Position numbers and translations under genes: made by a program. A DNA stretch of 64,000 bases from NCBI RefSeq assembly GCF_000756815.1, contig NZ_CCVW01000002.1:1-64000 (forward strand). Reading direction: 5' to 3'. Positions 1 to 64,000 of the stretch are shown here, one piece after another. Source of the DNA: Legionella massiliensis. GTDB lineage: Bacteria; Pseudomonadota; Gammaproteobacteria; Legionellales; Legionellaceae. Each line of letters begins with the position of its first letter. The first letter of the stretch is position 1. Under the pieces are notes generated by a model, which worked only from the letters and a program-made list of their open reading frames with translations, had not been told where the DNA came from and searched no databases.

Positions 1-83
1 TGATGATACATGATGAAATGGGAATAAAATCCCGAAATACACTTTGGTTATATCTTAAGAATTAAAAAGAGGCTAGGACAATT

Positions 84-159
84 GGGACGGCTGGGACAGC
101 ATGTAAACACTGGCTTTAAACTGTCCCGTTATGTCCCAAAACTTAAAAATAATGGGACA
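84..159. repeat. GGGACA/TGTCCC repeat block, left copy
   Basis: Five copies of the hexamer GGGACR or its complement TGTCCC lie at 84-89, 93-98, 122-127, 132-137 and 154-159, in both orientations. The paired copies are 9-10 bp apart. A matching block of six hexamers lies at 2523-2607, on the other side of the DUF927 gene and the AlpA-type regulator. Iteron-like protein-binding sites for the element's replication or excision machinery are the simplest reading, but this is inference. Confidence 0.55.
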
Positions 160-181
160 AATTTCTGGTTCATTGCAAAAC

Positions 182-1917
182 TTATTCCCAGCCCCAAAAC
201 TTAATAGTAAAAACATATACTCTAGACGTTCCTACCCCCTTGATTCTGGGCTTTTGCGTAGGCGTTCCATCTGCTGCAGGTACTAACCAACCCTCATTTA
301 TTAATACCCGTACTACTGATCGTGGCTCAAATCCCTGACAGAGTTCGTTTTTAAATACTCCCGGTAAAACCATAAATCATCGGTTTTATAGAATCCTGCA
401 CGATTTTGAATCCGAGCATTGTTTGGATCATTCACGTTATCAAAACGACTAGTGCCATAAGATTCAAAAAAAGCCTTAACCTGAGCCAAGATTGCTCTGT
501 CTTCTCGATTTCCATCACTACCAAAATGCTCTAGCCATGCTTGGTAACATTTATAAGCTGCATTTTGGGAGTCGCCTGCTGCCCAGCCAGTCAAACCATA
601 TTGGCTGGCTAACTCACCTGCAACAGCAACTAAAGCAAAACGGCGTGCTACTCGGATAATCTGTTCCGTTGAACCCGGTAGGACAACCCTATTCACAAAC
701 TCCTGTATTGACTCAGCAATCTTTTCCGCAATACTTTGTTGATTGGCAACGACCTTCTGCAACCAGGCTAACCCTACCGCACCATAATACTTAGAGGCAT
801 ATTCTTTTAAGGATAAAGCCATAGTAGCTGGACTAAGCTGATTATGGATTTTTTCAAAAATTCCCATCTTCAATCCAGCATCGGCTTCAATATCAGCAAG
901 CCTAATCTCCTGACCGACATTTGTCTTTTGACCTACTTTGGCCATAAGAGACATTAAGGACTCCTCGCCTGCGGAGAGAAAGAACAATTACCAGCGAGAT
1001 GATGGTCTAACTGTTCCCTGACGCGAGGCGCGTGTTTTTCCTTGGCCATTAGCGAGTAGATAAGCTGCCTCCCCTGTTTCTTTTGGTTCCATCTGACTTA
1101 ATTCATCGAGAATCAACAAGCCGTCATTATGCAAGGCAGCCAAGCCTTCAAGGTCGTTAGTCGTGCTACGCCATAATCGGCAATAAGCTTGAGGATTTCC
1201 CCAAACCGAAGCAGCTACTTTTAAAGCAGTACTTTTGCCGCTTGAGGAAGCACCTCTGAAGTGAAAACCACCAGAATCTTCTCCTGCAATCCTTGCCAAA
1301 GCTGGAGCAAAAGCAGCAGAGATAGCGAAAATCAATCGTGAATTGCCAGATGCGAGCAGTGCTATTGTTTCCCGCCAATTTTCAACGGTACCCGATACAG
1401 ACATTGCTGATTCGACAGCATGGCTATTTTGGAAAACAACTTTCTCGGAAGAATGACCAATGGTTTGCGAAGCAGCAACAAAAATATCCTCATGCCAGCC
1501 CAGCTTATCAACGCATCGCGCCCTATCTTCTACAGGAAAAACCTGCAAATAACTAATGAGTAAATCGCGAGCTAGTCTATTCGGCGAAATGGTTAAACCA
1601 AGACAGGCTAACTCTCTTCTCACCTCAGACGCATCGCCTTGTAATAGAGACAGAGGCACTGCCCATTGATGAGTCACCCGATCATCATCCTGCCATTCCA
1701 ATAATCGCCCCCACTCTCCGCTTTTCGCATCACGGGTTTTAGCCACTACGTGTAAAAACGAGCAAATCCATCGGGGAGCGGTTGGATTGCCATCTTTGTC
1801 TTTGCCATAAAACGACAGACCCTGCTCAGTTAATTTAAAATACCCGCCTGCATAGTCACAGAGCACAGGATAATTATTGTTTGTATTTTTTAATGTAATA
1901 ACTTGGTTTTGTTGCAT
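182..1917 (-). pseudogene. DUF927 domain helicase/primase-like protein, broken
   Basis: Three consecutive pieces make one DUF927 protein of the kind found in integrative elements and prophage-like satellites. The first piece (1917-991, 309 aa) carries a Walker A motif GASSSGKST near residues 222-230 and a Walker B LLILDE near 267-272, which indicates an ATPase. It ends at a single in-frame TAA at 990-988, directly after Arg-Trp, and the same frame continues without a gap into 224 more residues beginning LFFLSAGEESL, a conserved DUF927 block. A frameshift near 367-375 then moves the C-terminal end (FKNELCQGF to the end at 182) into another frame. One nonsense codon and one frameshift make loss of function likely. 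The gene runs toward the left edge of the window, downstream of an AlpA-type regulator. Confidence 0.8.
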
Positions 1918-1979
1918 GACTATTTCCTCCAGCAGAGTTCATGGAAGAGAGAAAATCTATCCTTCCGTGAACAGTTTAT

Positions 1980-2252
1980 TCATTCAGTGACAAGTGAAAG
2001 GAACTGCCCTTCATCACAGGTAGAACGATAGATTTTTTGTCGCTGGAGAAATGACATAACGTCAGATTTACGATACAAAACCTTGCGGCCAATTTTAAGG
2101 TAAGGAACACCCTTTCCTTCCCAACGATTACGTTCTAAAAGCTGGGTTGAACAGTCTAAAACTGCTGCTAAAGTTTGTTGATTAAATAAAGCAGAATCTG
2201 GTGCAGATTCAAATTCGTTTAATAGTCGTAAACGGGTTTGTTTATTATTCAT
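1980..2252 (-). CDS. AlpA-type helix-turn-helix regulator/excisionase-like protein
   Basis: A 90-aa DNA-binding protein. Its central region has the MerR-like HTH_17/AlpA pattern: an early helix (LAAVLDCSTQLLERNRWEGK), then a strand-turn VPYLKIGRKVLYRKSDVMSFL typical of excisionases and AlpA activators. The frame is open nine codons further upstream (ATG at 2279), but the ATG at 2252 is preceded by a good ribosome site (GAGGG, about 5 nt upstream), so I prefer it. It lies between the DUF927 gene and the integrase module on the same strand. In such elements AlpA-like proteins control integrase or replication genes. That role is inferred from family and context. Confidence 0.75.
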   Translation of the reverse strand: MNNKQTRLRLLNEFESAPDSALFNQQTLAAVLDCSTQLLERNRWEGKGVPYLKIGRKVLYRKSDVMSFLQRQKIYRSTCDEGQFLSLVTE

Positions 2253-2522
2253 ATAGCCCTCATCAAATGATTTATTCATTCAGCATAATATCGACGGTTT
2301 GCGTCTTGCTCGATGAATATCAGTTGACTATCCGGCCGGGTTCCCTTGAGGGAAAAAGTCGTGATATTTCGTTTGCCGTCACTTTAATTGAACCGTAAAA
2401 ATTCACAGTTCAGACGAAGTATTGCGTGGAATTTAAAGGGCCGTCAAGGGCTTTGGAGGCTTACGATCAGAATGATACTAAATGATATCGATTGATACTC
2501 AAAAAATTTTTCTTGCCGGATT

Positions 2523-2607
2523 TGTCCCTGATGTCCCAATTGAATTTTTTACTTTGGGACAACAAAATTCAGTGTTTGTATAGTTGTCCCTGTGTCCCGT
2601 TTGTCCC
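2523..2607. repeat. GGGACA/TGTCCC repeat block, right copy
   Basis: Six hexamers: TGTCCC at 2523, 2532, 2585, 2593 and 2602, and GGGACA at 2556, with 8-9 bp start-to-start spacing inside each cluster. The rest of the 2280-2618 gap has no gene that I can support. Just before the block, 2470-2500 carries GATACT/GATATC-type direct repeats. The block mirrors the one at 84-159. Confidence 0.55.
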
Positions 2608-2618
2608 AGTGATTTCTA

Positions 2619-2858
2619 TTAACTGATTTTCATAAATCGCGGAACTATGGAACCCTCATATTCAACTTGCTCAAAAAACATTATTTTAGGTCGAACCCAA
2701 ATTTGATCTTTACCAAACTCTTCGCATTCATAAAGCGCTTTATAAATAATCATCTCTTCTAATGTTTCACTATGTCTGGCTACACCAATCACCTCGTATA
2801 AATTTTTATTTTTAAAATGCTGGTATTTGCCACAATAATCTTCGTTAGCTGATTTCAT
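2619..2858 (-). CDS. DUF1653 family protein
   Basis: A 79-aa protein that matches the DUF1653 pattern throughout: GKYQHFKNK near the N-terminus, then YEVIGVARHSET, YKALYE, WVRP, MF, and a C-terminal VPRF. The family's function is unknown. The members are small soluble single-domain proteins. It starts 20 nt after the end of hipA on the same strand, so it probably forms the last gene of a hipB-hipA-DUF1653 transcription unit. Whether it works with the toxin pair is unknown. Confidence 0.8.
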   Translation of the reverse strand: MKSANEDYCGKYQHFKNKNLYEVIGVARHSETLEEMIIYKALYECEEFGKDQIWVRPKIMFFEQVEYEGSIVPRFMKIS

Positions 2859-2878
2859 TTACATTGTTCTCTATTCTA

Positions 2879-4189
2879 CTATATTTGCACCGAAGTAATT
2901 TCTTTGCTCTGTACTAATAAATGCTCGCATCGCTTTGTGATAATTTCCTGATACTGCCTTAAATATTTTTTTTCATTCTCATCAACTAACAATAATTTGA
3001 TTTCCTCTTGCAAAGCATCTGTTAATCTTTCAATTAAATATATCAAACGATTTGTTACTAGCGATCTTGGTAATCGGCAAGTATCTGCAAAATCAGCTAA
3101 TTGATAAGCATAGATGTTATTCTCATCAAATTCATCGCCTAATGCCATAGCTAGTGCATGCTCATATTCAGGGTACATTTTTATATTGACCAAATCATAA
3201 AAGGGTGCCAGTGAAATACCCTTTGAGCCAACAAAAAAACTTATATTTTTCCCGTGAGCATCACAATTAAAAATCAAAATATTAAATAAAACCCAATCAA
3301 GGATTTGTTGCTTGGTTTTTGCAGGATTTATACACTGATTAGCAAAATCAAACAGCTTAGGTAAGCTTACCCCATCCCTAATATGTGCCACATCCCTGCT
3401 ATTTCCAAAATTTTGTTCATATTTGTAATCGGGTGGTAGATTCAGTGCTTGACAACCATCTATTAAGTGGCGTCTTTTCACAATATTGTTAGTAATCGAT
3501 TTCCTGTCAAAGCGCTCTACCAATAAAGCTGAATGCGGGCCAAAATGTTTTATCTGGACATTCGCCACATTTAAGGCACAACGTTTAGCTAAACGCATAG
3601 AAAGATATTCGTTTAAAACAATAGATGAATTTTTTTTTGTCTCAAATTTGAGGATATGAGTAGAACACAAACTACCTTCTCCAAAACCAAGCTGTCCCTG
3701 ATCGTTAAGGACTACGTTAATTTTATCCTGTACTCCGGCAACTGAAAGACGAGGTTTTCCATCCCAAATGATTAGACTATATCTGTCGCGATGGTCTAAA
3801 CGTTGTGCTAATTCCTCATCAGTGATTACTCGAAAATTAGCTTGCTCTGGAATTAGTTGATTAGAGGCTAATATAACTAAGGAACCCGGTGTATCTAGTC
3901 CTAAAGCTCGAACCAGACCAAAGGTATTGTTTCTACTTAAATGAAAGTTATTCAATAATTCTTCTAGAGCAGCTCCCTCGGGTAATAAATTTCGTAGGAA
4001 TCGCTGCACATTTAGTGGTGGAATCTCTTGCTGCAAGGGCAAATGTGGAGAAACTGCATACCCTTCTCTTTTCCAGGGATCAGAATAATTCCAATATAAC
4101 TGATCATCGATAAGTGCTAGTTGCGCTATTTGATCTTTGCCTAAATAAACATCTAAAACCTGCTTAGCTCCAATCATTTTCACTCTCAT
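2879..4189 (-). CDS. hipA: HipA-like serine/threonine kinase toxin
   Basis: A 436-aa protein of the HipA family, PI3/4-kinase-fold kinases that, in E. coli, phosphorylate glutamyl-tRNA synthetase and cause growth arrest. The couple/HipA_N region covers about residues 1-110. The HipA_C kinase part shows SVAGVQDK (149-156, Gly/nucleotide loop), the catalytic loop NCDAHGKN (308-315, with Asp310 and Asn315) and the metal-binding PFYDLVN (329-335, Asp332). All key residues are present and the length is normal, so it is probably active. It overlaps the end of hipB by 26 nt. A second in-frame ATG four codons in (4177) is an alternative start. The substrate cannot be read from sequence. Confidence 0.9.
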   Translation of the reverse strand: MRVKMIGAKQVLDVYLGKDQIAQLALIDDQLYWNYSDPWKREGYAVSPHLPLQQEIPPLNVQRFLRNLLPEGAALEELLNNFHLSRNNTFGLVRALGLDTPGSLVILASNQLIPEQANFRVITDEELAQRLDHRDRYSLIIWDGKPRLSVAGVQDKINVVLNDQGQLGFGEGSLCSTHILKFETKKNSSIVLNEYLSMRLAKRCALNVANVQIKHFGPHSALLVERFDRKSITNNIVKRRHLIDGCQALNLPPDYKYEQNFGNSRDVAHIRDGVSLPKLFDFANQCINPAKTKQQILDWVLFNILIFNCDAHGKNISFFVGSKGISLAPFYDLVNIKMYPEYEHALAMALGDEFDENNIYAYQLADFADTCRLPRSLVTNRLIYLIERLTDALQEEIKLLLVDENEKKYLRQYQEIITKRCEHLLVQSKEITSVQI

Positions 4190-4442
4190 TACTTGTCCAT
4201 GGCGCTACATGGAGTTTTATTCCTAATGCAGAACAAATTTGTAATACGCTTCCTAATTGACAAGTCGATTGGCCATGTTCAACTTTCATCAATGTATCTT
4301 TAGCTACACCGCATAATGCAGCTGCATCCTCTAAGCGCAAATCACTTTGCGTTCGACGCGCCTTAATTATTTTTCCTAGCAACTCTGCGGTAATTACTTG
4401 TTGCAGATTCGGCGTTTCTAATTTTTTGATTTGCTTGGCCAT
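4164..4442 (-). CDS. hipB: HipB-like Xre-family antitoxin
   Basis: A 92-aa DNA-binding protein with an Xre-type helix-turn-helix (LGKIIKARRTQSDLRLED, then AALCGVAKDTLMKVEHGQ) in the middle. It precedes and overlaps hipA, the usual antitoxin-toxin order. HipB proteins bind HipA and repress the operon by binding palindromes upstream. Three palindromes of the form AATCC-N10-GGATT lie just upstream (annotated separately), which supports autoregulation here. Confidence 0.88.
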   Translation of the reverse strand: MAKQIKKLETPNLQQVITAELLGKIIKARRTQSDLRLEDAAALCGVAKDTLMKVEHGQSTCQLGSVLQICSALGIKLHVAPWTSNESENDWS

Positions 4443-4444
4443 AT

Positions 4445-4563
4445 AATCCTACTACTATAGTCTTAATTAGAAATCTTAATGAAACCTCTTCATTAATCCT
4501 ACTATTATAGGATTAATCTAAAGAAATAGTAAATTTTAAATATAATCCTATACAAATAGGATT
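4445..4563. promoter_or_regulatory. three HipB-type operators upstream of hipB
   Basis: Three sites share the layout AATCC-N10-GGATT: 4445-4464 (right half degenerate, GTCTT), 4495-4514 (extended arms TTAATCCTA/TAGGATTAA) and 4544-4563. The last sits in a perfect 14-bp inverted repeat at 4538-4551/4556-4569 with a 4-nt ACAA loop. E. coli HipB binds the related TATCC-N8-GGATA. The outermost site lies right after the integrase gene, so it could also act as a weak AT-rich hairpin for that gene's end. Confidence 0.75.
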
Positions 4564-4575
4564 ATATTTAAAAAG

Positions 4576-5814
4576 CTAATTAATTTCTTCAACTTCTGGA
4601 GTATTAGCCATCTGACAATTTAAATGATCAGCGATACGTTGCATAGGAGTTCTTAATCGTTCAACATCCCGCATAATATAGCCAGCTGTCACATCATTTG
4701 TCATTTTGTGATTCAACAAGCGCTTTAGTGCATAGGCCGGTAAGTCCAAGCTTTCTGCTGTTGTAGCAAAGGTTCTTCTTAAATCATGCACTGTAAAAGA
4801 AACTCCCGAGAGTTCGACCACTTTTAACATTGCCTTTCTTGGTTCCACAACATGACCACTTTTACTTGGTGCAGGAAAAACAAATTCTTTTGTTTTGCTT
4901 TGCTTCCTTCGCAGGAATAATTAATAGAGAACATCAGACATAGGCAAGGTATGAATCTCTCTATTTTTAGTATCTTGTACAGTAAAGGTCTTCGCTTGAA
5001 AATCGATGTCCTTCCAAGACAAAGAAGCTGCTTCCATCCGTCTTAAGCCTGTATAAAGAATCAATAAAAAATAATCTTTCCACATCGTTGCTTGCGGATA
5101 ACTTTCTTGCTCACCGAGCTTTGTTAAAGCCTCAGACCAAGCAGCTAATTGATGATTTTTGATCATGGTATTTTTACGATCGACTCGGTACCAACTACGC
5201 GCATGTGATAAATATTCCACTGGATTAATCGCAATAATAGGTTGGCCATCATCTAACTGATACTCATGAACAGCAAAATTAAATACCGCACGTAAAACTC
5301 GCATCGCATAATTAGCCCGTGCTTTACTATTCGTTTGGCCATATTGCGCGTGACGCTTGGCAATCATTTCTCTTGTAATATTAATCAGGGGTTTGCCAAG
5401 CCCATCAGGCATCACTTGCTTTAGAACACTTTGATAATCTTTGATAGTCAGCGCTTTTAAATCTTTACGGGCTTTAAGGTAATCATTAAACACCTCCTGC
5501 AAACTAAGCGATTTAATTTTATTTGTCTTATTCTCAGCAACAGGATTATCCCCTTTCGCAACCTGCCCTAATAAATGCTTTGCCTGCTTGCGCGCTTCTT
5601 CAGCGGTAAGCTGACCATACTTGCCTAGAGTAATGCGTTTAACTTTATTGGTAATGCGAGTTTCAACAACAAAGCTTTTTACTCCGGCAGCAGTCACTCT
5701 TAATGCAAACCCTTTTAATTGCTCATCTCGATAAAACACCTGATCTTTTCCTTCCACAGGTTTGATTTTATCAATCACCGATTTAATGAGTTTCACCGAC
5801 TTATTGTTTTCCAT
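4576..5814 (-). pseudogene. int: P4-type tyrosine recombinase (integrase), interrupted by in-frame stop
   Basis: Site-specific integrase with an N-terminal DUF4102 arm-binding domain (FALRVTAAG...LGKYGQLTAEEARKQA) and a C-terminal tyrosine-recombinase domain. The first catalytic Arg is in LYTGLRRME. The second half has HDLRRTF, LLNH and the nucleophile Tyr in GYI. The two halves are in the same frame and joined without loss, but a TAA at 4923-4921 follows MSDVLY; reading continues as LFLRRKQSKTKEFVFPAP. The gene is therefore full-length but for one nonsense codon. Start chosen at 5814 because GGAGAA lies 5 nt upstream; the frame is open to 5850. The element extends leftward from this integrase. 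Confidence 0.85.
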
Positions 5815-6079
5815 ATTCTTCTCCAGAGAAAACCGAGGATTAATTTCCATGTAGACACAAGGAAAAATTATTTCTCATAAAAAAAACCTGAACCATATAA
5901 AGATGTTCCAGCTGCGAGAAGAAAGAAGTGATTCTATATAATCCTCTTGATGGGGATGCCATCACAAGCTCAATTACAATCTGATTTTTCGGCAAGAGTG
6001 CGTAACTAAAGGCAGAGCTGTTGTTAGCCTATAACCCCGATGATTTAATCATCCTCAGCAGCCTTCACCTAGCGTCATT

Positions 6080-6215
6080 GGGGAATATGATTTTCTAAAA
6101 GATGGAAAAATTAAATAGTTAATAATTAAAAATCAATAGGTTCTATAACTAAGGTTGGAGTAAGCTGGCGGTTCTACTCATTCACAACCCCTAACAGCTC
6201 ATTCATCAGTACTCT
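6080..6215 (-). repeat. dispersed repeat family R5, copy 1
   Basis: The complement of this stretch matches 18611-18741 and 44205-44311 over more than 100 bp, including GCTGTTAGGGGTTGTGAATG and the segment ending in TTCCC. In the copy at 18.6 kb the repeat runs straight into an IS66-like transposase start, so the family may be the left-end region of that element. Mismatches are scattered, as expected for old copies. Confidence 0.7.
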
Positions 6216-6285
6216 GCTGAAAATCCACGATTAACTGTCAATTTCCGATGATAAAAATTTCCGAGGCTTTGTAGAAACTTGCATG

Positions 6286-6350
6286 GGTTTAACTCTTCTG
6301 AGGTAGGTAGGTAATCGGACTTATCAAAGTTAGCTTCTTGCTGACCATTT
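6286..6350 (-). pseudogene. fragment of a paralogue of the 310-aa protein at 38545
   Basis: The minus strand reads ANFDKSDYLPTSEELN, against ANFDKSDYTPTSEELK in the 310-aa protein encoded at 39477-38545. The DNA of the two is almost the same over about 60 bp. Nothing else of the gene is kept around it. This is either the trace of a deleted paralogue or a short duplicated piece. Confidence 0.6.
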
Positions 6351-6877
6351 GCTAGGGTTGGAGCTATAAAACCAGAGCTAATGCATGCGTAATGAACATT
6401 CTAAATCACCCTAACATATCCCCCAGATGCTTGTGAAATTTCCTGGGTTGTATCATTCAATATACTATTTAGCTCGTCACTGCGAATTTCCACATCTGCT
6501 CCATAAACAAATCTAATCGCTTGCCAATACTCTGACACTAGTTAACAGTAAGAGCTGTCAAGCGTTTTTGTAAGACATTTCTCACAATATTTACCAATCC
6601 GGTCTTAATGACGCACAACATGAATTACGTCATACTAATATCCATGGAAGTTGCAAATTTGGGGACATTGATGTCCTTAAAAGGAAACAATACAAGGATG
6701 TATTGACCACAGGAAGTGGAATTTGCAACTACCCCCTACCCACTGCTAAGCAGACAACATAGTTAGTACAAATGCTCTAACGGAGTATACTATTTTCATT
6801 TCAATCAACCATTGTAAAAAATGATAAAGATATCGGGATTGATAGCTAAAAAATAGAAACTATTTAAGGATGAAGTA

Positions 6878-8191
6878 ATGTTTTATGACAAGTTGTATCA
6901 ATCTAAATTAGTCACAGCTGAACAAGCGGTGGAACGAATTAATAATAACTCTACGTTAGTAGTAGCAATGGGTGCAGGGGCTCCACCTGCCTTGTTATCA
7001 GCTATCGCACAAAGAGTTCTTCATAATGATCTGCAAAACCTTTCAGTGTATTACAAAATCGCTACTCGCCATTTGGCAGATACCCTTCTAACCGAAAAAG
7101 TTTTAGAGAAAATTCGGGCTCATAGTTTTTTTGTGGCAGGTATCGATCACAACATTATTAAAGAACAACAGCAGACGGGTAAAAAGCTATTGAGTTTTGT
7201 GCCTTGTAATTTCAGTCAGATTCCCCGTGTATTGCGAGAAATTATTAAAGTTAATACATTTATAATCACTGTGTCACCTATGGATTCTGGTGGTTATTTT
7301 TCTATGGGAACTAATAATGATTATGCTTCCACTGCTGTAAGGCAATGCGACCAGTTATTATTGGAAGTGAATCCAAATATGCCAAGAGTATTTGGTCAAT
7401 CACAAATTCATGTTTCTCAAGCTGCCGCTATCGTTGAAAACACGGCACCGCTAATAGAGTTCCCCTCCGCATCGCCCAGTGAGAAGGATATTAAAATAGG
7501 GAAATTGGTTGCCCCCTTAGTTCCAGACGGCGCTACAATACAACTCGGTATTGGCAAAGTCCCTGAAGGCATTGCTCGCGCACTTGAGGGACATAAAAAC
7601 CTGGGTATTCATACAGAACTCTTTTCTAATGCCATGACGCAATTAATCCACAAGGGAGTTATCAACGGAAACAATAAGTTTATGAATCCGCAAAAGCATG
7701 TCTTTACTGTAGCTCTTGGTGATAAAAATACTTATGAGTATATGAATAACAATTCGGCCATGGAAAGTTATTCTTCGGAGTACGTGAATGGCATTAATAC
7801 CATCGCTTTGCAAAATAATTTTGTATCCATAAATACCGCGATTTCCGTTGATTTATATGGTCAGGTGAATGCTGAATTTATTGAAGGTCATGAATATAGT
7901 GGCTCAGGAGGGCAATTTGATTTCGTCAAAGGGGCTGCTCTGGCAAAAAATGGGATTTCTGTCATCGCTCTTCACTCTAGTGCAAAAAATGGGGCAGTAT
8001 CTACCATAGTTCCCAAGGTTGAAATGGTAACTGATGTACGTATGGATGTTGAATATATTGTGACAGAAAATGGCATAGTAAATTTGCGAGGAAAATCAAC
8101 AAAAGAGCGTGCTCTAGCCTTAATTGAAATAGCAGATCCCAAATTTCAGGAAGAACTGATTCAAGCGGCCCAGAAATTAACATTAATATAA
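6878..8191 (+). CDS. acetyl-CoA hydrolase/transferase family CoA transferase (4-hydroxybutyrate/propionyl-CoA transferase-like)
   Basis: A 437-aa cytoplasmic enzyme of the acetyl-CoA hydrolase/transferase family, which moves CoA between acids through a glutamyl-CoA intermediate. The first half has MGAGAPPALL near residue 30; the second has GIGKVPEGIARAL, GIHTELFSNA (the Glu here is the likely catalytic one) and SGSGGQFDFVKGA. The length fits 4-hydroxybutyrate CoA transferases better than the longer E. coli ScpC. The AAGG ribosome site lies 7 nt before the ATG. An ScpB-like decarboxylase follows 8 nt later, as in the E. coli scp operon, so a propionyl-CoA/succinyl-CoA exchange role is likely but not proven. 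Confidence 0.85.
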   Translation: MFYDKLYQSKLVTAEQAVERINNNSTLVVAMGAGAPPALLSAIAQRVLHNDLQNLSVYYKIATRHLADTLLTEKVLEKIRAHSFFVAGIDHNIIKEQQQTGKKLLSFVPCNFSQIPRVLREIIKVNTFIITVSPMDSGGYFSMGTNNDYASTAVRQCDQLLLEVNPNMPRVFGQSQIHVSQAAAIVENTAPLIEFPSASPSEKDIKIGKLVAPLVPDGATIQLGIGKVPEGIARALEGHKNLGIHTELFSNAMTQLIHKGVINGNNKFMNPQKHVFTVALGDKNTYEYMNNNSAMESYSSEYVNGINTIALQNNFVSINTAISVDLYGQVNAEFIEGHEYSGSGGQFDFVKGAALAKNGISVIALHSSAKNGAVSTIVPKVEMVTDVRMDVEYIVTENGIVNLRGKSTKERALALIEIADPKFQEELIQAAQKLTLI

Positions 8192-8199
8192 GAGCTCTT

Positions 8200-8973
8200 A
8201 TGACATTAATAAAAACCAAAATTGAAGATGCAATTGGTACTATCGCCTTAAATCATTATGAAAGAAGAAATGCTCTGAGCTCTGAGTTAATTAAATCATT
8301 GTTACTCGCGTTAGAAACCATGACCAATAAAAAAGTAAAGGTGGTTGTTCTGCGACAAGCAGAAAATTATCCCGTTTGGTCAGCAGGCCACGATGTTACA
8401 GAATTGCCCCTAGCTAATACTGATCCTTTACCTTATAACGATCCTTTAGAAATCTTGTTAAGAGCAATACGTCATTACAAAATCCCTACTATTGCAATGA
8501 TTCATGGCTCTGTCTGGGGAGGTGCATTCGATCTCGTTATAAATTGTGATCTCATTATTGCTGATGAAAGCTGCACTTTTGCCATGACCCCTGCAAAACT
8601 TGGCTTACCGTATAATGCCAGTGGTATTCAACATTTTCTATCTCGCTTACCTATCAACTTGGTAAAGGAATTATTTTTTAGCGCAAATCCTATTAATGCC
8701 GAACGAGCACTTCACTATAATCTTATTAACTCCCTCATTCCTGAACTGCAATTGGAAAAGTATACTTATGATCTCGCCAAAACAATTGCCAGTCGATCAT
8801 CTGAAGCTATTTCCGCTTTCAAAGAACAAGCAAGAATTATTAATGATTCTTGTGTAATTTCGCCAGAGCTATTTGAATACATTGAGCAAATTCGGCGTAA
8901 TGTCTATCAAGGGCATGATTATAACGAGGGAATACAGGCTTTTTTAGAAAAAAGACCGCCTAAATTTAATTAA
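8200..8973 (+). CDS. scpB: methylmalonyl-CoA decarboxylase (ScpB/YgfG-like crotonase)
   Basis: A 257-aa crotonase-fold enzyme that is very like E. coli ScpB over its length: VWSAGHDVTELP (59-70, with His64), DPLPYNDPL, GSVWGGAFDL (103-112, oxyanion hole), GLPYN (135-139, with Tyr138) and a C-terminal FLEKR.P.F. In E. coli the matching His and Tyr act in decarboxylation of methylmalonyl-CoA to propionyl-CoA. It is probably co-translated with the upstream CoA transferase (8-nt gap). No methylmalonyl-CoA mutase or MeaB-type chaperone is in the window, so the pathway would have to draw the substrate from elsewhere. Confidence 0.88.
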   Translation: MTLIKTKIEDAIGTIALNHYERRNALSSELIKSLLLALETMTNKKVKVVVLRQAENYPVWSAGHDVTELPLANTDPLPYNDPLEILLRAIRHYKIPTIAMIHGSVWGGAFDLVINCDLIIADESCTFAMTPAKLGLPYNASGIQHFLSRLPINLVKELFFSANPINAERALHYNLINSLIPELQLEKYTYDLAKTIASRSSEAISAFKEQARIINDSCVISPELFEYIEQIRRNVYQGHDYNEGIQAFLEKRPPKFN

Positions 8974-9035
8974 TTTCCACCTACTTTTTGGATATAAAAT
9001 GCGTTATTACCCATCCATTACTTACAGAGTAACTC

Positions 9036-9575
9036 ATGAGAATCTTTAGAAAGAAAAATAAACCCTTTTTGACAATTAAAAAGAAGTCGGTGAAACCTGA
9101 TAATTTCTTAATCAAAACTCTTCCAAAAATTGATTATGCTGAAGCGTTAGTAGGCAAATATAACCCCAATAAAAATTATCCAATTGAAATCATAGCAGAC
9201 TTATTTTTCAACGCCTCTCCACTATGGGCTCGTCATCTTTTAAATATCAGGAATAGCCTGGTAGGCTGGCTCGGTCTTAAAACACGAGCCATTCCAATAA
9301 GCAAAAAAGTTGACGTTACACTCATTGTCGGAGAAAGAATTGGACTATTTCGCCTGTTTGAGATTAATCTCACAGAATTGATATTTGGTGAGGATGATAA
9401 GCATTTAGATGTGCGAATGATTTTAAAAAAATCTGATAATGAACTTGCAATAATTACACTGCTTAAGTTCCATAATATCTGGGGAAGATTTTACTTTAAA
9501 ACCATTCGAATTTTTCATCAAAAAATCATTAAATCACAGTTAAAACAAGTGATAAAAAAACTAAATTCCCTTTAA
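9036..9575 (+). CDS. DUF2867-like protein
   Basis: A 179-aa soluble protein. The pattern of a WARHLLNIRNSL helix, GLK, FRLFEIN, a HLDVRM strand, WGRFYF and IRIFHQKIIKSQL resembles DUF2867 proteins, which are of unknown role. The N-terminal 30 residues are very basic. It lies 62 nt after scpB on the same strand and may be transcribed with it. Family assignment is by pattern only. Confidence 0.6.
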   Translation: MRIFRKKNKPFLTIKKKSVKPDNFLIKTLPKIDYAEALVGKYNPNKNYPIEIIADLFFNASPLWARHLLNIRNSLVGWLGLKTRAIPISKKVDVTLIVGERIGLFRLFEINLTELIFGEDDKHLDVRMILKKSDNELAIITLLKFHNIWGRFYFKTIRIFHQKIIKSQLKQVIKKLNSL

Positions 9576-9607
9576 GTTTTCGCCATAGGTTCCACTTGGA
9601 TTTGATT

Positions 9608-11626
9608 TTAGGGTTGTTGAGATAAATGTACGCTTGTATCCTTCTTCAAATTGCTATTATCTAATTGTTTCGGGGTCTGCTTAAATAGCAAACTCAGGCT
9701 TCCTAGCTGGCTAATATTTTGAGTAGGGTCTCGTAATTGTTTAATCCATTGAGGCCGTTCACAATTAGTCATCCGTTTCCATTCCGTCAAAACGATATCG
9801 TCAATTTCTTTTTGAGGGGGATTAACTCCAAAGTGTTTTTCATAATCCTTTATGAATTTGCTAATGAAATCTTCTGCTGTTATTTTTTCGAAAAAAATAG
9901 CTAAGGATCTTGGTTGTTGCTCTTTTAAAATTTTCCTTATTTCAAGTGCTAGCTCATTATTCCATTTTTTATGTGTTTCTATATGGGAATCAACGATGAG
10001 TTTTAACCAGTCTTTGAATGAATCAGAAGGTTGTTCTTCCAAAAGTTTTTTTAAACTTTTAAAGCTGGTTTTTGCTAAATCTTCTTGTGCAAGCTTTAAT
10101 AATTGATTACTCAGTGAAAGATTTATTTCTCTTAAACAAAATATGTTTTTTAAGACACCCAAAGATCCTTTTTCTTGACCTACCAAGGCACGATAGAGAG
10201 GTTGATCCGCAAGATGATCCGATTTAAGAAAGCTTCTACCATCTACCCCAAATTTTTCAAGACCATGAATTGAAAATAACTGTATTCCTCTTGCTAGTAA
10301 TTTAGTTTGTAGTCGCGGTAGAGCTGAAATTGTTTCTGGATGAATAAAAGAGGTGCGAAGTTTGCCCTGAGGTAACAATTCAAAATCCTGTAAAAAATAA
10401 AAATCCATGATTTTTTCTTCTGGGTTTTCCTCTGGATTTTCTAAGGCAACCTGATCAATATAGTCAGTTAATTTTTTAACTTCTTCTTGAGAGTTAAAAA
10501 CTGTATTTGGAAAGCATTTTTTTATAAATAGCTTGTAGTTACTTTCAAATTGAGAATTAAAACCTGTATCCGTGGAGCATTTTTCTACAAGTAATTGGTA
10601 GTTATTTTCAAATTGATCAGAACGGTTTCTTAGGCAAGCAAGCAAAGCGTCTTTTTGAGTAGGACTATGAAAAATTGATAGGCCTCCAGACGTTAACGGT
10701 ATCTTATCAAAAATACTCGGAAACCTTTTGTAAAGAGATACGGCATTACGTATAAATTGATTATCTAAATCCTTCGTAGCTCGGTACAGGGAAAATAGAT
10801 TGTCTTTTAATGCGGCATGCTTAAGAATGAACTTAACTTCGTTTTCAGGAAGCGATAATAGTTTTAAAGTAAATTTCTTCTTTTCCTTATTTTTATAAAA
10901 ACAAGCAAATTGAGGGTTACGCTTTTTAATTGCCTCTAAACTCCAGATTTCCATTTTCATGTTATTCCATGGATTAATTAGAGTAAATTCATATCCACCA
11001 GGTACTTGGAGATTGGGTGTTATACTGTGAATTCTTAGTGCATGATATCCATGAATTATCCCCTGCCTATCTGGCTTACCATAGGCCATAGAGATATAGA
11101 CTGGCTCGTCCGGAATAGCTTTTTTTAACTTGATTACTTGCTCAATATTCTTCAAAGAACCCGCTTCAAATCCAACAATTTTAGCCATAAAATCAGGTGC
11201 AGTACCTGCATACCGCCATTGACTATTATGTGCTTGAAGACTATCTGCATTTGAATCCAAAAAATAATAAGAGCTAAGGTGCTCTAAAATTAAAACAGCT
11301 AAACTATTTGTTTTGGCACCCCTCGTGTCTTTAACAAAGGTTTCCAGGGAAGCTTTAGGTATGGTAATAATGTCTTGATTATCCCTATACTCATAGTGAT
11401 AATTTTTTTGATTGATCTTATTAGGTTTAAGAAAAGAACTTTGATCACTGCGCTTAATTCTTACTTCTACGTCTCCATTTTTTAGCTCAGTAAACATGTT
11501 TTTTAACCTTTTTCTTCCCTCCGTAGAGTTATAAAGACAATCAAAAACAGTAAGTAGATAGCAATCACCTATACTGCCTTGTTCTATAAAAACAGGCTGG
11601 TCATTTTCAGGAAATAAAGGGGGCAT
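9608..11626 (-). CDS. calpain-like (C2) cysteine protease, candidate secreted effector
   Basis: A 672-aa protein whose first 230 residues look like a calpain catalytic domain: GSIGDCYLL (nucleophile Cys22, where calpains have GDCWFL), HGYHALRI (His195) and FTLINPWNN (Asn218). All three catalytic residues are in place and in order. The remaining 440 residues are helical and unfamiliar. There is no signal peptide, and the polar C-terminus (KDTSVHLSQQP) suits a Dot/Icm substrate. The domain is a eukaryote-type protease rare in bacteria. The gene is convergent with DUF2867 and divergent from a LysR gene. Effector status is inference. Confidence 0.78.
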   Translation of the reverse strand: MPPLFPENDQPVFIEQGSIGDCYLLTVFDCLYNSTEGRKRLKNMFTELKNGDVEVRIKRSDQSSFLKPNKINQKNYHYEYRDNQDIITIPKASLETFVKDTRGAKTNSLAVLILEHLSSYYFLDSNADSLQAHNSQWRYAGTAPDFMAKIVGFEAGSLKNIEQVIKLKKAIPDEPVYISMAYGKPDRQGIIHGYHALRIHSITPNLQVPGGYEFTLINPWNNMKMEIWSLEAIKKRNPQFACFYKNKEKKKFTLKLLSLPENEVKFILKHAALKDNLFSLYRATKDLDNQFIRNAVSLYKRFPSIFDKIPLTSGGLSIFHSPTQKDALLACLRNRSDQFENNYQLLVEKCSTDTGFNSQFESNYKLFIKKCFPNTVFNSQEEVKKLTDYIDQVALENPEENPEEKIMDFYFLQDFELLPQGKLRTSFIHPETISALPRLQTKLLARGIQLFSIHGLEKFGVDGRSFLKSDHLADQPLYRALVGQEKGSLGVLKNIFCLREINLSLSNQLLKLAQEDLAKTSFKSLKKLLEEQPSDSFKDWLKLIVDSHIETHKKWNNELALEIRKILKEQQPRSLAIFFEKITAEDFISKFIKDYEKHFGVNPPQKEIDDIVLTEWKRMTNCERPQWIKQLRDPTQNISQLGSLSLLFKQTPKQLDNSNLKKDTSVHLSQQP

Positions 11627-11789
11627 GGCAAAACCTCATGAGTCATTTATATGTTCAAATAGATATCGCAATTGACAATTTTCTACTTCGAGCTTGAAGT
11701 TCAAATGTCTGAGTAAAATTTAATCATATTGATGTTAGCCAAACATTAGAAAGGAATGAAAATATCGACTTTGCCTGTTTCCAATTTTG

Positions 11790-11808
11790 ATTACCCTTAA
11801 CGGGTGAT
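11790..11808. promoter_or_regulatory. inverted repeat between calpain-like gene and LysR gene
   Basis: ATTACCC-N5-GGGTGAT, an imperfect inverted repeat with 7-bp arms, lies in the 318-bp divergent region 11627-11944. LysR regulators often bind dyads in such intergenic regions, so it is a candidate operator for the adjacent LysR. The rest of the region shows nothing else that I can name. Confidence 0.35.
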
Positions 11809-11944
11809 TGATAAGTAATAAGGGCTTTGGGAGTCGCGAACTATGAATTTGAGCTAATTATTAGAACTCCATTCTTGATTTTAGCCTACTTTTAATGTGC
11901 TAAAATAAATTCAATAGGTTTCACTTAATAGAAAAACAAATTGT

Positions 11945-12832
11945 ATGAACAGCAATGAATTAAAATCTTTTTTAATGGCCTACGAATACCGCTCGTTTAC
12001 GATTGCTGCAAAGCGTTTGCATATAGCTCCATCAACTATCAGTAAACGCATTAGTAATTTGGAACAGGTGTTTAAAGTAAAATTATTTGAAATGAGAGGC
12101 AACATGCTTTTTCCAACCACAGAAGGAAAGCAACTTATCCCTTATGCTCGCTCTCTTTTACATACCATGTGCAATGCTCTTGATAATTTTAAAAATCCTC
12201 AGCTTTCTGAAATCCCAGTTATTATTGGTATTTCAGCCTATCCATCCTTGCAGTTTTTACCGCGATTCATCAATTATTTAATCAAAAATGAAATTATTTT
12301 CCCTAATTTTCAAATTAAGCAAATGCCAAAGCCAAGCCTAGTTTCAGCGCTGCAAAATGGCATGATTGATATTGCTTTAACCTCCGAGGATTTAATAGTT
12401 GACAGTGAAATCAAATCTAATCCGCTCAAGGAGGAAGATGTGTTCTTTATTGCGACACCTACCCATGAATTAGCCCAGGAAAAAAATATCGGTCTAAAAG
12501 AGCTCTCTCAATATCCATGCATCTTAACACAGCGAGGTTTTGCTATCCGTGATAATTTGGAATTTATCCTTTTGACCCAAGGGCTAACTCTTTTTGTAGA
12601 ACATGAATTACTTTCTTTAGACGCAATAAAACTATTGGTGAAAACTGGCTTAGGATGGAGTGCTTTGCCCGAGCAATACTTCGATGACGAGTTGGTAAAA
12701 TTAGAGCTTCAAAATCACTCACAAAAAATAACTCTGTGTTGGTATTGCCATAAAAATCGATTCGAATCAAAACTAATACAATATATAGGCCAATTGTTGA
12801 GTGATGGCATTAAGCATATTTACATAGCCTGA
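11945..12832 (+). CDS. LysR-family transcriptional regulator
   Basis: A 295-aa LysR protein. The N-terminal winged HTH reads NELKSFLMAYEYRSFTIAAKRLHIAPSTISKRI..LE, followed by the hinge VKLFEM and an effector-binding domain of about 200 residues. No strong ribosome site precedes the ATG. It is divergent from the calpain-like gene. The ligand and target genes are unknown. It resembles the LysR at 62922-63833 in layout, but the two are clearly different proteins. Confidence 0.88.
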   Translation: MNSNELKSFLMAYEYRSFTIAAKRLHIAPSTISKRISNLEQVFKVKLFEMRGNMLFPTTEGKQLIPYARSLLHTMCNALDNFKNPQLSEIPVIIGISAYPSLQFLPRFINYLIKNEIIFPNFQIKQMPKPSLVSALQNGMIDIALTSEDLIVDSEIKSNPLKEEDVFFIATPTHELAQEKNIGLKELSQYPCILTQRGFAIRDNLEFILLTQGLTLFVEHELLSLDAIKLLVKTGLGWSALPEQYFDDELVKLELQNHSQKITLCWYCHKNRFESKLIQYIGQLLSDGIKHIYIA

Positions 12833-13205
12833 AGTATCTTGTTTCATTAAGAAAGCCGCCAACTTAACTTAAAATTAATTTTTAAACACTTCATAGTCAA
12901 TAAATACGGCATGAGCAAAATATTTGTCACAGCAAGAATGTATTTAAAAGGGGCGCCCAAATTAACGGTCAATGGCATTTATGGGATTACTACCCTTGAA
13001 TTAGGATAAAACTTGTTTTAAATACTAAGCGCCACTTGACGGTTCTTAAATCAAAGTGTGACTGAGGTATCATATTTAATGCAGGGCTTTCGGCGGTCCT
13101 GTATCACAGCAGCCTTTCTGTTTGTAGGGATAGCCAACTTTACATTGGTATCAACTAAGCTACCTTACTTATTAGCAGCAGAACTTTATCACTATGCTTT
13201 TCATT
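12833..13205. other. intergenic stretch between LysR and P450 genes
   Basis: No gene that I can support. A 79-codon GTG-started frame (13058-13297) runs into the antisense of the P450 3' end and has no family features, so I leave it out. Confidence 0.4.
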
Positions 13206-14708
13206 CTAGACACCAGGCAGGTGTATCAATACCCGCTCAACATCGTTATTTTCTTCAAGCTTGCCATAATATTCATTTTTCCATCGAGGATGAATAGCCG
13301 ATGCAGGAATGGACTCTAATGGTTCACTGATGACTAGTTTGTACTTTTTGAAAAATTCGACTAGAAACCCCTTAAATGCATACTCAACAAAACTATTCCC
13401 TGCAGGACATCCGCGACTACCTGCTGAAAATGGAAAAAAGTTTTCACCGATAAAGTGTAATTCATGAGCTGCAGCCTGTTTCATGAACCGCCATGGGTTA
13501 AATAATTCAGGGTTCCGCCATAATTCTGGATCATGATGAATAGGACGAATTGCAAAGAATAAATAAGCATTAGGATAAATAGTACAAGAGGATTTTTGGC
13601 CGTTTGTACTTACAACATCTATGACTGAACTTTTTGATGTATAGCGAGGCACCACGGCTGTTGGAGAAGCAAAACGTAGGGCTTCTCTGTAAATACAATC
13701 TAAAAATAGAAGCTGCTCAAAGTCTTGGGGACTGTTTAAGTCTACATCTTTAACTTCATTTTGTAGTTGCTCAATAATATCGGATGATGCACTAACATAG
13801 GCTAAGGCAACCATGATTAAAAAGGATAAATTACTCTCAACAATGAAGCCAGCACCAGAATGTGATGCGATTAATTTTTCCTTCATTTCTTCTGAGCTTT
13901 CATTACCAGTTGATTCGAACTGAGTACTTGCATAAGCATTTTTACTCAAAATCTCATCGCTATTTCCACTAAGGATTTCAGCACTCATCTGCAATATTTT
14001 CCTGCGCATATCAGCAAATTCATCTGAACTAGCATCCCCATCAGCAATTAGATCATTAGCTTCTCGTAAAAATCTAATATATTTTTTAGGAAATTCACTA
14101 ATTCCTAAAAAACAATTGCCAATAATTTTTGCGCCAATGTAGGTAATATTATCTTGAAGGCTTAACTCGTCATCCCAAAATTGGTCAATATTGGTTCCTA
14201 ACATTCTTGCATAGGAAAATGCCTGCGTGCTCGATAAATTTCGGGTGATTTTTCGCTTTTCGCTGCGTGCTTCTTTACCCAATTGATTTACGATAGTTGT
14301 TGCACCCGTCGCCTCTTGCACACGGTCATGTGGTTTGCGCGCTTTTTCATCTTTATTTTGCTCGCCATATTGAGCAATAGCTGTTAAATTCTGCCTTGTA
14401 CCAGAAAATATATAAATAGAGGGAACTAAATTCGCGGCCCGAGAAATTAATGGAAGTTTTCGCAAAACTCCGCCAAGTGGAAGTGGATCAATAATGGCGA
14501 CCCCTGTCTCCTTTGAGCGCTCATACCCCTCACTCATAAAATATTCACTACCATTTTGCCAAAGTTGATAAGCATCATTTACTGGTCTTATAAAGTTTAC
14601 ATTGAAAAAATTATCTACACTTTCCAGGACATATTCAGCAAACTGAGGTATTACCATCTGTGGTAAGGCATTGTTATCAGCTTCTTTACCCATATTGCGT
14701 TCTTGCAT
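13206..14708 (-). CDS. cytochrome P450
   Basis: A 500-aa monooxygenase. The heme-binding loop is FPFSAGSRGCPAG (Cys about 67 residues from the end), the K-helix ExxR is in YREALRF, and PWRFM lies between them. The I-helix lacks the usual acidic-Thr pair (it reads MVALAYVSASS), which is unusual and could mean an atypical substrate or peroxygenase-like chemistry. The frame is open to 14789, but the ATG at 14708 has AGGG 8 nt upstream, so I prefer it. There is no signal anchor. It lies downstream of ridA on the same strand with a gap of about 200 nt. The redox partner is not in the window. Confidence 0.85.
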   Translation of the reverse strand: MQERNMGKEADNNALPQMVIPQFAEYVLESVDNFFNVNFIRPVNDAYQLWQNGSEYFMSEGYERSKETGVAIIDPLPLGGVLRKLPLISRAANLVPSIYIFSGTRQNLTAIAQYGEQNKDEKARKPHDRVQEATGATTIVNQLGKEARSEKRKITRNLSSTQAFSYARMLGTNIDQFWDDELSLQDNITYIGAKIIGNCFLGISEFPKKYIRFLREANDLIADGDASSDEFADMRRKILQMSAEILSGNSDEILSKNAYASTQFESTGNESSEEMKEKLIASHSGAGFIVESNLSFLIMVALAYVSASSDIIEQLQNEVKDVDLNSPQDFEQLLFLDCIYREALRFASPTAVVPRYTSKSSVIDVVSTNGQKSSCTIYPNAYLFFAIRPIHHDPELWRNPELFNPWRFMKQAAAHELHFIGENFFPFSAGSRGCPAGNSFVEYAFKGFLVEFFKKYKLVISEPLESIPASAIHPRWKNEYYGKLEENNDVERVLIHLPGV

Positions 14709-14906
14709 AAAATTAACCCTAATTGTGAATTGATTACTGTGTAATTTTTCTAACTTATCATAAAACAGGTTCAAAATTAAACACAGCACGACCGATTAAA
14801 AATAGAGCATTATACACAATTTTAGACCGTTTTTGTAGGTAAGAGTAATCTTATTAGATAAAGAAAAAGTAATGAGGCGAGGCTTCTGGCACAAAGTACA
14901 GGCCTA

Positions 14907-15296
14907 TTATTTAGGTATAGCAATGCAGGTAACTTCAACTAACAATTCAGGAAGGGCTAATGCTGCAACCCCTACAGAAGTGCTAGTATAAGAAGAAACT
15001 GGCATGCATTCTTTTCTCGTTGCAAAATAAGCGGGACCATTTTTCTCAATGTTAATAATATAGGAGGTCATGGATATAATTTGTTCTAGACCTGAGTTTG
15101 CAGCTTGAAGAGCATATTCAATATTTTTAAATAATTGTTTAGTTTGGTCTTCAATATTATCTGCAATAACTCGTCCTTCTTTATCTTGCCCTGCCTGGCC
15201 AGTGACAAAAATTAAATTATTCACTTGGACGCATTGCGTGAATCCGTATTTTTCATAAGAAAGTAACTCTGAAACCTCAATTACCGTTTTTGTCAT
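14907..15296 (-). CDS. RidA/YjgF family protein
   Basis: A 129-aa RidA-family protein, with NNLIFVTGQAGQDKEG, TKQLFKNIEYALQAANSGLEQI and the C-terminal LPELLVEVTCIA. Classical RidA deaminates reactive enamines/imines and uses a conserved Arg in an A-R-S-C-V-like motif. Here that stretch reads STSVGVAALAL, so the Arg is missing and the protein belongs to a subgroup probably lacking standard imine deaminase activity. It is divergent from cvpA and upstream of the P450. Confidence 0.82.
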   Translation of the reverse strand: MTKTVIEVSELLSYEKYGFTQCVQVNNLIFVTGQAGQDKEGRVIADNIEDQTKQLFKNIEYALQAANSGLEQIISMTSYIINIEKNGPAYFATRKECMPVSSYTSTSVGVAALALPELLVEVTCIAIPK

Positions 15297-15368
15297 TATT
15301 CGTCCCTCTTTTTATCACCTATCTAGAAATAGCCTATTATATACATACAATGTCAAAAAGGATTTACC

Positions 15369-15995
15369 ATGAATACCGTCATGAACTGGATAGATCTTGG
15401 CTTTTTTATTATTTTTCTCTTATCTTTTATCTTTGGTCTAGTTCGTGGATTCATTAGAAGTATCGTATCACTATTTTTTTTGATTGTGGCGGTTTATTTA
15501 GGCATTAAGTACGCGCCTCAATTAGCTGAGTACTTTGCAAAACCGAAGGGAAATGATCAGGCTATTCCCTATCTGCTTTTGATTGGCATGTTTCTCCTTA
15601 TTTTTATAGTTACGCTTATTATTGGAGGATTTGTTAACTATTTTTTAAGAATGATATTTCTATTTAGTGATTTAGGGTTTATTGATAACTTTTTTGGAGC
15701 CTTATTTGGTCTTGTTCGGGCGGCAATTATAACTATTATTATTATCTACATTGTCCAGCTGACTCCTTCAGCCTCTAAACCAGAATGGCGTGAATCAAAA
15801 GTTGTTATGTATTTTCAGCCGATGACAGAATGGATAGTAAACAAGATATCTCCTACTCTTCAGAATTTAAAAGAAAAAGTGAACAAAACAATTGAGAAGA
15901 TTGAACCTAAGAATAGTGGGTCTACAAATACTGTACCTGCTAATACTCAGCCTGTTAATACTCAGCCTGCTAATACTGGAACCACAAAATTTTAA
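15369..15995 (+). CDS. cvpA: CvpA-family inner membrane protein
   Basis: A 208-aa membrane protein with the CvpA layout: four hydrophobic segments at about residues 5-28, 30-50, 66-90 and 105-130, with FIFGLVRGFIRSI and the conserved FFGALFGLVRA. E. coli CvpA is needed for colicin V production and envelope robustness. A low-complexity tail holds a short tandem repeat (15938-15981, unit of about 15 bp, peptide NTQPVNTQPANT). The gene stands alone here, without purF. Confidence 0.8.
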   Translation: MNTVMNWIDLGFFIIFLLSFIFGLVRGFIRSIVSLFFLIVAVYLGIKYAPQLAEYFAKPKGNDQAIPYLLLIGMFLLIFIVTLIIGGFVNYFLRMIFLFSDLGFIDNFFGALFGLVRAAIITIIIIYIVQLTPSASKPEWRESKVVMYFQPMTEWIVNKISPTLQNLKEKVNKTIEKIEPKNSGSTNTVPANTQPVNTQPANTGTTKF

Positions 15996-16099
15996 TCAAA
16001 ATAGAGTTGTTTATTAAAGAGTTACGTTCTTCTTATACCGTTTAAGCCTGAGTGGAATCCATTGTAATAGGTTCCTTAAGCGCAAAATTCTGTCATAGG

Positions 16100-16176
16100 G
16101 TAATAGGTCAGTCCCATCACGAATTCCCGCGGTCAAGCCGCGGGAATTCGATACTGGGGCGGGGCTGACCTATTAC
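16100..16176. repeat. nested-palindrome REP-like element, copy 1
   Basis: Outer arms GTAATAGGTCAGTCCC (16100-16115) and GGGGCTGACCTATTAC (16161-16176) enclose a perfect inner hairpin with arms GAATTCCCGCGG and CCGCGGGAATTC (16121-16132/16138-16149) and loop TCAAG. The copy at 26401-26447 shares the outer GTAATAGGTCA and the CCGCGG core. It lies in the cvpA-VOC gap, where it may also stop transcription. Confidence 0.8.
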
Positions 16177-16364
16177 AAAAAAGGCTTAGGTAGAATGGCT
16201 ACGCGCCCTTTTTTCAATCGCAAAATTTAAATCTGAATGTCATACAAGCAAAGAAAGTTATAGATATTTAATGAGCTCTGCTGAATATATCTTATCAATG
16301 CTACTAAGGATGGGAATTCGACCAAATCTTACCAAATGCTATATGTGCAAGCTGATCTCTGCCT

Positions 16365-16802
16365 TTAATTCATACCCTTATCCTTTAACTCCTTCAACGC
16401 ATTCTGATTTTTTTTAATATCTAAATGCATTCCCTTTAAAACTTGAGGAGCTTTTGTAAACTGAATATCGGCGTATTCAACGACTTGAATACGATTACCC
16501 CAAGGATCTAAGAAATCTAGAAACTGACCATCAATTAATTTTGCCCCGGCTTTAATGGCTAATTCTTTTACATTATTACGATTGTCTACAACCAGGCCGA
16601 AATGTCTTCCTTTATCAGGAACAGTGTTTTCACTTTTCATTAATGCCAGAAATTGATCACCTAAATCGATAAAAGCCATTGATTTTCCTTTGCCTCGTAA
16701 TTTAAAAGAGAAAATTTCTTCATAAAAGCTGAGAGCTTCTTCGATATTCCCGACTTCAAGAGCAACATGATTAATTCCAACTAAATTAGGTTTCTGCATC
16801 AT
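16365..16802 (-). CDS. VOC-family (glyoxalase/dioxygenase-like) protein
   Basis: A 145-aa protein of the vicinal oxygen chelate fold. Two beta-alpha-beta modules supply the likely metal ligands His12 (GINHVAL), His67 (GRHFGLVV) and Glu109 (IQVVEY). The FLDFLDPWGNR turn before the last ligand is typical. A basic, helical tail of about 35 residues is extra. The substrate is unknown. It has no close operon partner. Confidence 0.8.
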   Translation of the reverse strand: MMQKPNLVGINHVALEVGNIEEALSFYEEIFSFKLRGKGKSMAFIDLGDQFLALMKSENTVPDKGRHFGLVVDNRNNVKELAIKAGAKLIDGQFLDFLDPWGNRIQVVEYADIQFTKAPQVLKGMHLDIKKNQNALKELKDKGMN

Positions 16803-17306
16803 TTTCTCCTAATTTTGGGGTTACTTACTAACTATAGTCGATACTGAGATCGCTTGTTTGTTTAATTAAACACAGACTTTAACTTGAGGATCCCCGAATA
16901 TCTTTTATATCAACCATTAGTAATTCACATACGGACTATTAGCTTTCTAATAGCAATTTTAACTCCTCATTAATCAATCAAATAGCGCAATTATCATTCA
17001 ATCAGCGACAGTGATTACATGTCGTCTGATTTTTCAAAATTATTGATTATAGGAAAAACAAATATGGCAGCTTCAAACGAACATATAACGTCATTGGTAG
17101 ATGGATGATTCATTCACCTTAGCCCCAAAAACTTCGTTGGAAAAGGCTTGGTAAACCCACAGATTTATTTCAACCAATCTTACAGAGCGGGGCGTTAATC
17201 CCTGCTCTACACACACTTAACTTTGAGGAAATGGAATGTACTAACACTGAATCCTTTTCCATATTTTTTCCTATTCAAGAAATTATCAAGGAATCATAGA
17301 TATTCT
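16803..17306. other. intergenic stretch without a recognisable gene
   Basis: About 500 bp between the VOC and bicupin genes. An open plus-strand frame from about 17128 to 17299 (ending IQEIIKES) has no start, no ribosome site and no family that I recognise. It may be a decayed gene end. Confidence 0.35.
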
Positions 17307-18341
17307 TTATCTATCTAATGGCTCTATATTAGTAAACCTTATAGAAGGAGGATCAGCAATAAGCTGGTTGTTAATATAGCCTCCCTTCAAATACAAGTCA
17401 CCTTGAGGAGGTGATGCGAAACCTCCCCAAAGAGTGTCTCTATTCTCTACAAAGTTATCACTCGTTTTGGTTTTTATATTTAAAGGACCGCCATGAGGAA
17501 CTCCACAGGGTGCCAGCAGACATTCATGGATCGACATTTCAAACCAGTGACCATCCAAATATCCACGAGCCGAGCCGGCCCAGACAGGAACACATTCATC
17601 CGAAATGGGATGTGTATGAGCAGCAAATGAATCCCCAGGCGCGCAACGCGTTAAATGAAATCCGCATTGACGAGTGCCATGTCCAGGCCACAGAATAAAT
17701 CGCATAGGACTGCCATTAGCATTAAATTCGGCCCCTCTAAAGACATTGAACAAAGCGCCATTACGACGAATATCAGATGATTTTAAATTCCAGGCGCGTA
17801 TCTCTTGATGAGTGTCTCTATAACGAAGGAAATTGGCAGGAGAAATTTTCCCGCGACCAGCTGTTTTCTTTGCCTCTTCTGCTGCGTCAAAATCAATAGA
17901 TCCCAGTTCACGAATATAAAAACCCGCGGCTTCATATAAACTTACCAAAGGAGGGGTAATCGAGTGCACCAAAATAAAATCTTCCTTATTGCTGACTGGA
18001 TTACGCAATGCGTGCGGAACATTTTCCGGAAAATAGGCCATATCACCAGGCTCAATACTTACCCATTTTCCCCGAAGATATATTTCGCCTTTACCTTGAA
18101 CACATAAAAAAGCCTCTTCTGAAATCTGATAAGTATACATGGGAGATTCCATCTCAGGCGACAGTGTTGATACATGTACGCTTTCTGTTTGAAACCCATT
18201 CCCTGGCCATGCAATTAACCTTGTTGGAATATCATGCAGTATTATTTCAATTCCTTCATTCAGATCACCGATCGCGCCTGCCCGCCTAATTTCATCATAA
18301 CTACGGTTTTTAGCCAGATAATCTTGTTTTGTTAGTGCCAT
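17307..18341 (-). CDS. bicupin protein
   Basis: A 344-aa protein with two cupin barrels. The N-terminal cupin (about residues 60-130) has GKGEIYLRGKWVSIEPGDMAYFP and VPHAL. The C-terminal one (about 225-300) has the metal-binding HTHPISDE, then GYLDGHWFEMS and a final CGVPHGG. This arrangement occurs in dioxygenases, isomerases and ureidoglycine aminohydrolase-like enzymes, and the sequence does not decide between them. There is no signal peptide. It is a single gene with no obvious operon partner. Confidence 0.75.
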   Translation of the reverse strand: MALTKQDYLAKNRSYDEIRRAGAIGDLNEGIEIILHDIPTRLIAWPGNGFQTESVHVSTLSPEMESPMYTYQISEEAFLCVQGKGEIYLRGKWVSIEPGDMAYFPENVPHALRNPVSNKEDFILVHSITPPLVSLYEAAGFYIRELGSIDFDAAEEAKKTAGRGKISPANFLRYRDTHQEIRAWNLKSSDIRRNGALFNVFRGAEFNANGSPMRFILWPGHGTRQCGFHLTRCAPGDSFAAHTHPISDECVPVWAGSARGYLDGHWFEMSIHECLLAPCGVPHGGPLNIKTKTSDNFVENRDTLWGGFASPPQGDLYLKGGYINNQLIADPPSIRFTNIEPLDR

Positions 18342-18482
18342 TTTATTTTCTCTTAAATTTTATCCAAGTATAGACCAGTTGCCAGGATTTGCTATTTGGC
18401 CTTGTTTTATCAATGATGTGAGGGAGCAATAAATACGGGTTGAAGTAATCTAATAGATGCAGACATCCAGGTTAAGAGATAA

Positions 18483-19279
18483 CGTGCTTAACAGGGGAAA
18501 GTAATGACGATAAATCCTAAAGAATTTAAACTTGATACAATTAGCCTCTTCTTAGAACAAGGTAGGTCATAAGAATGCATTGAAGTCATTTGTGAGGTTT
18601 CAGTAGAGTATCGATGAATGTGCTGTTAGGGGTTGTGAATGAGTAGAACTACCAGCTTAGACCGACCCTAGTTATAGAACCTTTTGATTTTAATCGTTAA
18701 TTATTTAATCTTGCCGTCCTTTAGAAATACATAATTCCCAAGGGCTCCAGGCAAAGAGTTACCCAATGTGATTGAGAAGTCTCAAGAAGAGATAGAAGAA
18801 ATCATTAACTTTGTTTAATCATCAAATCTTCCTGACGAAATAAAGCCTTTTGTGATTGGCTGTATTAACCTTGCCTCATGGATACCCAAAGCGTTAGTCG
18901 AGCATAAAATTACGGTATCGAATTTAAAGCGGCTTCTCTTTGGCAAAGGCGCTAAAACTACTCAAAAGCAATCACCAACGATAGCAAAGCCCGACGCCAT
19001 CACAGACGCTGAAAAATCAGAGGCTTCTAATCAAGCCCCTTGTGAGGCTAAAAAACCTAAAGGACATGGCCGTCTACCCCACACCGCATATACCCATGCT
19101 ATAGAGATGTCTTTAGTCACGCAGCTCTGCCGCAAACTCAGAATAAAGCTTATGTATCCGATATTACGTATATCTGGACTCAGGAAGGCTGGCTTTATTT
19201 AGCGGTTGTTATGGATTTATTTTCAAGAAAAATAGTGGGTTGGAGTATGGGTTCTAGAATGGTTTCTCTTTGTATATAA
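18483..19279 (+). mobile_element. nested remnant: IS66-like fragment inside an IS3-family remnant
   Basis: 18504-18572 reads MTINPKEFKLDTISLFLEQG, the start of an IS3-type OrfA. 19121-19279 reads [18 protein letters not shown] and [12 protein letters not shown], the rve/DDE core of an IS3 OrfB. Between them lie repeat R5 (18611-18741) and, from about 18757, the N-terminus of an IS66-type TnpC ([38 protein letters not shown]) with a stop codon after INFV. An IS66-like element seems to have landed in an IS3 copy, and both then decayed. Confidence 0.7.
18611..18741 (+). repeat. dispersed repeat family R5, copy 2
   Basis: Matches the complement of 6080-6215 and the direct sequence of 44205-44311. 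This copy leads directly into the IS66-like TnpC fragment, which suggests the repeat is the upstream end of that element. Confidence 0.7.
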
Positions 19280-19445
19280 AAGATGGCAAGATCAGTCTAC
19301 TTCTATATCTCTTGCAGCACATCTATTTAGGCACCTTCATCTCCTTTATTCCTGATTATCGGTTGCGTTGCAAAAAATATTTCTTGCTTTTAGAGACAGC
19401 TCCTGAATTTAATATGATCAATAGCTATTTATTGTCAGAGTAACA

Positions 19446-20222
19446 ATGGAGAAGCTTTGGGTTTCAAAAAAAACAGGTGTCATCATCTTGCTTGGCAGCG
19501 TACTGCTAATGCTTGTGATTGGCTTATTGCTCCCACCTATTCCACAATCGCAAAGTTATCACAACTTTGCCGATCAACGAAGTTGGTTAGGTATCAACAA
19601 TGCCTTCAATGTTTTATCTAATCTGTCTTTTGCCTTAATAGGAATTTGGGGCTTGTTCCTCTTATTTTCTCATAGCAAAATCCAGTTTATAGATAGTAGT
19701 GAGCGCTGGTTTTGGGTCAGCCTTTCGCTTGGACTGATTTTGGTAGCATTGGGTTCAGGCTACTACCATTTAGTACCAGACAATAGTCGCCTAGTATGGG
19801 ATCGGCTACCGATGACTATTGTTTTTATATCATTTGTCTCAGCCCTAATATCCGATAGAATAAACAGCCGTCTAGCTTTTTGGTTATGGCCTTTTCTTCT
19901 AATGATTGGCATTTTTAGTGTTTTACAATGGCATGTTAGCGAGCTTCATGGAGCTGGTGATTTGCGACTTTATGCGGCGGTGCAAGCCTATACATGCTTA
20001 TTAGCATTGATAATGCTGCTGTTGCAGTCTCATTATACCCGCTCCTGGGATATCGCTATAATTACCTTGTTCTATGGTTTAGCAAAAGCATTCGAACTCT
20101 ATGATGCACAGATTTATCAGTTCTGTAGAGGTATTATCAGTGGACATACTTTGAAACATTTAACCGCAGCATTATCGGCTTTCTGGATGATTCGGATGAT
20201 ATGGAAGCGACAAATTTTATAG
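19446..20222 (+). CDS. ceramidase-like (CREST superfamily) membrane protein
   Basis: A 258-aa polytopic membrane protein with about seven hydrophobic segments. GSGYYHLVPDNSRLVWDRLPM in the centre and GHTLKHLTAALSAFW near the end resemble the alkaline ceramidase family (PF05875), whose members are metal-dependent membrane hydrolases with conserved His, Asp and Ser. The assignment is by pattern only. The substrate could be a lipid amide. The next gene, a lipase-like hydrolase, follows 73 nt later on the same strand and may form a pair with it. Confidence 0.65.
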   Translation: MEKLWVSKKTGVIILLGSVLLMLVIGLLLPPIPQSQSYHNFADQRSWLGINNAFNVLSNLSFALIGIWGLFLLFSHSKIQFIDSSERWFWVSLSLGLILVALGSGYYHLVPDNSRLVWDRLPMTIVFISFVSALISDRINSRLAFWLWPFLLMIGIFSVLQWHVSELHGAGDLRLYAAVQAYTCLLALIMLLLQSHYTRSWDIAIITLFYGLAKAFELYDAQIYQFCRGIISGHTLKHLTAALSAFWMIRMIWKRQIL

Positions 20223-20295
20223 AGCGCACGGGTATAAATTAGGGAAATTAGCTTGGCTTTCTTTGTTGAAAGAGAAGAGCCTTAGGGATAAAAAG

Positions 20296-21492
20296 ATGAG
20301 AATTTTATATAACCGTTTGTTATTGAGCAGTTTTTTCATTATTGCACTGGTTGTGGTAGCCTTTATCTCAGCTTACGTCGTCCTAAACTTCACGGGTGCT
20401 GGCCCAATCCCTTCTCGCTCAGCATTCACCTCTCGTTTACCCAGCATCCAGAATGGAGATCCTCAGCGCTTTCAATTTTTTTACAGCACCAATCGCATTA
20501 ATAATAAGCAAACCATAAAAGACCAAGGAAACCAACTCAGTAATAATATTACCTTCGGCACATTTAATGTACGTATTTCCCCCTATTTACCCATAAAGCC
20601 TTTGGCTTGGTTTGATACCAATAACATGGAGTGGTTAGCCCATAAAGAACTACCTGAAGATCAATTTTTGTCTCAATTACGTCAAGCTGTACTTGCTTCT
20701 CCGCAAAAATCGCTGTTAATTATAGTTTGGGGTTATAGAGATTGGTTTCAGTCTGCAGCACTCAAAACAGCCTATACTGGTTATGTCTTAGATATTAATA
20801 CACCGATCTTGCTGTTCGATTGGCCAGGTAATCAAGGAGATGGACTTAGAGGGTATCGGTCAGCCCAAAATATAGCGAACCAGTCTGCTCCTGATTTGGG
20901 TAAGGTTCTCACCTCCGTTATTCACCACGCAGGAGCAGACAAAGTTTGGTTGATGGGCAGTAGCCTTGGTTGCCAACTAATCTGTGATTCTTTCGATTGG
21001 CTAGCTAAACGACCAGACATGCTCCAGGGAGGTCCTAAGATCGATCATGTAGTGTTTTCTGCGCCAGATGTCTCTGCCCAAGCTTTTGATGAAAAATTTG
21101 CCGAACAAGTCAAAGCATTGTCCAAGCATTTGACGGCCTATGTAAGTTCAAATGATCGTGCCTTGCTAATGAGTTATTGGTTGAATGGGAGCCGACCACT
21201 GGGTCGAAAAGCTCAAATCTCGATACCTCCTGAAGACAGAACTACCGAATATGAGTACGAGGAGGCTCTTGAATTGCTGAATTTACAGAGCAAAGGAGCA
21301 AAAGAAGTTTCTGTTGTCGATGCAACGCCAATTAACCGTACTAGGAATTTGCATCACTTCTTTACTGATTCGCCAGAGTTTTTTGATGATCTCTTTCGTC
21401 GTTTATTACAGCCAGAAAATAACCTTAGCCGACCTCTTTATACTGTTCGAACAAAAGAGAAGTCTACCTATTGGATTTTATGGAACAATTAA
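20296..21492 (+). CDS. DUF900 alpha/beta hydrolase, membrane-anchored
   Basis: A 398-aa hydrolase. An N-terminal hydrophobic helix (about residues 6-30) anchors it. FFYSTNR, IIVWGYRDWFQSA, FDWPG and the nucleophile elbow WLMGSSLGCQ match DUF900 esterases/lipases. A C-terminal LHHFFTDSPEFFDDL supplies the likely catalytic His. The frame opens with TTG at 20263, but ATG at 20296 has AGGG 8 nt upstream and starts just before the anchor. It follows the ceramidase-like gene; both may act on lipids at the membrane. Confidence 0.75.
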   Translation: MRILYNRLLLSSFFIIALVVVAFISAYVVLNFTGAGPIPSRSAFTSRLPSIQNGDPQRFQFFYSTNRINNKQTIKDQGNQLSNNITFGTFNVRISPYLPIKPLAWFDTNNMEWLAHKELPEDQFLSQLRQAVLASPQKSLLIIVWGYRDWFQSAALKTAYTGYVLDINTPILLFDWPGNQGDGLRGYRSAQNIANQSAPDLGKVLTSVIHHAGADKVWLMGSSLGCQLICDSFDWLAKRPDMLQGGPKIDHVVFSAPDVSAQAFDEKFAEQVKALSKHLTAYVSSNDRALLMSYWLNGSRPLGRKAQISIPPEDRTTEYEYEEALELLNLQSKGAKEVSVVDATPINRTRNLHHFFTDSPEFFDDLFRRLLQPENNLSRPLYTVRTKEKSTYWILWNN

Positions 21493-21574
21493 GTAATTAG
21501 AGTATCAATTCTGAGAGACTTTTGAGCTAGAGGCAGTAAGGACTGTGAAGTCCCTATTGCCCGATGGATGTCTG

Positions 21575-22024
21575 TTAATATTGAGGACCAGCATAGGTAT
21601 CCAATGGCGCTGGATGCAAGGTTGAGCAATTTAGAAAATCATTTGGGGATAAATGAGTTACTGGGGAATCAAAACAACCTTTTTCAGCATTTTCTTTGCT
21701 ATGCAGTGAAAGATCACCTTTGCCGTTAACAAGGATTACTGCAGAATCATCGATATGCCAAACAGGAAGATCCAAATCTTCATCAATCGGACCCTTTTTT
21801 GCGATTTTAATCTGATAGATTGCGCAAGAGTCTGCAGGTTTAATATCAGACCGCTGGATTGCTAAAGCAGATCTTCTAGGGGTGTGCCTAGCATTACCTT
21901 CATTATCACGAACCAAGGCCATCAAATCTTTGTTATTAATATCGGGTTGAAAATTTGCATCAGACTCTATTTTTTTGCATGCAATCTCAAAATTATTTGA
22001 GAAATGTGTAAATTTAGTTCGCAT
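21575..22024 (-). CDS. hypothetical protein, 149 aa
   Basis: Not recognised. It is soluble and polar with no signal peptide or membrane segment. The C-terminal half has strand-like stretches (LPVWHIDDSAVILVNGKGDLSL). AAGGA lies 9 nt before the ATG, so the start is plausible. It is convergent with the DUF900 hydrolase gene. It could be a small effector, but nothing in the sequence shows this. Confidence 0.5.
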   Translation of the reverse strand: MRTKFTHFSNNFEIACKKIESDANFQPDINNKDLMALVRDNEGNARHTPRRSALAIQRSDIKPADSCAIYQIKIAKKGPIDEDLDLPVWHIDDSAVILVNGKGDLSLHSKENAEKGCFDSPVTHLSPNDFLNCSTLHPAPLDTYAGPQY

Positions 22025-22225
22025 ATATTTTTTTCCTTACAATCTTAGATATAGCTATTAATTGTACATAGGTTTGCTTGTCAAGGCTGCGGATTTATTG
22101 AAATCAGGCAGGCTATCTCAAATCCAGAGCCAAGCCCATATTTTAATCACATGGCGCATATTTTGTCGAGAAATACTGCAAGCAAAAAGGAAGGGACAAT
22201 TGTTTACTCTTCTTAAGTTGAGCAA

Positions 22226-22700
22226 TTAATAAAAAGTTGGCTGAAAACGGTCTGAATTGCGTTCTGCAACAGTCGTTGCAAACTCCCACAGATATCCTTC
22301 AGGATCTAAAACACGAAAAACGCGATCTCCCCAAAACTGTAAAGAAAGAGGAGCTACTATTTGCAAACCATAATCCATTGCTTTTTGATAACGGCTATCT
22401 AGATCATCACAATAAACATAGATTTTCACTGGCGTTTTTGTATTGGAAGCATAGGGACTTAACCCCAAATTACTCTCTTGATCATCAAATGTATCTGGCA
22501 AATAAAGACAAATATTTGAGTTTTTATAAGTGATTCGGGCTGATGTGAATGCAGGGGAAATTCCTCCTCTTTACACACTAAAGCGGCACCGTTGAGGACG
22601 ACATTACTGAGGAAGCGCGGAAAGTAGCAAAATTCCTCTTGAAAAATAACGCGCAGCTTCACAGCAGCCAATTTGGCGCTGCGTTCTTTGATAATTACGA
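22226..22700 (-). pseudogene. VOC-family protein, frameshifted
   Basis: The 91-residue C-terminal part (22501-22226) has the second VOC module: VKIYVYCDDLDSRYQKA, GLQIVAPL, WGDRVFRVLDPEGYLWEFA. The first module continues upstream in another frame (FLSNVVLNGAALVCKEEEFPL). The frame changes between about 22515 and 22535. Together they make one bleomycin-resistance/glyoxalase-type protein of about 150 aa with a single frameshift. Confidence 0.65.
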
Positions 22701-22850
22701 GGAATGCTATAGTACATCTAATCCTAGAAAAAACAGTTGATGTGCCCAATAGGAACTGATCTGAAAGGTCTAGAAATATCAGGTTGGCTCAATTGCTTAA
22801 GAGATACTAATCTTATCTATAATAATGATTAATGAATTAATGAGGAAACT

Positions 22851-25800
22851 ATGAACGTCATTCAGATAATAAATAATATTGAACAAATAAGACAATGGAG
22901 CCAAAAAACAGACACGAGTAGATTACCAGAAAATGCACGCGACAAGATAAAAGAGCGTGACAAAGTAAATCATGCTAAAGCAAAAGATAGCCTCATCAAA
23001 TTACTCAATGTTATAACAACCTCCCATGATGCAGATAAAATAATGTATTTCAAAAAGTTAGTGGTTGGTTATGGCTTGGGTGATTTATTATCTTCTAATG
23101 ACATTCTACCTGCTTCCGAGATGCATCCCAATTCAGGTCGTTGGGGTATTCATTATAATCATTCTTTATATCAAAAAATTCTTCCTTTATGTCAATTAGC
23201 CTATCTTGAGGAAAAAAACGGGATCGCAGAGGATCATGCGCTCAAGTTATCTCTGATATTTAATGATGAAAAGTCCGTAAATGAATATCTAAAAGCCATT
23301 TCTGTAGGCACCAAGTCAAGATATCTTGTTCATGATGCCTGTTTGTTTGATTTACCTGCACCTGAAGAATGTAATTTTGAGCAATGGAAAAAAATAGCTA
23401 ATAAAAAATCATACATGGCAAATCCACGTTTCAGAGAGTTGCTTCCTCATATTCCGGCAATTGAGGCTATTGCACAACGCCAAGAGAGAAAATCACTAAA
23501 TATCCAAGCAATAACCGCTAAAGAAAAGGAATTACAATCAGTAAACCAAAAATATTCGAAAATTGAACAAACTCCTATAATCAATCCAACAGAAGCAGAC
23601 AAATTAAATCGTAAACAAGAGCTAATGCAATTAAGTCAGGAAAAATCTCGCTTGAGTATAGAACTTGCTGAACTGAGTAAAGGGTTACCTTTACAAGATG
23701 CCTCTGTAACAATATTACAAGCCTTTTATGAAGCGTATAAAGCGGATAATAATGCAGCGCATAAAATCCTAATCGACCATGGAATTAGCACACAAAATAT
23801 CGAATTATTTTATTCTCTTAAACGACACAATGACGATCAGGCCATACCGGCAATCCTAATTAAGGGCTCTGATCTTGGATATCCTAACTGTTATTTAACC
23901 AAACTTGATACCCAAAGTGATGCTGGTGCTGCACTTGCTGCTTGCCTGGGAAAAATAACCGATTGTTGCCAATATCTAGGCGGAGCAGGTACTGATTGCG
24001 CGAAACACGGCATTGAGTCGCCTAATAGTGGATTCTATGTGATGTTTCAAGGGGATGAAAATTATCCCAATCTGACTGATCGTATTATTGCACAATCATG
24101 GGTATGGTGTGATAGAGACGGAAACTTGTGTCTTGATTCTATAGAAGCAGTCTCGCAAGTACATTTATCTCAAGTTTCTGATTTTTATCGCTACCTCAGT
24201 ATAACTCTATGCGAAAATCATGGCATCAGACAAATAAATACTGGCGCACAAAGCGGTATTACCACTCAGATAGCATTACAAGACTATCCAACAATCAAAC
24301 TGAACGCGATAGATTATATAGGCTATAGTGATTCCATCTCTCAATTATTAATAGCCGACGCATCGATGCCTTATATTTTTTTGGGGAGAGTAGATTCAGG
24401 GACTCTTCAACACAAGATTACGACCAAAACACATGAATACTTCAAGGGATTATTTAGCAGCAATACAGACTTAAAATCGAATGTAGAGTTACAAAAAGCG
24501 ATAAGCTATTTGATCTTTTCTACTCAAGACCAAGAAAGTAGCCCTCTCTATCAGTTGTTAGTTGATGCAGCAGGTAATCGAACAGAAGAGCTTATTCAGC
24601 TAATTCAAATTAATCGTAAATATGTTGATCACTTGAATAATAACGAGCTGAATCTTGCCTTCGCTTTACTTGATCAAGGTGCGTATATTAATTCCATAAA
24701 CACTCATGGACAAAGTCTTTTGCATGCAACAGTACTATCTGCCAATCATAAATTACTTGAACAATTAACTGAACGGAACATTAATCTGGATATTCAGGAT
24801 ACATATGGGAACTCCGCTTTAATCAATGCATTGGAATCGCTCCTTTATACACAAAAATCAGAAGAAGGAAGAGCTATTGCTCGATATCTTGTTGAGAAAG
24901 GTGCCAATGTGGATATGAAAGACGACTACGAATTTACCCCATTAATAATTGCCGTAAGGAATAACGATCTGGATATGACTCGATATTTAATTGATAAAGG
25001 TGCCGGAATTGATATTTATGATGGATATATGAGAACCGCAATGTTTTGGGCGGCAAACGGAGGTTATTGGGAGGTTTTTTCTGAACTAGCAAGTAAAAAT
25101 TGCAGAACTGATGTAGTAAATTATATAAACGAAGATAACCTATTAATGACGGCTCTCAGAGGCCAAAATCGCGATATAATTCGTCACCTCATCAATACGA
25201 TGCCCGTTAATATTCATTATCAAAATAAGAGAGGCGAAACAGTATTACATTTAATGGTACATCATTCTGAATTCTTTAACATGATTATCGCTTCACTATC
25301 CGCAGATCAACTATTCAAAGCACTTAGTGTACGCAATGTTGATGGCAATACAGTCTTGCACTATGCAGTGAGCAATCCGAAGCTTTTACAAACCATACTT
25401 CAGCGTCTACCAACAGATAAAAGAGTCGAATTGTTGTTTTTAGCTAATTCTGATGGCGACACATTGCTAATGCTAATAGCAATAAATACATATTTTTTGG
25501 AAGACACCCTTGAGCTTATTCCCGAATCGCAACGGATAGAGTTAATCAGTGCCACTGATAATCAAGGAAATACAGTACTGCATCGAGCCTCCCACAACCC
25601 AGACACGTTGAGAACCATTCTTGAACTTATACCTGAGACTCAACGATTTGCATTAGTAAATTTGTGCAACAAAAATAATGAAACGGTGTTGCATTTGGTA
25701 GCAGCGAATTATGGTTCTTTGAAGGGAACTCTTGAATTTCTTACTGAGCAGCAAAGGGTCGATGCAGTAAACCGTATCAATAATAAAGGCTTGAGTGTAT

Positions 25801-26396
25801 TGAGTATAGCATCTACAAATCTTCAAATACTGAAGGCAATTTATGAATTATATCCAGAAAACCAAAGACCAGAAGGTTTTGGTGGGCCAAATGAAGAACA
25901 AGTTTTATCAGAAATTTTAAACGCGTTTAAACAACAACGACAAGTTGATTACTATTCTTATGGCGACGAAAGTTTCGAGCTCAATTTTGATGTAGCTGTA
26001 AATGAAAATAATACAACTGAAGCAAACGAACCAGCGACATCTTCTACCGATAGCTCAAATGATGAGCTTTATGAAAAGCTTAGTATCATTCTGGACAACC
26101 CTGAATTTATTGAACCGGGCGTAAAACTAAAGAGTTCGTTGTATCCAAATTTATCCAAGCTAAAAAACGCTCTGAATCATAAAGAGGCGTTTAATGTAAT
26201 CCAAGAGATTGCGGCCAAAGGAGTTGCAAAAAACAAGAAAGTCAAAGAGACAGCATCGCCAGAGAGGTACAGTTATATTGATAAGCGAATTAGTTTATTG
26301 ACAGCAATAATGGAAGCCCACAATTTTGAACAAGCGCTTGAAAATATAAAAGAAAAATTACCAGATATAGACATTCCGTACAACTTTGTTTCTTAA
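22851..26396 (+). CDS. ankyrin-repeat protein, 1181 aa, candidate Dot/Icm effector
   Basis: A large soluble protein with no signal peptide. Residues 1-230 are charged and helical. A coiled-coil-like stretch lies at about 205-275. A central block, rich in Cys (CLGKITDCCQYLGGAGTDC, AQSWVWCDRDGNLCLDSIEA), looks like a folded domain that I cannot name. Ankyrin repeats run from about residue 610 (LLDQGAYINSINTHGQSLLH; LVEKGANVDMKDDYEFTPL). They pass into about five repeats with the beat GNTVLHYAVSNPKLLQTILQ.LP...R. The tail is polar and helical. GAGG lies 5 nt before the ATG. A REP element begins 5 nt after the stop. Confidence 0.82.
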   Translation: MNVIQIINNIEQIRQWSQKTDTSRLPENARDKIKERDKVNHAKAKDSLIKLLNVITTSHDADKIMYFKKLVVGYGLGDLLSSNDILPASEMHPNSGRWGIHYNHSLYQKILPLCQLAYLEEKNGIAEDHALKLSLIFNDEKSVNEYLKAISVGTKSRYLVHDACLFDLPAPEECNFEQWKKIANKKSYMANPRFRELLPHIPAIEAIAQRQERKSLNIQAITAKEKELQSVNQKYSKIEQTPIINPTEADKLNRKQELMQLSQEKSRLSIELAELSKGLPLQDASVTILQAFYEAYKADNNAAHKILIDHGISTQNIELFYSLKRHNDDQAIPAILIKGSDLGYPNCYLTKLDTQSDAGAALAACLGKITDCCQYLGGAGTDCAKHGIESPNSGFYVMFQGDENYPNLTDRIIAQSWVWCDRDGNLCLDSIEAVSQVHLSQVSDFYRYLSITLCENHGIRQINTGAQSGITTQIALQDYPTIKLNAIDYIGYSDSISQLLIADASMPYIFLGRVDSGTLQHKITTKTHEYFKGLFSSNTDLKSNVELQKAISYLIFSTQDQESSPLYQLLVDAAGNRTEELIQLIQINRKYVDHLNNNELNLAFALLDQGAYINSINTHGQSLLHATVLSANHKLLEQLTERNINLDIQDTYGNSALINALESLLYTQKSEEGRAIARYLVEKGANVDMKDDYEFTPLIIAVRNNDLDMTRYLIDKGAGIDIYDGYMRTAMFWAANGGYWEVFSELASKNCRTDVVNYINEDNLLMTALRGQNRDIIRHLINTMPVNIHYQNKRGETVLHLMVHHSEFFNMIIASLSADQLFKALSVRNVDGNTVLHYAVSNPKLLQTILQRLPTDKRVELLFLANSDGDTLLMLIAINTYFLEDTLELIPESQRIELISATDNQGNTVLHRASHNPDTLRTILELIPETQRFALVNLCNKNNETVLHLVAANYGSLKGTLEFLTEQQRVDAVNRINNKGLSVLSIASTNLQILKAIYELYPENQRPEGFGGPNEEQVLSEILNAFKQQRQVDYYSYGDESFELNFDVAVNENNTTEANEPATSSTDSSNDELYEKLSIILDNPEFIEPGVKLKSSLYPNLSKLKNALNHKEAFNVIQEIAAKGVAKNKKVKETASPERYSYIDKRISLLTAIMEAHNFEQALENIKEKLPDIDIPYNFVS

Positions 26397-26400
26397 CCTC

Positions 26401-26485
26401 GTAATAGGTCACCCCCATCCCAAAATCCCGCGGCTTGACCGCGGGATCTATGGGCTCAGAGTGAACACCGGATCCCGCGGTCAAG
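26401..26485. repeat. nested-palindrome REP-like element, copy 2 (partial)
   Basis: Starts with the same GTAATAGGTCA as the copy at 16100. The inner hairpin ATCCCGCGG-CTTGA-CCGCGGGAT lies at 26425-26447. A second half hairpin GGATCCCGCGGTCAAG follows at 26470-26485. The right outer arm is missing. Confidence 0.75.
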
Positions 26486-26546
26486 TAGATAAATACACTC
26501 AAGAGAATTAAAGCATGATGATCAAAGCAGCTATAGGGCAAATCAT

Positions 26547-26876
26547 TTGCTCAAACATACTGAATATTCAAAGGCAATTGGAGAGTTCAAAGATACGGTC
26601 ATTCAATTAACTGCTTTTTTCAGTACCACAACAAAAGAGCAACTAAACCCAACGGAATATTATATTCGCTCAGGAGTTCCCTTCCCTGAGGTTGAAAATG
26701 GCGTCGCGCGCTTAAAAGAAAGCAAATTAGAGACGCCAAAGACGCTTGAAAACAAATCGCAAATGGTTAAGCGTTTAGAGACAATTGCCCAGAATGGCAA
26801 AGCGGTGAAAACTCGTTTTGAGGAAATGCGAGCAATTACTGAGGAGTTTTCTATAGTTGTCACAAAATTAGCTTAG
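26547..26876 (+). pseudogene. possible detached C-terminal piece of the ankyrin effector
   Basis: An open frame of 109 codons with only a TTG start and no clear ribosome site. It is polar and helical (LKESKLETPKTLENKSQMVKRLE). It is in the same frame as the 1181-aa ankyrin gene and begins just after the REP copy at 26401-26485. One explanation is that REP insertion cut off the original C-terminus. It could also be unrelated noise. Confidence 0.35.
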
Positions 26877-26958
26877 CTATACTTACCTAATTAAAGATTG
26901 GGGAAACGGAAGAAGTAATATCTTGAGTTGCTAAGAATTTGTAATTGCCTTACACCTA

Positions 26959-27205
26959 CAAGTAGGACTCTAAAAATTCCAACATATCCGCTCTTGCTTC
27001 CTCTGCCAGTGATGTTGGCATCATAGTAAAACCATGGATACCTCCAGGGCAAAGAATGAGTTTTGCTTCATTTCCTGCAGCCAGCCATCGCGTATACATA
27101 AATAACGAATCATCCAACAAAGGATCTAAGGTACCAATAGTAAAGAGCGCTGGCGGCATTGATCTTAAATCTGCATAAAGGGGCGAAACATAATGATTAG
27201 AGTGT
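26959..27205 (-). pseudogene. alpha/beta hydrolase, C-terminal fragment
   Basis: The minus strand reads NHYVSPLYADLRSMPPALFT, then GTLDPLLDDSLFM and LCPGGIHGFT, the C-terminal third of an HSL-type esterase with the catalytic Asp (DPLLDD) and His (HGF). The nucleophile part and N-terminus are absent upstream of about 27205, so this is a truncated remnant. Confidence 0.7.
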
Positions 27206-27289
27206 TTTCCTCGGTGGGTTTAAATCACTATGATAAAATGGTTATTTTGAGAGCAGAGAAATAATGACCTCTTCCAGGCAGATAACAAC

Positions 27290-27604
27290 ATGAGCCGCAC
27301 GTTTCTTACTAATATAAGTCAGTTACTTAATGAACACGGAGAAATCTCTGATACCCTACCTGCTTCGGCGAGGAAACGTACTGCAGCAATTATTGGAATT
27401 ATCAGCTCAGTAACGGCATCTGGACCTTGCTCTAAGGCACACATTTTATGCTGGAATAGTGTTCATAAAAAACGCTGCACAGGAAAAATTGATGCCTGTA
27501 TCGACTCAAGAAGTTTCTTCATTATCTGGCATTGCTTGCGCTGCGGGGATAATGGCTCCATTAGCCACTGGCAAAATACCCTTTGGGATGGTGGTAGTCG
27601 CTAA
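27290..27604 (+). CDS. small cysteine-containing protein, 104 aa, possibly decayed
   Basis: The C-terminal half reads KRCTGKIDACIDSRSFFIIWHCLRCGDNGSISHW, which resembles a widespread family of small zinc-ribbon-like proteins ending WHCP.CGDNG.I..W..T.WD. The N-terminal half is a helix. The Cys ligands are kept. Function unknown. It lies just ahead of yebG on the same strand. Confidence 0.5.
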   Translation: MSRTFLTNISQLLNEHGEISDTLPASARKRTAAIIGIISSVTASGPCSKAHILCWNSVHKKRCTGKIDACIDSRSFFIIWHCLRCGDNGSISHWQNTLWDGGSR

Positions 27605-27651
27605 TATAGGGCTATAATCAAGCTCCCGCGCACTGAGATATAGGCGAATAA

Positions 27652-27909
27652 ATGACTGTTGAAACCCGCTTTGTGGTGATTCGCAATGGCCAGGAGGTAG
27701 AAACCTTTGTGGATAGAAAAGAAGCTGACAATTACGACAAAATGCTGGATATGGCAGAATTCATTGCAGACCTGCTGGAAAAGTCTCCTGTTGAGTTAAC
27801 TGAACAACAACGTGAATCATTAGGAATCTATTTGGCTAAACGTCGCGAAGAGCTTCTTGCCGTACTGCAGCCTAAAAAGGTGAAACCGAAAACCGATGAG
27901 TCTGCGTAG
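27652..27909 (+). CDS. yebG: YebG-family DNA damage-related protein
   Basis: An 85-aa protein that matches E. coli YebG: VETRFVVIRNGQEVETF, KEADNYDKMLDMAEF and EQQRESLGIYLAKRREEL. In E. coli YebG is SOS-induced and its role is unclear. I see no LexA-type CTGT-N8-ACAG box upstream; L. pneumophila is reported to lack LexA, so control must differ. A TATAAT -10-like box lies at 27613-27618. A strong hairpin follows the stop codon. Confidence 0.88.
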   Translation: MTVETRFVVIRNGQEVETFVDRKEADNYDKMLDMAEFIADLLEKSPVELTEQQRESLGIYLAKRREELLAVLQPKKVKPKTDESA

Positions 27910-27913
27910 CAGT

Positions 27914-27956
27914 CAGTCCTCTGATAAATTTTACTTAAAAATTTATCAGAGGACTG
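27914..27956. terminator. bidirectional terminator between yebG and the Sel1 gene
   Basis: A perfect 18-bp inverted repeat with a 7-nt loop: arm CAGTCCTCTGATAAATTT at 27914-27931 and its complement at 27939-27956. It sits 5 bp after yebG and before the end of the convergent Sel1 gene. A/T-rich inner arms give U runs in both directions. Confidence 0.8.
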
Positions 27957-28001
27957 TAAATTCCGCGCATTAAAAATCAATAGTTCAAAATAGATGACTT
28001 T

Positions 28002-31000
28002 TCAATTCTGTAGAGCTACTACGCTCAAAGCGTTTAAATCATGTAAAGCGTTGATAGATTCCTCATGCCCTTGATCCGCAGCCATTTGAAAATATTTTTT
28101 TGCTTCCTCCATGAATTGTTCGCGTTCATTGGGGCTTGGAAAGAATTGAGATGATTTCGCAGTTTCTGCTCGTTCTGCTTTTCTTGAATAATATTTTCCT
28201 AGCTTATACTGGATATTTTGTACTTTTTCTTGTGTGTTTCTTAAGTCGCTTTTTTCAGCAGCGTTTAAAGATTTCTCAGGAGCAGTGAGTGTTTCAATCC
28301 ATTTAAGCGATTGGTCACAGGCCTTTTTGAAGAATTCAACCCAATAGGACTCTTCCCTTAATACGCTTGGATCTTTAAGTCGTTCTTTGGCAATAGGATG
28401 CGAGCTTTGTTCGTAATATTCAAGCGCTAAAAATATATCAGGCTCTGATGAACCTATATCCTCTCCTGTAGAAAAACATAAGCCTGAATAAAAATCACCT
28501 AATCTCAAGGCTGCTTCCGGATGGTTTTTACTCAGCGCAATTTTCAGGAAAATCTCTGCTTTTAATGAGCTTTTTTGAGGCTTAACAAGGTTTTCATGAT
28601 ATTCCCGCGCAATTCTCCTTGTTTCTTCCGGCGTTTTTTCACTGAAAAAAGATTGAAATGTGGGAGGCAAACTATTTTTATATAATCGTTCGACAACACC
28701 AGAAAATATACGTGCCGTCTTGAATATAAGTTCCGACGGATCTTCTGCAGGTATATTTTTTTCAGGAGTTGAAAGCATCGGGCTGGCAGGTATAAGTAAA
28801 GCAGAAAATACATCTTTATTATTTACTGGCAGTAATGGTTTGAGTCGAGGCAAAGGTTCTTGTTCTGACAGTTTTTGGGATTCCATGAGGAGACTCTGTT
28901 CTTTATCGCAATGATCAAGGAAGAGCTTTCTTTTGTGATGCACTGCTTGCGCATAGTTCAGATAATACTCAAAAGCCTTATTTGGTTTACCCCTTTCATC
29001 ATATAAAAGACCCAGTTCGAAATAGGCTTCGTCTATGCCTTGTTTGCTTGCAGCAATAAATAAATCTTTAGCTTTTTCTTTATTCGTCTCCGTACCTTTT
29101 CCATACATATAACATAATCCAAGAGCAAAACTTGCTTGGCCTAAGTAGGGGTTTTTTGCTGCTTTTTCATACAATTCAAAGGCTTTCTTTAATGCTAATT
29201 CCTTTTTAGGTTTGAAAGACTTTTGTGTATTTAACTCCTTCATCAAATCGCTGTCACAGCCTATATCATGTTCATAACACCAGCCTAAGTGAAACATTGC
29301 TTCGGTATGGGCATTGTTTTTCTCGTAAGCTTTTTTAAAATTGTCGAAAATTTCTTTTTCTCGTATTTCCTTATCAAAGCCAGAAGGCCCCCATCCGTTT
29401 TTAAGTGATTCTCCCAGATAAAAGAAGGCTGGTACGTATCCCGCTTTGCTCGCAAAGACAAAATAGCTGTGTGCGCTGGAAAAGTAGCCTTCCCTTTTAT
29501 TATAAAGGCCCAATTCCAGTGCCGCTCTAGGACACTCTTTCGCAAAGGCCTCATGAAAATACTCAAGGGCTTGCTTCTCGTTCTTTTCAACGCCAAATCC
29601 TCTTTCATAACATTGACCTAAAACAGTGATTGCATCTGTGATGGATTGGCTCGCTTGCTCAAGAAGTGGAATCACTTTTTCTTTAGCTGTTTTGGTATCC
29701 AGGCCGTCGATGATATTCAATGCGGTGCTATATACAGCAGGTATATAGTTTTGCTGTGAAGCACGCTCACACCAGCTAAGTGCAAGATTCATATCCTTTT
29801 GAATACCTAAGCCGTCGCGATAACAGAGAAAAAGATTATACATTGCTTCGGCAGAGCCAAGGTCAGCCGCTTGTTTATAACAGATAAAAGCTTCAATCAG
29901 ATCGGTTTTTGTTCCTGTTCCAGTTTGATAACACTTTGCCAATGCACATAGCCCTTCCGTATGTGTTGTACCTTTAAAAACGCTGAAATGTTTTGTAAAT
30001 GCTTCTGTCTTACAATCTAAAGTTGTACTTCTTATATCGTCTGATAATAACAAAGCAGCTCTATAGCGCGCATCCAGATTGCCTGCATTAGCTAATTGCA
30101 TATATTTGTCATAGGCTAACGGTCTGTCTTGCTTAATGCCGAATCCCAATTCCAGGCAACGGACTAGTGCAAATCTTGCTTGATCATTTCCTTTACTTGC
30201 AGCCGTCTTATAAAGCTCATAAACAGTTTCACGGGATATGGACACACTGACTGTGAAGTCCTTTGCTCCATAGAATTGTTCCATATAAAAGCCTGCTTTA
30301 TAGGCAGCTTGGTGGGATGCTTCTCTTGCTTTGTAATAATATTCAAAGGCAAGTTTATGGTTTTGCTCAGTTTCATAAAGCTCGGCTAATCGCATGGTTG
30401 CGATTCGATATCCCAAGGCATCAGCTCTTTTATAATACTCGATAGCCAAAGTGCGATTCGGCTCTGTTCCTATTCCTCTGAAGTAACAGTCTGCAAGCTT
30501 AGTTAATCCAGCAGCATGTTGTCCAATATTTTGATTGGCAAAAATCTTGTAATGCCAGTTAAATGCTTGTTTTTGAGCGTCTTCTAGGGTTCTACCCGGC
30601 ATGAGTTTTTCATAATTAGCTAATAATAAAAAAGCTGCCTGAAAATGAGCCTCCGGGATATTCGCCAAGCTGGCTGCTTCCAAGTAATGCCCATAGGCTT
30701 GGATTTCACTTTTTGGCGTGCCAAAACCATCTTGATAAAATTTCCCAAGCTTTAAACAAGCTAGTGCATACCATCTATTTTGAACGCGCCATTCTGATGT
30801 GGTCTTTTCTGCGAGTTTCAGGGCTTGAGCATAAACAGAACAAATAGTTTCTGGTGTTATTGCATAGTTATTGACCGCTTCAATCATCCCTGCCTTATGG
30901 CGGTTTTCTATAAAGGAACCTATAAAAAAGCCTGCTTCTGCATAACCACCTATAAACGCCTTATTATAAAGAGCAAAAGCCTCTATCCCGTTTTTCTGAG

Positions 31001-31211
31001 TACCTATGCCCCTCATATAACATTGGGCTAATTCGAATATAGCCGGTGTGAATAACCTGTCAGCAGCCAACTTGAATTTATTGAATGCCTCATTCGGATT
31101 ATTTGATTTTAATTTAATTCCTTCTTTATAAAGAGATTCTGCATGAAGATCTTTATCAAGTGCTATTCTTTTATATGGATTTAGAAGCGTATTTTCGGAT
31201 GGTCTTTTCAT
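28002..31211 (-). CDS. Sel1-repeat protein, 1069 aa, candidate effector
   Basis: Built almost wholly of Sel1-like (TPR-related) repeats, with the beat A...L..CY..G.GT......A...Y..AA..G...A. Examples are FELAQCYMRGIGTQKNGIEA and ALGLCYMYGKGTETNKEKA. There are well over a dozen units. A polar, non-repeat stretch lies near residues 780-850. Sel1 proteins act as scaffolds. The Legionella proteins LpnE and EnhC are relatives, but they carry signal peptides. This one starts MKRPSENTLLNPYKRIAL and has none, so delivery as an effector or a cytoplasmic role is more likely. It is convergent with yebG. No strong ribosome site. Confidence 0.85.
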   Translation of the reverse strand: MKRPSENTLLNPYKRIALDKDLHAESLYKEGIKLKSNNPNEAFNKFKLAADRLFTPAIFELAQCYMRGIGTQKNGIEAFALYNKAFIGGYAEAGFFIGSFIENRHKAGMIEAVNNYAITPETICSVYAQALKLAEKTTSEWRVQNRWYALACLKLGKFYQDGFGTPKSEIQAYGHYLEAASLANIPEAHFQAAFLLLANYEKLMPGRTLEDAQKQAFNWHYKIFANQNIGQHAAGLTKLADCYFRGIGTEPNRTLAIEYYKRADALGYRIATMRLAELYETEQNHKLAFEYYYKAREASHQAAYKAGFYMEQFYGAKDFTVSVSISRETVYELYKTAASKGNDQARFALVRCLELGFGIKQDRPLAYDKYMQLANAGNLDARYRAALLLSDDIRSTTLDCKTEAFTKHFSVFKGTTHTEGLCALAKCYQTGTGTKTDLIEAFICYKQAADLGSAEAMYNLFLCYRDGLGIQKDMNLALSWCERASQQNYIPAVYSTALNIIDGLDTKTAKEKVIPLLEQASQSITDAITVLGQCYERGFGVEKNEKQALEYFHEAFAKECPRAALELGLYNKREGYFSSAHSYFVFASKAGYVPAFFYLGESLKNGWGPSGFDKEIREKEIFDNFKKAYEKNNAHTEAMFHLGWCYEHDIGCDSDLMKELNTQKSFKPKKELALKKAFELYEKAAKNPYLGQASFALGLCYMYGKGTETNKEKAKDLFIAASKQGIDEAYFELGLLYDERGKPNKAFEYYLNYAQAVHHKRKLFLDHCDKEQSLLMESQKLSEQEPLPRLKPLLPVNNKDVFSALLIPASPMLSTPEKNIPAEDPSELIFKTARIFSGVVERLYKNSLPPTFQSFFSEKTPEETRRIAREYHENLVKPQKSSLKAEIFLKIALSKNHPEAALRLGDFYSGLCFSTGEDIGSSEPDIFLALEYYEQSSHPIAKERLKDPSVLREESYWVEFFKKACDQSLKWIETLTAPEKSLNAAEKSDLRNTQEKVQNIQYKLGKYYSRKAERAETAKSSQFFPSPNEREQFMEEAKKYFQMAADQGHEESINALHDLNALSVVALQN

Positions 31212-31387
31212 GAGTTAGTCTGCTTTTGGTTGGGGACCCTATAGCTATACAAAAAGCTGAGCGTCAACGTCTGTTCTTTCTAAAAAGTTTACAAAGTAAA
31301 GATGAGTGCATTGCAGGACAGATTTATCGCTGAGCAAGTTTCATGAATGGTTTTGTTACCTTATTCATTCCATCTTTACCTCACCGA

Positions 31388-31457
31388 CAAACCCGTTTAA
31401 TGATTAAATCTAGGAAAATTCCAGTCCTCTTTCGTCCTTAGAGAGAAGATAAGTCGT
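31388..31457 (+). repeat. dispersed repeat R8, copy 1
   Basis: CAAACCCGTTTAATGATTAA and the sequence that follows to AGAAGATAAGTCG match the complement of 55244-55314 with few mismatches. The surrounding gap 31212-31575 has no gene that I can support; a short plus-strand frame there is antisense to the GNAT gene end. Confidence 0.65.
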
Positions 31458-31575
31458 TTGCTTGGATAAGTTTAATCTCCAAGGCAGCCTATTATGGTTT
31501 TCCTATATTAAGGAATACTTAACTGGGTTACGCAAAAATACCGGTCAGAATCCTAAAACCAACTCCGGTATTCTT

Positions 31576-32211
31576 TCATTGAAACATGAGCTCGAATACA
31601 ATTTGATTGGTGCCTTTAATAAAGCAAGTTCCAACATAGCCATTATTCGTTAGTTGTGTTAACTGCTCATCATCCAAGGCGGATACTGTACAGCGATTTA
31701 CAGTCTTTAAATTTGATGTTGTTTCAGATAAATTTTTTTCCATAATGCATCTGAATGTATCCGGGTATTCAGCACCTAGATAGGCAGGAACAGTTTTAAC
31801 AATTTTATAACCATGCTTCATATAAGTGGAAATTACACGTCCATTTTGGGGGATCACTGCTAGTTGACAGTATTGTAATGCATGTTCTTTTGCAATTTGT
31901 TCAGTTAATTTGATGAAATATTCGCTTAAGCCTAATCCATAGAACTCTTTTTTTATAGCAGCACCCATTCCAAAAAGACAATTAGGTCTTTTTTCACGCC
32001 ATAGGTATCCCACTATTTCCTTATTCACTAACAACCACAATAGAATATCTTGCTTATTATAGGCAGATAATAATTCATCATTCGTTAAAACTGGAGGACA
32101 ACGAGATGCCTCAATACCTAACTCGCTCATCACTTCAATAAGGTGAATACGATCAAACTCAATTAAAAGAGGAAAATCTTTCGGTTTAATCGTTTGAGTT
32201 TCTATAATCAT
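31576..32211 (-). CDS. GNAT-family N-acetyltransferase
   Basis: A 211-aa acetyltransferase. The acetyl-CoA site is in GMGAAIKKEFYGLGLSEYF (a variant of the R/Q-x-x-G-x-G/A loop), followed by AVIPQNGRVISTYMKHGYKIV, the usual N-x-x-x-x-x-Y-x-x-x-GF/Y end. About 50 extra residues at the C-terminus are unusual. AGGG lies 6-7 nt before the ATG. The substrate is unknown. The CDF transporter gene upstream is on the same strand. Confidence 0.75.
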   Translation of the reverse strand: MIIETQTIKPKDFPLLIEFDRIHLIEVMSELGIEASRCPPVLTNDELLSAYNKQDILLWLLVNKEIVGYLWREKRPNCLFGMGAAIKKEFYGLGLSEYFIKLTEQIAKEHALQYCQLAVIPQNGRVISTYMKHGYKIVKTVPAYLGAEYPDTFRCIMEKNLSETTSNLKTVNRCTVSALDDEQLTQLTNNGYVGTCFIKGTNQIVFELMFQ

Positions 32212-32236
32212 ACACGACCCTTTAAGAGCTATTTAT

Positions 32237-32280
32237 GGGGTTGTAATTCGTATTTGCCCCGTTCCTGTAATTTAACCCTA
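32237..32280 (+). repeat. dispersed 44-bp repeat R6, copy 1
   Basis: GGGGTTGTAATTCG followed by TTGCCCC and ending in TGTAATTTAACCCTA. A copy with four or so changes lies at 45970-46013. The last three bases are the stop codon of the CDF transporter gene. Confidence 0.7.
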
Positions 32281-33225
32281 AATCCAGTTTTCATTGGCGG
32301 TAAAGGCGATGGTTAGCCAACGTTGAGGCGTATCTTCACCAATAGCCAATGCGATTTCATTGCGAATCTCATCCAAGGTTACAATGTTCAAAATTAGGTA
32401 ATCCTTGGGGACTACTATATGTATTTCAATAAATTGTGCTCTCCCTATTTTTGCAATATAGCTTGTATAAGTTTTAAAATGACGTTGTTTGATAAGTTCA
32501 TCTAAAAATGCTCTTATTTTTTCATCAAGCTCTAAGGGAGCCATACGAAATATATCTCGCATGGCATCACCGACGGTGGTCATAGGCACAAAAATCAAAC
32601 AAGCAGTAAGAATTGCTAAAATAAGAGGGTCAATGTAGACCGTAAAATATCCATAGGGTCCGCCATTCAATAAGGCTGCGATGCCAAATGCTAGTAATAA
32701 AGAGGAGGAAATCAATGCGGACATTAACCAGCTTTGGATGTCTAATCGCAAGAATTCAGATTTAATTTTGCGGTTCTTTTTAGTCAAGTAAAAATACATA
32801 CAAGTAGATAAAAGAAATACCAAAAGAGCAAATACAAATGCCGCGTCAAAATTCAGTTCATGTCCACCAGACATTAAACTTCCAATTGCATTGATTAGTG
32901 CATAGGTACAAAGAAGTATTAAGATACTGCCATTCAAAACAAGAACCATAGGTTCTATATGCCAGTAACCATATTGAAATTTCCGATTCCCTTTACTTGT
33001 TAAAAGGCGAGCAACAAAAAAGGCAAGGGTTGATATAACGGTATCCACCATATTAAACATACCATCAAAGACAATAGCCAACGAACCTGACAATAATCCA
33101 AATATAATACCTACTACAGCCAAGAGGAAGGTTACCCCTATGGATAATTTAAGCGCTTGTTGTTCATGTAACCCTTCTTGTGTTTTCATTTGAGTAATCT
33201 TTCCTATGGATTGGCCTAGCCTCAT
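32278..33225 (-). CDS. CDF-family cation efflux transporter
   Basis: A 315-aa membrane protein with six hydrophobic segments in the first 220 residues and a cytoplasmic C-terminal domain. FDGMFNMVDTVIS in TM2 gives the metal-site Asp pair of cation diffusion facilitators. FQYGYWHIEPM matches the conserved stretch between TM2 and TM3. These proteins export Zn, Fe, Mn or other divalent ions in exchange for protons; which ion cannot be read here. The start is uncertain: an internal ATG follows 12 codons later. Confidence 0.82.
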   Translation of the reverse strand: MRLGQSIGKITQMKTQEGLHEQQALKLSIGVTFLLAVVGIIFGLLSGSLAIVFDGMFNMVDTVISTLAFFVARLLTSKGNRKFQYGYWHIEPMVLVLNGSILILLCTYALINAIGSLMSGGHELNFDAAFVFALLVFLLSTCMYFYLTKKNRKIKSEFLRLDIQSWLMSALISSSLLLAFGIAALLNGGPYGYFTVYIDPLILAILTACLIFVPMTTVGDAMRDIFRMAPLELDEKIRAFLDELIKQRHFKTYTSYIAKIGRAQFIEIHIVVPKDYLILNIVTLDEIRNEIALAIGEDTPQRWLTIAFTANENWI

Positions 33226-33382
33226 GGCGCGCCAGGTCTATTTAGGGTCTTTGCTTTTTTAGAACGCGATATGGTGTGTAAGAGCGAGCTCAAACAGGCA
33301 ATTCAAAACAAGCCTTCGAGGAAGGACTGATTATGTAACCTAGCCCTTTCTTGCTTAGATCCCGGCCTGAAGGTCTCTCCTG

Positions 33383-34726
33383 TTATATTGATAAGGAGAG
33401 CTCTTGGTTTTCATTCTTCGGTGAACTATTTAAGCCATCTCTTGCAAATAAGCCAAAGAGACTAAGGCCACCAGCACAAAAGGCCACCGCTCCGATACTA
33501 AAAAGTATTGGATTAGTCATAGCAAGCCCAGCAATCAATAAGACTCCACCTGTTACAAGTGCCAAACCAGATAAGCATTTAAAGTAGAAAGAGTAATTAG
33601 TCGCACCAGTATTATTTCGAGCATTTGAAAAAGCAATATCGATTTTATTCAATGGGCGTAATTCACTTTGCTTAGTTGCCAACAAAAAAGCATCCAGTGG
33701 TTTTGGTGCCATGGCGAATAAAGTAATTGGTCCATTCTCTTGGCTTTGAGTAGAAAGCTCAACATAATACCGTTCGTCAAAAATCTCAGCTTTTTCTGTC
33801 CCATCAGTAAAATTAGCAACAATACCTGCACCTTCAAAAAAGACGTTAAGCTGATTGACCTCAACGATACTCCGCTTCTTCCGAATACGGGCACTTTCTG
33901 CGATATAAGTGTTGACCTGAGTTTGTGATGCTGAGGCGCCTTTATCTGAAAACTTTGCTTCACTCTCAATTTCGACACGCAGATCATCCACACGAGGCAA
34001 ACCATAAAAATTTTCTAGCCCGACAAAAGCGTTATAGATTCCTTGGTTTGTTTCGAGTTTACTTTGTATTGAATGTTGGTTAGAACTATGAGGGGCAACA
34101 ATATGAAGTTCTACTCCCTGATCCTCTCTTTTTCTAAGCGTAAAACCATTTATAATTTGCTGATTACCTTCTTGAAGCGAATTAAGAGACTCTAGCACTG
34201 CATCACTTAAACGAAAGTCTCGAACAATCCAATAACTCTTTCCATCTTCTCGTATGAATGGCTTTGTCCACTTCTCATTTTGCGCAATTTTTGTAGTGAA
34301 AATGACTTCGTCAGCATTTTCAATATGTACAAAGCTGTTCGCTTTAGTTTGCAAAGCCTTATATAACTGCGGGCATCTTGATCTTACCGCACTAAGGAAT
34401 TGGTTTCTGTCGGCCAAACCAATTGTGAATTCAAATTCTAAAGTCTCTCGCTTTGGAGCATTTAACAGCTCGACCCAGTCAATATCATCGAGCAGCATAT
34501 CAAGTTGTTCTTTAGTTACATTCTGGTTTAGCTTAGCAACAACTTGTCTTCGTTGTTCTTCATCCAGGCCTGCATAAGCAATTAAAAATTGTATCGCGTG
34601 CATAGGAGAACGGGTAAATCGATCGCTGAGCACACTTGGATCTTCTGCATCAAGCTGGCTTTGCATTTGATTCAGCAGCACAAAAAGTTCATTTTCTTTT
34701 AAATCAGTCAGAGATCTTATAGTCAT
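33383..34726 (-). CDS. unknown protein with C-terminal transmembrane hairpin, 447 aa
   Basis: Not recognised. About 380 soluble residues, with a helical start (LKENELFVLLNQMQSQLDAE), are followed by two adjacent hydrophobic helices (about residues 378-402 and 406-428) and a short polar tail. A soluble body with a terminal TM hairpin and no signal peptide is common among Legionella effectors that insert in host membranes, so it is a candidate. The gene lies between the CDF and second ankyrin genes on the same strand. Confidence 0.6.
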   Translation of the reverse strand: MTIRSLTDLKENELFVLLNQMQSQLDAEDPSVLSDRFTRSPMHAIQFLIAYAGLDEEQRRQVVAKLNQNVTKEQLDMLLDDIDWVELLNAPKRETLEFEFTIGLADRNQFLSAVRSRCPQLYKALQTKANSFVHIENADEVIFTTKIAQNEKWTKPFIREDGKSYWIVRDFRLSDAVLESLNSLQEGNQQIINGFTLRKREDQGVELHIVAPHSSNQHSIQSKLETNQGIYNAFVGLENFYGLPRVDDLRVEIESEAKFSDKGASASQTQVNTYIAESARIRKKRSIVEVNQLNVFFEGAGIVANFTDGTEKAEIFDERYYVELSTQSQENGPITLFAMAPKPLDAFLLATKQSELRPLNKIDIAFSNARNNTGATNYSFYFKCLSGLALVTGGVLLIAGLAMTNPILFSIGAVAFCAGGLSLFGLFARDGLNSSPKNENQELSLSI

Positions 34727-34847
34727 TTTTAATACTTACACATCAAAAAAGGATGCTAAGGATAGCATATCTGCAACTCTTGGCGAAACGACCAATATAA
34801 ACTTAACTCGTTGTATCACAGCAATATTCACTAATAGGAAAAATGGG

Positions 34848-34913
34848 AGCAACTGATGGGTTGCGCGCTTACATTGCGGTGATTCCAGAAAAACGTAAAG
34901 GGGTTAAATAATG
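34848..34913 (+). pseudogene. possible class C beta-lactamase-like fragment
   Basis: A short open stretch reads GATDGLRAYIAVIPEKRKGV then stop. It resembles the G-A-T-x-G-F-x-A-Y-V-x-F-I-P-x-K segment near the C-terminus of AmpC-type serine hydrolases. Only about 22 residues are left. Confidence 0.35.
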
Positions 34914-34942
34914 TAGGCTGGGCTGACAAGCCCAACCTATAG
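34913..34942. terminator. hairpin in the gap between the two minus-strand genes
   Basis: TAGGCTGGGCT-GACA-AGCCCAACCTA forms a stem with one mismatch. It lies downstream of the ankyrin gene (34982-37435, minus). No long T tract follows, so it is a REP-like hairpin or a weak terminator. Confidence 0.4.
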
Positions 34943-34981
34943 TGAAGGGAAAGGGAGTTTTCCTTAATTTAATTATTGTGC

Positions 34982-37435
34982 TTATGGAGTCGGGTTATTA
35001 TTCTCAAGCATCAACTCAACCAGAGCCTCTTCCTCCTGATTCAAAGCCATGCTCAAAGGGCTAGCTCGCTCATTATTTTCCTGTTGAGGATCAGCGGCTC
35101 TTAGTAATAGAAGTTGAACCAAAGGGAGTATTCCTGGTTTATCAGCATCCGCAGCCTTTAGATAGTCACTTGTTACCAACAATAAAGCACTATCACCAGC
35201 ACTATTGGGAAGGCTAACAAGGCTTGGATCTTCTATTAACATATTTTCAATTTGAACCAGGTCATGTAATAAAACTGCTTCAAAAAACGCATTATGGACA
35301 GGATTAACGACTGGCTGTGCTGCGGGTGCAAAAAAGCCTAGGCTATTCCCAACCTGTGATTCCTCTACCTGTGAACCAGAGGGCTGATGCATTGATGATC
35401 TTGTTGGAGCATTGTGAGCGGTAGGCCGCACAATTCGGGTATTCAATAAATCAAATGGTGTCTCTATCTGTGAACTAGAGGGCTGAAGCCTAGATGAGCT
35501 TGTTGGAGCATTGTGAGCGATCGGCCGAAAAATTAGGGTTTTCGATAAATCAAATGGTGTCTCTACCTGTGAACTAGAGGGCTGAAGCCTAGATGAGCTT
35601 GTTGGAGCATTGTGAGCGATCGGCCGAAAAATTAGGGTTTTCGATAAATCAAATGATGACTCTACCTCTAAACCGGAGGGGTGATGGCTAGATGAGCTTG
35701 TTGGAGCATTATGACTTGTCAACCTATGGGGAATCATGGAATTCAAGAAATCCATTTTGCACTCGATACTTGCAGAGGATGATGTTGAAGGCATCGTTTG
35801 AGAGCTCAGCTCAGGAGTTGTATTCATAAGCGCTAAGAGCCGTTCACCATATTGTTTAGCACCTATAGCCAAACGTGCATCAGACCAGCCATTGTTTGCC
35901 ATGTTCTCAAATTGATCTGCCAAGATCTCTACAGCGTTTCTATTGTCTTTAGATCTCAGACGAACCTGAGCACCTCTCTCGAGCAGGCGATCGATAATGG
36001 TTGAGTGTTGAAAATAATCCTGGCAGGACATTTCCAGTGCTGTCATCAAAGGTGTAGTACCATTTGCTAGTGTTGCAATGTTAACGTCAACAGAAGGATA
36101 GGCAAGGAGAGCCTCAACGGCCTCTTGTTTCAGGCTACGGCAGGCCGCAAAAAGTGGTGTCCAGCCTCTCAGATTAGTAACGTTGGGATTAGCCCCCTTG
36201 TCTATCAGCCGCCGTATTTCATCTGGGTTGTTTTTACGTACAGCCAGAAATAATTGCTCTTCAAGAGAAACACTGGCTTCCAGTATTTGTGTTTGATTGG
36301 GCGTTGATGCAACATCCTTAGACGGCTCTTCAATTAATGCTCTTATAGCTGCTTGAGTATGACGAATAATCGTAGCAACTTCGATCTGAGCGCTTACACT
36401 GTAACCGTGGAAGTTTGAAGCAGCATTATTCCGGTTATTCCAAAAGGAACTAATCATTTGCAACGCCATGCGAACATTGAAGTCGGCTACATCTTCAAAC
36501 CTGTCTTCGGTGCTCATTGCCCTGCGCAGAAGCGCTTTGCGTTCAAGTGGATTTTCTATTGCATCGGCAATATCCAAAAATGAATCTTCCAGCCCCTTTC
36601 TCGTACTTTCAAGAATTTGAGTATACACAGGATCAACATAAACTACCTGGCTGCTGGAAGGGCCTTGTACAGGAACCACAGGAGACACAGGTGCAGCAGT
36701 AGCGTTCAGGTTCCTAAGGTTCACTGTAAGTGAATTCAACAGGAGCGGAGAAAAAGTGTTAACCAGCCTTTGCTTGATAGCAGGCGACATGCTGGCCGTA
36801 TCTATATAGGTTTTGACCGCATGGTCAACTTTTCTATGAAAGAACTGTAGGCTCTCTGCCCTAGCGGGAAGAGTTGACGACTCCGTACGAATCGGTGGAA
36901 AAGTATTACGACCTATGATTGGCTGCTGACTCAGCTGCATGCTGCTGACATCGCTCAAAGGCCACATTTTAACGGCAGGATTCTTCGGGTCGAAGGCAAG
37001 AGCAACCGGCACTGTAGGTTTAGAATAAGTAGAAATGGTCACACCACCCCTTATTCCCCCGAGGTCAATCACCATATCCCCCACATTGGGAATATCTATC
37101 AGACCAAAGTGAATATTGGAAATCGACGTAGCTTCGTGGTCATGGTCATCAGGAAGCCAGCCAACACGCTTTTCCCGCCCAATTACATACATCGATGCCT
37201 CTTGATCCTCAGCTAGGGTCTGCAGGATTATTCGTGTATACACTTTTGCTGCCATGCGATTAAATGCCGCTTCTTGCACAAGCTCTTCATCATGTGGCAC
37301 ATTAGGTGGCAGTTTTGCCACACTTCTAATAAAGTCTTTGACGGCGTTGATATCGCCTGTGACCTCACGTTTGTACACTTCATCATAAACTTCTAGCACG
37401 TCTGCAATTCGCACTCTCTTCATTCCCGGCATCAT
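34982..37435 (-). CDS. ankyrin-repeat protein with tandem repeat region, 817 aa, candidate effector
   Basis: The first 400 residues are soluble and not recognised. Ankyrin repeats follow at about 385-520 (LIDKGANPNVTNLRGWTPLF; LLAYPSVDVNIATLANGTTP). Then come four tandem 33-residue units, each starting HNAPT and rich in Ser (35713-35318), then a final ankyrin-like stretch (LVQIENMLIEDPSLVSLPNS). The first three units keep FDL..T.I.RP; the fourth is divergent. AGGGG lies 4 nt before the ATG. There is no signal peptide. Eukaryote-like repeats and a low-complexity linker suit a Dot/Icm effector, but this is inference. Confidence 0.78.
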   Translation of the reverse strand: MMPGMKRVRIADVLEVYDEVYKREVTGDINAVKDFIRSVAKLPPNVPHDEELVQEAAFNRMAAKVYTRIILQTLAEDQEASMYVIGREKRVGWLPDDHDHEATSISNIHFGLIDIPNVGDMVIDLGGIRGGVTISTYSKPTVPVALAFDPKNPAVKMWPLSDVSSMQLSQQPIIGRNTFPPIRTESSTLPARAESLQFFHRKVDHAVKTYIDTASMSPAIKQRLVNTFSPLLLNSLTVNLRNLNATAAPVSPVVPVQGPSSSQVVYVDPVYTQILESTRKGLEDSFLDIADAIENPLERKALLRRAMSTEDRFEDVADFNVRMALQMISSFWNNRNNAASNFHGYSVSAQIEVATIIRHTQAAIRALIEEPSKDVASTPNQTQILEASVSLEEQLFLAVRKNNPDEIRRLIDKGANPNVTNLRGWTPLFAACRSLKQEAVEALLAYPSVDVNIATLANGTTPLMTALEMSCQDYFQHSTIIDRLLERGAQVRLRSKDNRNAVEILADQFENMANNGWSDARLAIGAKQYGERLLALMNTTPELSSQTMPSTSSSASIECKMDFLNSMIPHRLTSHNAPTSSSSHHPSGLEVESSFDLSKTLIFRPIAHNAPTSSSRLQPSSSQVETPFDLSKTLIFRPIAHNAPTSSSRLQPSSSQIETPFDLLNTRIVRPTAHNAPTRSSMHQPSGSQVEESQVGNSLGFFAPAAQPVVNPVHNAFFEAVLLHDLVQIENMLIEDPSLVSLPNSAGDSALLLVTSDYLKAADADKPGILPLVQLLLLRAADPQQENNERASPLSMALNQEEEALVELMLENNNPTP
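35318..35713 (-). repeat. in-frame 99-bp tandem repeat, four units
   Basis: Units at 35713-35615, 35614-35516, 35515-35417 and 35416-35318, each 33 codons. Units 1-3 are very close at DNA level, while unit 4 is decayed. The array lies inside the ankyrin gene and could change copy number by slippage or recombination without breaking the frame. Confidence 0.85.
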
Positions 37436-37689
37436 AAGCCCCTAATAAATTCTGAATTTTTTGATGCAGGTCAAAAGGAGAATCAGACATATTGAATCAC
37501 AAGCTTTTACCTGCCATCTGAACTTACAATTATCTCAAGCCATCGCTTAATGAATGCTTAAAAACCTTAGTAACTTTCTAATAGTTGGGATTAAAACCAA
37601 ATACCCCTTATGGAGCAAACATCAAGAAGCCCCCACTGAGGACTTAGTGCCTAAGCTGACTTCTTAAGATATATTAGACTCATGGCTCC

Positions 37690-37857
37690 GTTGCAAAAAT
37701 GTGGACTAGCTACGCGCTGCTTCGATCGGCTGGACGGACGGAAGGCTATTGGAGTAGACCAAGTTAGTAAGACGATGTACGGTGAAAGACTTGAAAGAGC
37801 ACCTGGCCAAGGAAGAGGTAGAGAAAAGGGGCAGTCCCAAAGGCTTGTCTCAATAAT
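37690..37857 (+). pseudogene. group II intron reverse transcriptase fragment
   Basis: The frame reads TRCFDRLDGRKAIGVDQVS and KTMYGERL, the start of the RT domain of intron-encoded proteins (A-G-x-D-G-V-T pattern, here GVDQVS). It then shifts frame to HLAKEEVEKRGSPKG. About 50 codons are left. The rest of the gap 37436-37970 has no gene that I can name. Confidence 0.5.
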
Positions 37858-37970
37858 AAAATGATATTGGAATCCGAGCACCTGAGGGTATGTATTTTTA
37901 AGTCGGATTAAATTAGGCTCTGCAGCAGGATAATGAAAACATCCTTCATATTATTTATTACTCCAGATAA

Positions 37971-38207
37971 TTATAAGTTGTCGCCATCTTTACTTTTTAA
38001 GGAAGCAAGATAGAGGGTTTCAATTTCAGTCCTTGCCCATGGTGTTTTGCGCAGGAATTTAAGGCTTGATTTGATGCTGGGGTTGGAAGAAAAACAGTTA
38101 ATCTTGACTCTTTCCGCCAAGCCTTCCCAGCCATAACAGATCAACAAACTATTTAAGATAGCCTCTAGGGTAATTCCGTGCAGTGGATCATTAGAAGTTC
38201 TTTCCAT
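37971..38207 (-). CDS. VF530-family (DUF2132) DNA-binding-like protein
   Basis: A 78-aa protein with the full VF530 signature: [48 protein letters not shown], then E.LYL. VF530 proteins form a small helical fold thought to bind DNA. I prefer ATG 38207 (AAAGG 8 nt upstream) over the TTG at 38210. Confidence 0.88.
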
Positions 38208-38278
38208 CAACTATACCTTTTCTTGTTGCTCCCCTCTTTCTGAACTGCCTTGAGAGCTGAAATATAATCTGTAGTTTA

Positions 38279-38366
38279 TTAAACTAGCAATGAGTTCAAC
38301 ATCATCCATTTATGCTGACCTTTTTGCAAGACTGCAGAAAGGTCAGCATTTATGCAACAACGCCCT
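38279..38366. mobile_element. IS5-family terminal fragment carrying an inserted palindrome
   Basis: The complement reads GGCGTTGTTGCATAAATG at 38366-38347 and resumes as CATAAATGGATGAT at 38314-38301; this matches the right end of the IS5 element at 50331-51299. A 30-bp perfect palindrome at 38316-38345 (TGACCT...AGGTCA) interrupts it and is flanked by CATTTATGC on both sides (38307-38315, 38347-38355), a likely target duplication. The rest of the IS is gone. Confidence 0.7.
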
Positions 38367-39477
38367 CTAGCAGACTCAAAAATAACTGGTGGAGTTTGCT
38401 TTAACCGATTCATCTGCTCGAGGTGATCTCCTTTTGCTTGAGGCAGTAGCTCATCCAAGAGTTTATTTCCCTGATGTCCATTTACAGTATAATTTTTGAG
38501 CCAGGTCATAATCTCTATTTCATCCCTTAAGGCTTGAAGCTCATTTAATGGACCTGAATTATTAACTTGCCTGGCAAAAAAGCTAAGATTGCTTTTCTGA
38601 GAGGACTGCTCTTGGAAAAATCTAGCTGTTTTAAAAATTTAATGAGTTCTCCGACATACAAGAGATGAAATTGAGTTGCGCCAAGTTTCCTCATCAACTT
38701 ATAACGTACCGCAGCAGGACTTAACTGCATTTGCAAGCCCTCAAAATGATATTTCTCAAGGGATAGCTCTGTGGCTTGTAAGGTCTTTGAGTGTTTTCGT
38801 TTTCTGGCATTCATGGCGAGTTGACGAAGCTCTCCACAGAATATTGCAGCGAGGTTATCTTCTTGCCAGGCTGATACAGGCGAGCGAGGCTCATCATTTC
38901 TTTTGTTCTTATGAACACCACTACTTACTCGATAGCGATGCTCTTGCATAAAACGTGAAGATACAGACTTTCCCTCCGAACTTTGCGGAAAAGCTTTATC
39001 GAATTTAAGCACTCTTTTGTTTTTGCTGAGCAGTCTTTTTTCCAATGCTTTAAAATCAGAATTGGCTGATTTTTTATCTATTTTTTCATAGGGAAACTGA
39101 ATACCGCGATAGCGAACTTCCTTTAATAATCGTAGACTTATCATTTGACAAATTAGAAACTCAATACAATCAATTTTTCTTAAACGAAACTCTTCACTCT
39201 CATTGCGATAAGTCGTTGCTATATAATCTTCTACTTCTAATAACTTTTCTTTGAAATAATCAGAATCAACAAGAATTTCATCATTTATAAAATCAAATTT
39301 ATCCTCAAATAAAATAGAGAATACAAGCTGCCTTAATTTTTTATTAGATTTTAACTCTTCTGAGGTGGGTGTGTAATCAGACTTATCAAAGTTAGCTTTT
39401 TGCTGATCAAAATATTTATAATTCCTCATCTCTTTATAATTTATAATTTTTTTTGGATCAAAAATTTTCTTATGCAA
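38367..39477 (-). pseudogene. unknown protein (effector-like), frameshifted and cut by an IS end
   Basis: The main frame gives 310 aa (39477-38545) from a TTG start (internal ATG at 39429). It is charged, with no signal peptide; ANFDKSDYTPTSEELK near residue 30 recurs in the fragment at 6286-6350. Near its end the alternative frame reads ARQVNNSGPLNELQALRDEI and continues as MTWLKNYTVNGHQGNKLLDE down to about 38370, where the IS5 end begins. This suggests a frameshift near 38570-38600 and a C-terminus removed by the IS. Family unknown. The 310-aa form may still be made. Confidence 0.5.
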
Positions 39478-39968
39478 TTTTCGGAAAGTTCAACAATTTT
39501 CTCGGATGTTTTTAATATAAAATATGTCATAAAATTAGCGATTAAAAATCAGCAAAAAAACAAGCGACTCATCATAGTAAATGGACAATATTTCGTCAAT
39601 TTATTGATTGTTTATTTGATCTAATAGGCGCCGTCAACTTAACAATGAGTTAAACTGAGTATTATTTATCAGCATAGCAGTATGGAGTTACCATCGGTTT
39701 AATGACAGTTATCGGATGTGTCGGAGCATCTACTATAGGCCTAGTGTGTCGCCTTTGTTTTACAAGTCAAGTAAAGCTGTTTTATCTTTGAAATAAGCTA
39801 GTCGTAAATAGCCCCCATATGTTTTTTAATAATTCTATATTACTCATTCATGGCTTCTTAGTGATTCTTAACAATCAAATAAGCTGCAACTAAAAGAATA
39901 GGTTAAAGATTAATCAGACTTAATCTAGATTTTGCCTACTCCAAGAAAAGAGAGCCTTTATTTCTCCC
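39478..39968. other. intergenic stretch with decayed sequence
   Basis: No gene that I can support. A hydrophobic open stretch (GVTIGLMTVIGCVGASTIGL, about 39680-39765) may be the trace of a membrane protein. GGCGCCGTCAACTTAAC at 39626 resembles 62404-62418, so it may be an element end. Confidence 0.35.
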
Positions 39969-40130
39969 TTACTTTCCAAGGGCTTTAATAACTTTGTTGA
40001 CCTCTTCTTCAATAATTTTATTAATTTCTGAAATTTGATCAGAATAACCAACAGACTCAACAACTAAGCTAGCGACTTCTTCGTAAAAAGCATCTCGTTC
40101 GTGATGTTGTTTTTCTAAAAATCTTTTCAT
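39969..40130 (-). CDS. small protein, 53 aa
   Basis: An ATG at 40130 has a near-ideal ribosome site, GGAGG, 5 nt upstream. The product is a single charged helix: MKRFLEKQHHERDAFYEEVA, then SLVVESVGYSDQISEINKII and a Lys/Glu-rich end. There is no signal peptide or Cys. It lies 83 nt downstream of the 1100-aa gene on the same strand, so it may be its partner or a chaperone-like protein. The repeat fragment AACCTCCGACCGGGATCC lies between the two. Confidence 0.6.
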   Translation of the reverse strand: MKRFLEKQHHERDAFYEEVASLVVESVGYSDQISEINKIIEEEVNKVIKALGK

Positions 40131-40213
40131 ATCATCCTCCGGAAGCAATGTTATTTCGGTAATGGCTCACGGTTGAAAAACCTCCGACCGGGATCCGAGT
40201 AACTGATAATAGG

Positions 40214-43200
40214 TTATAGACGATGATTTATTGTGTTATCTTCTAGTTCATCTCCTGGTTCTCGATGTTCATATTTAGCACGTTTATCATTTATAAATCC
40301 TTTGAAATCGGTTGAAACCAAACCTCCTCTTTGCGCTGCCCCTAACACCCTATTCTTTAGAGCACTGTCGTTATAATGCTCAAAGAAGGCTTTTGCAGAA
40401 GCTGTTTCTCCAAATTTGCTAGTAAATAAAGAACCCCAACTACTTTCTCTCTGTCTTGACGCAGCAATAATAAAGCGCAATAAATAATTATCTGCATCTT
40501 GAGGGCTAGCTGCGTTCTCGTATAAGGATTTCAAATTATTTAATTGGTCGCTTTTAGTTTGATGGCTATCTGTTGAAAGATGAGACTTTTTACTTAAAGC
40601 AGCAATTGCAGCATCCATAGCATTTACTACATCTGCGTTTACATAGTTTTTATTCTTTACCAAGGGAGGGGCAAGCTCATCTTTGTTAGTAGGTTTCACA
40701 CCAGGCACAGAGTTAGGATTCTTTACAACAGGCTCCTCTATCCTGGAGGGATCTGTCCGTTGTAAGCTGTCTACGCGTTGTAATTCCGCTTCAGTGACTG
40801 GTTTTTTATTAAGAAGTTCCCTAAGGTCAGCAAGTTCTTCCCCTTCTTTTGCTAGTTTTTTATACTCAGCAAGCTCTACAGTGGTAAATATTGATAAACA
40901 AATATCAATATTATTTACCCCAGATTCTCTTACTAGTTTAATGGCTTGAGATACTGATTTAGCTATGGCTTTTTTATCATTTCCAAAAGCGCTTCCACCA
41001 ACCATGGTAAAAGAAACTGGAATACGTTTGCCAGGATTCTGTTGAGCCTCTAAAATAGCAACTGCGGCGACTGCTTTATATTGTGCGCCAAGTAAAATCT
41101 CTGTCATTTCGCTTAAATGAACAACAGCCTTAGGTGTTCTTTGAAATGGCGCATATCGACCTAAAGCTAGCCCTGAGTTTAGTACTTGAATTGCTGTTTG
41201 ATCAGGTACACCATCAATAGCAACGCGCTCTACATTTAAAACAAGTTTATTAATATGTTTCTTTAAAAATGCTAACCCTTGCTCTTCTCGCCCTTCTTTG
41301 GGTGTTAAATAACCAAAGCGATAATCAAATAAATTATTGAATTCAGCTTTTAAAGCGGGATGAGCTAATATGGCTGCAAAACTATCGCAACTTCTGTTAT
41401 GCGCGTAACGAGCAATAGCCGCACCGCCAGACGTTCTTTGCTCTGCAGGTCCTTGAGTAGGATCGGTATGAAAATTATCAGGTTGAGTCAGATACCGGCC
41501 TTGAGATTCGCCATTGTTAAATTGCGAAGCAATTTGGCGTACAGAGCCGTTCATCGAAGAAAATGCAGGCGCTTTTCGTGCGTCACAGCCTTGTAGAAGA
41601 TATAAACCAACTCTATGCTCTGCCTTTTCCTGTGCGCCATCTGGTATTTGCCCTAATAAATCACCAATAGAAATCATTGTGGGTTTTGGGCAAGATTTTT
41701 TACCTGAACGAATCTCATCTACTAATGATGCTGTTTCTGAAGGCTTTGCTTTATCAGGACTATATTCAGGAAAAACAGGGATAATGGGATTTTCAAAAAA
41801 TGATTTAGCTCGAACTATATTCATCTCCGTTGGAGGAAGAGGTTCAGTCTTTTTAATCTCAATTTGAGCAGATATGTGGCCTAATTGAGCAGTAATACTG
41901 GCTGAATCATTATGAGTAGCAAAGTCCCAATGTTTATCTAAAATAGCACCTGCTTCATACTGAGGTACTCCTTTTCTGATTAGTTCCCAACGTAAAAATT
42001 CTTCAATAGAGCGAACAGTACAATTCCCAGTAGTTTGAGGGGCACTTAAAACAGAATGAGTAGTTTCTACTGGGCCAAGACGAATACTTTGATTTAACTT
42101 TCTCCATTTAGCTTGCTTTTCTGCATCTAATGTACCTACTTCATTGTTCGGCCCTTTTTTACCTGGGAGATCATGAAACACAAGCAAAGCTCGTTCTACA
42201 TCAACTAGTTTAGCAATTTGCTCTTGCATTGCTTCGTCACTATAGGGAACACCAACTGGTAGTAAAACCTCTTGAGTACATACGGAATAGGTTTTTCCAT
42301 CCGCATTAGGAGAAAATATCTCATGATACAAGGCAGGAGGATCAGTTCTTATATCATAAGTAGTTCCAAAACCAGCGTTAGAAACCGTTCTATAAACTCG
42401 GTATCGCTCTATTGTTTTTCCATCACCAGGTCTAACCGGATTACCGTCTTTATCTACACCTTGTTTCCATATAGAGACAATAGCGCTATGGGTTCTGCAT
42501 CCTCCACCTTGGAGTACAATTTGATCAGTGGTGCCAGAGCTGGGTGGAATAGGAAAGAAACTAGGAATATCACGAGTTAAGGTTTTATCGTCCTCAGAAC
42601 TGGCCATAAAACTAGTTTGTCTATCAACAATAGCACGTCCATTAGGATTACCAGCAACTAGATCTTGTCTGTATTGAGTTAGAGAATTACTTATGGAATG
42701 CCCATAGCTTAAGCGTTCACGTAAGGCCGTAATTTCATTCACTTCAGCTTTAAGGCCTTTTGCAAGCGCCTTTCGATATTCTGGGGAGGAGGGAGAAACT
42801 CCTAAAGGAGGAATATCACCAGCTAGAGCTTTATAAACATTATATAAACGCTGTAGTTCGGTTTTATTTAATTTATCATAGTTGCTTGCAATGTAAGTTA
42901 ATAATGACAAACCATAGGCGGTAGTTGCAGCAAAAGGGTAATAACCATCTTGTGAGCCATCTACTAACGCATGAAATAAATTTAATCGTGTTGAATTCCC
43001 TTCATCATAATACGTGGAGCCCTGACCAATCAGTGCCCCACGAGTAGTATGGGCACCTTTTTGTTGTGAAGATACTTTATCGCCTAGCTCCATCGCCCTT
43101 TTAGCTGCTGCTATAAAAAACTCATGGGAGGGGAGTTCTTCCGTGCTCACAGAAGAGATAATAGCGGGTGGTTTTTTGGGTATTACTACAGCAGTATTTA

Positions 43201-43516
43201 CAAAGTCTAAGGCCGGTATAGAAAAATGCTTCAATATTCCAGGTAATACCCGCATCATTTGTTGATGGACATAACCCAAAGCACCTTGCTTAACTAATAC
43301 TCCACCTTTTTCACAATAAGCTTCTATGCGATTATTGTCATAGATTCGGAGGACTCTCTTGTTATCGGTTGGGTATGCATTTCGTCCTTGCACCTCATAA
43401 TAGACCTTTCCTTCTTTATCTATTTTACGATCTATATTATCAACGTAATTGTTTCCCTCAGCGTCTTCTAAAATAAATGGTTTAGGCACTTCATTAGACT
43501 CAATTTTATCTTGCAT
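40214..43516 (-). CDS. unknown 1100-aa protein, candidate Dot/Icm effector
   Basis: Not a family that I can name. No signal peptide or TM. Near residue 490 it has PQTTGNCTVRSIEEFLRWEL, a Gly-Asn-Cys motif at a helix start, as in several cysteine-dependent enzymes. Upstream GGGCRTHSAIVSIW could supply another active-site loop. Near 850 VSFTMVGGSAFGNDKKAIAK with a following DICLSIF looks like a macro-domain-type nucleotide loop. A downstream Pro/Lys-rich linker leads to a last helical domain. Its upstream region is shared with the gene at 61277-61705. Effector status is inferred. Confidence 0.6.
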   Translation of the reverse strand: MQDKIESNEVPKPFILEDAEGNNYVDNIDRKIDKEGKVYYEVQGRNAYPTDNKRVLRIYDNNRIEAYCEKGGVLVKQGALGYVHQQMMRVLPGILKHFSIPALDFVNTAVVIPKKPPAIISSVSTEELPSHEFFIAAAKRAMELGDKVSSQQKGAHTTRGALIGQGSTYYDEGNSTRLNLFHALVDGSQDGYYPFAATTAYGLSLLTYIASNYDKLNKTELQRLYNVYKALAGDIPPLGVSPSSPEYRKALAKGLKAEVNEITALRERLSYGHSISNSLTQYRQDLVAGNPNGRAIVDRQTSFMASSEDDKTLTRDIPSFFPIPPSSGTTDQIVLQGGGCRTHSAIVSIWKQGVDKDGNPVRPGDGKTIERYRVYRTVSNAGFGTTYDIRTDPPALYHEIFSPNADGKTYSVCTQEVLLPVGVPYSDEAMQEQIAKLVDVERALLVFHDLPGKKGPNNEVGTLDAEKQAKWRKLNQSIRLGPVETTHSVLSAPQTTGNCTVRSIEEFLRWELIRKGVPQYEAGAILDKHWDFATHNDSASITAQLGHISAQIEIKKTEPLPPTEMNIVRAKSFFENPIIPVFPEYSPDKAKPSETASLVDEIRSGKKSCPKPTMISIGDLLGQIPDGAQEKAEHRVGLYLLQGCDARKAPAFSSMNGSVRQIASQFNNGESQGRYLTQPDNFHTDPTQGPAEQRTSGGAAIARYAHNRSCDSFAAILAHPALKAEFNNLFDYRFGYLTPKEGREEQGLAFLKKHINKLVLNVERVAIDGVPDQTAIQVLNSGLALGRYAPFQRTPKAVVHLSEMTEILLGAQYKAVAAVAILEAQQNPGKRIPVSFTMVGGSAFGNDKKAIAKSVSQAIKLVRESGVNNIDICLSIFTTVELAEYKKLAKEGEELADLRELLNKKPVTEAELQRVDSLQRTDPSRIEEPVVKNPNSVPGVKPTNKDELAPPLVKNKNYVNADVVNAMDAAIAALSKKSHLSTDSHQTKSDQLNNLKSLYENAASPQDADNYLLRFIIAASRQRESSWGSLFTSKFGETASAKAFFEHYNDSALKNRVLGAAQRGGLVSTDFKGFINDKRAKYEHREPGDELEDNTINHRL

Positions 43517-43542
43517 GATTTTTCTACTTTCATGGGTAATAT

Positions 43543-43633
43543 GGTTCCATTTTAAAAGTCATGTATTAAAGCTTACTTAGAGAGGTATGAAACAATAGAA
43601 TGGCTGATTCTGAGTTGGAATATGGACGTCGAA
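43543..43633. promoter_or_regulatory. shared upstream block, copy 1
   Basis: About 90 bp that begin 26 nt upstream of the 1100-aa gene match 61733-61822, which begins about 30 nt upstream of the gene at 61277-61705. CCATTTTAAAAGTCATG and TTGGAATAT are identical in both. Read toward the gene, it holds CTTTAATNCATGACTTTTAA, two CTTTWA-like half-sites about 12 bp apart. Two genes with the same leader in the same orientation suggest a common promoter or operator. Confidence 0.55.
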
Positions 43634-43744
43634 TAGTCAGTTCTGTAATTTGGCCTGGGGCTCCGGAACCGGTTGCTTCATCTTCTCCCAATCAAGGGGT
43701 CGATTCAGAAAACGGAAATTAAAGCACGCTAAGCCGGCTTCAAA

Positions 43745-44000
43745 GGGGCTTTGTCGCAAAAATTTTTTGATTTTAATAGAGTCTCTTGTTTTTCAGGTGT
43801 CTCAGGCAATGCTCAAATTCAAGTGGAAACATTTTAAACAGGATATTATTTTGATGCTGATGAGATAGTATCTTGCCTATGCGTTGAGTTACCGTGATGT
43901 TGAAGAGTTGGCACTGGAACGCCGCCTGAAAGTAGATCATTTCACTATCAATCGCTGGGTAATTGAATATGCCTCCCAGCTAGAAGAAATATTTCGTAAA
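43745..44000 (+). mobile_element. IS6-family transposase, 5' remnant
   Basis: Starts with the end-like GGGGCTTTGTCGCAAAAA. From 43809 the frame reads FKWKHFKQDIILMLMR, then a TAG stop, then YLAYALSYRDVEELALERRL and TINRWVIEYA, the N-terminus of an IS26/IS240-type transposase. It is cut at 44001 by a miniature element beginning AGGCCTGGGAC. The missing DDE part resembles the fragment at 47681-47875. Confidence 0.75.
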
Positions 44001-44155
44001 AGGCCTGGGACTAAAGATCGGCGATTTTGCCGACATTTGAAGACTGCTTTTTAATGATAGATTTAGTCCTGGCGCGGCTTTTAGGTACTAATTCAAAAGC
44101 AAAATTTTTCCTGTTGGAGGTGGCATATCCTATTAATAATAATTTTTAACCATAA
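44001..44155 (+). repeat. MITE family M1, partial copy
   Basis: AGGCCTGGGACTAAAGATCG and the following 130 bp match the left half of the complete element at 56414-56676, including TGAAGACTG and TTAGTCCTGGCGCGG. The right end is missing. It is inserted in the IS6 remnant. Confidence 0.75.
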
Positions 44156-44204
44156 AGGAGGCCAACAAAAAATCAAATGTTTCCTTTAAAGTCTGAGGTT
44201 CCTT

Positions 44205-44311
44205 ATAATGATTAGAACTATCAGCTTACTCCGACCCTTGTTAAATAACCTATTGATTTTTAATTGTTAATTATTTAATCTTACCGTCCCTTAGAAATGC
44301 ATAATTCCCAA
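44205..44311 (+). repeat. dispersed repeat family R5, copy 3
   Basis: Matches 18611-18741 in direct orientation from about AGAACTATCAGCTTAC to CATAATTCCCAA. No transposase sequence follows. From 44446 to 44490 another stretch (GTGCGTGACTAAAG, TTTAGCCTATAGCC) matches 6000-6055, and 44496-44525 is a degenerate copy of the 30-bp palindrome at 38316-38345. Otherwise 44312-44800 has no gene. Confidence 0.65.
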
Positions 44312-44800
44312 AGAGATTCTTTTATAAATACTTAAAGTTAATAAAGCGGGGGTCTTTACTACCTCACCCTACCCTCTCAATCTCCGAAAACACAATAAAA
44401 AAGTGGTTAAGAAATGTGGGCAATATTCTGAGTTTGCTGCAAGCGTGCGTGACTAAAGATACCTCTTTTGTTTAGCCTATAGCCTCGATGATTTCTGACC
44501 TTTCTGCCAGACTGCTGAAAACTTACAATAAAGGGCATACGAAAAGTGATATTCTTAATAATGAGAGTCGGCCGATTCATTAACAATCCACTGATAGATT
44601 TTCCACTTAACTCAAAATGATGTTTGACTTTTGATTTTTTCTAAAATATATAATTTGAGCATGGTGGCCGTACAGACGCCTGCATGCTTACATCGCCAAT
44701 CCCTGTATAGCTCTAATAGTTGTTGATGCTGAGTCTTTTTTTGATATTAGATATATTTATTTAAAATCATATTGTTAGTATTTAAATACAAGGAGCTCCA

Positions 44801-45163
44801 ATGAAGACTATATTATTTATTTTGTTTATTGCATTTAATGGCACCCTTTTAGCAAGCAATTTAGGCAAACAGACTTATGAGATGGCATGTAAAACCTGTC
44901 ATGACTCACAGGTTGCTAAAGGCATGCATGCGCCTGCTGCCTTTAATAACAAAGCATGGGCTAAACGTTTTAAGAAAGCCGCCATTGAATCAATAAATCA
45001 CCCATCTAAATATAAAACAGCAATGGACTACTTACTTTATAGCGCTAGCATAGGCAAGGGATTAATGCCACATGGCGGCTTATGTAAAGAAGCAGTTATG
45101 TATCATAAAAATTGCTCTACTCAAGCTCTAGCAGATGCAATTAATTATATGTCAGGCAATTGA
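44801..45163 (+). CDS. cytochrome c5-like periplasmic c-type cytochrome
   Basis: A 120-aa secreted protein: a signal peptide (about residues 1-18, LLASN cleavage region) and one heme site CKTCH near residue 30. KGLMPHGG offers the distal Met ligand, and two extra Cys near the end (LCKEA, KNCST) match the disulfide pair of cytochrome c5. It acts as a small electron carrier in the periplasm. AAGGAG lies 6 nt before the ATG. It stands alone among element debris. Confidence 0.82.
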   Translation: MKTILFILFIAFNGTLLASNLGKQTYEMACKTCHDSQVAKGMHAPAAFNNKAWAKRFKKAAIESINHPSKYKTAMDYLLYSASIGKGLMPHGGLCKEAVMYHKNCSTQALADAINYMSGN

Positions 45164-45388
45164 TTCTCAATAAGAGCCTACCCGATAAATGCCTGGCTTC
45201 GCCCGCCAGATGCGGGTCTGTTCTTTTTTAAAACTGCTTCAGTTATAGTTTTTACCATTCCCTCGAACAAGCCTTGATACCTCAGAAAAATAGCACTGTC
45301 TTTTTGTATGTTTCTGTATTTCGGGCGTGAATATCCAACCTGTATATCGCAGGTTAAACATCATTTATGGATGCTCCCGTTCAGGAAT

Positions 45389-45700
45389 CTATCCTGGCCG
45401 CAATCGATGCACCATAACATTGATGGAAGCAATCTTCACCCAGGCTTCCGCACTGGCCTCATAATATTCATAGTCCTTGCTGAGCCTTCTCTTCCAGTTA
45501 AACCAGCCAAAGGTACGTTCCACAATCCATCGCCATCTCACAATCTGGAATTTTTTCGGTGGCCGTCTGACAATTTCCAGCACACACTGAAAGAGGGATA
45601 AAAACCATTCCTTCAATGGATTGCCTCTGTATCCGCCATCAGCCTATAAGAATCCCTGGCTGTGTTTTGGAAATATAATTCGCAAGTTGGTTAACAACTC
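45389..45700 (-). mobile_element. IS5-family transposase, C-terminal remnant
   Basis: The minus strand reads DGGYRGNPLKEWF, then WRWIVERTFGWFNWKRRLSK and AWVKIASINVMVHRL, the DDE core end of IS5/IS427-group transposases (catalytic Glu in IVERTFGW). The N-terminal part is lost or out of frame beyond about 45700. Confidence 0.72.
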
Positions 45701-45714
45701 CATCTCCCTCAATA

Positions 45715-45820
45715 TGACCATTCACTGATCAAAAAAAGGATCTATTATAGGTAATTAAAGCTATTAAGTGTTTAAATAAGACACATGACTCTTTTTCGCT
45801 AGGATCCCGGCCGGAGGTCT
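45715..45820 (+). repeat. dispersed repeat R7, copy A
   Basis: Runs from CCATTCACTG through GTAATTAAAGCTATTAAGTG to GATCCCGGCCGGAGGTCT. The match at 47562-47678 has the same order with a few changes. Shorter copies of the last segment lie at 33344-33376, 40178-40197 (complement) and 47424-47460 (complement). Confidence 0.7.
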
Positions 45821-45896
45821 TTATAGAGTCATTTAATGTGAGCAGGATATTACCGATAAATGCGAGAATAGTGATTTATAAACGCGAGCAACAACA

Positions 45897-45936
45897 CCTA
45901 GTGCTCCTGAACTTGAGCTGTGATGCAATAAATACA
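45897..45936. repeat. MITE family M2, one-ended copy
   Basis: CCTAGTGCTCCTGAACTTGA and the following GCTGTGATGCAATAAA match the terminal inverted repeat of the complete element at 57553-57782. The other end is not found nearby. Confidence 0.6.
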
Positions 45937-45969
45937 GATGAAATTTGGGTTAACTTGTAGGCTATATCA

Positions 45970-46013
45970 GGGGTTGTAATTCGCATTTGCCCCAATCCTG
46001 TAATTTAACCCTA
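45970..46013 (+). repeat. dispersed 44-bp repeat R6, copy 2
   Basis: Matches 32237-32280. Here it ends 21 nt before the ATG of the TPR-like gene, so it may supply part of the leader of that gene. Confidence 0.7.
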
Positions 46014-46034
46014 TATGTTGAAGGATAAGTTTTT

Positions 46035-47414
46035 ATGATTAACTTTTATTGGACTGAAGAAAAAAGACAACAAGATTTACACGCTGCTACTCAGGGTAAA
46101 CTACCTAAAGAACAAGGCGAATTGTTTTTACAGCTTATTTATCGTCAACGCACGTTATTAAGCCTTATCGTTCAAAAATTTAAAAAAGATCCGCATGATC
46201 AAGTAATATCAGCTTTATTAAACGAATATTTATTTTATTATCGGGAGCAACAACAATCTCTTATGGCGTTTGGACTTTATGAACTAAAAATGTTCTATCT
46301 GCCAGATATCCCAGATACCAAACCAACATCCAATCAACCTGCTCTATTAGCTAATGAAATGATGGACCATCAGAATCAAACGAAACAATTTTCTGAAAAT
46401 AATCTATCGCAAGATAAAAGTGAAGTAATTAATATCGAAGGGGAAAAAATTACCCGCGATACATTTTATAAACGAGAATGTTGTCTTAAAGACAATCCCG
46501 CGCAATTTACAAGCCAGATGGAGCTACAGCAAGCTGAATTTCGCGAGGATAGAACAGCATCAGTGGGTCGGCAACAAATCACCTGGGTGTCAGAATCAGG
46601 TTTTTATAAAAAAACAAAAACCCCCCCCTCTTTTAATGTAAAATCTAGCAGGAGCAGGTTAAGTACAGTAGAAAACTTTGCTCCTAATCAATACCATTGG
46701 TTTCACAAAAATGTTACTAGTGACTTACCCAACACTCCTCTCACTGCGATGAATTTAAATAACCAATCTAACAATTTGTTACCTCATGCCCCTCCCACAG
46801 CGGATAAAGCACAAAATATTTCTCATACGCAAAAAACCATAGTTTGCGAGGAAATTGAGTTAGATTTTTCTGAGGAGATTGTAAAGCAATTACACGATGA
46901 TCCTTCCCTGGAAACATTGATACAATCATTTAAATCGAAGGCACCCTCTTTATCCAAGATTCATTCCAATGCAGATGATGTACTCCAGACAACTTCTAAA
47001 AAACAGATTACACCTCAGTATAACAATCATAGTTTTTTTCCATCATCACGAGTGATATCGATCCCCCTCCAGGATTTTCAACTTTTTTTAAATTCCCAAA
47101 TATACATACTGCTCGATCTTATTGGAAATTCACCACTGAAAGAGCATTCCGACACACTGAAAGCTTTAGTAAAAGAAAACAATTTCTGTAAAGTTGCAGT
47201 ATTCTGCCATGATTTATTAGAGCAACATAAGGATAATAGTCTACTATTGGCGCTGCGAGGAGAAGCCTATCGTCGGTTAAATTGTTTTGAGTTAGCGTAT
47301 AAAGATTTACATCAGTTGTTGAAACAAAATGGTAATTTAATTTACTGTCCAATGATACTCCATCAACTTAATGAGCAGAACGAAAACATCACTGCGGCAA
47401 AAAACTCAATTTGA
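46035..47414 (+). CDS. unknown 459-aa protein with C-terminal TPR-like region
   Basis: Not recognised as a family. The start (INFYWTEEKRQQDLHAATQG, then LLSLIVQKFKKDPHDQVISA) is helical. The middle 200 residues are polar and low in structure. The C-terminal 100 residues (LKALVKENNFCKVAVFCHDL; LLLALRGEAYRRLNCFELAY) look like two or three TPR-type hairpins. There is no signal peptide. AAGGAT lies about 8 nt before the ATG. It could be an effector or an adaptor; it is isolated among element remnants. Confidence 0.55.
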   Translation: MINFYWTEEKRQQDLHAATQGKLPKEQGELFLQLIYRQRTLLSLIVQKFKKDPHDQVISALLNEYLFYYREQQQSLMAFGLYELKMFYLPDIPDTKPTSNQPALLANEMMDHQNQTKQFSENNLSQDKSEVINIEGEKITRDTFYKRECCLKDNPAQFTSQMELQQAEFREDRTASVGRQQITWVSESGFYKKTKTPPSFNVKSSRSRLSTVENFAPNQYHWFHKNVTSDLPNTPLTAMNLNNQSNNLLPHAPPTADKAQNISHTQKTIVCEEIELDFSEEIVKQLHDDPSLETLIQSFKSKAPSLSKIHSNADDVLQTTSKKQITPQYNNHSFFPSSRVISIPLQDFQLFLNSQIYILLDLIGNSPLKEHSDTLKALVKENNFCKVAVFCHDLLEQHKDNSLLLALRGEAYRRLNCFELAYKDLHQLLKQNGNLIYCPMILHQLNEQNENITAAKNSI

Positions 47415-47423
47415 TGACGATTA

Positions 47424-47460
47424 ACCTCCGGCCGGGATCTTAACGAAAAAGGGGCATGTG
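47424..47460 (-). repeat. dispersed repeat R7, partial inverted copy
   Basis: The complement carries CCCCTTTTTCGTTAAGATCC followed by CGGCCGGAGGTTAA, matching the right part of copies A and B. With copy B (47562-47678) it forms an inverted pair around 47461-47561. Confidence 0.65.
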
Positions 47461-47561
47461 TAAATTACATTCAAATGTTTGCGCAAGTTTTAAGCAAACA
47501 TTCAGGCTAATTCATATTTAACACGCGAGAAATTTACTGACGAAAGATAACAATTTCAATA

Positions 47562-47678
47562 CGACCATTCACTGTTCAAAAAATCCCCAATTTATATTTA
47601 TTTATGGGTAATTAAAGCTATTAAGTGATTAAATAATACACATGGCCCTTTTTCGTTAAGATCCCAGCCGGAGGTCTA
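47562..47678 (+). repeat. dispersed repeat R7, copy B
   Basis: Same order as 45715-45820, ending GATCCCAGCCGGAGGTCT. It abuts the IS6 remnant that starts at 47681. Confidence 0.7.
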
Positions 47679-47680
47679 TT

Positions 47681-47875
47681 GGTTCAAGCGGTGTACCAAA
47701 AAAGGTAACCATAGATAAAAGCGGTGCCAATAAAGCGGGTATTGATACTATCAATCGTACGCTGGCTCTCCTTTTCATGAGAGGTGGTGTATTCCTTCAG
47801 CAAGATTGATGTGAGGCAAATCAAATACCTCAACAATATCGTGGAGCAGAATCACTTGATCTAGAGACAAAAAAC
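47681..47875 (+). mobile_element. IS6-family transposase, DDE-core remnant
   Basis: Reads GVPKKVTIDKSGANKAGIDT (second catalytic Asp) and, after a frameshift near 47805, DVRQIKYLNNIVEQNHLI (catalytic Glu), then a stop. This is the C-terminal half of an IS26-like transposase, on the same strand as the 5' remnant at 43745-44000. Confidence 0.78.
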
Positions 47876-47899
47876 TTCTGCGGGGACTATATGAAAAAC

Positions 47900-48844
47900 T
47901 TAGATGTCAACGCCCGATACCTTTATAACCGCCTGCCACAGGGCGTCCTGATTTACTCGGTCATCGAGGTGTTCATATCGCATGATCTCAATGGGACCCG
48001 TCATCTTTTTTGGAGGCGAGCAAAAGAACTTTCCAGAAACATCGACACCAAACTTCGAGGCGGCGAGATATCTTTTGGCCCCTTCATCAACTGAATGTGA
48101 CATTCCAGGAATAAGTTTCACGATTGGCATCATCACGTGCTTCATTATAAAACCTAGATGACGAACCGCCTGGGTATCTGGAGCGGCGCCAGGAGCAACT
48201 GCGTATACGGCTATGTTTTCAGGAATCTTTCGCGCAAGAGCCGCGACCCACCACGCGATAAATACTTTAGCGTCAGTGTAAGCCGTGTTAGGATTGTATT
48301 TTACATTCGGGGAGCTGCGCAAAATCGCTTCTATGGCTGAAACTCGGTCGCCTTTGGACTCTTTCGTTGCGAATGCTGCCAAGTCAGTGTATTTAAACAT
48401 GGGCACGTCGCCGCGCGCAGGTTCCGCACCGGCAATAACGATACGAGTGCCCGCGGCCAAAAGTCCTGCCTTTAAAAGCCCTATCGTTAACTGGTGATGG
48501 CCGATGAGGGGCGCTTGCGACGACTCAATATTCTCACTGGTCACGACACGTTCTTTACCCGGCATCAAACCAGCGTTAAGAAGAAGAAAATCTATGGGTG
48601 CGCCTCGCTTAACTAGAACGGCGAGAGCCTTCTTCACGCTGGTAGAGAAATTAAGGTCTAGGGCAATACCAGTAAAATTTTGCGTTCCGGTCTCTGCCTT
48701 CAATCTATTAACGGCTTCATCGACCCCTGGCTGGCTGCGCCCAGTGACGATAACGTGGTTCCAACCATCTTGGACAAGTTGCTTGGCTGCCGAATATCCT
48801 AAACCAGACGTAGTGCCGGTCACGAGTGCGAGATTTTTTTCCAT
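47900..48844 (-). CDS. short-chain dehydrogenase/reductase
   Basis: A 314-aa SDR oxidoreductase with a Rossmann fold. The cofactor loop is TGTTSGLG (TGxxxGxG), followed by LLLNAGL, and the active site YTDAK (YxxxK). VAPGAAPDTQAVRH follows. The length is that of the retinol dehydrogenase-like subgroup. It lies 33 nt after the TetR gene on the same strand and so is probably co-transcribed and controlled by it. Substrate unknown. Confidence 0.85.
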   Translation of the reverse strand: MEKNLALVTGTTSGLGYSAAKQLVQDGWNHVIVTGRSQPGVDEAVNRLKAETGTQNFTGIALDLNFSTSVKKALAVLVKRGAPIDFLLLNAGLMPGKERVVTSENIESSQAPLIGHHQLTIGLLKAGLLAAGTRIVIAGAEPARGDVPMFKYTDLAAFATKESKGDRVSAIEAILRSSPNVKYNPNTAYTDAKVFIAWWVAALARKIPENIAVYAVAPGAAPDTQAVRHLGFIMKHVMMPIVKLIPGMSHSVDEGAKRYLAASKFGVDVSGKFFCSPPKKMTGPIEIMRYEHLDDRVNQDALWQAVIKVSGVDI

Positions 48845-48877
48845 ATGCCCTCCTCCTTGAAGTTTGTGCTTATTACA

Positions 48878-49465
48878 TTACTTAAAAATAGAATTCATGG
48901 TTGTTTCGACCATTTGCTCCAACGTTCGAACATCTCGTATATTCACTCTCGCCATAACGTTCATGCCCATTGATGTGCCTATAATTGCGGAGGCAAAAGC
49001 CGAAGCGTCTTTTTCGTGAGGTATTTCACCTGCTTTCTGGCCTTTTTGAATTTGAGAGAGAAAAAGAGCATGCATTTTCTCCACTGACTCCCGTATTTTT
49101 TTTTCCAACGGAGGAGGCACATTATTAAGGGAGATAGCAGTGTTAACCAGAAAGCATCCACCAGGGAACTTCTGGTCAGTACAACAGCGAATTTGCTCAG
49201 CAAAAAAAGCCTGAAAGCCAGCTTTTACTGAGCTCGCATTAACCAGCATTTCAACCTTTGAAAAGGCGATCTCTTTTACGTAAAGATCAATTGCCTCTTC
49301 AAAAAGTTTCTTCTTGTCGCCAAAGGTATCGTAGAGGCTCGACTTACTTAGTCCCATCGCTTCTAAAAGTTCCGGGAGATTCGTTGAATCAAACCCGCGG
49401 GTCCAAAATACTTCGATGGCCTTACGCAATACTATTGTGCGGTCAAATTCTCGGATTCTTGCCAT
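48878..49465 (-). CDS. TetR-family transcriptional regulator
   Basis: A 195-aa repressor. The N-terminal HTH reads VLRKAIEVFWTRGFDSTNLP and LLEAMGLSKSSLYDTFGDKK. The C-terminal part has PGGCFLVNTAISL, typical of the NemR/AcuR-like TetR_C group, with a Cys that could sense electrophiles. It likely represses itself and the SDR gene through the dyad 16 bp upstream of its start. Confidence 0.85.
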   Translation of the reverse strand: MARIREFDRTIVLRKAIEVFWTRGFDSTNLPELLEAMGLSKSSLYDTFGDKKKLFEEAIDLYVKEIAFSKVEMLVNASSVKAGFQAFFAEQIRCCTDQKFPGGCFLVNTAISLNNVPPPLEKKIRESVEKMHALFLSQIQKGQKAGEIPHEKDASAFASAIIGTSMGMNVMARVNIRDVRTLEQMVETTMNSIFK

Positions 49466-49480
49466 TTCTACAACATACTA

Positions 49481-49504
49481 ATTCCGGACCATTTAGTCCA
49501 GAAT
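49481..49504. promoter_or_regulatory. candidate TetR operator
   Basis: An imperfect 24-bp dyad with half-sites ATTCCGGAC and GTCCAGAAT, 16 bp upstream of the TetR start codon. Its position and size fit an autoregulatory operator. Confidence 0.55.
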
Positions 49505-49608
49505 AATTTTTACAGGTGCCGTGCTTCTACTTAGGTGTAAGGGGGTGACAATCATTGGAACGAAAAGGTACTCTAAGAACAGCCCCCTTAATTCAAGCCT
49601 AATTTTTG

Positions 49609-50262
49609 TTATTTCTGCATCCGTTCCTTTACCTCAATAATAGCTTTTTTTACAAAAGGTTCTTTTGTTATTTCATCTACATAGTATTTTAGGGATGGCC
49701 ATCGTTCGCGATTAACAGTATACCCTGCTAATTCTAAATTTATAAAAGATGCCGTAATGCTAATATCAGCCAAAGAAAAGCTATCTCCTACTAAATATTT
49801 TTTATTGTTAACTTGTTGCTCGAGGTAATTAAAAATTTCTGGAAGCTTTGTTTCTATAGCATTTTGTACCGCTACTTCGTCAGGTGTCTGCCCAAATTTT
49901 ACTGCGAGTAATTTATTAAAAAAAATACTTAAAGTTGTAGGTATTAATACTGTATCAGCATATTCTTCATACCATAAACATTGAGCATAACCTTCGGGTT
50001 TAGAAGGATAAACTGGAGTAGATGGGTATTTTCTTTCCAGATAAGCACAAATTACTGATGAATCGGGAAGAAGCAAATCATTTTCTTGATAAACAGGAGT
50101 CTTACCAAGGGGGTTTAATTTTAAGAGAGCCTTTTTATGCTCATGTAGAAAAGGAATTATTGTCTTAAGCTCAAAATCCAAGTTTTTTAAATTTAGTACT
50201 ATCCAAACCTTGCGTACAAAAGGTGACACTACGGAACCATACAGTATTCGTTGTATATTCAT
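49609..50262 (-). CDS. glutathione S-transferase
   Basis: A 217-aa GST. The N-terminal thioredoxin-like domain has RILYGSVVSPFVRKV (Ser near residue 11 as likely GSH activator), LLKLNPLGKTPVYQEND with cis-Pro and LPDSSVICAYLE with the Glu/Asp-Ser pair. The C-terminal helical domain has LVGDSFSLADISI. The frame is open to 50370, but that part lies in the IS5 inverted repeat. ATG 50262 has GGAG 8-10 nt upstream. It detoxifies electrophiles by conjugation; the SDR and TetR genes nearby fit a stress-response context. Confidence 0.85.
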   Translation of the reverse strand: MNIQRILYGSVVSPFVRKVWIVLNLKNLDFELKTIIPFLHEHKKALLKLNPLGKTPVYQENDLLLPDSSVICAYLERKYPSTPVYPSKPEGYAQCLWYEEYADTVLIPTTLSIFFNKLLAVKFGQTPDEVAVQNAIETKLPEIFNYLEQQVNNKKYLVGDSFSLADISITASFINLELAGYTVNRERWPSLKYYVDEITKEPFVKKAIIEVKERMQK

Positions 50263-50330
50263 TAAGACTAGTCTCCACTTAGGGAAAGGTGCCGATAAAA
50301 ACTGGCGCGAGAAATTTTTAGGGTTTTGCA

Positions 50331-51299
50331 TAGGCATTGTTGCATAAATCAAAGTTAGGTTAAATTCCATTCAAATAGGAAGTTGTTATTTCATTTTTAT
50401 AGAAATTGGCATACCGAGAGAAATCATACGGTTTAAAACACGCGTAGCAATCCCCCCTTCTGTTTTTTGCTGCGGTAATACTCTCGCTTTCATATCCGGG
50501 CCAATGATTTTTTTGTAACGTAAAATGGCTAGCTCTACATGGCTGCGAAGACCATAGTTGTTTAGTTTTTGCCATGCCATACGCCCGGCCTCCTGCAAAC
50601 GACGAATATGCTCATCGCACTGAGTGTTCTCTTCCTAACTAATCACAGCAATTGATGGAGGAGGAATGACGATCTTTGCGTCAGGCTGCTTCTTCAAGAT
50701 GACCTCATTAAGCTCAAAGCTATCATAAGCGCCATGTCCTTCTTGCTTTGGCCGCATGCTTCTCCTGGTGCCATTCGGATTTTCCGTAAACCTTAAGTCC
50801 TGTAGAATAAACAATGACATGGCTTCCCGGGGTTAAGGTTTGGGCAAGATTGCTCAATTCCAGGTTGATACTGCATTTCGAATGCGTGGAGAAATCAGGA
50901 ATTTCCAATTCAAGATGCATGAGTTGAACCAATGAGTTGGTAAATCCCTCTGCCTGTCGCAGTGGCAAGGAAAAAACCAACCGCAAAAATAAATAGGTCT
51001 CTATCGCCAATCCCGAGTGATCTTTTGGTCGACCTCGGCCACCAGTTTTCTCGGGCTTCCAGGCTTTAATCACATCTTCTGTAAACCATATCGTAATATC
51101 ACCCCGCTTTCTCAGCGCCTCGTTATAGTCTGCCCAGTTTGTTACTTTATACTTGGCTTTTTTAAATTTATGGCGGTATTTGTCATTATGCTTATTAGGC
51201 ATGAGTTAAGCAAAGAAGAGAGAAAAGGGTGGCATGTTAACAACTAGGTACACTATCAGCTATCTTGCTGTAAATTAATACAATATCATCCATTTATGC
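50331..51299 (-). mobile_element. IS5-family (IS903-like) insertion sequence with broken transposase
   Basis: The ends are inverted repeats, GGCATTGTTGCATAAATC at about 50332-50349 and GCGTTATTGCATAAATGG (complement) at about 51282-51299. Inside, the transposase is split: 51202-50723 (TNWADYNEALRKRGDITIWF, KTGGRGRPKDHSGLAIETYL), then pieces at 50820-50635 and 50598-50386 (LRSHVELAILRYKKIIG, TRVLNRMISLGMP). At least two frameshifts make it inactive. It sits about 70 bp upstream of the GST start. Confidence 0.85.
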
Positions 51300-51417
51300 A
51301 ATAACGCGACAAAACCGTATAAAGTTGCTTTTTTTACCTGACTTGGTAGCGATACTCTTTGGTTCGAAAAATAATTTTGCTAAGCTAATTATTAATACAA
51401 CTATGGATAGGTGAAAT

Positions 51418-51840
51418 ATGTCTACAATTTCTCATGATAGAATTATCAACGCGAGTTGTGCAACAGTCTTTAAAGCGTTAACCACTGCTCAGGGATTAAG
51501 ATCATGGTTTACTAGACAAATTCAAGGTTCTGGCCAACTTGGTACAGATTGGATATTGAGCTTTGAAGATCACCCCTCTTTTGACTGGAAAATAGTATCA
51601 ATCGATAATGAAAAATCGGTAATCTGGAAGTGTATAGAGGGGCCAGGGCATTCTCAAGGCACAGAAGCGAGATTTCAGTTAAAGGCTTCGTCTAATAGTC
51701 AATGCACTCTTACTATTAGCCATCAAGGCTGGAATAAGGATGATCCCAAATTTGCTCGCTGTGTTGATATTTGGCGAACCCTCATGCAGCATTTGCAAGT
51801 CTATTGTGAAACAGGTATTGCTTCTCCTGTTTACCACTAA
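51418..51840 (+). CDS. SRPBCC/AHSA1-family protein
   Basis: A 140-aa START-like fold protein: RIINASCATVFKALTTAQGLRSWFT at the start and a C-terminal helix (IWRTLMQHLQVYCETG). Such proteins bind hydrophobic ligands or act in polyketide or aromatic metabolism. It ends 12 nt before a UbiD gene on the same strand, so the two are almost surely one transcription unit, and it may help with the same substrate. Confidence 0.78.
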   Translation: MSTISHDRIINASCATVFKALTTAQGLRSWFTRQIQGSGQLGTDWILSFEDHPSFDWKIVSIDNEKSVIWKCIEGPGHSQGTEARFQLKASSNSQCTLTISHQGWNKDDPKFARCVDIWRTLMQHLQVYCETGIASPVYH

Positions 51841-51852
51841 TAAGGATATCCC

Positions 51853-53451
51853 ATGCCACAACAATCACTACTTGATTTTGTAAATGATCTGGAAAACGCG
51901 AATATGTTGGAGCGAATCAAGGAGGAAAAACGTGTTGATGAGTTACCTCAAATCATGGAAAAGTATCCGCTTAAAGCAGTTTTGGTGGAAAAAATTAAAG
52001 ATTGTGAGTTTCAATTTTTAGCTAATGCTTATTCTAATCCTGAGCAATATGCCTGGGCTATGCAATGCAAAAAAACTGAGACCGGCTTTAAAATTGCGGA
52101 AGCAGCCAGTGGTCGTATCAAGCCGGTCATTGTAGATAAAGCACCTTGTAAAGAAATAATTTTAAAAGGCGATGAGGTAGATCTAACTAGGCTGCCTCTT
52201 TTCTTACATCATGACCGCGATGGTCATGCCTATACTGATGATAATTTACTAATTAGTAAAAACCCTGATACGGGAGTTTATGATTGGGGAATTTATCGCA
52301 GCATGTTTCGCACTAAAAACTGTAAGACACTCGATATGACTTGCACCTCACATAGGCAACGCATACATGCACAAATTGCGGCGGCACAGGGCAAGAACTT
52401 GGAAATGGCTATCGTCATCGGTGGGCCTATTGTAGATAAATTAGCTGCCTTACAAGGTTCAAGTGATGAGGTCGATGATTTTGAAGTTTTAGGCAGTTTT
52501 TATGGACATGCCGCACAATTAATCCAATGTGAAACTATCGATGTATTAGTACCGGCTAATGCAGAAATAGTATTGGAGTGTGAGCTTTTGGCTACTGAAG
52601 GATGGATACACGACGAAGGTCCTTTTGGTGAGTTTAGCGGTATGTATGGAGGTGGCTTAAAACAGAATATACGCTGCAATGTTAAAGCCATGACTTATAA
52701 AAAAAATGGCATCTATCAATATGCCACTATAGGCTGTTCCCATCCATGGTATACCGATAATATGTTGCAATTACCAGCTATTGAAGCCGATTTATTTAAC
52801 TGCTTACAACTTGCTGGAATTAAGGTTCTGGAAGTTCGCTCACCAGAAGGTGGCTTATCCAATATGGCTTACGCGAAAATTCATAAGACTGGTGCTGGCG
52901 ACGCCAAGCAAGCTCTAGGAATCATGCTGACAGGGTCTAAGCAGGGTTTACCCAAATTGGCTTGGGTCTTTGACGAAGATGTCGATATTTGGGACGATAA
53001 GCAAATTCAATGGGCAATGGCTTTTCGTTACATGCCTCATCGCGACACTCTCATTATTCCAGAAACCAATACGATGACAGTTGATCCAAAAATAGCAAGT
53101 TTCGACCCACCTGGTACAGCATCAAAAATCGGTTTCGATTGTACTATCCCCTTAGGCCCAGGATATAACCTGCATGATTTTGACCGCAGCGCAGCAGTTA
53201 ATTTAGGTGATCCACCAGAAAATCTAACTCTCATGTCAGAAGAGGAATTAACGTCTAAAATGTCTGACTTTATTAAAACAAAGCCACGTTCATGGCGAGA
53301 AATTTTAGTGGAATATCATGGCCAACCTTATCCTATTATTTACCGAGCTTTTGGCAACCTTAGGCCTTTATTAGGCCGTATGAATGATGAACCCTGGTAC
53401 CGGTATACCTTTTCACCTAGCAATTTTGTGAATGGGAATGAAGGTAAATAA
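51853..53451 (+). CDS. UbiD-family prenylated-FMN decarboxylase
   Basis: A 532-aa enzyme of the UbiD family, which uses prenylated FMN to remove or add CO2 on aromatic or unsaturated acids. The catalytic glutamates are in DEGPFGEFSG (Glu255, Glu260), and MAIVIGGP and MAFRYMPHRDTLIIP are conserved. prFMN must come from a UbiX-type enzyme encoded elsewhere. It is convergent with a second, quite different UbiD gene and coupled to an SRPBCC gene. Substrate unknown; the canonical ubiquinone enzyme is also possible but less likely given the context. Confidence 0.85.
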   Translation: MPQQSLLDFVNDLENANMLERIKEEKRVDELPQIMEKYPLKAVLVEKIKDCEFQFLANAYSNPEQYAWAMQCKKTETGFKIAEAASGRIKPVIVDKAPCKEIILKGDEVDLTRLPLFLHHDRDGHAYTDDNLLISKNPDTGVYDWGIYRSMFRTKNCKTLDMTCTSHRQRIHAQIAAAQGKNLEMAIVIGGPIVDKLAALQGSSDEVDDFEVLGSFYGHAAQLIQCETIDVLVPANAEIVLECELLATEGWIHDEGPFGEFSGMYGGGLKQNIRCNVKAMTYKKNGIYQYATIGCSHPWYTDNMLQLPAIEADLFNCLQLAGIKVLEVRSPEGGLSNMAYAKIHKTGAGDAKQALGIMLTGSKQGLPKLAWVFDEDVDIWDDKQIQWAMAFRYMPHRDTLIIPETNTMTVDPKIASFDPPGTASKIGFDCTIPLGPGYNLHDFDRSAAVNLGDPPENLTLMSEEELTSKMSDFIKTKPRSWREILVEYHGQPYPIIYRAFGNLRPLLGRMNDEPWYRYTFSPSNFVNGNEGK

Positions 53452-53501
53452 TTCAAGTGTTCACACCTCCTTCTATCTGCATGCAAAAACGTAAAGGAGG
53501 A

Positions 53502-54941
53502 TTAGTGACTCTGCCGGTTCTTAAACTGAGCTAGCTCAGGAAAGTTATACTCTTGCCAGCCAGGAATCTCAGCCACTTTGAAATACAGTGTTTTATCAAC
53601 ACTATTGCGTTCGCTTGGCGGTATTTCATCAACAATGGAGCCGAATGGATAGGTGGCATCTATTCCCAGAGCTGAGCCTAACCGTTGATCTAAGGGCAAG
53701 TCATCAGGCACTGATGGATCAAGTGGGCCTGCCGGGACATCACCGATGATAATAACATCGGTCTGGGGCTGCATTCGAAATGACATAGCCCACTGTACTT
53801 GATCGGGATTTTGCACATCGATATCCGTATTAACAACTACGACCATTTTCGGTCTAACATTAGAAGCTATGGCAGCAAGAATAGCCTGCCTTGCCTCACC
53901 AGAAAAACGGGGCTCCATCGCAATAACCATATAAAAAGAGACACCGCCCGATGCCGGTATTGCCACCTGCTTTATAGTAGGGAATTGTTGTTGCAAGTTA
54001 TTTAATACTGAAGCTTCAAAGGGAATCTGTTTGAGAATATGGTTTTCAGTAGGAGGTACACCTGTTAATAAAGCTTGAAAATAGGCATTATTACGATGAG
54101 TAATAGCTACAACCTTTGCAACGGGCTTGGGCGAGCCTGGCGTGTAATATCCAGTGTATTCACCCAAGGGCCCCTCAAAGACTTGCTGTGTCAAATCAAT
54201 TTCCAGTTCTAAAACAAATTCTGCAGCAGCTGGCACCATGAGATCTATCATTTGGCATTTGATTAGCTCCACTGCTGCGCCACGTAATCCCCCGGCAATG
54301 TCATAGTCATTAGTATTATCAGATGATTGAAATTGGCAGGTGTACTCCAAAATAGGGTCAACACCAATGACAATAGCTGCATGATATTTAGTTAGCCCCA
54401 TTTTTTTAGCTTTAGCAATATGTTTGCCAAGTCGATGGGAAGGTTGGGCAAGAAAAGATAAGCTGGTAGTGTTAATGTATTCAAAACGATAATTTCCTAA
54501 GTCGGTGATTTTAGTTTCCGGATCCTGACTTACAATCAGACCTGCGGTAATGTAAGGGCCCCCATCCAATGGGCTGTATTTGGGAATAGGAAGTTTGGAT
54601 AAATCAATTTGAGTGCCTCTTAAAACATTTTCACAGTTAGCACCATACTTGACAATCACCGGGGGAATAGGCTTATTTAGCCCTTTCATAATAGTCTCAA
54701 AAATAGTCTCTTCAGTAGCTTGGAATGCTAACAAAGCCTTTGCTCGGCTGTTATAAATACCCCCTACTAAAGGATAATCCGTGCCGTTATTTTTGAATAC
54801 TAAAGCAGGGCCGTTTATTGCTGCACTCTTTTGCAGAGCTTTGCCTAGGTCTACTTGAATATCCACATAGCGATCTACTTCTAATAGGTCATTCTGTTTG
54901 TTTAATGCACTTAGAAAATCACGAAAATCTGCATACGCCAT
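53502..54941 (-). CDS. UbiD-family decarboxylase, second type
   Basis: A 479-aa UbiD-family enzyme. The catalytic glutamates are in FEGPLGEYTG (Glu256, Glu261). YHAAIVIGVDP, LLTGVPPTENHIL and WAMSFRMQPQTDVIII match the family. It differs from the upstream UbiD throughout, so it is not a recent duplicate. The two ends are 50 bp apart, where CCTCCTT and AAGGAGG arms could form a weak shared hairpin. Confidence 0.85.
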   Translation of the reverse strand: MAYADFRDFLSALNKQNDLLEVDRYVDIQVDLGKALQKSAAINGPALVFKNNGTDYPLVGGIYNSRAKALLAFQATEETIFETIMKGLNKPIPPVIVKYGANCENVLRGTQIDLSKLPIPKYSPLDGGPYITAGLIVSQDPETKITDLGNYRFEYINTTSLSFLAQPSHRLGKHIAKAKKMGLTKYHAAIVIGVDPILEYTCQFQSSDNTNDYDIAGGLRGAAVELIKCQMIDLMVPAAAEFVLELEIDLTQQVFEGPLGEYTGYYTPGSPKPVAKVVAITHRNNAYFQALLTGVPPTENHILKQIPFEASVLNNLQQQFPTIKQVAIPASGGVSFYMVIAMEPRFSGEARQAILAAIASNVRPKMVVVVNTDIDVQNPDQVQWAMSFRMQPQTDVIIIGDVPAGPLDPSVPDDLPLDQRLGSALGIDATYPFGSIVDEIPPSERNSVDKTLYFKVAEIPGWQEYNFPELAQFKNRQSH

Positions 54942-55450
54942 AATTCCCCCCTAATAGGTTCAATAGCCAAAGAAGAACGATTAAAAATTTCATCCATGAA
55001 AAGCATTTAATCTATATTTCATCTTACCAAGATAGCATATTTAAATTTTATTAAATAATCAGACCTTAGGGAGGGCTCTTTGGCATTAGTACAGCGTCGC
55101 ATTCGGGAGATGTCTCATTACACTCGGCGTGGGCACCGTCAAGTCAACTTGACCAATTAATTGTGCTTAGTGTATAGTTATAACCAATTCTGATTATTTA
55201 ATAGTCTACTCAATCCTGATGCTTTACAAAGATATCAGGCGTTTCGCGACTTATCTTCTCCAAAGTAATGTTGGAGGACTGGTATTTTCCTAGTTTTAAT
55301 CATTAAACGGGTTTGACGCTTAACTTATGAGCTAATGGGTCTAAAACTTTGACCATCATTGAGTCTATAGTTCTGCGAAAACTTAGTTTCTCCAGAATCA
55401 TTGTCTCTGCTCATTTCAATAAATCAACTTAATATTGATGGAGTAACAAT
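54942..55450. other. intergenic stretch with repeat R8
   Basis: No gene seen. 55244-55314 is the inverted partner of R8 (31388-31457). GGCACCGTCAAGTCAACTTG near 55135 looks like an element end. Confidence 0.4.
55244..55314 (-). repeat. dispersed repeat R8, copy 2
   Basis: Complement of 31388-31457, from CGACTTATCTTCTC to CATTAAACGGGTTTG. Confidence 0.65.
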
Positions 55451-56413
55451 ATGAACATTGATGAATTTAATAAGCAATTTGCTGAAATTACAAATTTAAC
55501 CTTAGATGAAGTTACATCAGACGGCGTTGAAAAAATTGTTTTTGAGCATGCCAAAAGATTAAATCCAGAGCTTAATAATCTCGATTTTAAAATTGATGGC
55601 CAGGCAGTTTACTCTGTAGAAAATGATAATTTAGTTATCTCTTATAAGTCTCTGAATAATCGGGAAGACTTTGCCAAAATAGCCAATGCCTATAATGATT
55701 ACTATGAGGGTATTCAAGTTGATCTTACAGATTGGGAAGATCGGAAAAAGAACAATCCAAATTTCTACTTTGCTTTGGTGATAAATGTAAACGTTTTTTT
55801 AAAAAAAGCTTTACCTGATTTTGTAGAGCAAAGGATACCCAATAATAAATTAGCAAATACCTATAAGGCAGTTTTAGCTGATATAAGAGCCCCTTCAATT
55901 TTATCTAAGCAGGGCTTTAGGAAGAACCCTTATCGCGGGGGCTATGTTTATCCTCAAGGATTATCTTTATATCCATCGGCTGTTGTTAAAATCCAGAAAT
56001 CTCAAGAAGATGTTAAGAGCCCATCTGCTAGTGAAAGCCAAAAAATACAGCTAAGAAAACTGATTACGAAAATTTGCACGAATCACGATTATTGGAGTGA
56101 TAAAATTAGATGTGGATCTAGGTTTCCAGATGGTATTAGTCAGATTATCGATATCAGTAATGATTACCAACTTGATCAAGCATTACAATTAATTGGTCAA
56201 ACTGCAGACTATAAATATAGCCCCTATTTTCAATTTGCTCATTCCTTTTTTAGAGGGCGGGATTCGAAGACCAATGAGCTTTATGGAATACTGGCTAAGC
56301 TTAATCAAGGGGTTGATAGCAGAACGGTAAGTACAGTGATTGGGGATTTAGAAAGGCAATTTCCTACTGAAGAGTCAGCAAACGAAAAATCAAATTTGCT
56401 CGATTTATCATAA
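55451..56413 (+). CDS. unknown 320-aa protein
   Basis: Not recognised. Soluble, with no signal peptide. The N-terminus is acidic and helical (MNIDEFNKQFAEITNLTLDE), the C-terminus polar (EESANEKSNLLDLS), which suits a secreted effector but proves nothing. GGAG lies 7 nt before the ATG. The stop codon is part of the ATAA duplication made by the MITE that follows. Confidence 0.6.
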   Translation: MNIDEFNKQFAEITNLTLDEVTSDGVEKIVFEHAKRLNPELNNLDFKIDGQAVYSVENDNLVISYKSLNNREDFAKIANAYNDYYEGIQVDLTDWEDRKKNNPNFYFALVINVNVFLKKALPDFVEQRIPNNKLANTYKAVLADIRAPSILSKQGFRKNPYRGGYVYPQGLSLYPSAVVKIQKSQEDVKSPSASESQKIQLRKLITKICTNHDYWSDKIRCGSRFPDGISQIIDISNDYQLDQALQLIGQTADYKYSPYFQFAHSFFRGRDSKTNELYGILAKLNQGVDSRTVSTVIGDLERQFPTEESANEKSNLLDLS

Positions 56414-56676
56414 AGGCCTGAAACTAAAGATCGTCGGTTTTGCCGCCATTTGAAGACTGTTTTTTAATGATGTATTTAGTCCTGGCGCGGATTATAGGTA
56501 CCAATTCAAAATCAAAACTGTTTGCCTTTGGTCGTGACATATCCTATTAATCAAAATTATTAACCATATGATAATAAAAACAATATTACAATTATCAGGC
56601 TTTTTATAAGTTAAAATTTCATCGCAATTTTTAACTTATAATGGCGACAAAACCGACGATCTTTAGTCCCAGGCCT
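56414..56676. mobile_element. MITE family M1, complete copy (263 bp)
   Basis: Terminal inverted repeats of 36 bp, 56414-56449 and 56641-56676, start AGGCCTGRRACTAAAGATCG with about three mismatches in all. ATAA flanks both ends (56410-56413, 56677-56680) as a likely 4-bp target duplication. No coding capacity. An inner inverted repeat (ATAAGTTAAAATTT type) lies near the right end. A truncated copy is at 44001-44155. Confidence 0.85.
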
Positions 56677-56796
56677 ATAAGTATAATTATGACAAGGCAA
56701 GAACAATGTTCCGTGGTTGTAATAGCGTGACTGACACCCAATTAGAAAAAATATGAATTTACCTTATTCATAACTACTGAGGCTCCTATTATCTAA

Positions 56797-57063
56797 CTAA
56801 TAAATCTCTTCAATCTCAAAACGAAAAGCCTGATAAGAAGGTGACTCATAGGGATGAGATTTCTTTAAAGCCACAACGGCAGCTTTTATTTGCTCTTCAG
56901 TACAGATAATTTCTACTTTATATTCGAGCACTTTTTCAATTAGATTTTTATTCGATAACCGCCTTAAGGCATTTTGAGTTGTATTCTTATTCACACTAGC
57001 AAATAAATTTAGATATTTCCCAGCTAATTGCGGGCGCAGGTAGTGCCAATCGGTTTGAGCCAT
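56797..57063 (-). CDS. small protein with NIF3/CutA-like C-terminus, 88 aa
   Basis: Two parts. The first 45 residues (MAQTDWHYLRPQLAGKYLNL, then TTQNALRRLSNKNLIEK) look like a helix pair or winged helix. The rest (YKVEIICTEEQIKAAVVALK, then SHPYESPSYQAFRFEI) matches the dimeric alpha-beta domain found in NIF3-family inserts and CutA-like proteins. An 11-bp perfect inverted repeat lies just upstream, so it may bind DNA and control itself. Function not known. Confidence 0.55.
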   Translation of the reverse strand: MAQTDWHYLRPQLAGKYLNLFASVNKNTTQNALRRLSNKNLIEKVLEYKVEIICTEEQIKAAVVALKKSHPYESPSYQAFRFEIEEIY

Positions 57064-57072
57064 AATTTTCTT

Positions 57073-57101
57073 AAAAGTTCTTAAGTAAAATAAGAACTTT
57101 T
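57073..57101. promoter_or_regulatory. perfect inverted repeat upstream of the 88-aa gene
   Basis: AAAAGTTCTTA-N7-TAAGAACTTTT, 11-bp arms, 10 bp upstream of the start codon at 57063. The position suits an operator for the product itself. Confidence 0.5.
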
Positions 57102-57160
57102 AATAACTTCCTAATTTATAAGTGAGGAAATAAAACGGGGCGGCCTGTTGAAAAATATGA

Positions 57161-57552
57161 TCAAAGTTGGATCAAAGTAAGCATCATTTTACAAAGAATA
57201 AAAAATACCAGTTTTTTGATATTCAATGCTATGGCAGCGAAATAGGCTTGTATTTGTGTATTTTCTAATCCCCTGTACTGAGCTCGCTTTAAGTCATGAT
57301 AATTTTTTAGCTCATTCATTATCCCTTCTAATTTCCACATCCTTTCATATAACTTTTCTTTAAAATATTGTTGATCCATTTCGTTTATCATCTGATTATA
57401 AAGATCAGCATACCTACTTCGAGTCACATACCGAGCTGATCCCTTATTTTTAATCTTGGCTAAACACTTTTGGGCAAAAGAGCATTGTTTACAATCCTTT
57501 GTTGAGGAAATGTAGGTAGTGGTATCCCCATGAGAATGACAGGGATTTAATA
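57161..57552 (-). mobile_element. IS1182-family transposase, C-terminal remnant
   Basis: The minus strand reads TKDCKQCSFAQKCLAKIK and, further on, ERMWKLEGIMNELKNYHDLK and RAQYRGLENTQIQAYFAAIA, the C-terminal Cys cluster and last helices of IS1182 transposases. The upstream part is cut at 57553 by the M2 miniature element. Confidence 0.78.
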
Positions 57553-57782
57553 GGCCTAGCGCTCCGGAACTTGCGCTGTGACGCAAAAACGCCCAATATA
57601 TTGGATTGATAATGAACTAATAGTCCATATATAACCCAGGAAGGCTCATTGAAATTAGTTTAAGCAAAACAAAATTTTAAATCAGCTGATTATCAATATC
57701 AATTTGCATTAATAAAATAAAATTAGTAATAAATTTTATCTATATTTTTGCATCACAGCGCAAGTCCCGGAGCACTAGGCCT
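57553..57782. mobile_element. MITE family M2, complete copy (about 230 bp)
   Basis: Terminal inverted repeats of about 37 bp: left from 57553, right ending 57782, both starting GGCCTAGYGCTCCGGRACTT and running on to GCAAAAA with four mismatches. The interior is A/T-rich with no gene. It interrupts the IS1182 remnant. The target duplication is not clear. A one-ended copy is at 45897-45936. Confidence 0.8.
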
Positions 57783-57905
57783 TATTACAGTATCCAAATT
57801 TAGTTCCTGTTCAATCGCTTCCGTACCGGATACCATCTTTTTCAGTTGATAAATCGAATACAGCACAAATTACCCCTTTTCCTCAAAAATAGTACGCTTC
57901 ATCTT

Positions 57906-57935
57906 GACCTATCTGCAAGAGTGCAGATAGGTCAG
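57906..57935. repeat. 30-bp palindrome family, copy 2
   Basis: TGACCTATCTGCA-AGAG-TGCAGATAGGTCA, perfect 13-bp arms. The same palindrome with W changes is at 38316-38345, and a degenerate one at 44496-44525. Confidence 0.75.
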
Positions 57936-58180
57936 TTTCTTATATCTCGGCCGTCAGTGACATTACTGGAGAAAAAATTAATCAGTATTAATCGTTAGTC
58001 AAGACTGTTTTTTTATTATTTATTTGTTATCATCTCCGCCCATAGTCTTTCTTTGTAGACGATGTGGATATTTTATTTTATCAGCTCGCCTTTTTCAGTC
58101 CATACTCATTTACTTATTCTGTTAAGTTCTTTATTCATAAGGTCTGTTGGTATTAATTGCTTTTGAAATACCATGTTATG

Positions 58181-58203
58181 TTATCCACAAATTCTGTGGA
58201 TAA
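58181..58203. promoter_or_regulatory. two perfect inverted DnaA boxes
   Basis: TTATCCACA at 58181-58189 and TGTGGATAA at 58195-58203, five bases apart. Both match the consensus DnaA box exactly. dnaA and dnaN are not nearby, so it is probably not oriC. A DnaA-binding, titration or remnant plasmid/element origin site is possible. Confidence 0.6.
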
Positions 58204-58463
58204 GTTTGTGAATACTCTGCTAAATACTTTGATTGGATGGAAGCCCACTGTTTGATCAGCGACGCATCAAGACCTCAGGATGGGATCCTGTTTAAAAAGA
58301 GTCATGTTTAATTTTTAACCTCTATAAATGGTAGCGAACCCAATTGTGGCAAAATTAACGGTTTGGGGATTCTAGGTAAGTAGAATGGCCGGATCACTCC
58401 GACTTAACCTAGTAAATTGACGACGCCCTCTAGGTCATTAATGCCAAAACTAGATTTATATAC

Positions 58464-58661
58464 GGGGTGCGACAAGCAACGGAATTTAAAAGATACTCTA
58501 AGAAATCAACCAATTGAAAATTAATAATTTTATTTTTAATGCTTATTGTTAGCTAGGGTTTTATAAACGCATTTTATTAATTTAAATTTATATTTAATGG
58601 ATTACTATAGAACTAAATTTGGCGTTAGAGTATCTTTTAATTCCGCTGCTTGTCGCACCTC
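58464..58661. mobile_element. MITE family M3 (about 198 bp)
   Basis: Terminal inverted repeats of about 37 bp: left GGGGTGCGACAAGCAACGGA, right (complement) GAGGTGCGACAAGCAGCGGA, both going on to AAAAGATACTCTAA. The A/T-rich interior has no gene. No second copy in the window and no clear target duplication. Confidence 0.75.
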
Positions 58662-58818
58662 AATATCTATTACTCCCTGAAGGCCAAAGGTAAAAAGCTT
58701 TGTAGTTCAAACCTGTATTGTCAACAAAGTTAAACGTATGGTTCATTACATTAGAACCGGATTGCCTATACAAACAATCATTGCTACCATGAATTCACTT
58801 GTACTTAGGGATAGCTTG

Positions 58819-60228
58819 ATGAAAAAAAGATGCTTTATTTATCAGATGATTATAGGACTAATTACCTTTAGCCTTATGTCAATTACACAAGCAGGTTTAC
58901 CTGTTCTGACCTTTACACCGATAACTTCAACCTCTCAAAGCGTAGTAGAAACTGGAAATGTCACCATACAGTACCAAGTGACGAATCAATCTCAGCACCC
59001 TCACACCTTTGCACTCCTCTCAGTTCCTGGTGTTAATCAGACGACGACTCCTGGTAATTGTGCAAATCCTTTTATTCTTTTTCATCAGCACTCATGTACC
59101 CTAACCTTAACTATATCGGGGAATACATTGACAAGCCAGGGTATAACAGCAGTTACTCGCGGACCTACTGCTTGCCAATCTGATTTAAATGGCATACCAA
59201 ATCCCAATCTCTGCTATGGACCCTTGCCTAAGGATGAGCTGAATATTCAAGTAATTTCACTCTTTCCTAATGGCAGTAGCTGTACTGATAACTCACAATG
59301 CAAGACTAATTCTTGTATCCCTGCGACACAGACTTGTGGATTTTGCATAAGCAATAGCGATTGTGGATTGGGTAATTTTTGTAGTAGCAATGGCCTTTGC
59401 CTATCATCTAATGGTAATCAATGTCTAACTAGTGCAAATTGTATTACTGGAAGTGTCTGTAATGCAGGTCTTTGTGTTGCTCCCAACGGCGCTTCTTGCT
59501 TCGCTAATGCAGCTTGTCAAAGTGGCGCCTGTTCGACTACTAGCCACACCTGTCAAGGTAAGAGTCTAGGGGCAACCTGTACTAGCAATAAAGATTGTCA
59601 GAGTAATTTTTGCAATAGTGGTGTTTGCTCAACCCCTAATAATGGTGTTCATTGTACCTCTAATGCAGAATGCCTAACTAATTACTGTACCCCATCAAAT
59701 ACCTGCGGCGCTCCCAATACAGGACAAGCCTGTACTACGGGAGCGACTTGCCAAAGTGGGGTCTGTATTGCGGGTAGCTGTACTGCCCCGGCGATTTCTT
59801 GCTCTACTGGCTCTGCCTGCCCTACTGGCCAGGTTTGTTCATCGGGTCATTGTGTCAATGCCTGTGTTCCAAGAACATGTGGAACTCTCACTGCCTGTGG
59901 CCCTATCAGTGACGGTTGTGGAGGACTAATCACTTGTAATAGTTGCCCTAGTGGCCAAACCTGCGGCGGTGGAGGAGTTCCTTATCAGTGCAGTGCTACT
60001 GGTGGGGCTTGCACAAGCAACGCGCAATGCGTTGCTAGGAACCCGGCTACTCCTATTTGTAATATAGTTACAAACCAGTGTGTGTCAGCTGTCTGTACCC
60101 CACTTACCTGCGCTCAGCAAGGATTTAACTGTGGTGCTGCTGGAAATGGCTGTGGAGGTACAATTACATGCGGCACCTGCAGTGGAGGACAGATTTGCGG
60201 ACTCGGTGGCCTATCACGATGTGGTTGA
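58819..60228 (+). CDS. secreted cysteine-rich repeat protein, 469 aa
   Basis: A signal peptide (MKKRCFIYQMIIGLITFSLM, cleavage near TQAG) is followed by a beta-rich domain of about 120 residues like bacterial Ig-type folds (VETGNVTIQYQVTNQSQHPH). Then comes a long run of Cys-rich repeats of about 20-25 residues, such as CTSNKDCQSNFCNSGVC and CLTSANCITGSVCNAGLC, with an even spacing of disulfide Cys as in EGF/EB-type modules. ATG 58819 has AGGG 8 nt upstream; the frame is open to 58738. Probably exported and disulfide-bonded. Function unknown. Confidence 0.75.
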   Translation: MKKRCFIYQMIIGLITFSLMSITQAGLPVLTFTPITSTSQSVVETGNVTIQYQVTNQSQHPHTFALLSVPGVNQTTTPGNCANPFILFHQHSCTLTLTISGNTLTSQGITAVTRGPTACQSDLNGIPNPNLCYGPLPKDELNIQVISLFPNGSSCTDNSQCKTNSCIPATQTCGFCISNSDCGLGNFCSSNGLCLSSNGNQCLTSANCITGSVCNAGLCVAPNGASCFANAACQSGACSTTSHTCQGKSLGATCTSNKDCQSNFCNSGVCSTPNNGVHCTSNAECLTNYCTPSNTCGAPNTGQACTTGATCQSGVCIAGSCTAPAISCSTGSACPTGQVCSSGHCVNACVPRTCGTLTACGPISDGCGGLITCNSCPSGQTCGGGGVPYQCSATGGACTSNAQCVARNPATPICNIVTNQCVSAVCTPLTCAQQGFNCGAAGNGCGGTITCGTCSGGQICGLGGLSRCG

Positions 60229-60262
60229 GTTAGATAGAGCTTGTGGTGAAGTTGAGGGGCGG

Positions 60263-60988
60263 GCGGGGTTTTAACCGAAAGAGCCATGTTGTTTCAAAAG
60301 AGTTTGATAGGTATCACTACGCCCCCCTGTCTGAATGATGAATCACACCCTTGGGTGGTTTGCTGCGCGTGATTGCCATAATTAGAGCATCATCAATGAG
60401 TTGGCTAACCAGCCGCGTCCCCATAGCCCAACCAACGATCTTTCTATTGTATAAATCAACTACAGTCGCTAAATACAGCCATCCTTCATTGGTTTGGATA
60501 TATGTGATATCAGATGCCCAGGCTTTATTTAAACAGAGGGGTCTAAACTGTCTGCCTAAAATATTTTAGGCTTCTTGTTTACGTTGGCTTGGTATTTTCT
60601 TAGACCAGGCATAATAGGCGCCTTGATACACCTAAAATGAGGCAAAGGCGTTTGGTGGTGTGGAAAACCGACTGTTCTTTAATCATCGCGTAGATCGCTG
60701 GCTTTCCTTGGCGAAAAACGCGGCTGCTTTTTTTAGTATTTCACGCTCCTCCTCTAGCTCAGCAATACGTGCTTTCAGGCGTCTCAACTCTAGTTCTTTC
60801 TCATCATGCTTGGGCTGATTAGGGAACGCATTTTCTTGTTTCTTATGTAACTGTTTTCGCCAGTTATATAGATTGTTTTCAGCAACCCCCAGTTCCTTAG
60901 CTACTTGCCTTACTGACTTATTTCCTTGCTCAAGAAGCTCTACTGCTTTTATTTTAAATTCTTTTGTGTAGTTATTGTTGCTCATCAT
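60263..60988 (-). mobile_element. IS3-family element remnant (OrfA intact, OrfB broken)
   Basis: OrfA (60988-60683, 101 aa) is complete: YTKEFKIKAVELLEQGNKSV with HTH, and a leucine-zipper-like KARIAELEEEREILKKAAAF. OrfB is in pieces: a start fragment (MIKEQSVFHTTKRLCLILGV), then SDITYIQTNEGWLYLATVVD and KPPKGVIHHSDRG with the DDE residues, ending near 60263 after a frameshift. Part of OrfB is deleted around 60570-60600. Confidence 0.82.
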
Positions 60989-61049
60989 TACTCCTAGTTT
61001 CTGGGATTATACCCATTAAACAAGGTGTCCGGTAAATGGAGGGAGGTTC

Positions 61050-61251
61050 AAAGATGCATGAGTTGAACCAATGAGTTGGTAAATCCCTCTGCCTGTCGCA
61101 GTGGCAAGGAAAAAACCAACCGCAAAAATAAACAGGGCTCTATCACCAATCCCGAGTGATCTTTTGGCCGACCTCGGCCACCAGTTTTCTCTGGCCTCCA
61201 TACTTTAATCGCATCGTCTGTAAACCATATTGAATTACTTCTTGCATCCAA
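61050..61251 (-). mobile_element. IS5-family (IS903-like) N-terminal fragment
   Basis: Reads WFTDDAIKVWRPEKTGGRGR and LPLRQAEGFTNSLVQLMHL, almost the same as the transposase at 51202-50723. Only about 67 codons remain, cut on both sides. It is a second, independent copy of the same IS. Confidence 0.78.
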
Positions 61252-61276
61252 CGCAACATAGATGACGGCTACTATC

Positions 61277-61705
61277 TCAATAAGTGTGTCTTTCCCATGT
61301 CAGACCAGAAGAGCTATTATCAGATTGAAATTCCCTAACCTCTTCTGGATGTACAATATTATGGGTAGCAATTAAAAGATTTTGAATTATTTCATTATCC
61401 TTTGGAAGATTTCCCCCAAGGTCTGCACCAGGTAATCCATCCTCATAATTATTGTAATGATGATTAAATGCTTCCAAAATTTTTTCTATGTCACTTCCTT
61501 TAAGAGTACTGCAATCATGAAAAAAACTTGCTTGAACTACCCGCTTACCGATAAAACTTTGTAATTTTTCGCTATATTTATCAGCTTCTGCACCATCTGG
61601 AAGCTCAGAAATTATTACAGGCTCCTCTTTTAGAGATGCAACAACACCACCTGCAGCATATGGCAATGCCCAGGGTGTATAAGTAAAGGTTATTTTGATA
61701 TACAT
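61277..61705 (-). CDS. unknown 142-aa protein
   Basis: Not recognised. Starts MYIKITFTYTPWALPYAAGG, with a mixed strand/helix pattern and a polar end (SSSGLTWERHTY). No signal peptide. Its upstream 90 bp match those of the 1100-aa gene, so the two may be co-regulated. Weak ribosome site. Confidence 0.5.
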   Translation of the reverse strand: MYIKITFTYTPWALPYAAGGVVASLKEEPVIISELPDGAEADKYSEKLQSFIGKRVVQASFFHDCSTLKGSDIEKILEAFNHHYNNYEDGLPGADLGGNLPKDNEIIQNLLIATHNIVHPEEVREFQSDNSSSGLTWERHTY

Positions 61706-61732
61706 TTTTTATCTTATTTAAAATTTAAAATG

Positions 61733-61822
61733 AGGCTCCATTTTAAAAGTCATGCATTAAAGACGACTTAACGCAGTAGGAAAAATTAGAATAACTTATT
61801 CTTAATTGGAATATCGATTTTG
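61733..61822. promoter_or_regulatory. shared upstream block, copy 2
   Basis: Matches 43543-43633 without gaps, at roughly seven in ten bases by eye; the part nearest the gene (CCATTTTAAAAGTCATG) is nearly identical. Confidence 0.55.
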
Positions 61823-62217
61823 ATCACCGTTGCGTTAGAAAGTTGTCGGAATAACTGTCGATTTTCAGCAGGGTGCTAAAAGTCAAACCTTTAAGGGGTT
61901 CTTTTCATCAAGGTACGAAATTTCCCGGCCCAGCCTTATAACCCTTTACCAGCCTAAGCTGTAGCCAATAAATCGATTTTTTTAGCCATCTGTTTTTACT
62001 ATAACCATATGTAAATAAATACATTTCTTTGGTTGTGGAACTCATGATTTCCAATAAAATTAATATGCTTCCATCATAATATAATTTGGAGTAATTAGCC
62101 GGAGGACATTTCCTATTATTAACTATTTATTTTTTATATAAATTGTAAATATTACTAATTGTGATATTTTACGACTTGGAAAAATTAGCTTAAATCTATA
62201 ATTAGGGAGAATTAAGG

Positions 62218-62325
62218 ATGTTAAATAAAACTGGTTTACATTTCATCAACCTCGCTTTTGGTATTATGTTTACTTCTAATGTTTTTTCTGCATACACACC
62301 TATTATCTATTCCAATAACAGGTAA
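62218..62325 (+). CDS. small signal-peptide ORF, 35 aa, probable truncated gene
   Basis: MLNKTGLHFINLAFGIMFTS then NVFSAYTPIIYSNNR: a clean signal peptide with a cleavage-like FSA, then a stop. AAGG directly precedes the ATG and AGGGAG lies further upstream. The mature part is only about 11 residues, so it is more likely the front of a lost secreted protein than a true small gene. An IS6-like end follows at 62372. Confidence 0.4.
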   Translation: MLNKTGLHFINLAFGIMFTSNVFSAYTPIIYSNNR

Positions 62326-62371
62326 AAAAAATGGATTATCACTCTAATTAATACACTAATAGCTGTAAATA

Positions 62372-62392
62372 GGGTTTTGTCGCAGAAAATTT
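62372..62392. mobile_element. IS6-like end fragment
   Basis: GGGTTTTGTCGCAGAAAATT resembles the left end of the IS6 remnant at 43745. No transposase follows. Confidence 0.45.
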
Positions 62393-62542
62393 CGAAACTT
62401 TAACAGAGCATCGTCAACTTAACAGAGCGTGGCGCAAGAAAGCACTGCTGTTGAATTTTATCAGGCTGTGTTAGTTACCGGGCTTATTGGTATCCCAATT
62501 TCTGTATTTACTATCGATTAAGAACTATAAAAAATAGTAGTT

Positions 62543-62738
62543 GGGGTTTGAAGTCCAACGGTACGGAAATGTACGTTAAGCGAAGATATAGATTTAATAA
62601 AGAACAACTTAATTTGTTTATGTTTTTTTTTAAGATTAATAGAATATACTTGGTCAATTAATTTGTTGTTTTTTTTGATTTATAAATCATGTGGTTAGTT
62701 CTTATAGTATGTTTCCGTACCGTTGGACTTTAAACCCC
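62543..62738. mobile_element. MITE family M4 (196 bp)
   Basis: 32-bp terminal inverted repeats at 62543-62574 and 62707-62738, both starting GGGGTTTRAAGTCCAACGGT, with three mismatches. The A/T-rich interior has no gene. The rest of 61823-62921 holds only debris. Confidence 0.8.
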
Positions 62739-62921
62739 TAAAATTTCTAGCTTGTCTTTCTATTGAGCCAAGCGGGCAAGGATTTTAAAAATTGTCCCGT
62801 ACAAAGGGCTGTGCAAATAAATAATGGCTGCCTTAATATTTCCTTAAGCTTTCGATTTGATTGCGAGATGCCCAATTCTTTTCTATCTTAGATAATATGC
62901 AACCTAGCAACTGAGAGGATA

Positions 62922-63833
62922 ATGAATCTAACCAATCTAAAATCATTTCTGGCTGTAGTCGAGTATCGCTCACTAACTCTTGCAGCCAAGAAGCTCTTTG
63001 TTACCCAATCAGCAATGACTAAACGTATTCAAAAACTCGAGGATGAGTTAGGTGCGCGATTGATTATTGTTGATGGTGTAAAAACAAAAATCACCGATGC
63101 AGGTAAAATTTTTATTCCCTATGCCAGACAAATGTTAGCGATGGATAATGAGATGCGAAACAATATAGAGCATCTTGAGCAGCAGTCAAAATCCCCTGCC
63201 TTAATCCTTGGAACCTCCATCTATCTAGCCCACTATATAATCCCCTATTTTGCGCAATATTTTTACTCACAAAATCAAGGAGAACTGATTGATATCAGGG
63301 TCATTAATGAAAGAGATTTTTTTGAATATTTGGACAATGGGTTAGTTGATATAGTGCTATGTACAACACGACCGAATATCGATAAAACCATCTATTGGGA
63401 AACCCTTTGGCAAGAAAAACTAAGCTTAGCTTTTTCTGTCAACCATCCCCTAGCAAAAAAAGATAAAATTAGCTTAGCTGATCTTGCAAAATACGAAGCT
63501 GTATTTCCAGAGAAAAAAGGCTATATTCGAGAAAAGGTTTCCGAGCTATTTTCTAATCATCACCTAAGCCTAAATAGCACAATGGATGCAGGCTCAATCT
63601 ATACTGTAAAAAATTACATTTCCACAGATAATTATTGGAGTTTTATTCATCAACGATTTCTCGATATGACTGAATTAAAATCTGCCGAATTAGCTGAAGG
63701 ATCACTGACAATGGCTTTCAGCGTCTATTGCATAAAACGGCGTCATCAAGAGAAATTAATTTCTCTTTTTTTACAGCAATTCAAACTATGGATGGCTGAT
63801 TCTGACATTATCAAAGCCTATTCTCTTTCTTAA
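62922..63833 (+). CDS. LysR-family transcriptional regulator
   Basis: A 303-aa LysR protein. The HTH reads NLKSFLAVVEYRSLTLAAKK and LFVTQSAMTKRIQKLEDELG, followed by a substrate-binding domain (LGTSIYLAHYIIPYFAQYF; GLVDIVLCTTRP; LAFSVNHPL). GAGG lies just before the ATG. The target genes are probably outside the window to either side; the DNA upstream is repeat debris. Confidence 0.88.
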   Translation: MNLTNLKSFLAVVEYRSLTLAAKKLFVTQSAMTKRIQKLEDELGARLIIVDGVKTKITDAGKIFIPYARQMLAMDNEMRNNIEHLEQQSKSPALILGTSIYLAHYIIPYFAQYFYSQNQGELIDIRVINERDFFEYLDNGLVDIVLCTTRPNIDKTIYWETLWQEKLSLAFSVNHPLAKKDKISLADLAKYEAVFPEKKGYIREKVSELFSNHHLSLNSTMDAGSIYTVKNYISTDNYWSFIHQRFLDMTELKSAELAEGSLTMAFSVYCIKRRHQEKLISLFLQQFKLWMADSDIIKAYSLS

Positions 63834-63982
63834 TTTAATCCCCCTCTAACCCCACACTGCCATTAAGTTAACGCCAGTTATAGACGATCCGTTCGGGCTG
63901 AGGTATCCCCACAAATTTGAAATTCAGATGTATGACTAAAAAAATGTATGCTAATTGCATAAGTTGATCTATTTTTCTGTCA

Positions 63983-64000
63983 TTCCTGCGCAGGCAGGAA
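63983..64000. repeat. short REP-type hairpin at window edge
   Basis: TTCCTGC-GCAG-GCAGGAA, 7-bp arms, of the dispersed type CATTCCYGCGCAGGCRGGAA. It is cut by the window end. Confidence 0.5.

What the first reader, a model, noticed from the sequence alone, without database searches (positions are those of the whole stretch)
38279..38366. 30-bp palindrome inserted in an IS5 end with a 9-bp target duplication
TGACCT...AGGTCA (38316-38345) sits between two CATTTATGC copies inside a sequence that is uninterrupted in the IS5 end at 51282-51299. So a naked palindrome, without genes, has moved as a unit. The other copies at 57906-57935 (perfect) and 44496-44525 (decayed) form a family.
Basis: partly seen in the sequence, partly recalled or inferred. 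Interest (0 to 1): 0.75.

Follow-up and report, generated by a model that had tools for sequence, protein, structure and literature searches.

The report
Hairpin repeats at mobile DNA joints
A 30-letter mirror-image DNA sequence has inserted itself into the end of a jumping gene in a Legionella-family bacterium; it is one of about 30 such hairpins in that genome, several of which sit exactly at joints between unrelated pieces of DNA and may be a recombination signal of an undescribed kind.

Summary
A 30-bp near-perfect palindrome (38316-38345) interrupts an IS5-type end; both flanks belong to that end and overlap by CATTTATGC (9 bp, or 8 bp if the unit is the 32-bp symmetric form). Three other such IS ends in this genome lack it. 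The palindrome belongs to a real family: about 30 clustered copies here with strong compensatory changes, and scattered copies in other Legionellaceae. Hairpins instead mark joints more often than chance: of 27 own flanks with a hairpin-free homologue, 7 have homology that stops within 2 bp of the hairpin and does not resume beyond it, against 73 of 1,943 at random cuts; most other flanks are uninformative. One repeat is split between two hairpins 6.3 kb apart with genes between. Copies lie near gene 3' ends about three times more often than chance. No integron integrase passes its cut-off; the one Y1 transposase found has different palindromes. Best reading: a hairpin boundary element moved in trans by an unidentified enzyme; unproven.

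The parts
38316..38345 (.). 30-bp palindrome (13-bp arms, 4-base loop); 32 bp with the outer C-G pair, 38315-38346
   Evidence: CM score 46.3 bits; DNA fold z -8.35
38307..38315 (+). left copy of the duplicated target CATTTATGC
   Evidence: 9-bp abutting repeat
38347..38355 (+). right copy of the duplicated target CATTTATGC
38347..38363 (-). outermost 17 bp of an IS5-type end (GCGTTGTTGCATAAATG)
   Evidence: exact match; compared with other ends
38297..38315 (-). continuation of the same IS end (GCATAAATGGATGATGTTG) on the other side of the palindrome
50334..51307 (-). IS5-type element with palindrome-free ends, the empty comparison; its ORF 50723-51202 matches DDE_Tnp_1_5
   Evidence: terminal repeats at 50334-50350 and 51291-51307; Pfam
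44496..44525 (.). decayed family copy; left flank is an IS66 left end reaching to 1 bp from it, right flank a 35-bp gene fragment starting 2 bp after it
   Evidence: CM 29.8 bits
44425..44494 (+). 70-bp IS66 left-end remnant stopping at the decayed palindrome
57905..57934 (.). perfect family copy, in a 554-bp segment also present at C5:20399 (90% identical, hairpin in both)
63898..64000 (+). left half of the intact repeat that at C4 is split by the hairpin-bounded insertion (right half lies beyond the window, C2:64026-64213)

Best explanation
The palindrome is one copy of a dispersed 30-32 bp hairpin family of Legionellaceae that works as a boundary or recombination element. Shown: its arms covary; copies are clustered; homology of flanks stops at the hairpin edge about seven times more often than at random cuts; in one place a repeat is split, with three hairpins and genes between its halves; at 38316 a naked unit sits in an IS5-type end with an 8-9 bp duplication. 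Inferred: an enzyme acting in trans recognises the folded single strand, in which both outer edges lie side by side, and cuts or joins at the hairpin edges. It would thereby move either the bare hairpin or a hairpin-bounded block. Because the site is a near-perfect palindrome, blocks could join in either orientation, which fits the mixed gene directions. The enzyme is not identified.
For: Covariation: 8 of 14 pairs changed on both sides; 0 of 500 shuffles reach any of the five measures; score 0.281 against 0.036-0.070 for slid versions. Joints: 27 of 60 own flanks have a hairpin-free homologue in the 590,817 bases held of this genome; 8 reach within 2 bp of the hairpin and 7 of these do not continue beyond it, against 73 of 1,943 flanks at random cuts in the same loci. 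Two more own copies show it against relatives: C5:138906 in a serine resolvase gene and C1:51812 with a 23-bp match; so does a copy in genome G085. Split target: a repeat intact at C2:63898-64213 is divided between hairpins C4:348255 and C4:354532. A leucine-rich-repeat gene plus hairpin, about 97-99% identical, has different neighbours beyond the hairpin in two places. Clustering: 11 gaps under 3.5 kb among 30 copies, simulated mean 0.7, maximum 6. Gene 3' end within 100 bp at 14 of 29 copies, against 15% of random intergenic positions.
Against: No cognate enzyme is found. In 19 of the 27 own flanks with a hairpin-free homologue, homology ends 12-235 bp from the hairpin, so a joint at the edge is not general. 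No integron integrase passes its cut-off in 140 genomes. The split target lacks about 8 bp and has no duplication, whereas 38316 has one, so a single mechanism does not fit both neatly. Homologues of two block genes in relatives are 29-46% identical, and no hairpin was found in the loci held around them, which reach about 1.5 kb to each side. Some joints of the mosaic have no hairpin. Covariation can also arise by template-switch homogenisation of arms (PMC8794818 and PMC8604942, search listing only).
Confidence: 0.35

Rival explanations
1. Minimal MITE-like element: the arms are two back-to-back terminal repeats of a double-strand (DDE) transposase acting in trans. It makes 8-9 bp target duplications, and later adjacent deletions strip one flank.
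For: Two-sided insertion with an 8-9 bp duplication at 38316; one-sided exact joints are what transposase-driven adjacent deletions leave; clustering fits local transposition.
Against: No duplication of 5 bp or more at 27 other own copies or 19 foreign copies. No parent seen: in the capped list of single-arm hits, no two on opposite strands lie within 5 kb except the palindromes themselves, though most hits were not inspected and other genomes often exceed the reversed control. The two ends of a 32-bp unit are too close to synapse easily as double strands (inference). The split target lost rather than gained about 8 bp.
Confidence: 0.25
2. Passive breakage hot spots: old hairpins, perhaps REP-like or 3'-UTR hairpins, form cruciforms that are cut; rearrangements then end at or near them. 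Arms stay matched by template-switch repair.
For: Palindromes are known fragile sites (PMC7999016, abstract start in search listing); enrichment near gene 3' ends; location among broken mobile DNA; many homology ends lie 12-100 bp away rather than at the edge.
Against: The excess of ends within 2 bp of an intact hairpin is sharper than breakage would predict (inference). It does not explain the two-sided insertion at 38316 or the split repeat.
Confidence: 0.25
3. REP sequence moved by a RAYT (Y1 HUH transposase).
For: Similar size, hairpin shape and intergenic 3' location; REPs are 20-40 bp palindromes (PMC3733652, abstract start in listing and passages).
Against: The genome's single Y1 hit (C2:152588) is flanked by different palindromes (CTTAAAACC...GGTTTTAAG). 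No conserved GTAG or CGTC tag at the foot of the copies, by eye.
Confidence: 0.07
4. Intrinsic transcription terminators carried along with genes.
For: 14 of 29 copies lie within 100 bp of a gene 3' end; orthologous hairpins persist between convergent genes in G136 and G124; one copy (57904-57935) is scored terminator-like.
Against: Of the three copies in the window only one has a T-rich tail; by eye most other own copies show no T run, though C4:4940 has TTTT. Terminators do not usually share a common 16-base core (general knowledge).
Confidence: 0.06

Closest known systems
REP / BIME sequences with RAYT transposases
   Same: short palindromic dispersed repeats, mostly intergenic, near gene 3' ends
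   Different: no foot tag seen, no cognate RAYT found, an excess of copies at joints between unrelated DNA
Integron attC sites and gene cassettes (including CALINs)
   Same: hairpin with conserved structure and variable sequence, near gene 3' ends, separating gene blocks in arrays
   Different: 30-32 bp symmetric site without the attC end motifs (recalled), genes in both orientations, no integron integrase over cut-off in 140 genomes
Small dispersed repeats of cyanobacteria (SDR; Elhai et al. 2008, recalled; only citing papers listed)
   Same: very small hairpin units that insert into other repeats (recalled)
   Different: here clustered and tied to joints; no sequence relation was tested
Bacterial MITEs
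   Same: gene-less, short target duplication at one copy
   Different: far smaller, no parent element found, duplications not seen at other copies
Legionella dif/XerL site
   Same: about 30-bp site with uninterrupted arms in the same family of bacteria (PMC9765430, abstract, passages and one section read)
   Different: unrelated sequence (LME-1 att AAGTCTGATTATTTTGATAATC, PMC5071653 passage); a conserved terminus-proximal site rather than a dispersed family
Rickettsia palindromic elements (recalled)
   Same: one copy (C4:250698) lies inside a 385-codon open reading frame
   Different: much shorter, mostly intergenic

Membership tests
MITE / target-duplicating transposon | flanking target duplication at copies generally | tested here: not met
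   1 of 28 own and 0 of 19 foreign copies with a repeat of 5 bp or more
MITE / target-duplicating transposon | autonomous parent with the same ends | tested here: inconclusive
   single-arm search of 143 genomes; capped list, hits not inspected one by one; no inverted pair within 5 kb in the rows listed
REP/RAYT | cognate RAYT flanked by the same palindromes | tested here: not met
   one Y1 gene in this genome, with different palindromes; relatives not tested
REP/RAYT | GTAG or CGTC tag at the hairpin foot | tested here: not met
   flanks of the own copies inspected by eye
Integron gene cassette | integron integrase in the genome | tested here: not met
   TIGR02249: 0 of 140 genomes over cut-off, weaker tyrosine recombinase matches in 111
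Integron gene cassette | hairpin site conserved in structure more than sequence | tested here: met
Integron gene cassette | site at gene 3' end, blocks separated by sites | tested here: inconclusive
   14 of 29 near 3' ends; arrays at C1, C4 and C5, but mixed orientation and some joints without a site
Legionella dif/XerL | match to the known dif/att sequence | tested here: not met
   sequence from PMC5071653 compared by eye
Intrinsic terminator | T-rich tail after the hairpin | tested here: not met
   1 of 3 window copies flagged; no T run at most other own copies by eye
Rfam RNA family | match over gathering score | tested here: not met
   0 matches in the window
Palindromic small mobile repeat (broad kind) | empty versus occupied site for the bare unit | tested here: met
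   38316 against IS ends at 50334, 51307 and C2:84810; one case only

The most novel reading that the evidence does not exclude
Legionellaceae carry a gene-cassette-like system without an integron integrase: a 32-bp near-perfect hairpin, recognised as folded single-stranded DNA by an unknown enzyme, delimits single genes or small operons and lets them be inserted, in either orientation, into older mobile elements; the bare hairpin can also insert.
Probability: 0.17. Interest if true: 0.9.

Novelty: new variant of a known kind. Interest (0 to 1): 0.55.

Why it matters
How mosaic Legionellaceae genomes are pieced together is only partly explained by known transposons and transfer elements. A short hairpin that often sits at the joints would be a readable mark of those events, and possibly a recombination signal outside integrons and REP/RAYT. 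It would also be among the smallest DNA units with direct evidence of insertion.

Tried and rejected
Tried and set aside:
- RAYT mobilisation: the genome's single Y1 gene has other palindromes.
- Integron integrase: none over cut-off.
- Legionella dif: different sequence.
- Crossover at the hairpin centre, as in Xer module exchange: disfavoured because arms of different types would be mixed, yet 92.1% of cells pair; later homogenisation of arms could hide this.
- Nearly precise excision remnants of a transposon: no parent ends seen in the capped list.
- Telomere-resolvase fusion relics: considered, not tested (one search is a listing only).
- Orthologous empty sites in the genus gave few homologous flanks.
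- Homologues of two block genes were too diverged to show borders, and no hairpin lay in the loci held around them.
- A relative of the 57905 element (L269) gave only a poor one-sided alignment.
- Viral contigs: 0 hits for the long pattern; 46 for the 16-base core, about what chance would give by my rough estimate, not examined. Plasmid records: none for two copies. The phage collection was not searched.
- Genome contigs gave 6 stretches, 5 Legionellaceae and 1 Comamonas, which I take as chance.
- Weak model hits such as L188 and L193 look like ordinary terminators, so the 20-of-140 genome count includes some false members.
- A first control on random positions did not separate homology that ends at a cut from homology that runs on; one search replaced it.
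- Dropped rows: 4 low-scoring core hits (C1:1082070, C1:1428076, C2:699042, C1:1244647) were left out of the 28-copy alignment; two weaker copies (C5:140539 and C3:169888, 26.8 and 29.7 bits) were added for the 30-copy counts.

Full report
What is there. Read inwards from the IS end, the locus is GGCGTTGTTGCATAAATG, then the hairpin, then GCATAAATGGATGATGTTG; the intact end at 51307 reads GCGTTATTGCATAAATGGATGATATTG. Both flanks therefore derive from one IS5-type end and overlap by 9 bp, or 8 bp if the unit is the 32-bp symmetric form. The ends at 50334, 51307 and C2:84810 have no palindrome. Homology to the IS ends about 27 bp in, so the IS itself is a short remnant. The ORF of the intact copy matches Pfam DDE_Tnp_1_5; the family name IS5 is recalled.

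A real family. The core TTTCTGCA-N3-TTGCAGAAA gives 53 forward and 51 reverse hits in the genome at up to 3 mismatches, against 1 and 3 for the reversed control pattern. Since the site is palindromic, each copy can count twice. I kept 28 copies for an ungapped 32-column alignment and later added two weaker ones (C5:140539 and C3:169888). Eight of 14 pairs have changes on both sides, 92.1% of cells pair, and no shuffle of 500 reaches any measure. The outermost pair is G-C in 11 and C-G in 9 copies, and the fifth and sixth pairs vary widely but mostly stay paired. Two caveats: the rows were picked partly by stem or core match, and template switching can homogenise arms without selection (PMC8794818 and PMC8604942, search listing only).

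Distribution. The covariance model finds matches at E up to 0.01 in 20 of 140 family genomes. The window's genome has by far the most, with 51 rows counting both strands and 51 candidates scored; G136 has 12 rows, G010 10, G014 and G122 6 each, and the rest 1-4. Some weak hits look like plain terminators. About 332 kb more of the window's genome, taken near the known copies, held no further copy at E up to 0.05. In a scan of one genome per species (84,980 species), an exact pattern hits 6 stretches: L. tucsonensis twice, L. steelei, L. santicrucis, a Legionellaceae MAG, and one Comamonas that I take as chance. The long pattern matched no viral contig and two copies matched no plasmid record.

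Not a general target duplicator. A direct repeat of at least 5 bp abutting the hairpin occurs at 1 of 28 own copies and 0 of 19 others; shuffled flank pairs give means of 0.36 and 0.42. A repeat of 8 bp or more is reached in 3.9% of shuffles; the one at 38316 is credible because the IS homology independently shows both flanks to be one sequence.

Joints. Of the 60 flanks (300 bp) of the 30 own copies, 27 have a hairpin-free homologue in the 590,817 bases held of this genome. The nearest homology ends 0-2 bp from the hairpin in 8 flanks and 12-235 bp away in the other 19. The eight are C1:1036763 left (IS66), C2:44496 left (IS66 left end) and right (35-bp gene fragment), C3:353627 right (36 bp at 86%, a generic repeat), C4:4614 right (a transposase fragment, IS6-like by my reading), C4:348255 left and C4:354532 right (one repeat), and C5:140539 right (IS66). 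By a test of the next 25 bases, 7 of the 8 do not continue beyond the hairpin; 44496 left scored 15 of 25, just at my limit. The same test at 2,967 random cuts in the same loci gives 73 non-continuing of 1,943 flanks with a homologue, 3.8%, against 7 of 27, 26%. An earlier control was too coarse to use. Against 780,311 bases of relatives' loci, 19 flanks have a homologue; C5:138906 (serine resolvase gene, against G100 and G104) and C1:51812 (23 bp shared with G104 and G110) also end 0-1 bp from the hairpin. A copy in genome G085 adds a case: an IS5-type transposase 3' end, hairpin-free in four genomes whose homology starts 0-1 bp after the hairpin (G125, G099, G105 and G103; a fifth hit, G140, starts 13 bp further in). 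IS66 labels rest on Pfam TnpB_IS66 and DDE_Tnp_IS66; the resolvase label is my reading.

A split target. The repeat at C2:63898-64213 is contiguous. At C4 its left part ends at hairpin 348255 and its right part begins at hairpin 354532, 6.3 kb apart, with about 8 bp of the target missing and no duplication. Between them lie a third hairpin (351379), an ankyrin-repeat gene, a 223- and a 200-residue ORF, and an apparent DUF6962 / FAD-binding / methyltransferase operon that begins 70 bp after one hairpin and ends 28 bp before the next. A leucine-rich-repeat gene plus hairpin occurs twice, about 97-99% identical, with different neighbours beyond the hairpin; its other border has no hairpin. In L. 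steelei (G122) two hairpins are followed by the same 180-bp sequence.

Position. Thirty copies have 11 gaps under 3.5 kb (simulated mean 0.7, maximum 6). Fourteen of 29 copies outside ORFs lie within 100 bp of a gene 3' end, against 15% of random intergenic positions in the same loci, while 5' ends show no excess (4 of 29 against 16%). ORFs here are mechanical, 120 codons or more. One copy is inside a 385-codon ORF (C4:250698).

Mechanism. Because the arms covary and both edges of a folded hairpin lie together, recognition as folded single-stranded DNA is the reading I favour (0.35). A double-strand transposase acting in trans with adjacent deletions (0.25) explains 38316 and the one-sided joints, but not the missing duplications, the missing parent or the split repeat. 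Passive breakage (0.25) fits the many homology ends 12-100 bp away, but not the insertion at 38316, the split repeat or the sharp excess at the edge. RAYT, integron, dif and terminator membership each fail at least one tested feature.

Literature. I read the abstract, passages and one section of PMC9765430, and passages of PMC5071653 and PMC3733652; all other papers were seen as search listings only. Nothing on this family appeared among the listed results, in a library that lacks most subscription journals.

Noticed in passing
L055 (C2:152588 region): A lone REP-type Y1 transposase gene flanked on both sides by its own 38-bp inverted repeats (CTTAAAACCTATTTT..AAAATTAGGTTTTAAG), with GGTCTGACC-like motifs nearby.
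   Followed up: partly
window 35363-35714: A unit repeated at 99-bp spacing (three 154-nt overlapping copies) inside a long reading frame (34982-37435, minus strand).
   Followed up: no
L048:2568-3725 (C4:250698): A hairpin copy lies inside a 385-codon ORF and would encode about SDLSAIVQKGH; the copy at 38316 read in its ORF gives the similar ADLSAVLQKGQ.
   Followed up: partly
L183 and L192: Hairpins of a related type lie between the same convergent genes in two genomes (G136, G124), with compensating differences.
   Followed up: partly
L047:5037-6197 and L040: A leucine-rich-repeat gene with repeats at 87-bp spacing differs in length between two near-identical copies.
   Followed up: no
window 45745-45820 and 47602-47677: A 76-bp repeat at 89% identity lies on both sides of the 46035-47414 reading frame.
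   Followed up: no
L043:5862-6588: A hairpin lies some 70 bp from an IS240-type (DDE_Tnp_IS240) transposase gene, whose apparent terminal repeat starts about 20 bp from the hairpin.
   Followed up: no
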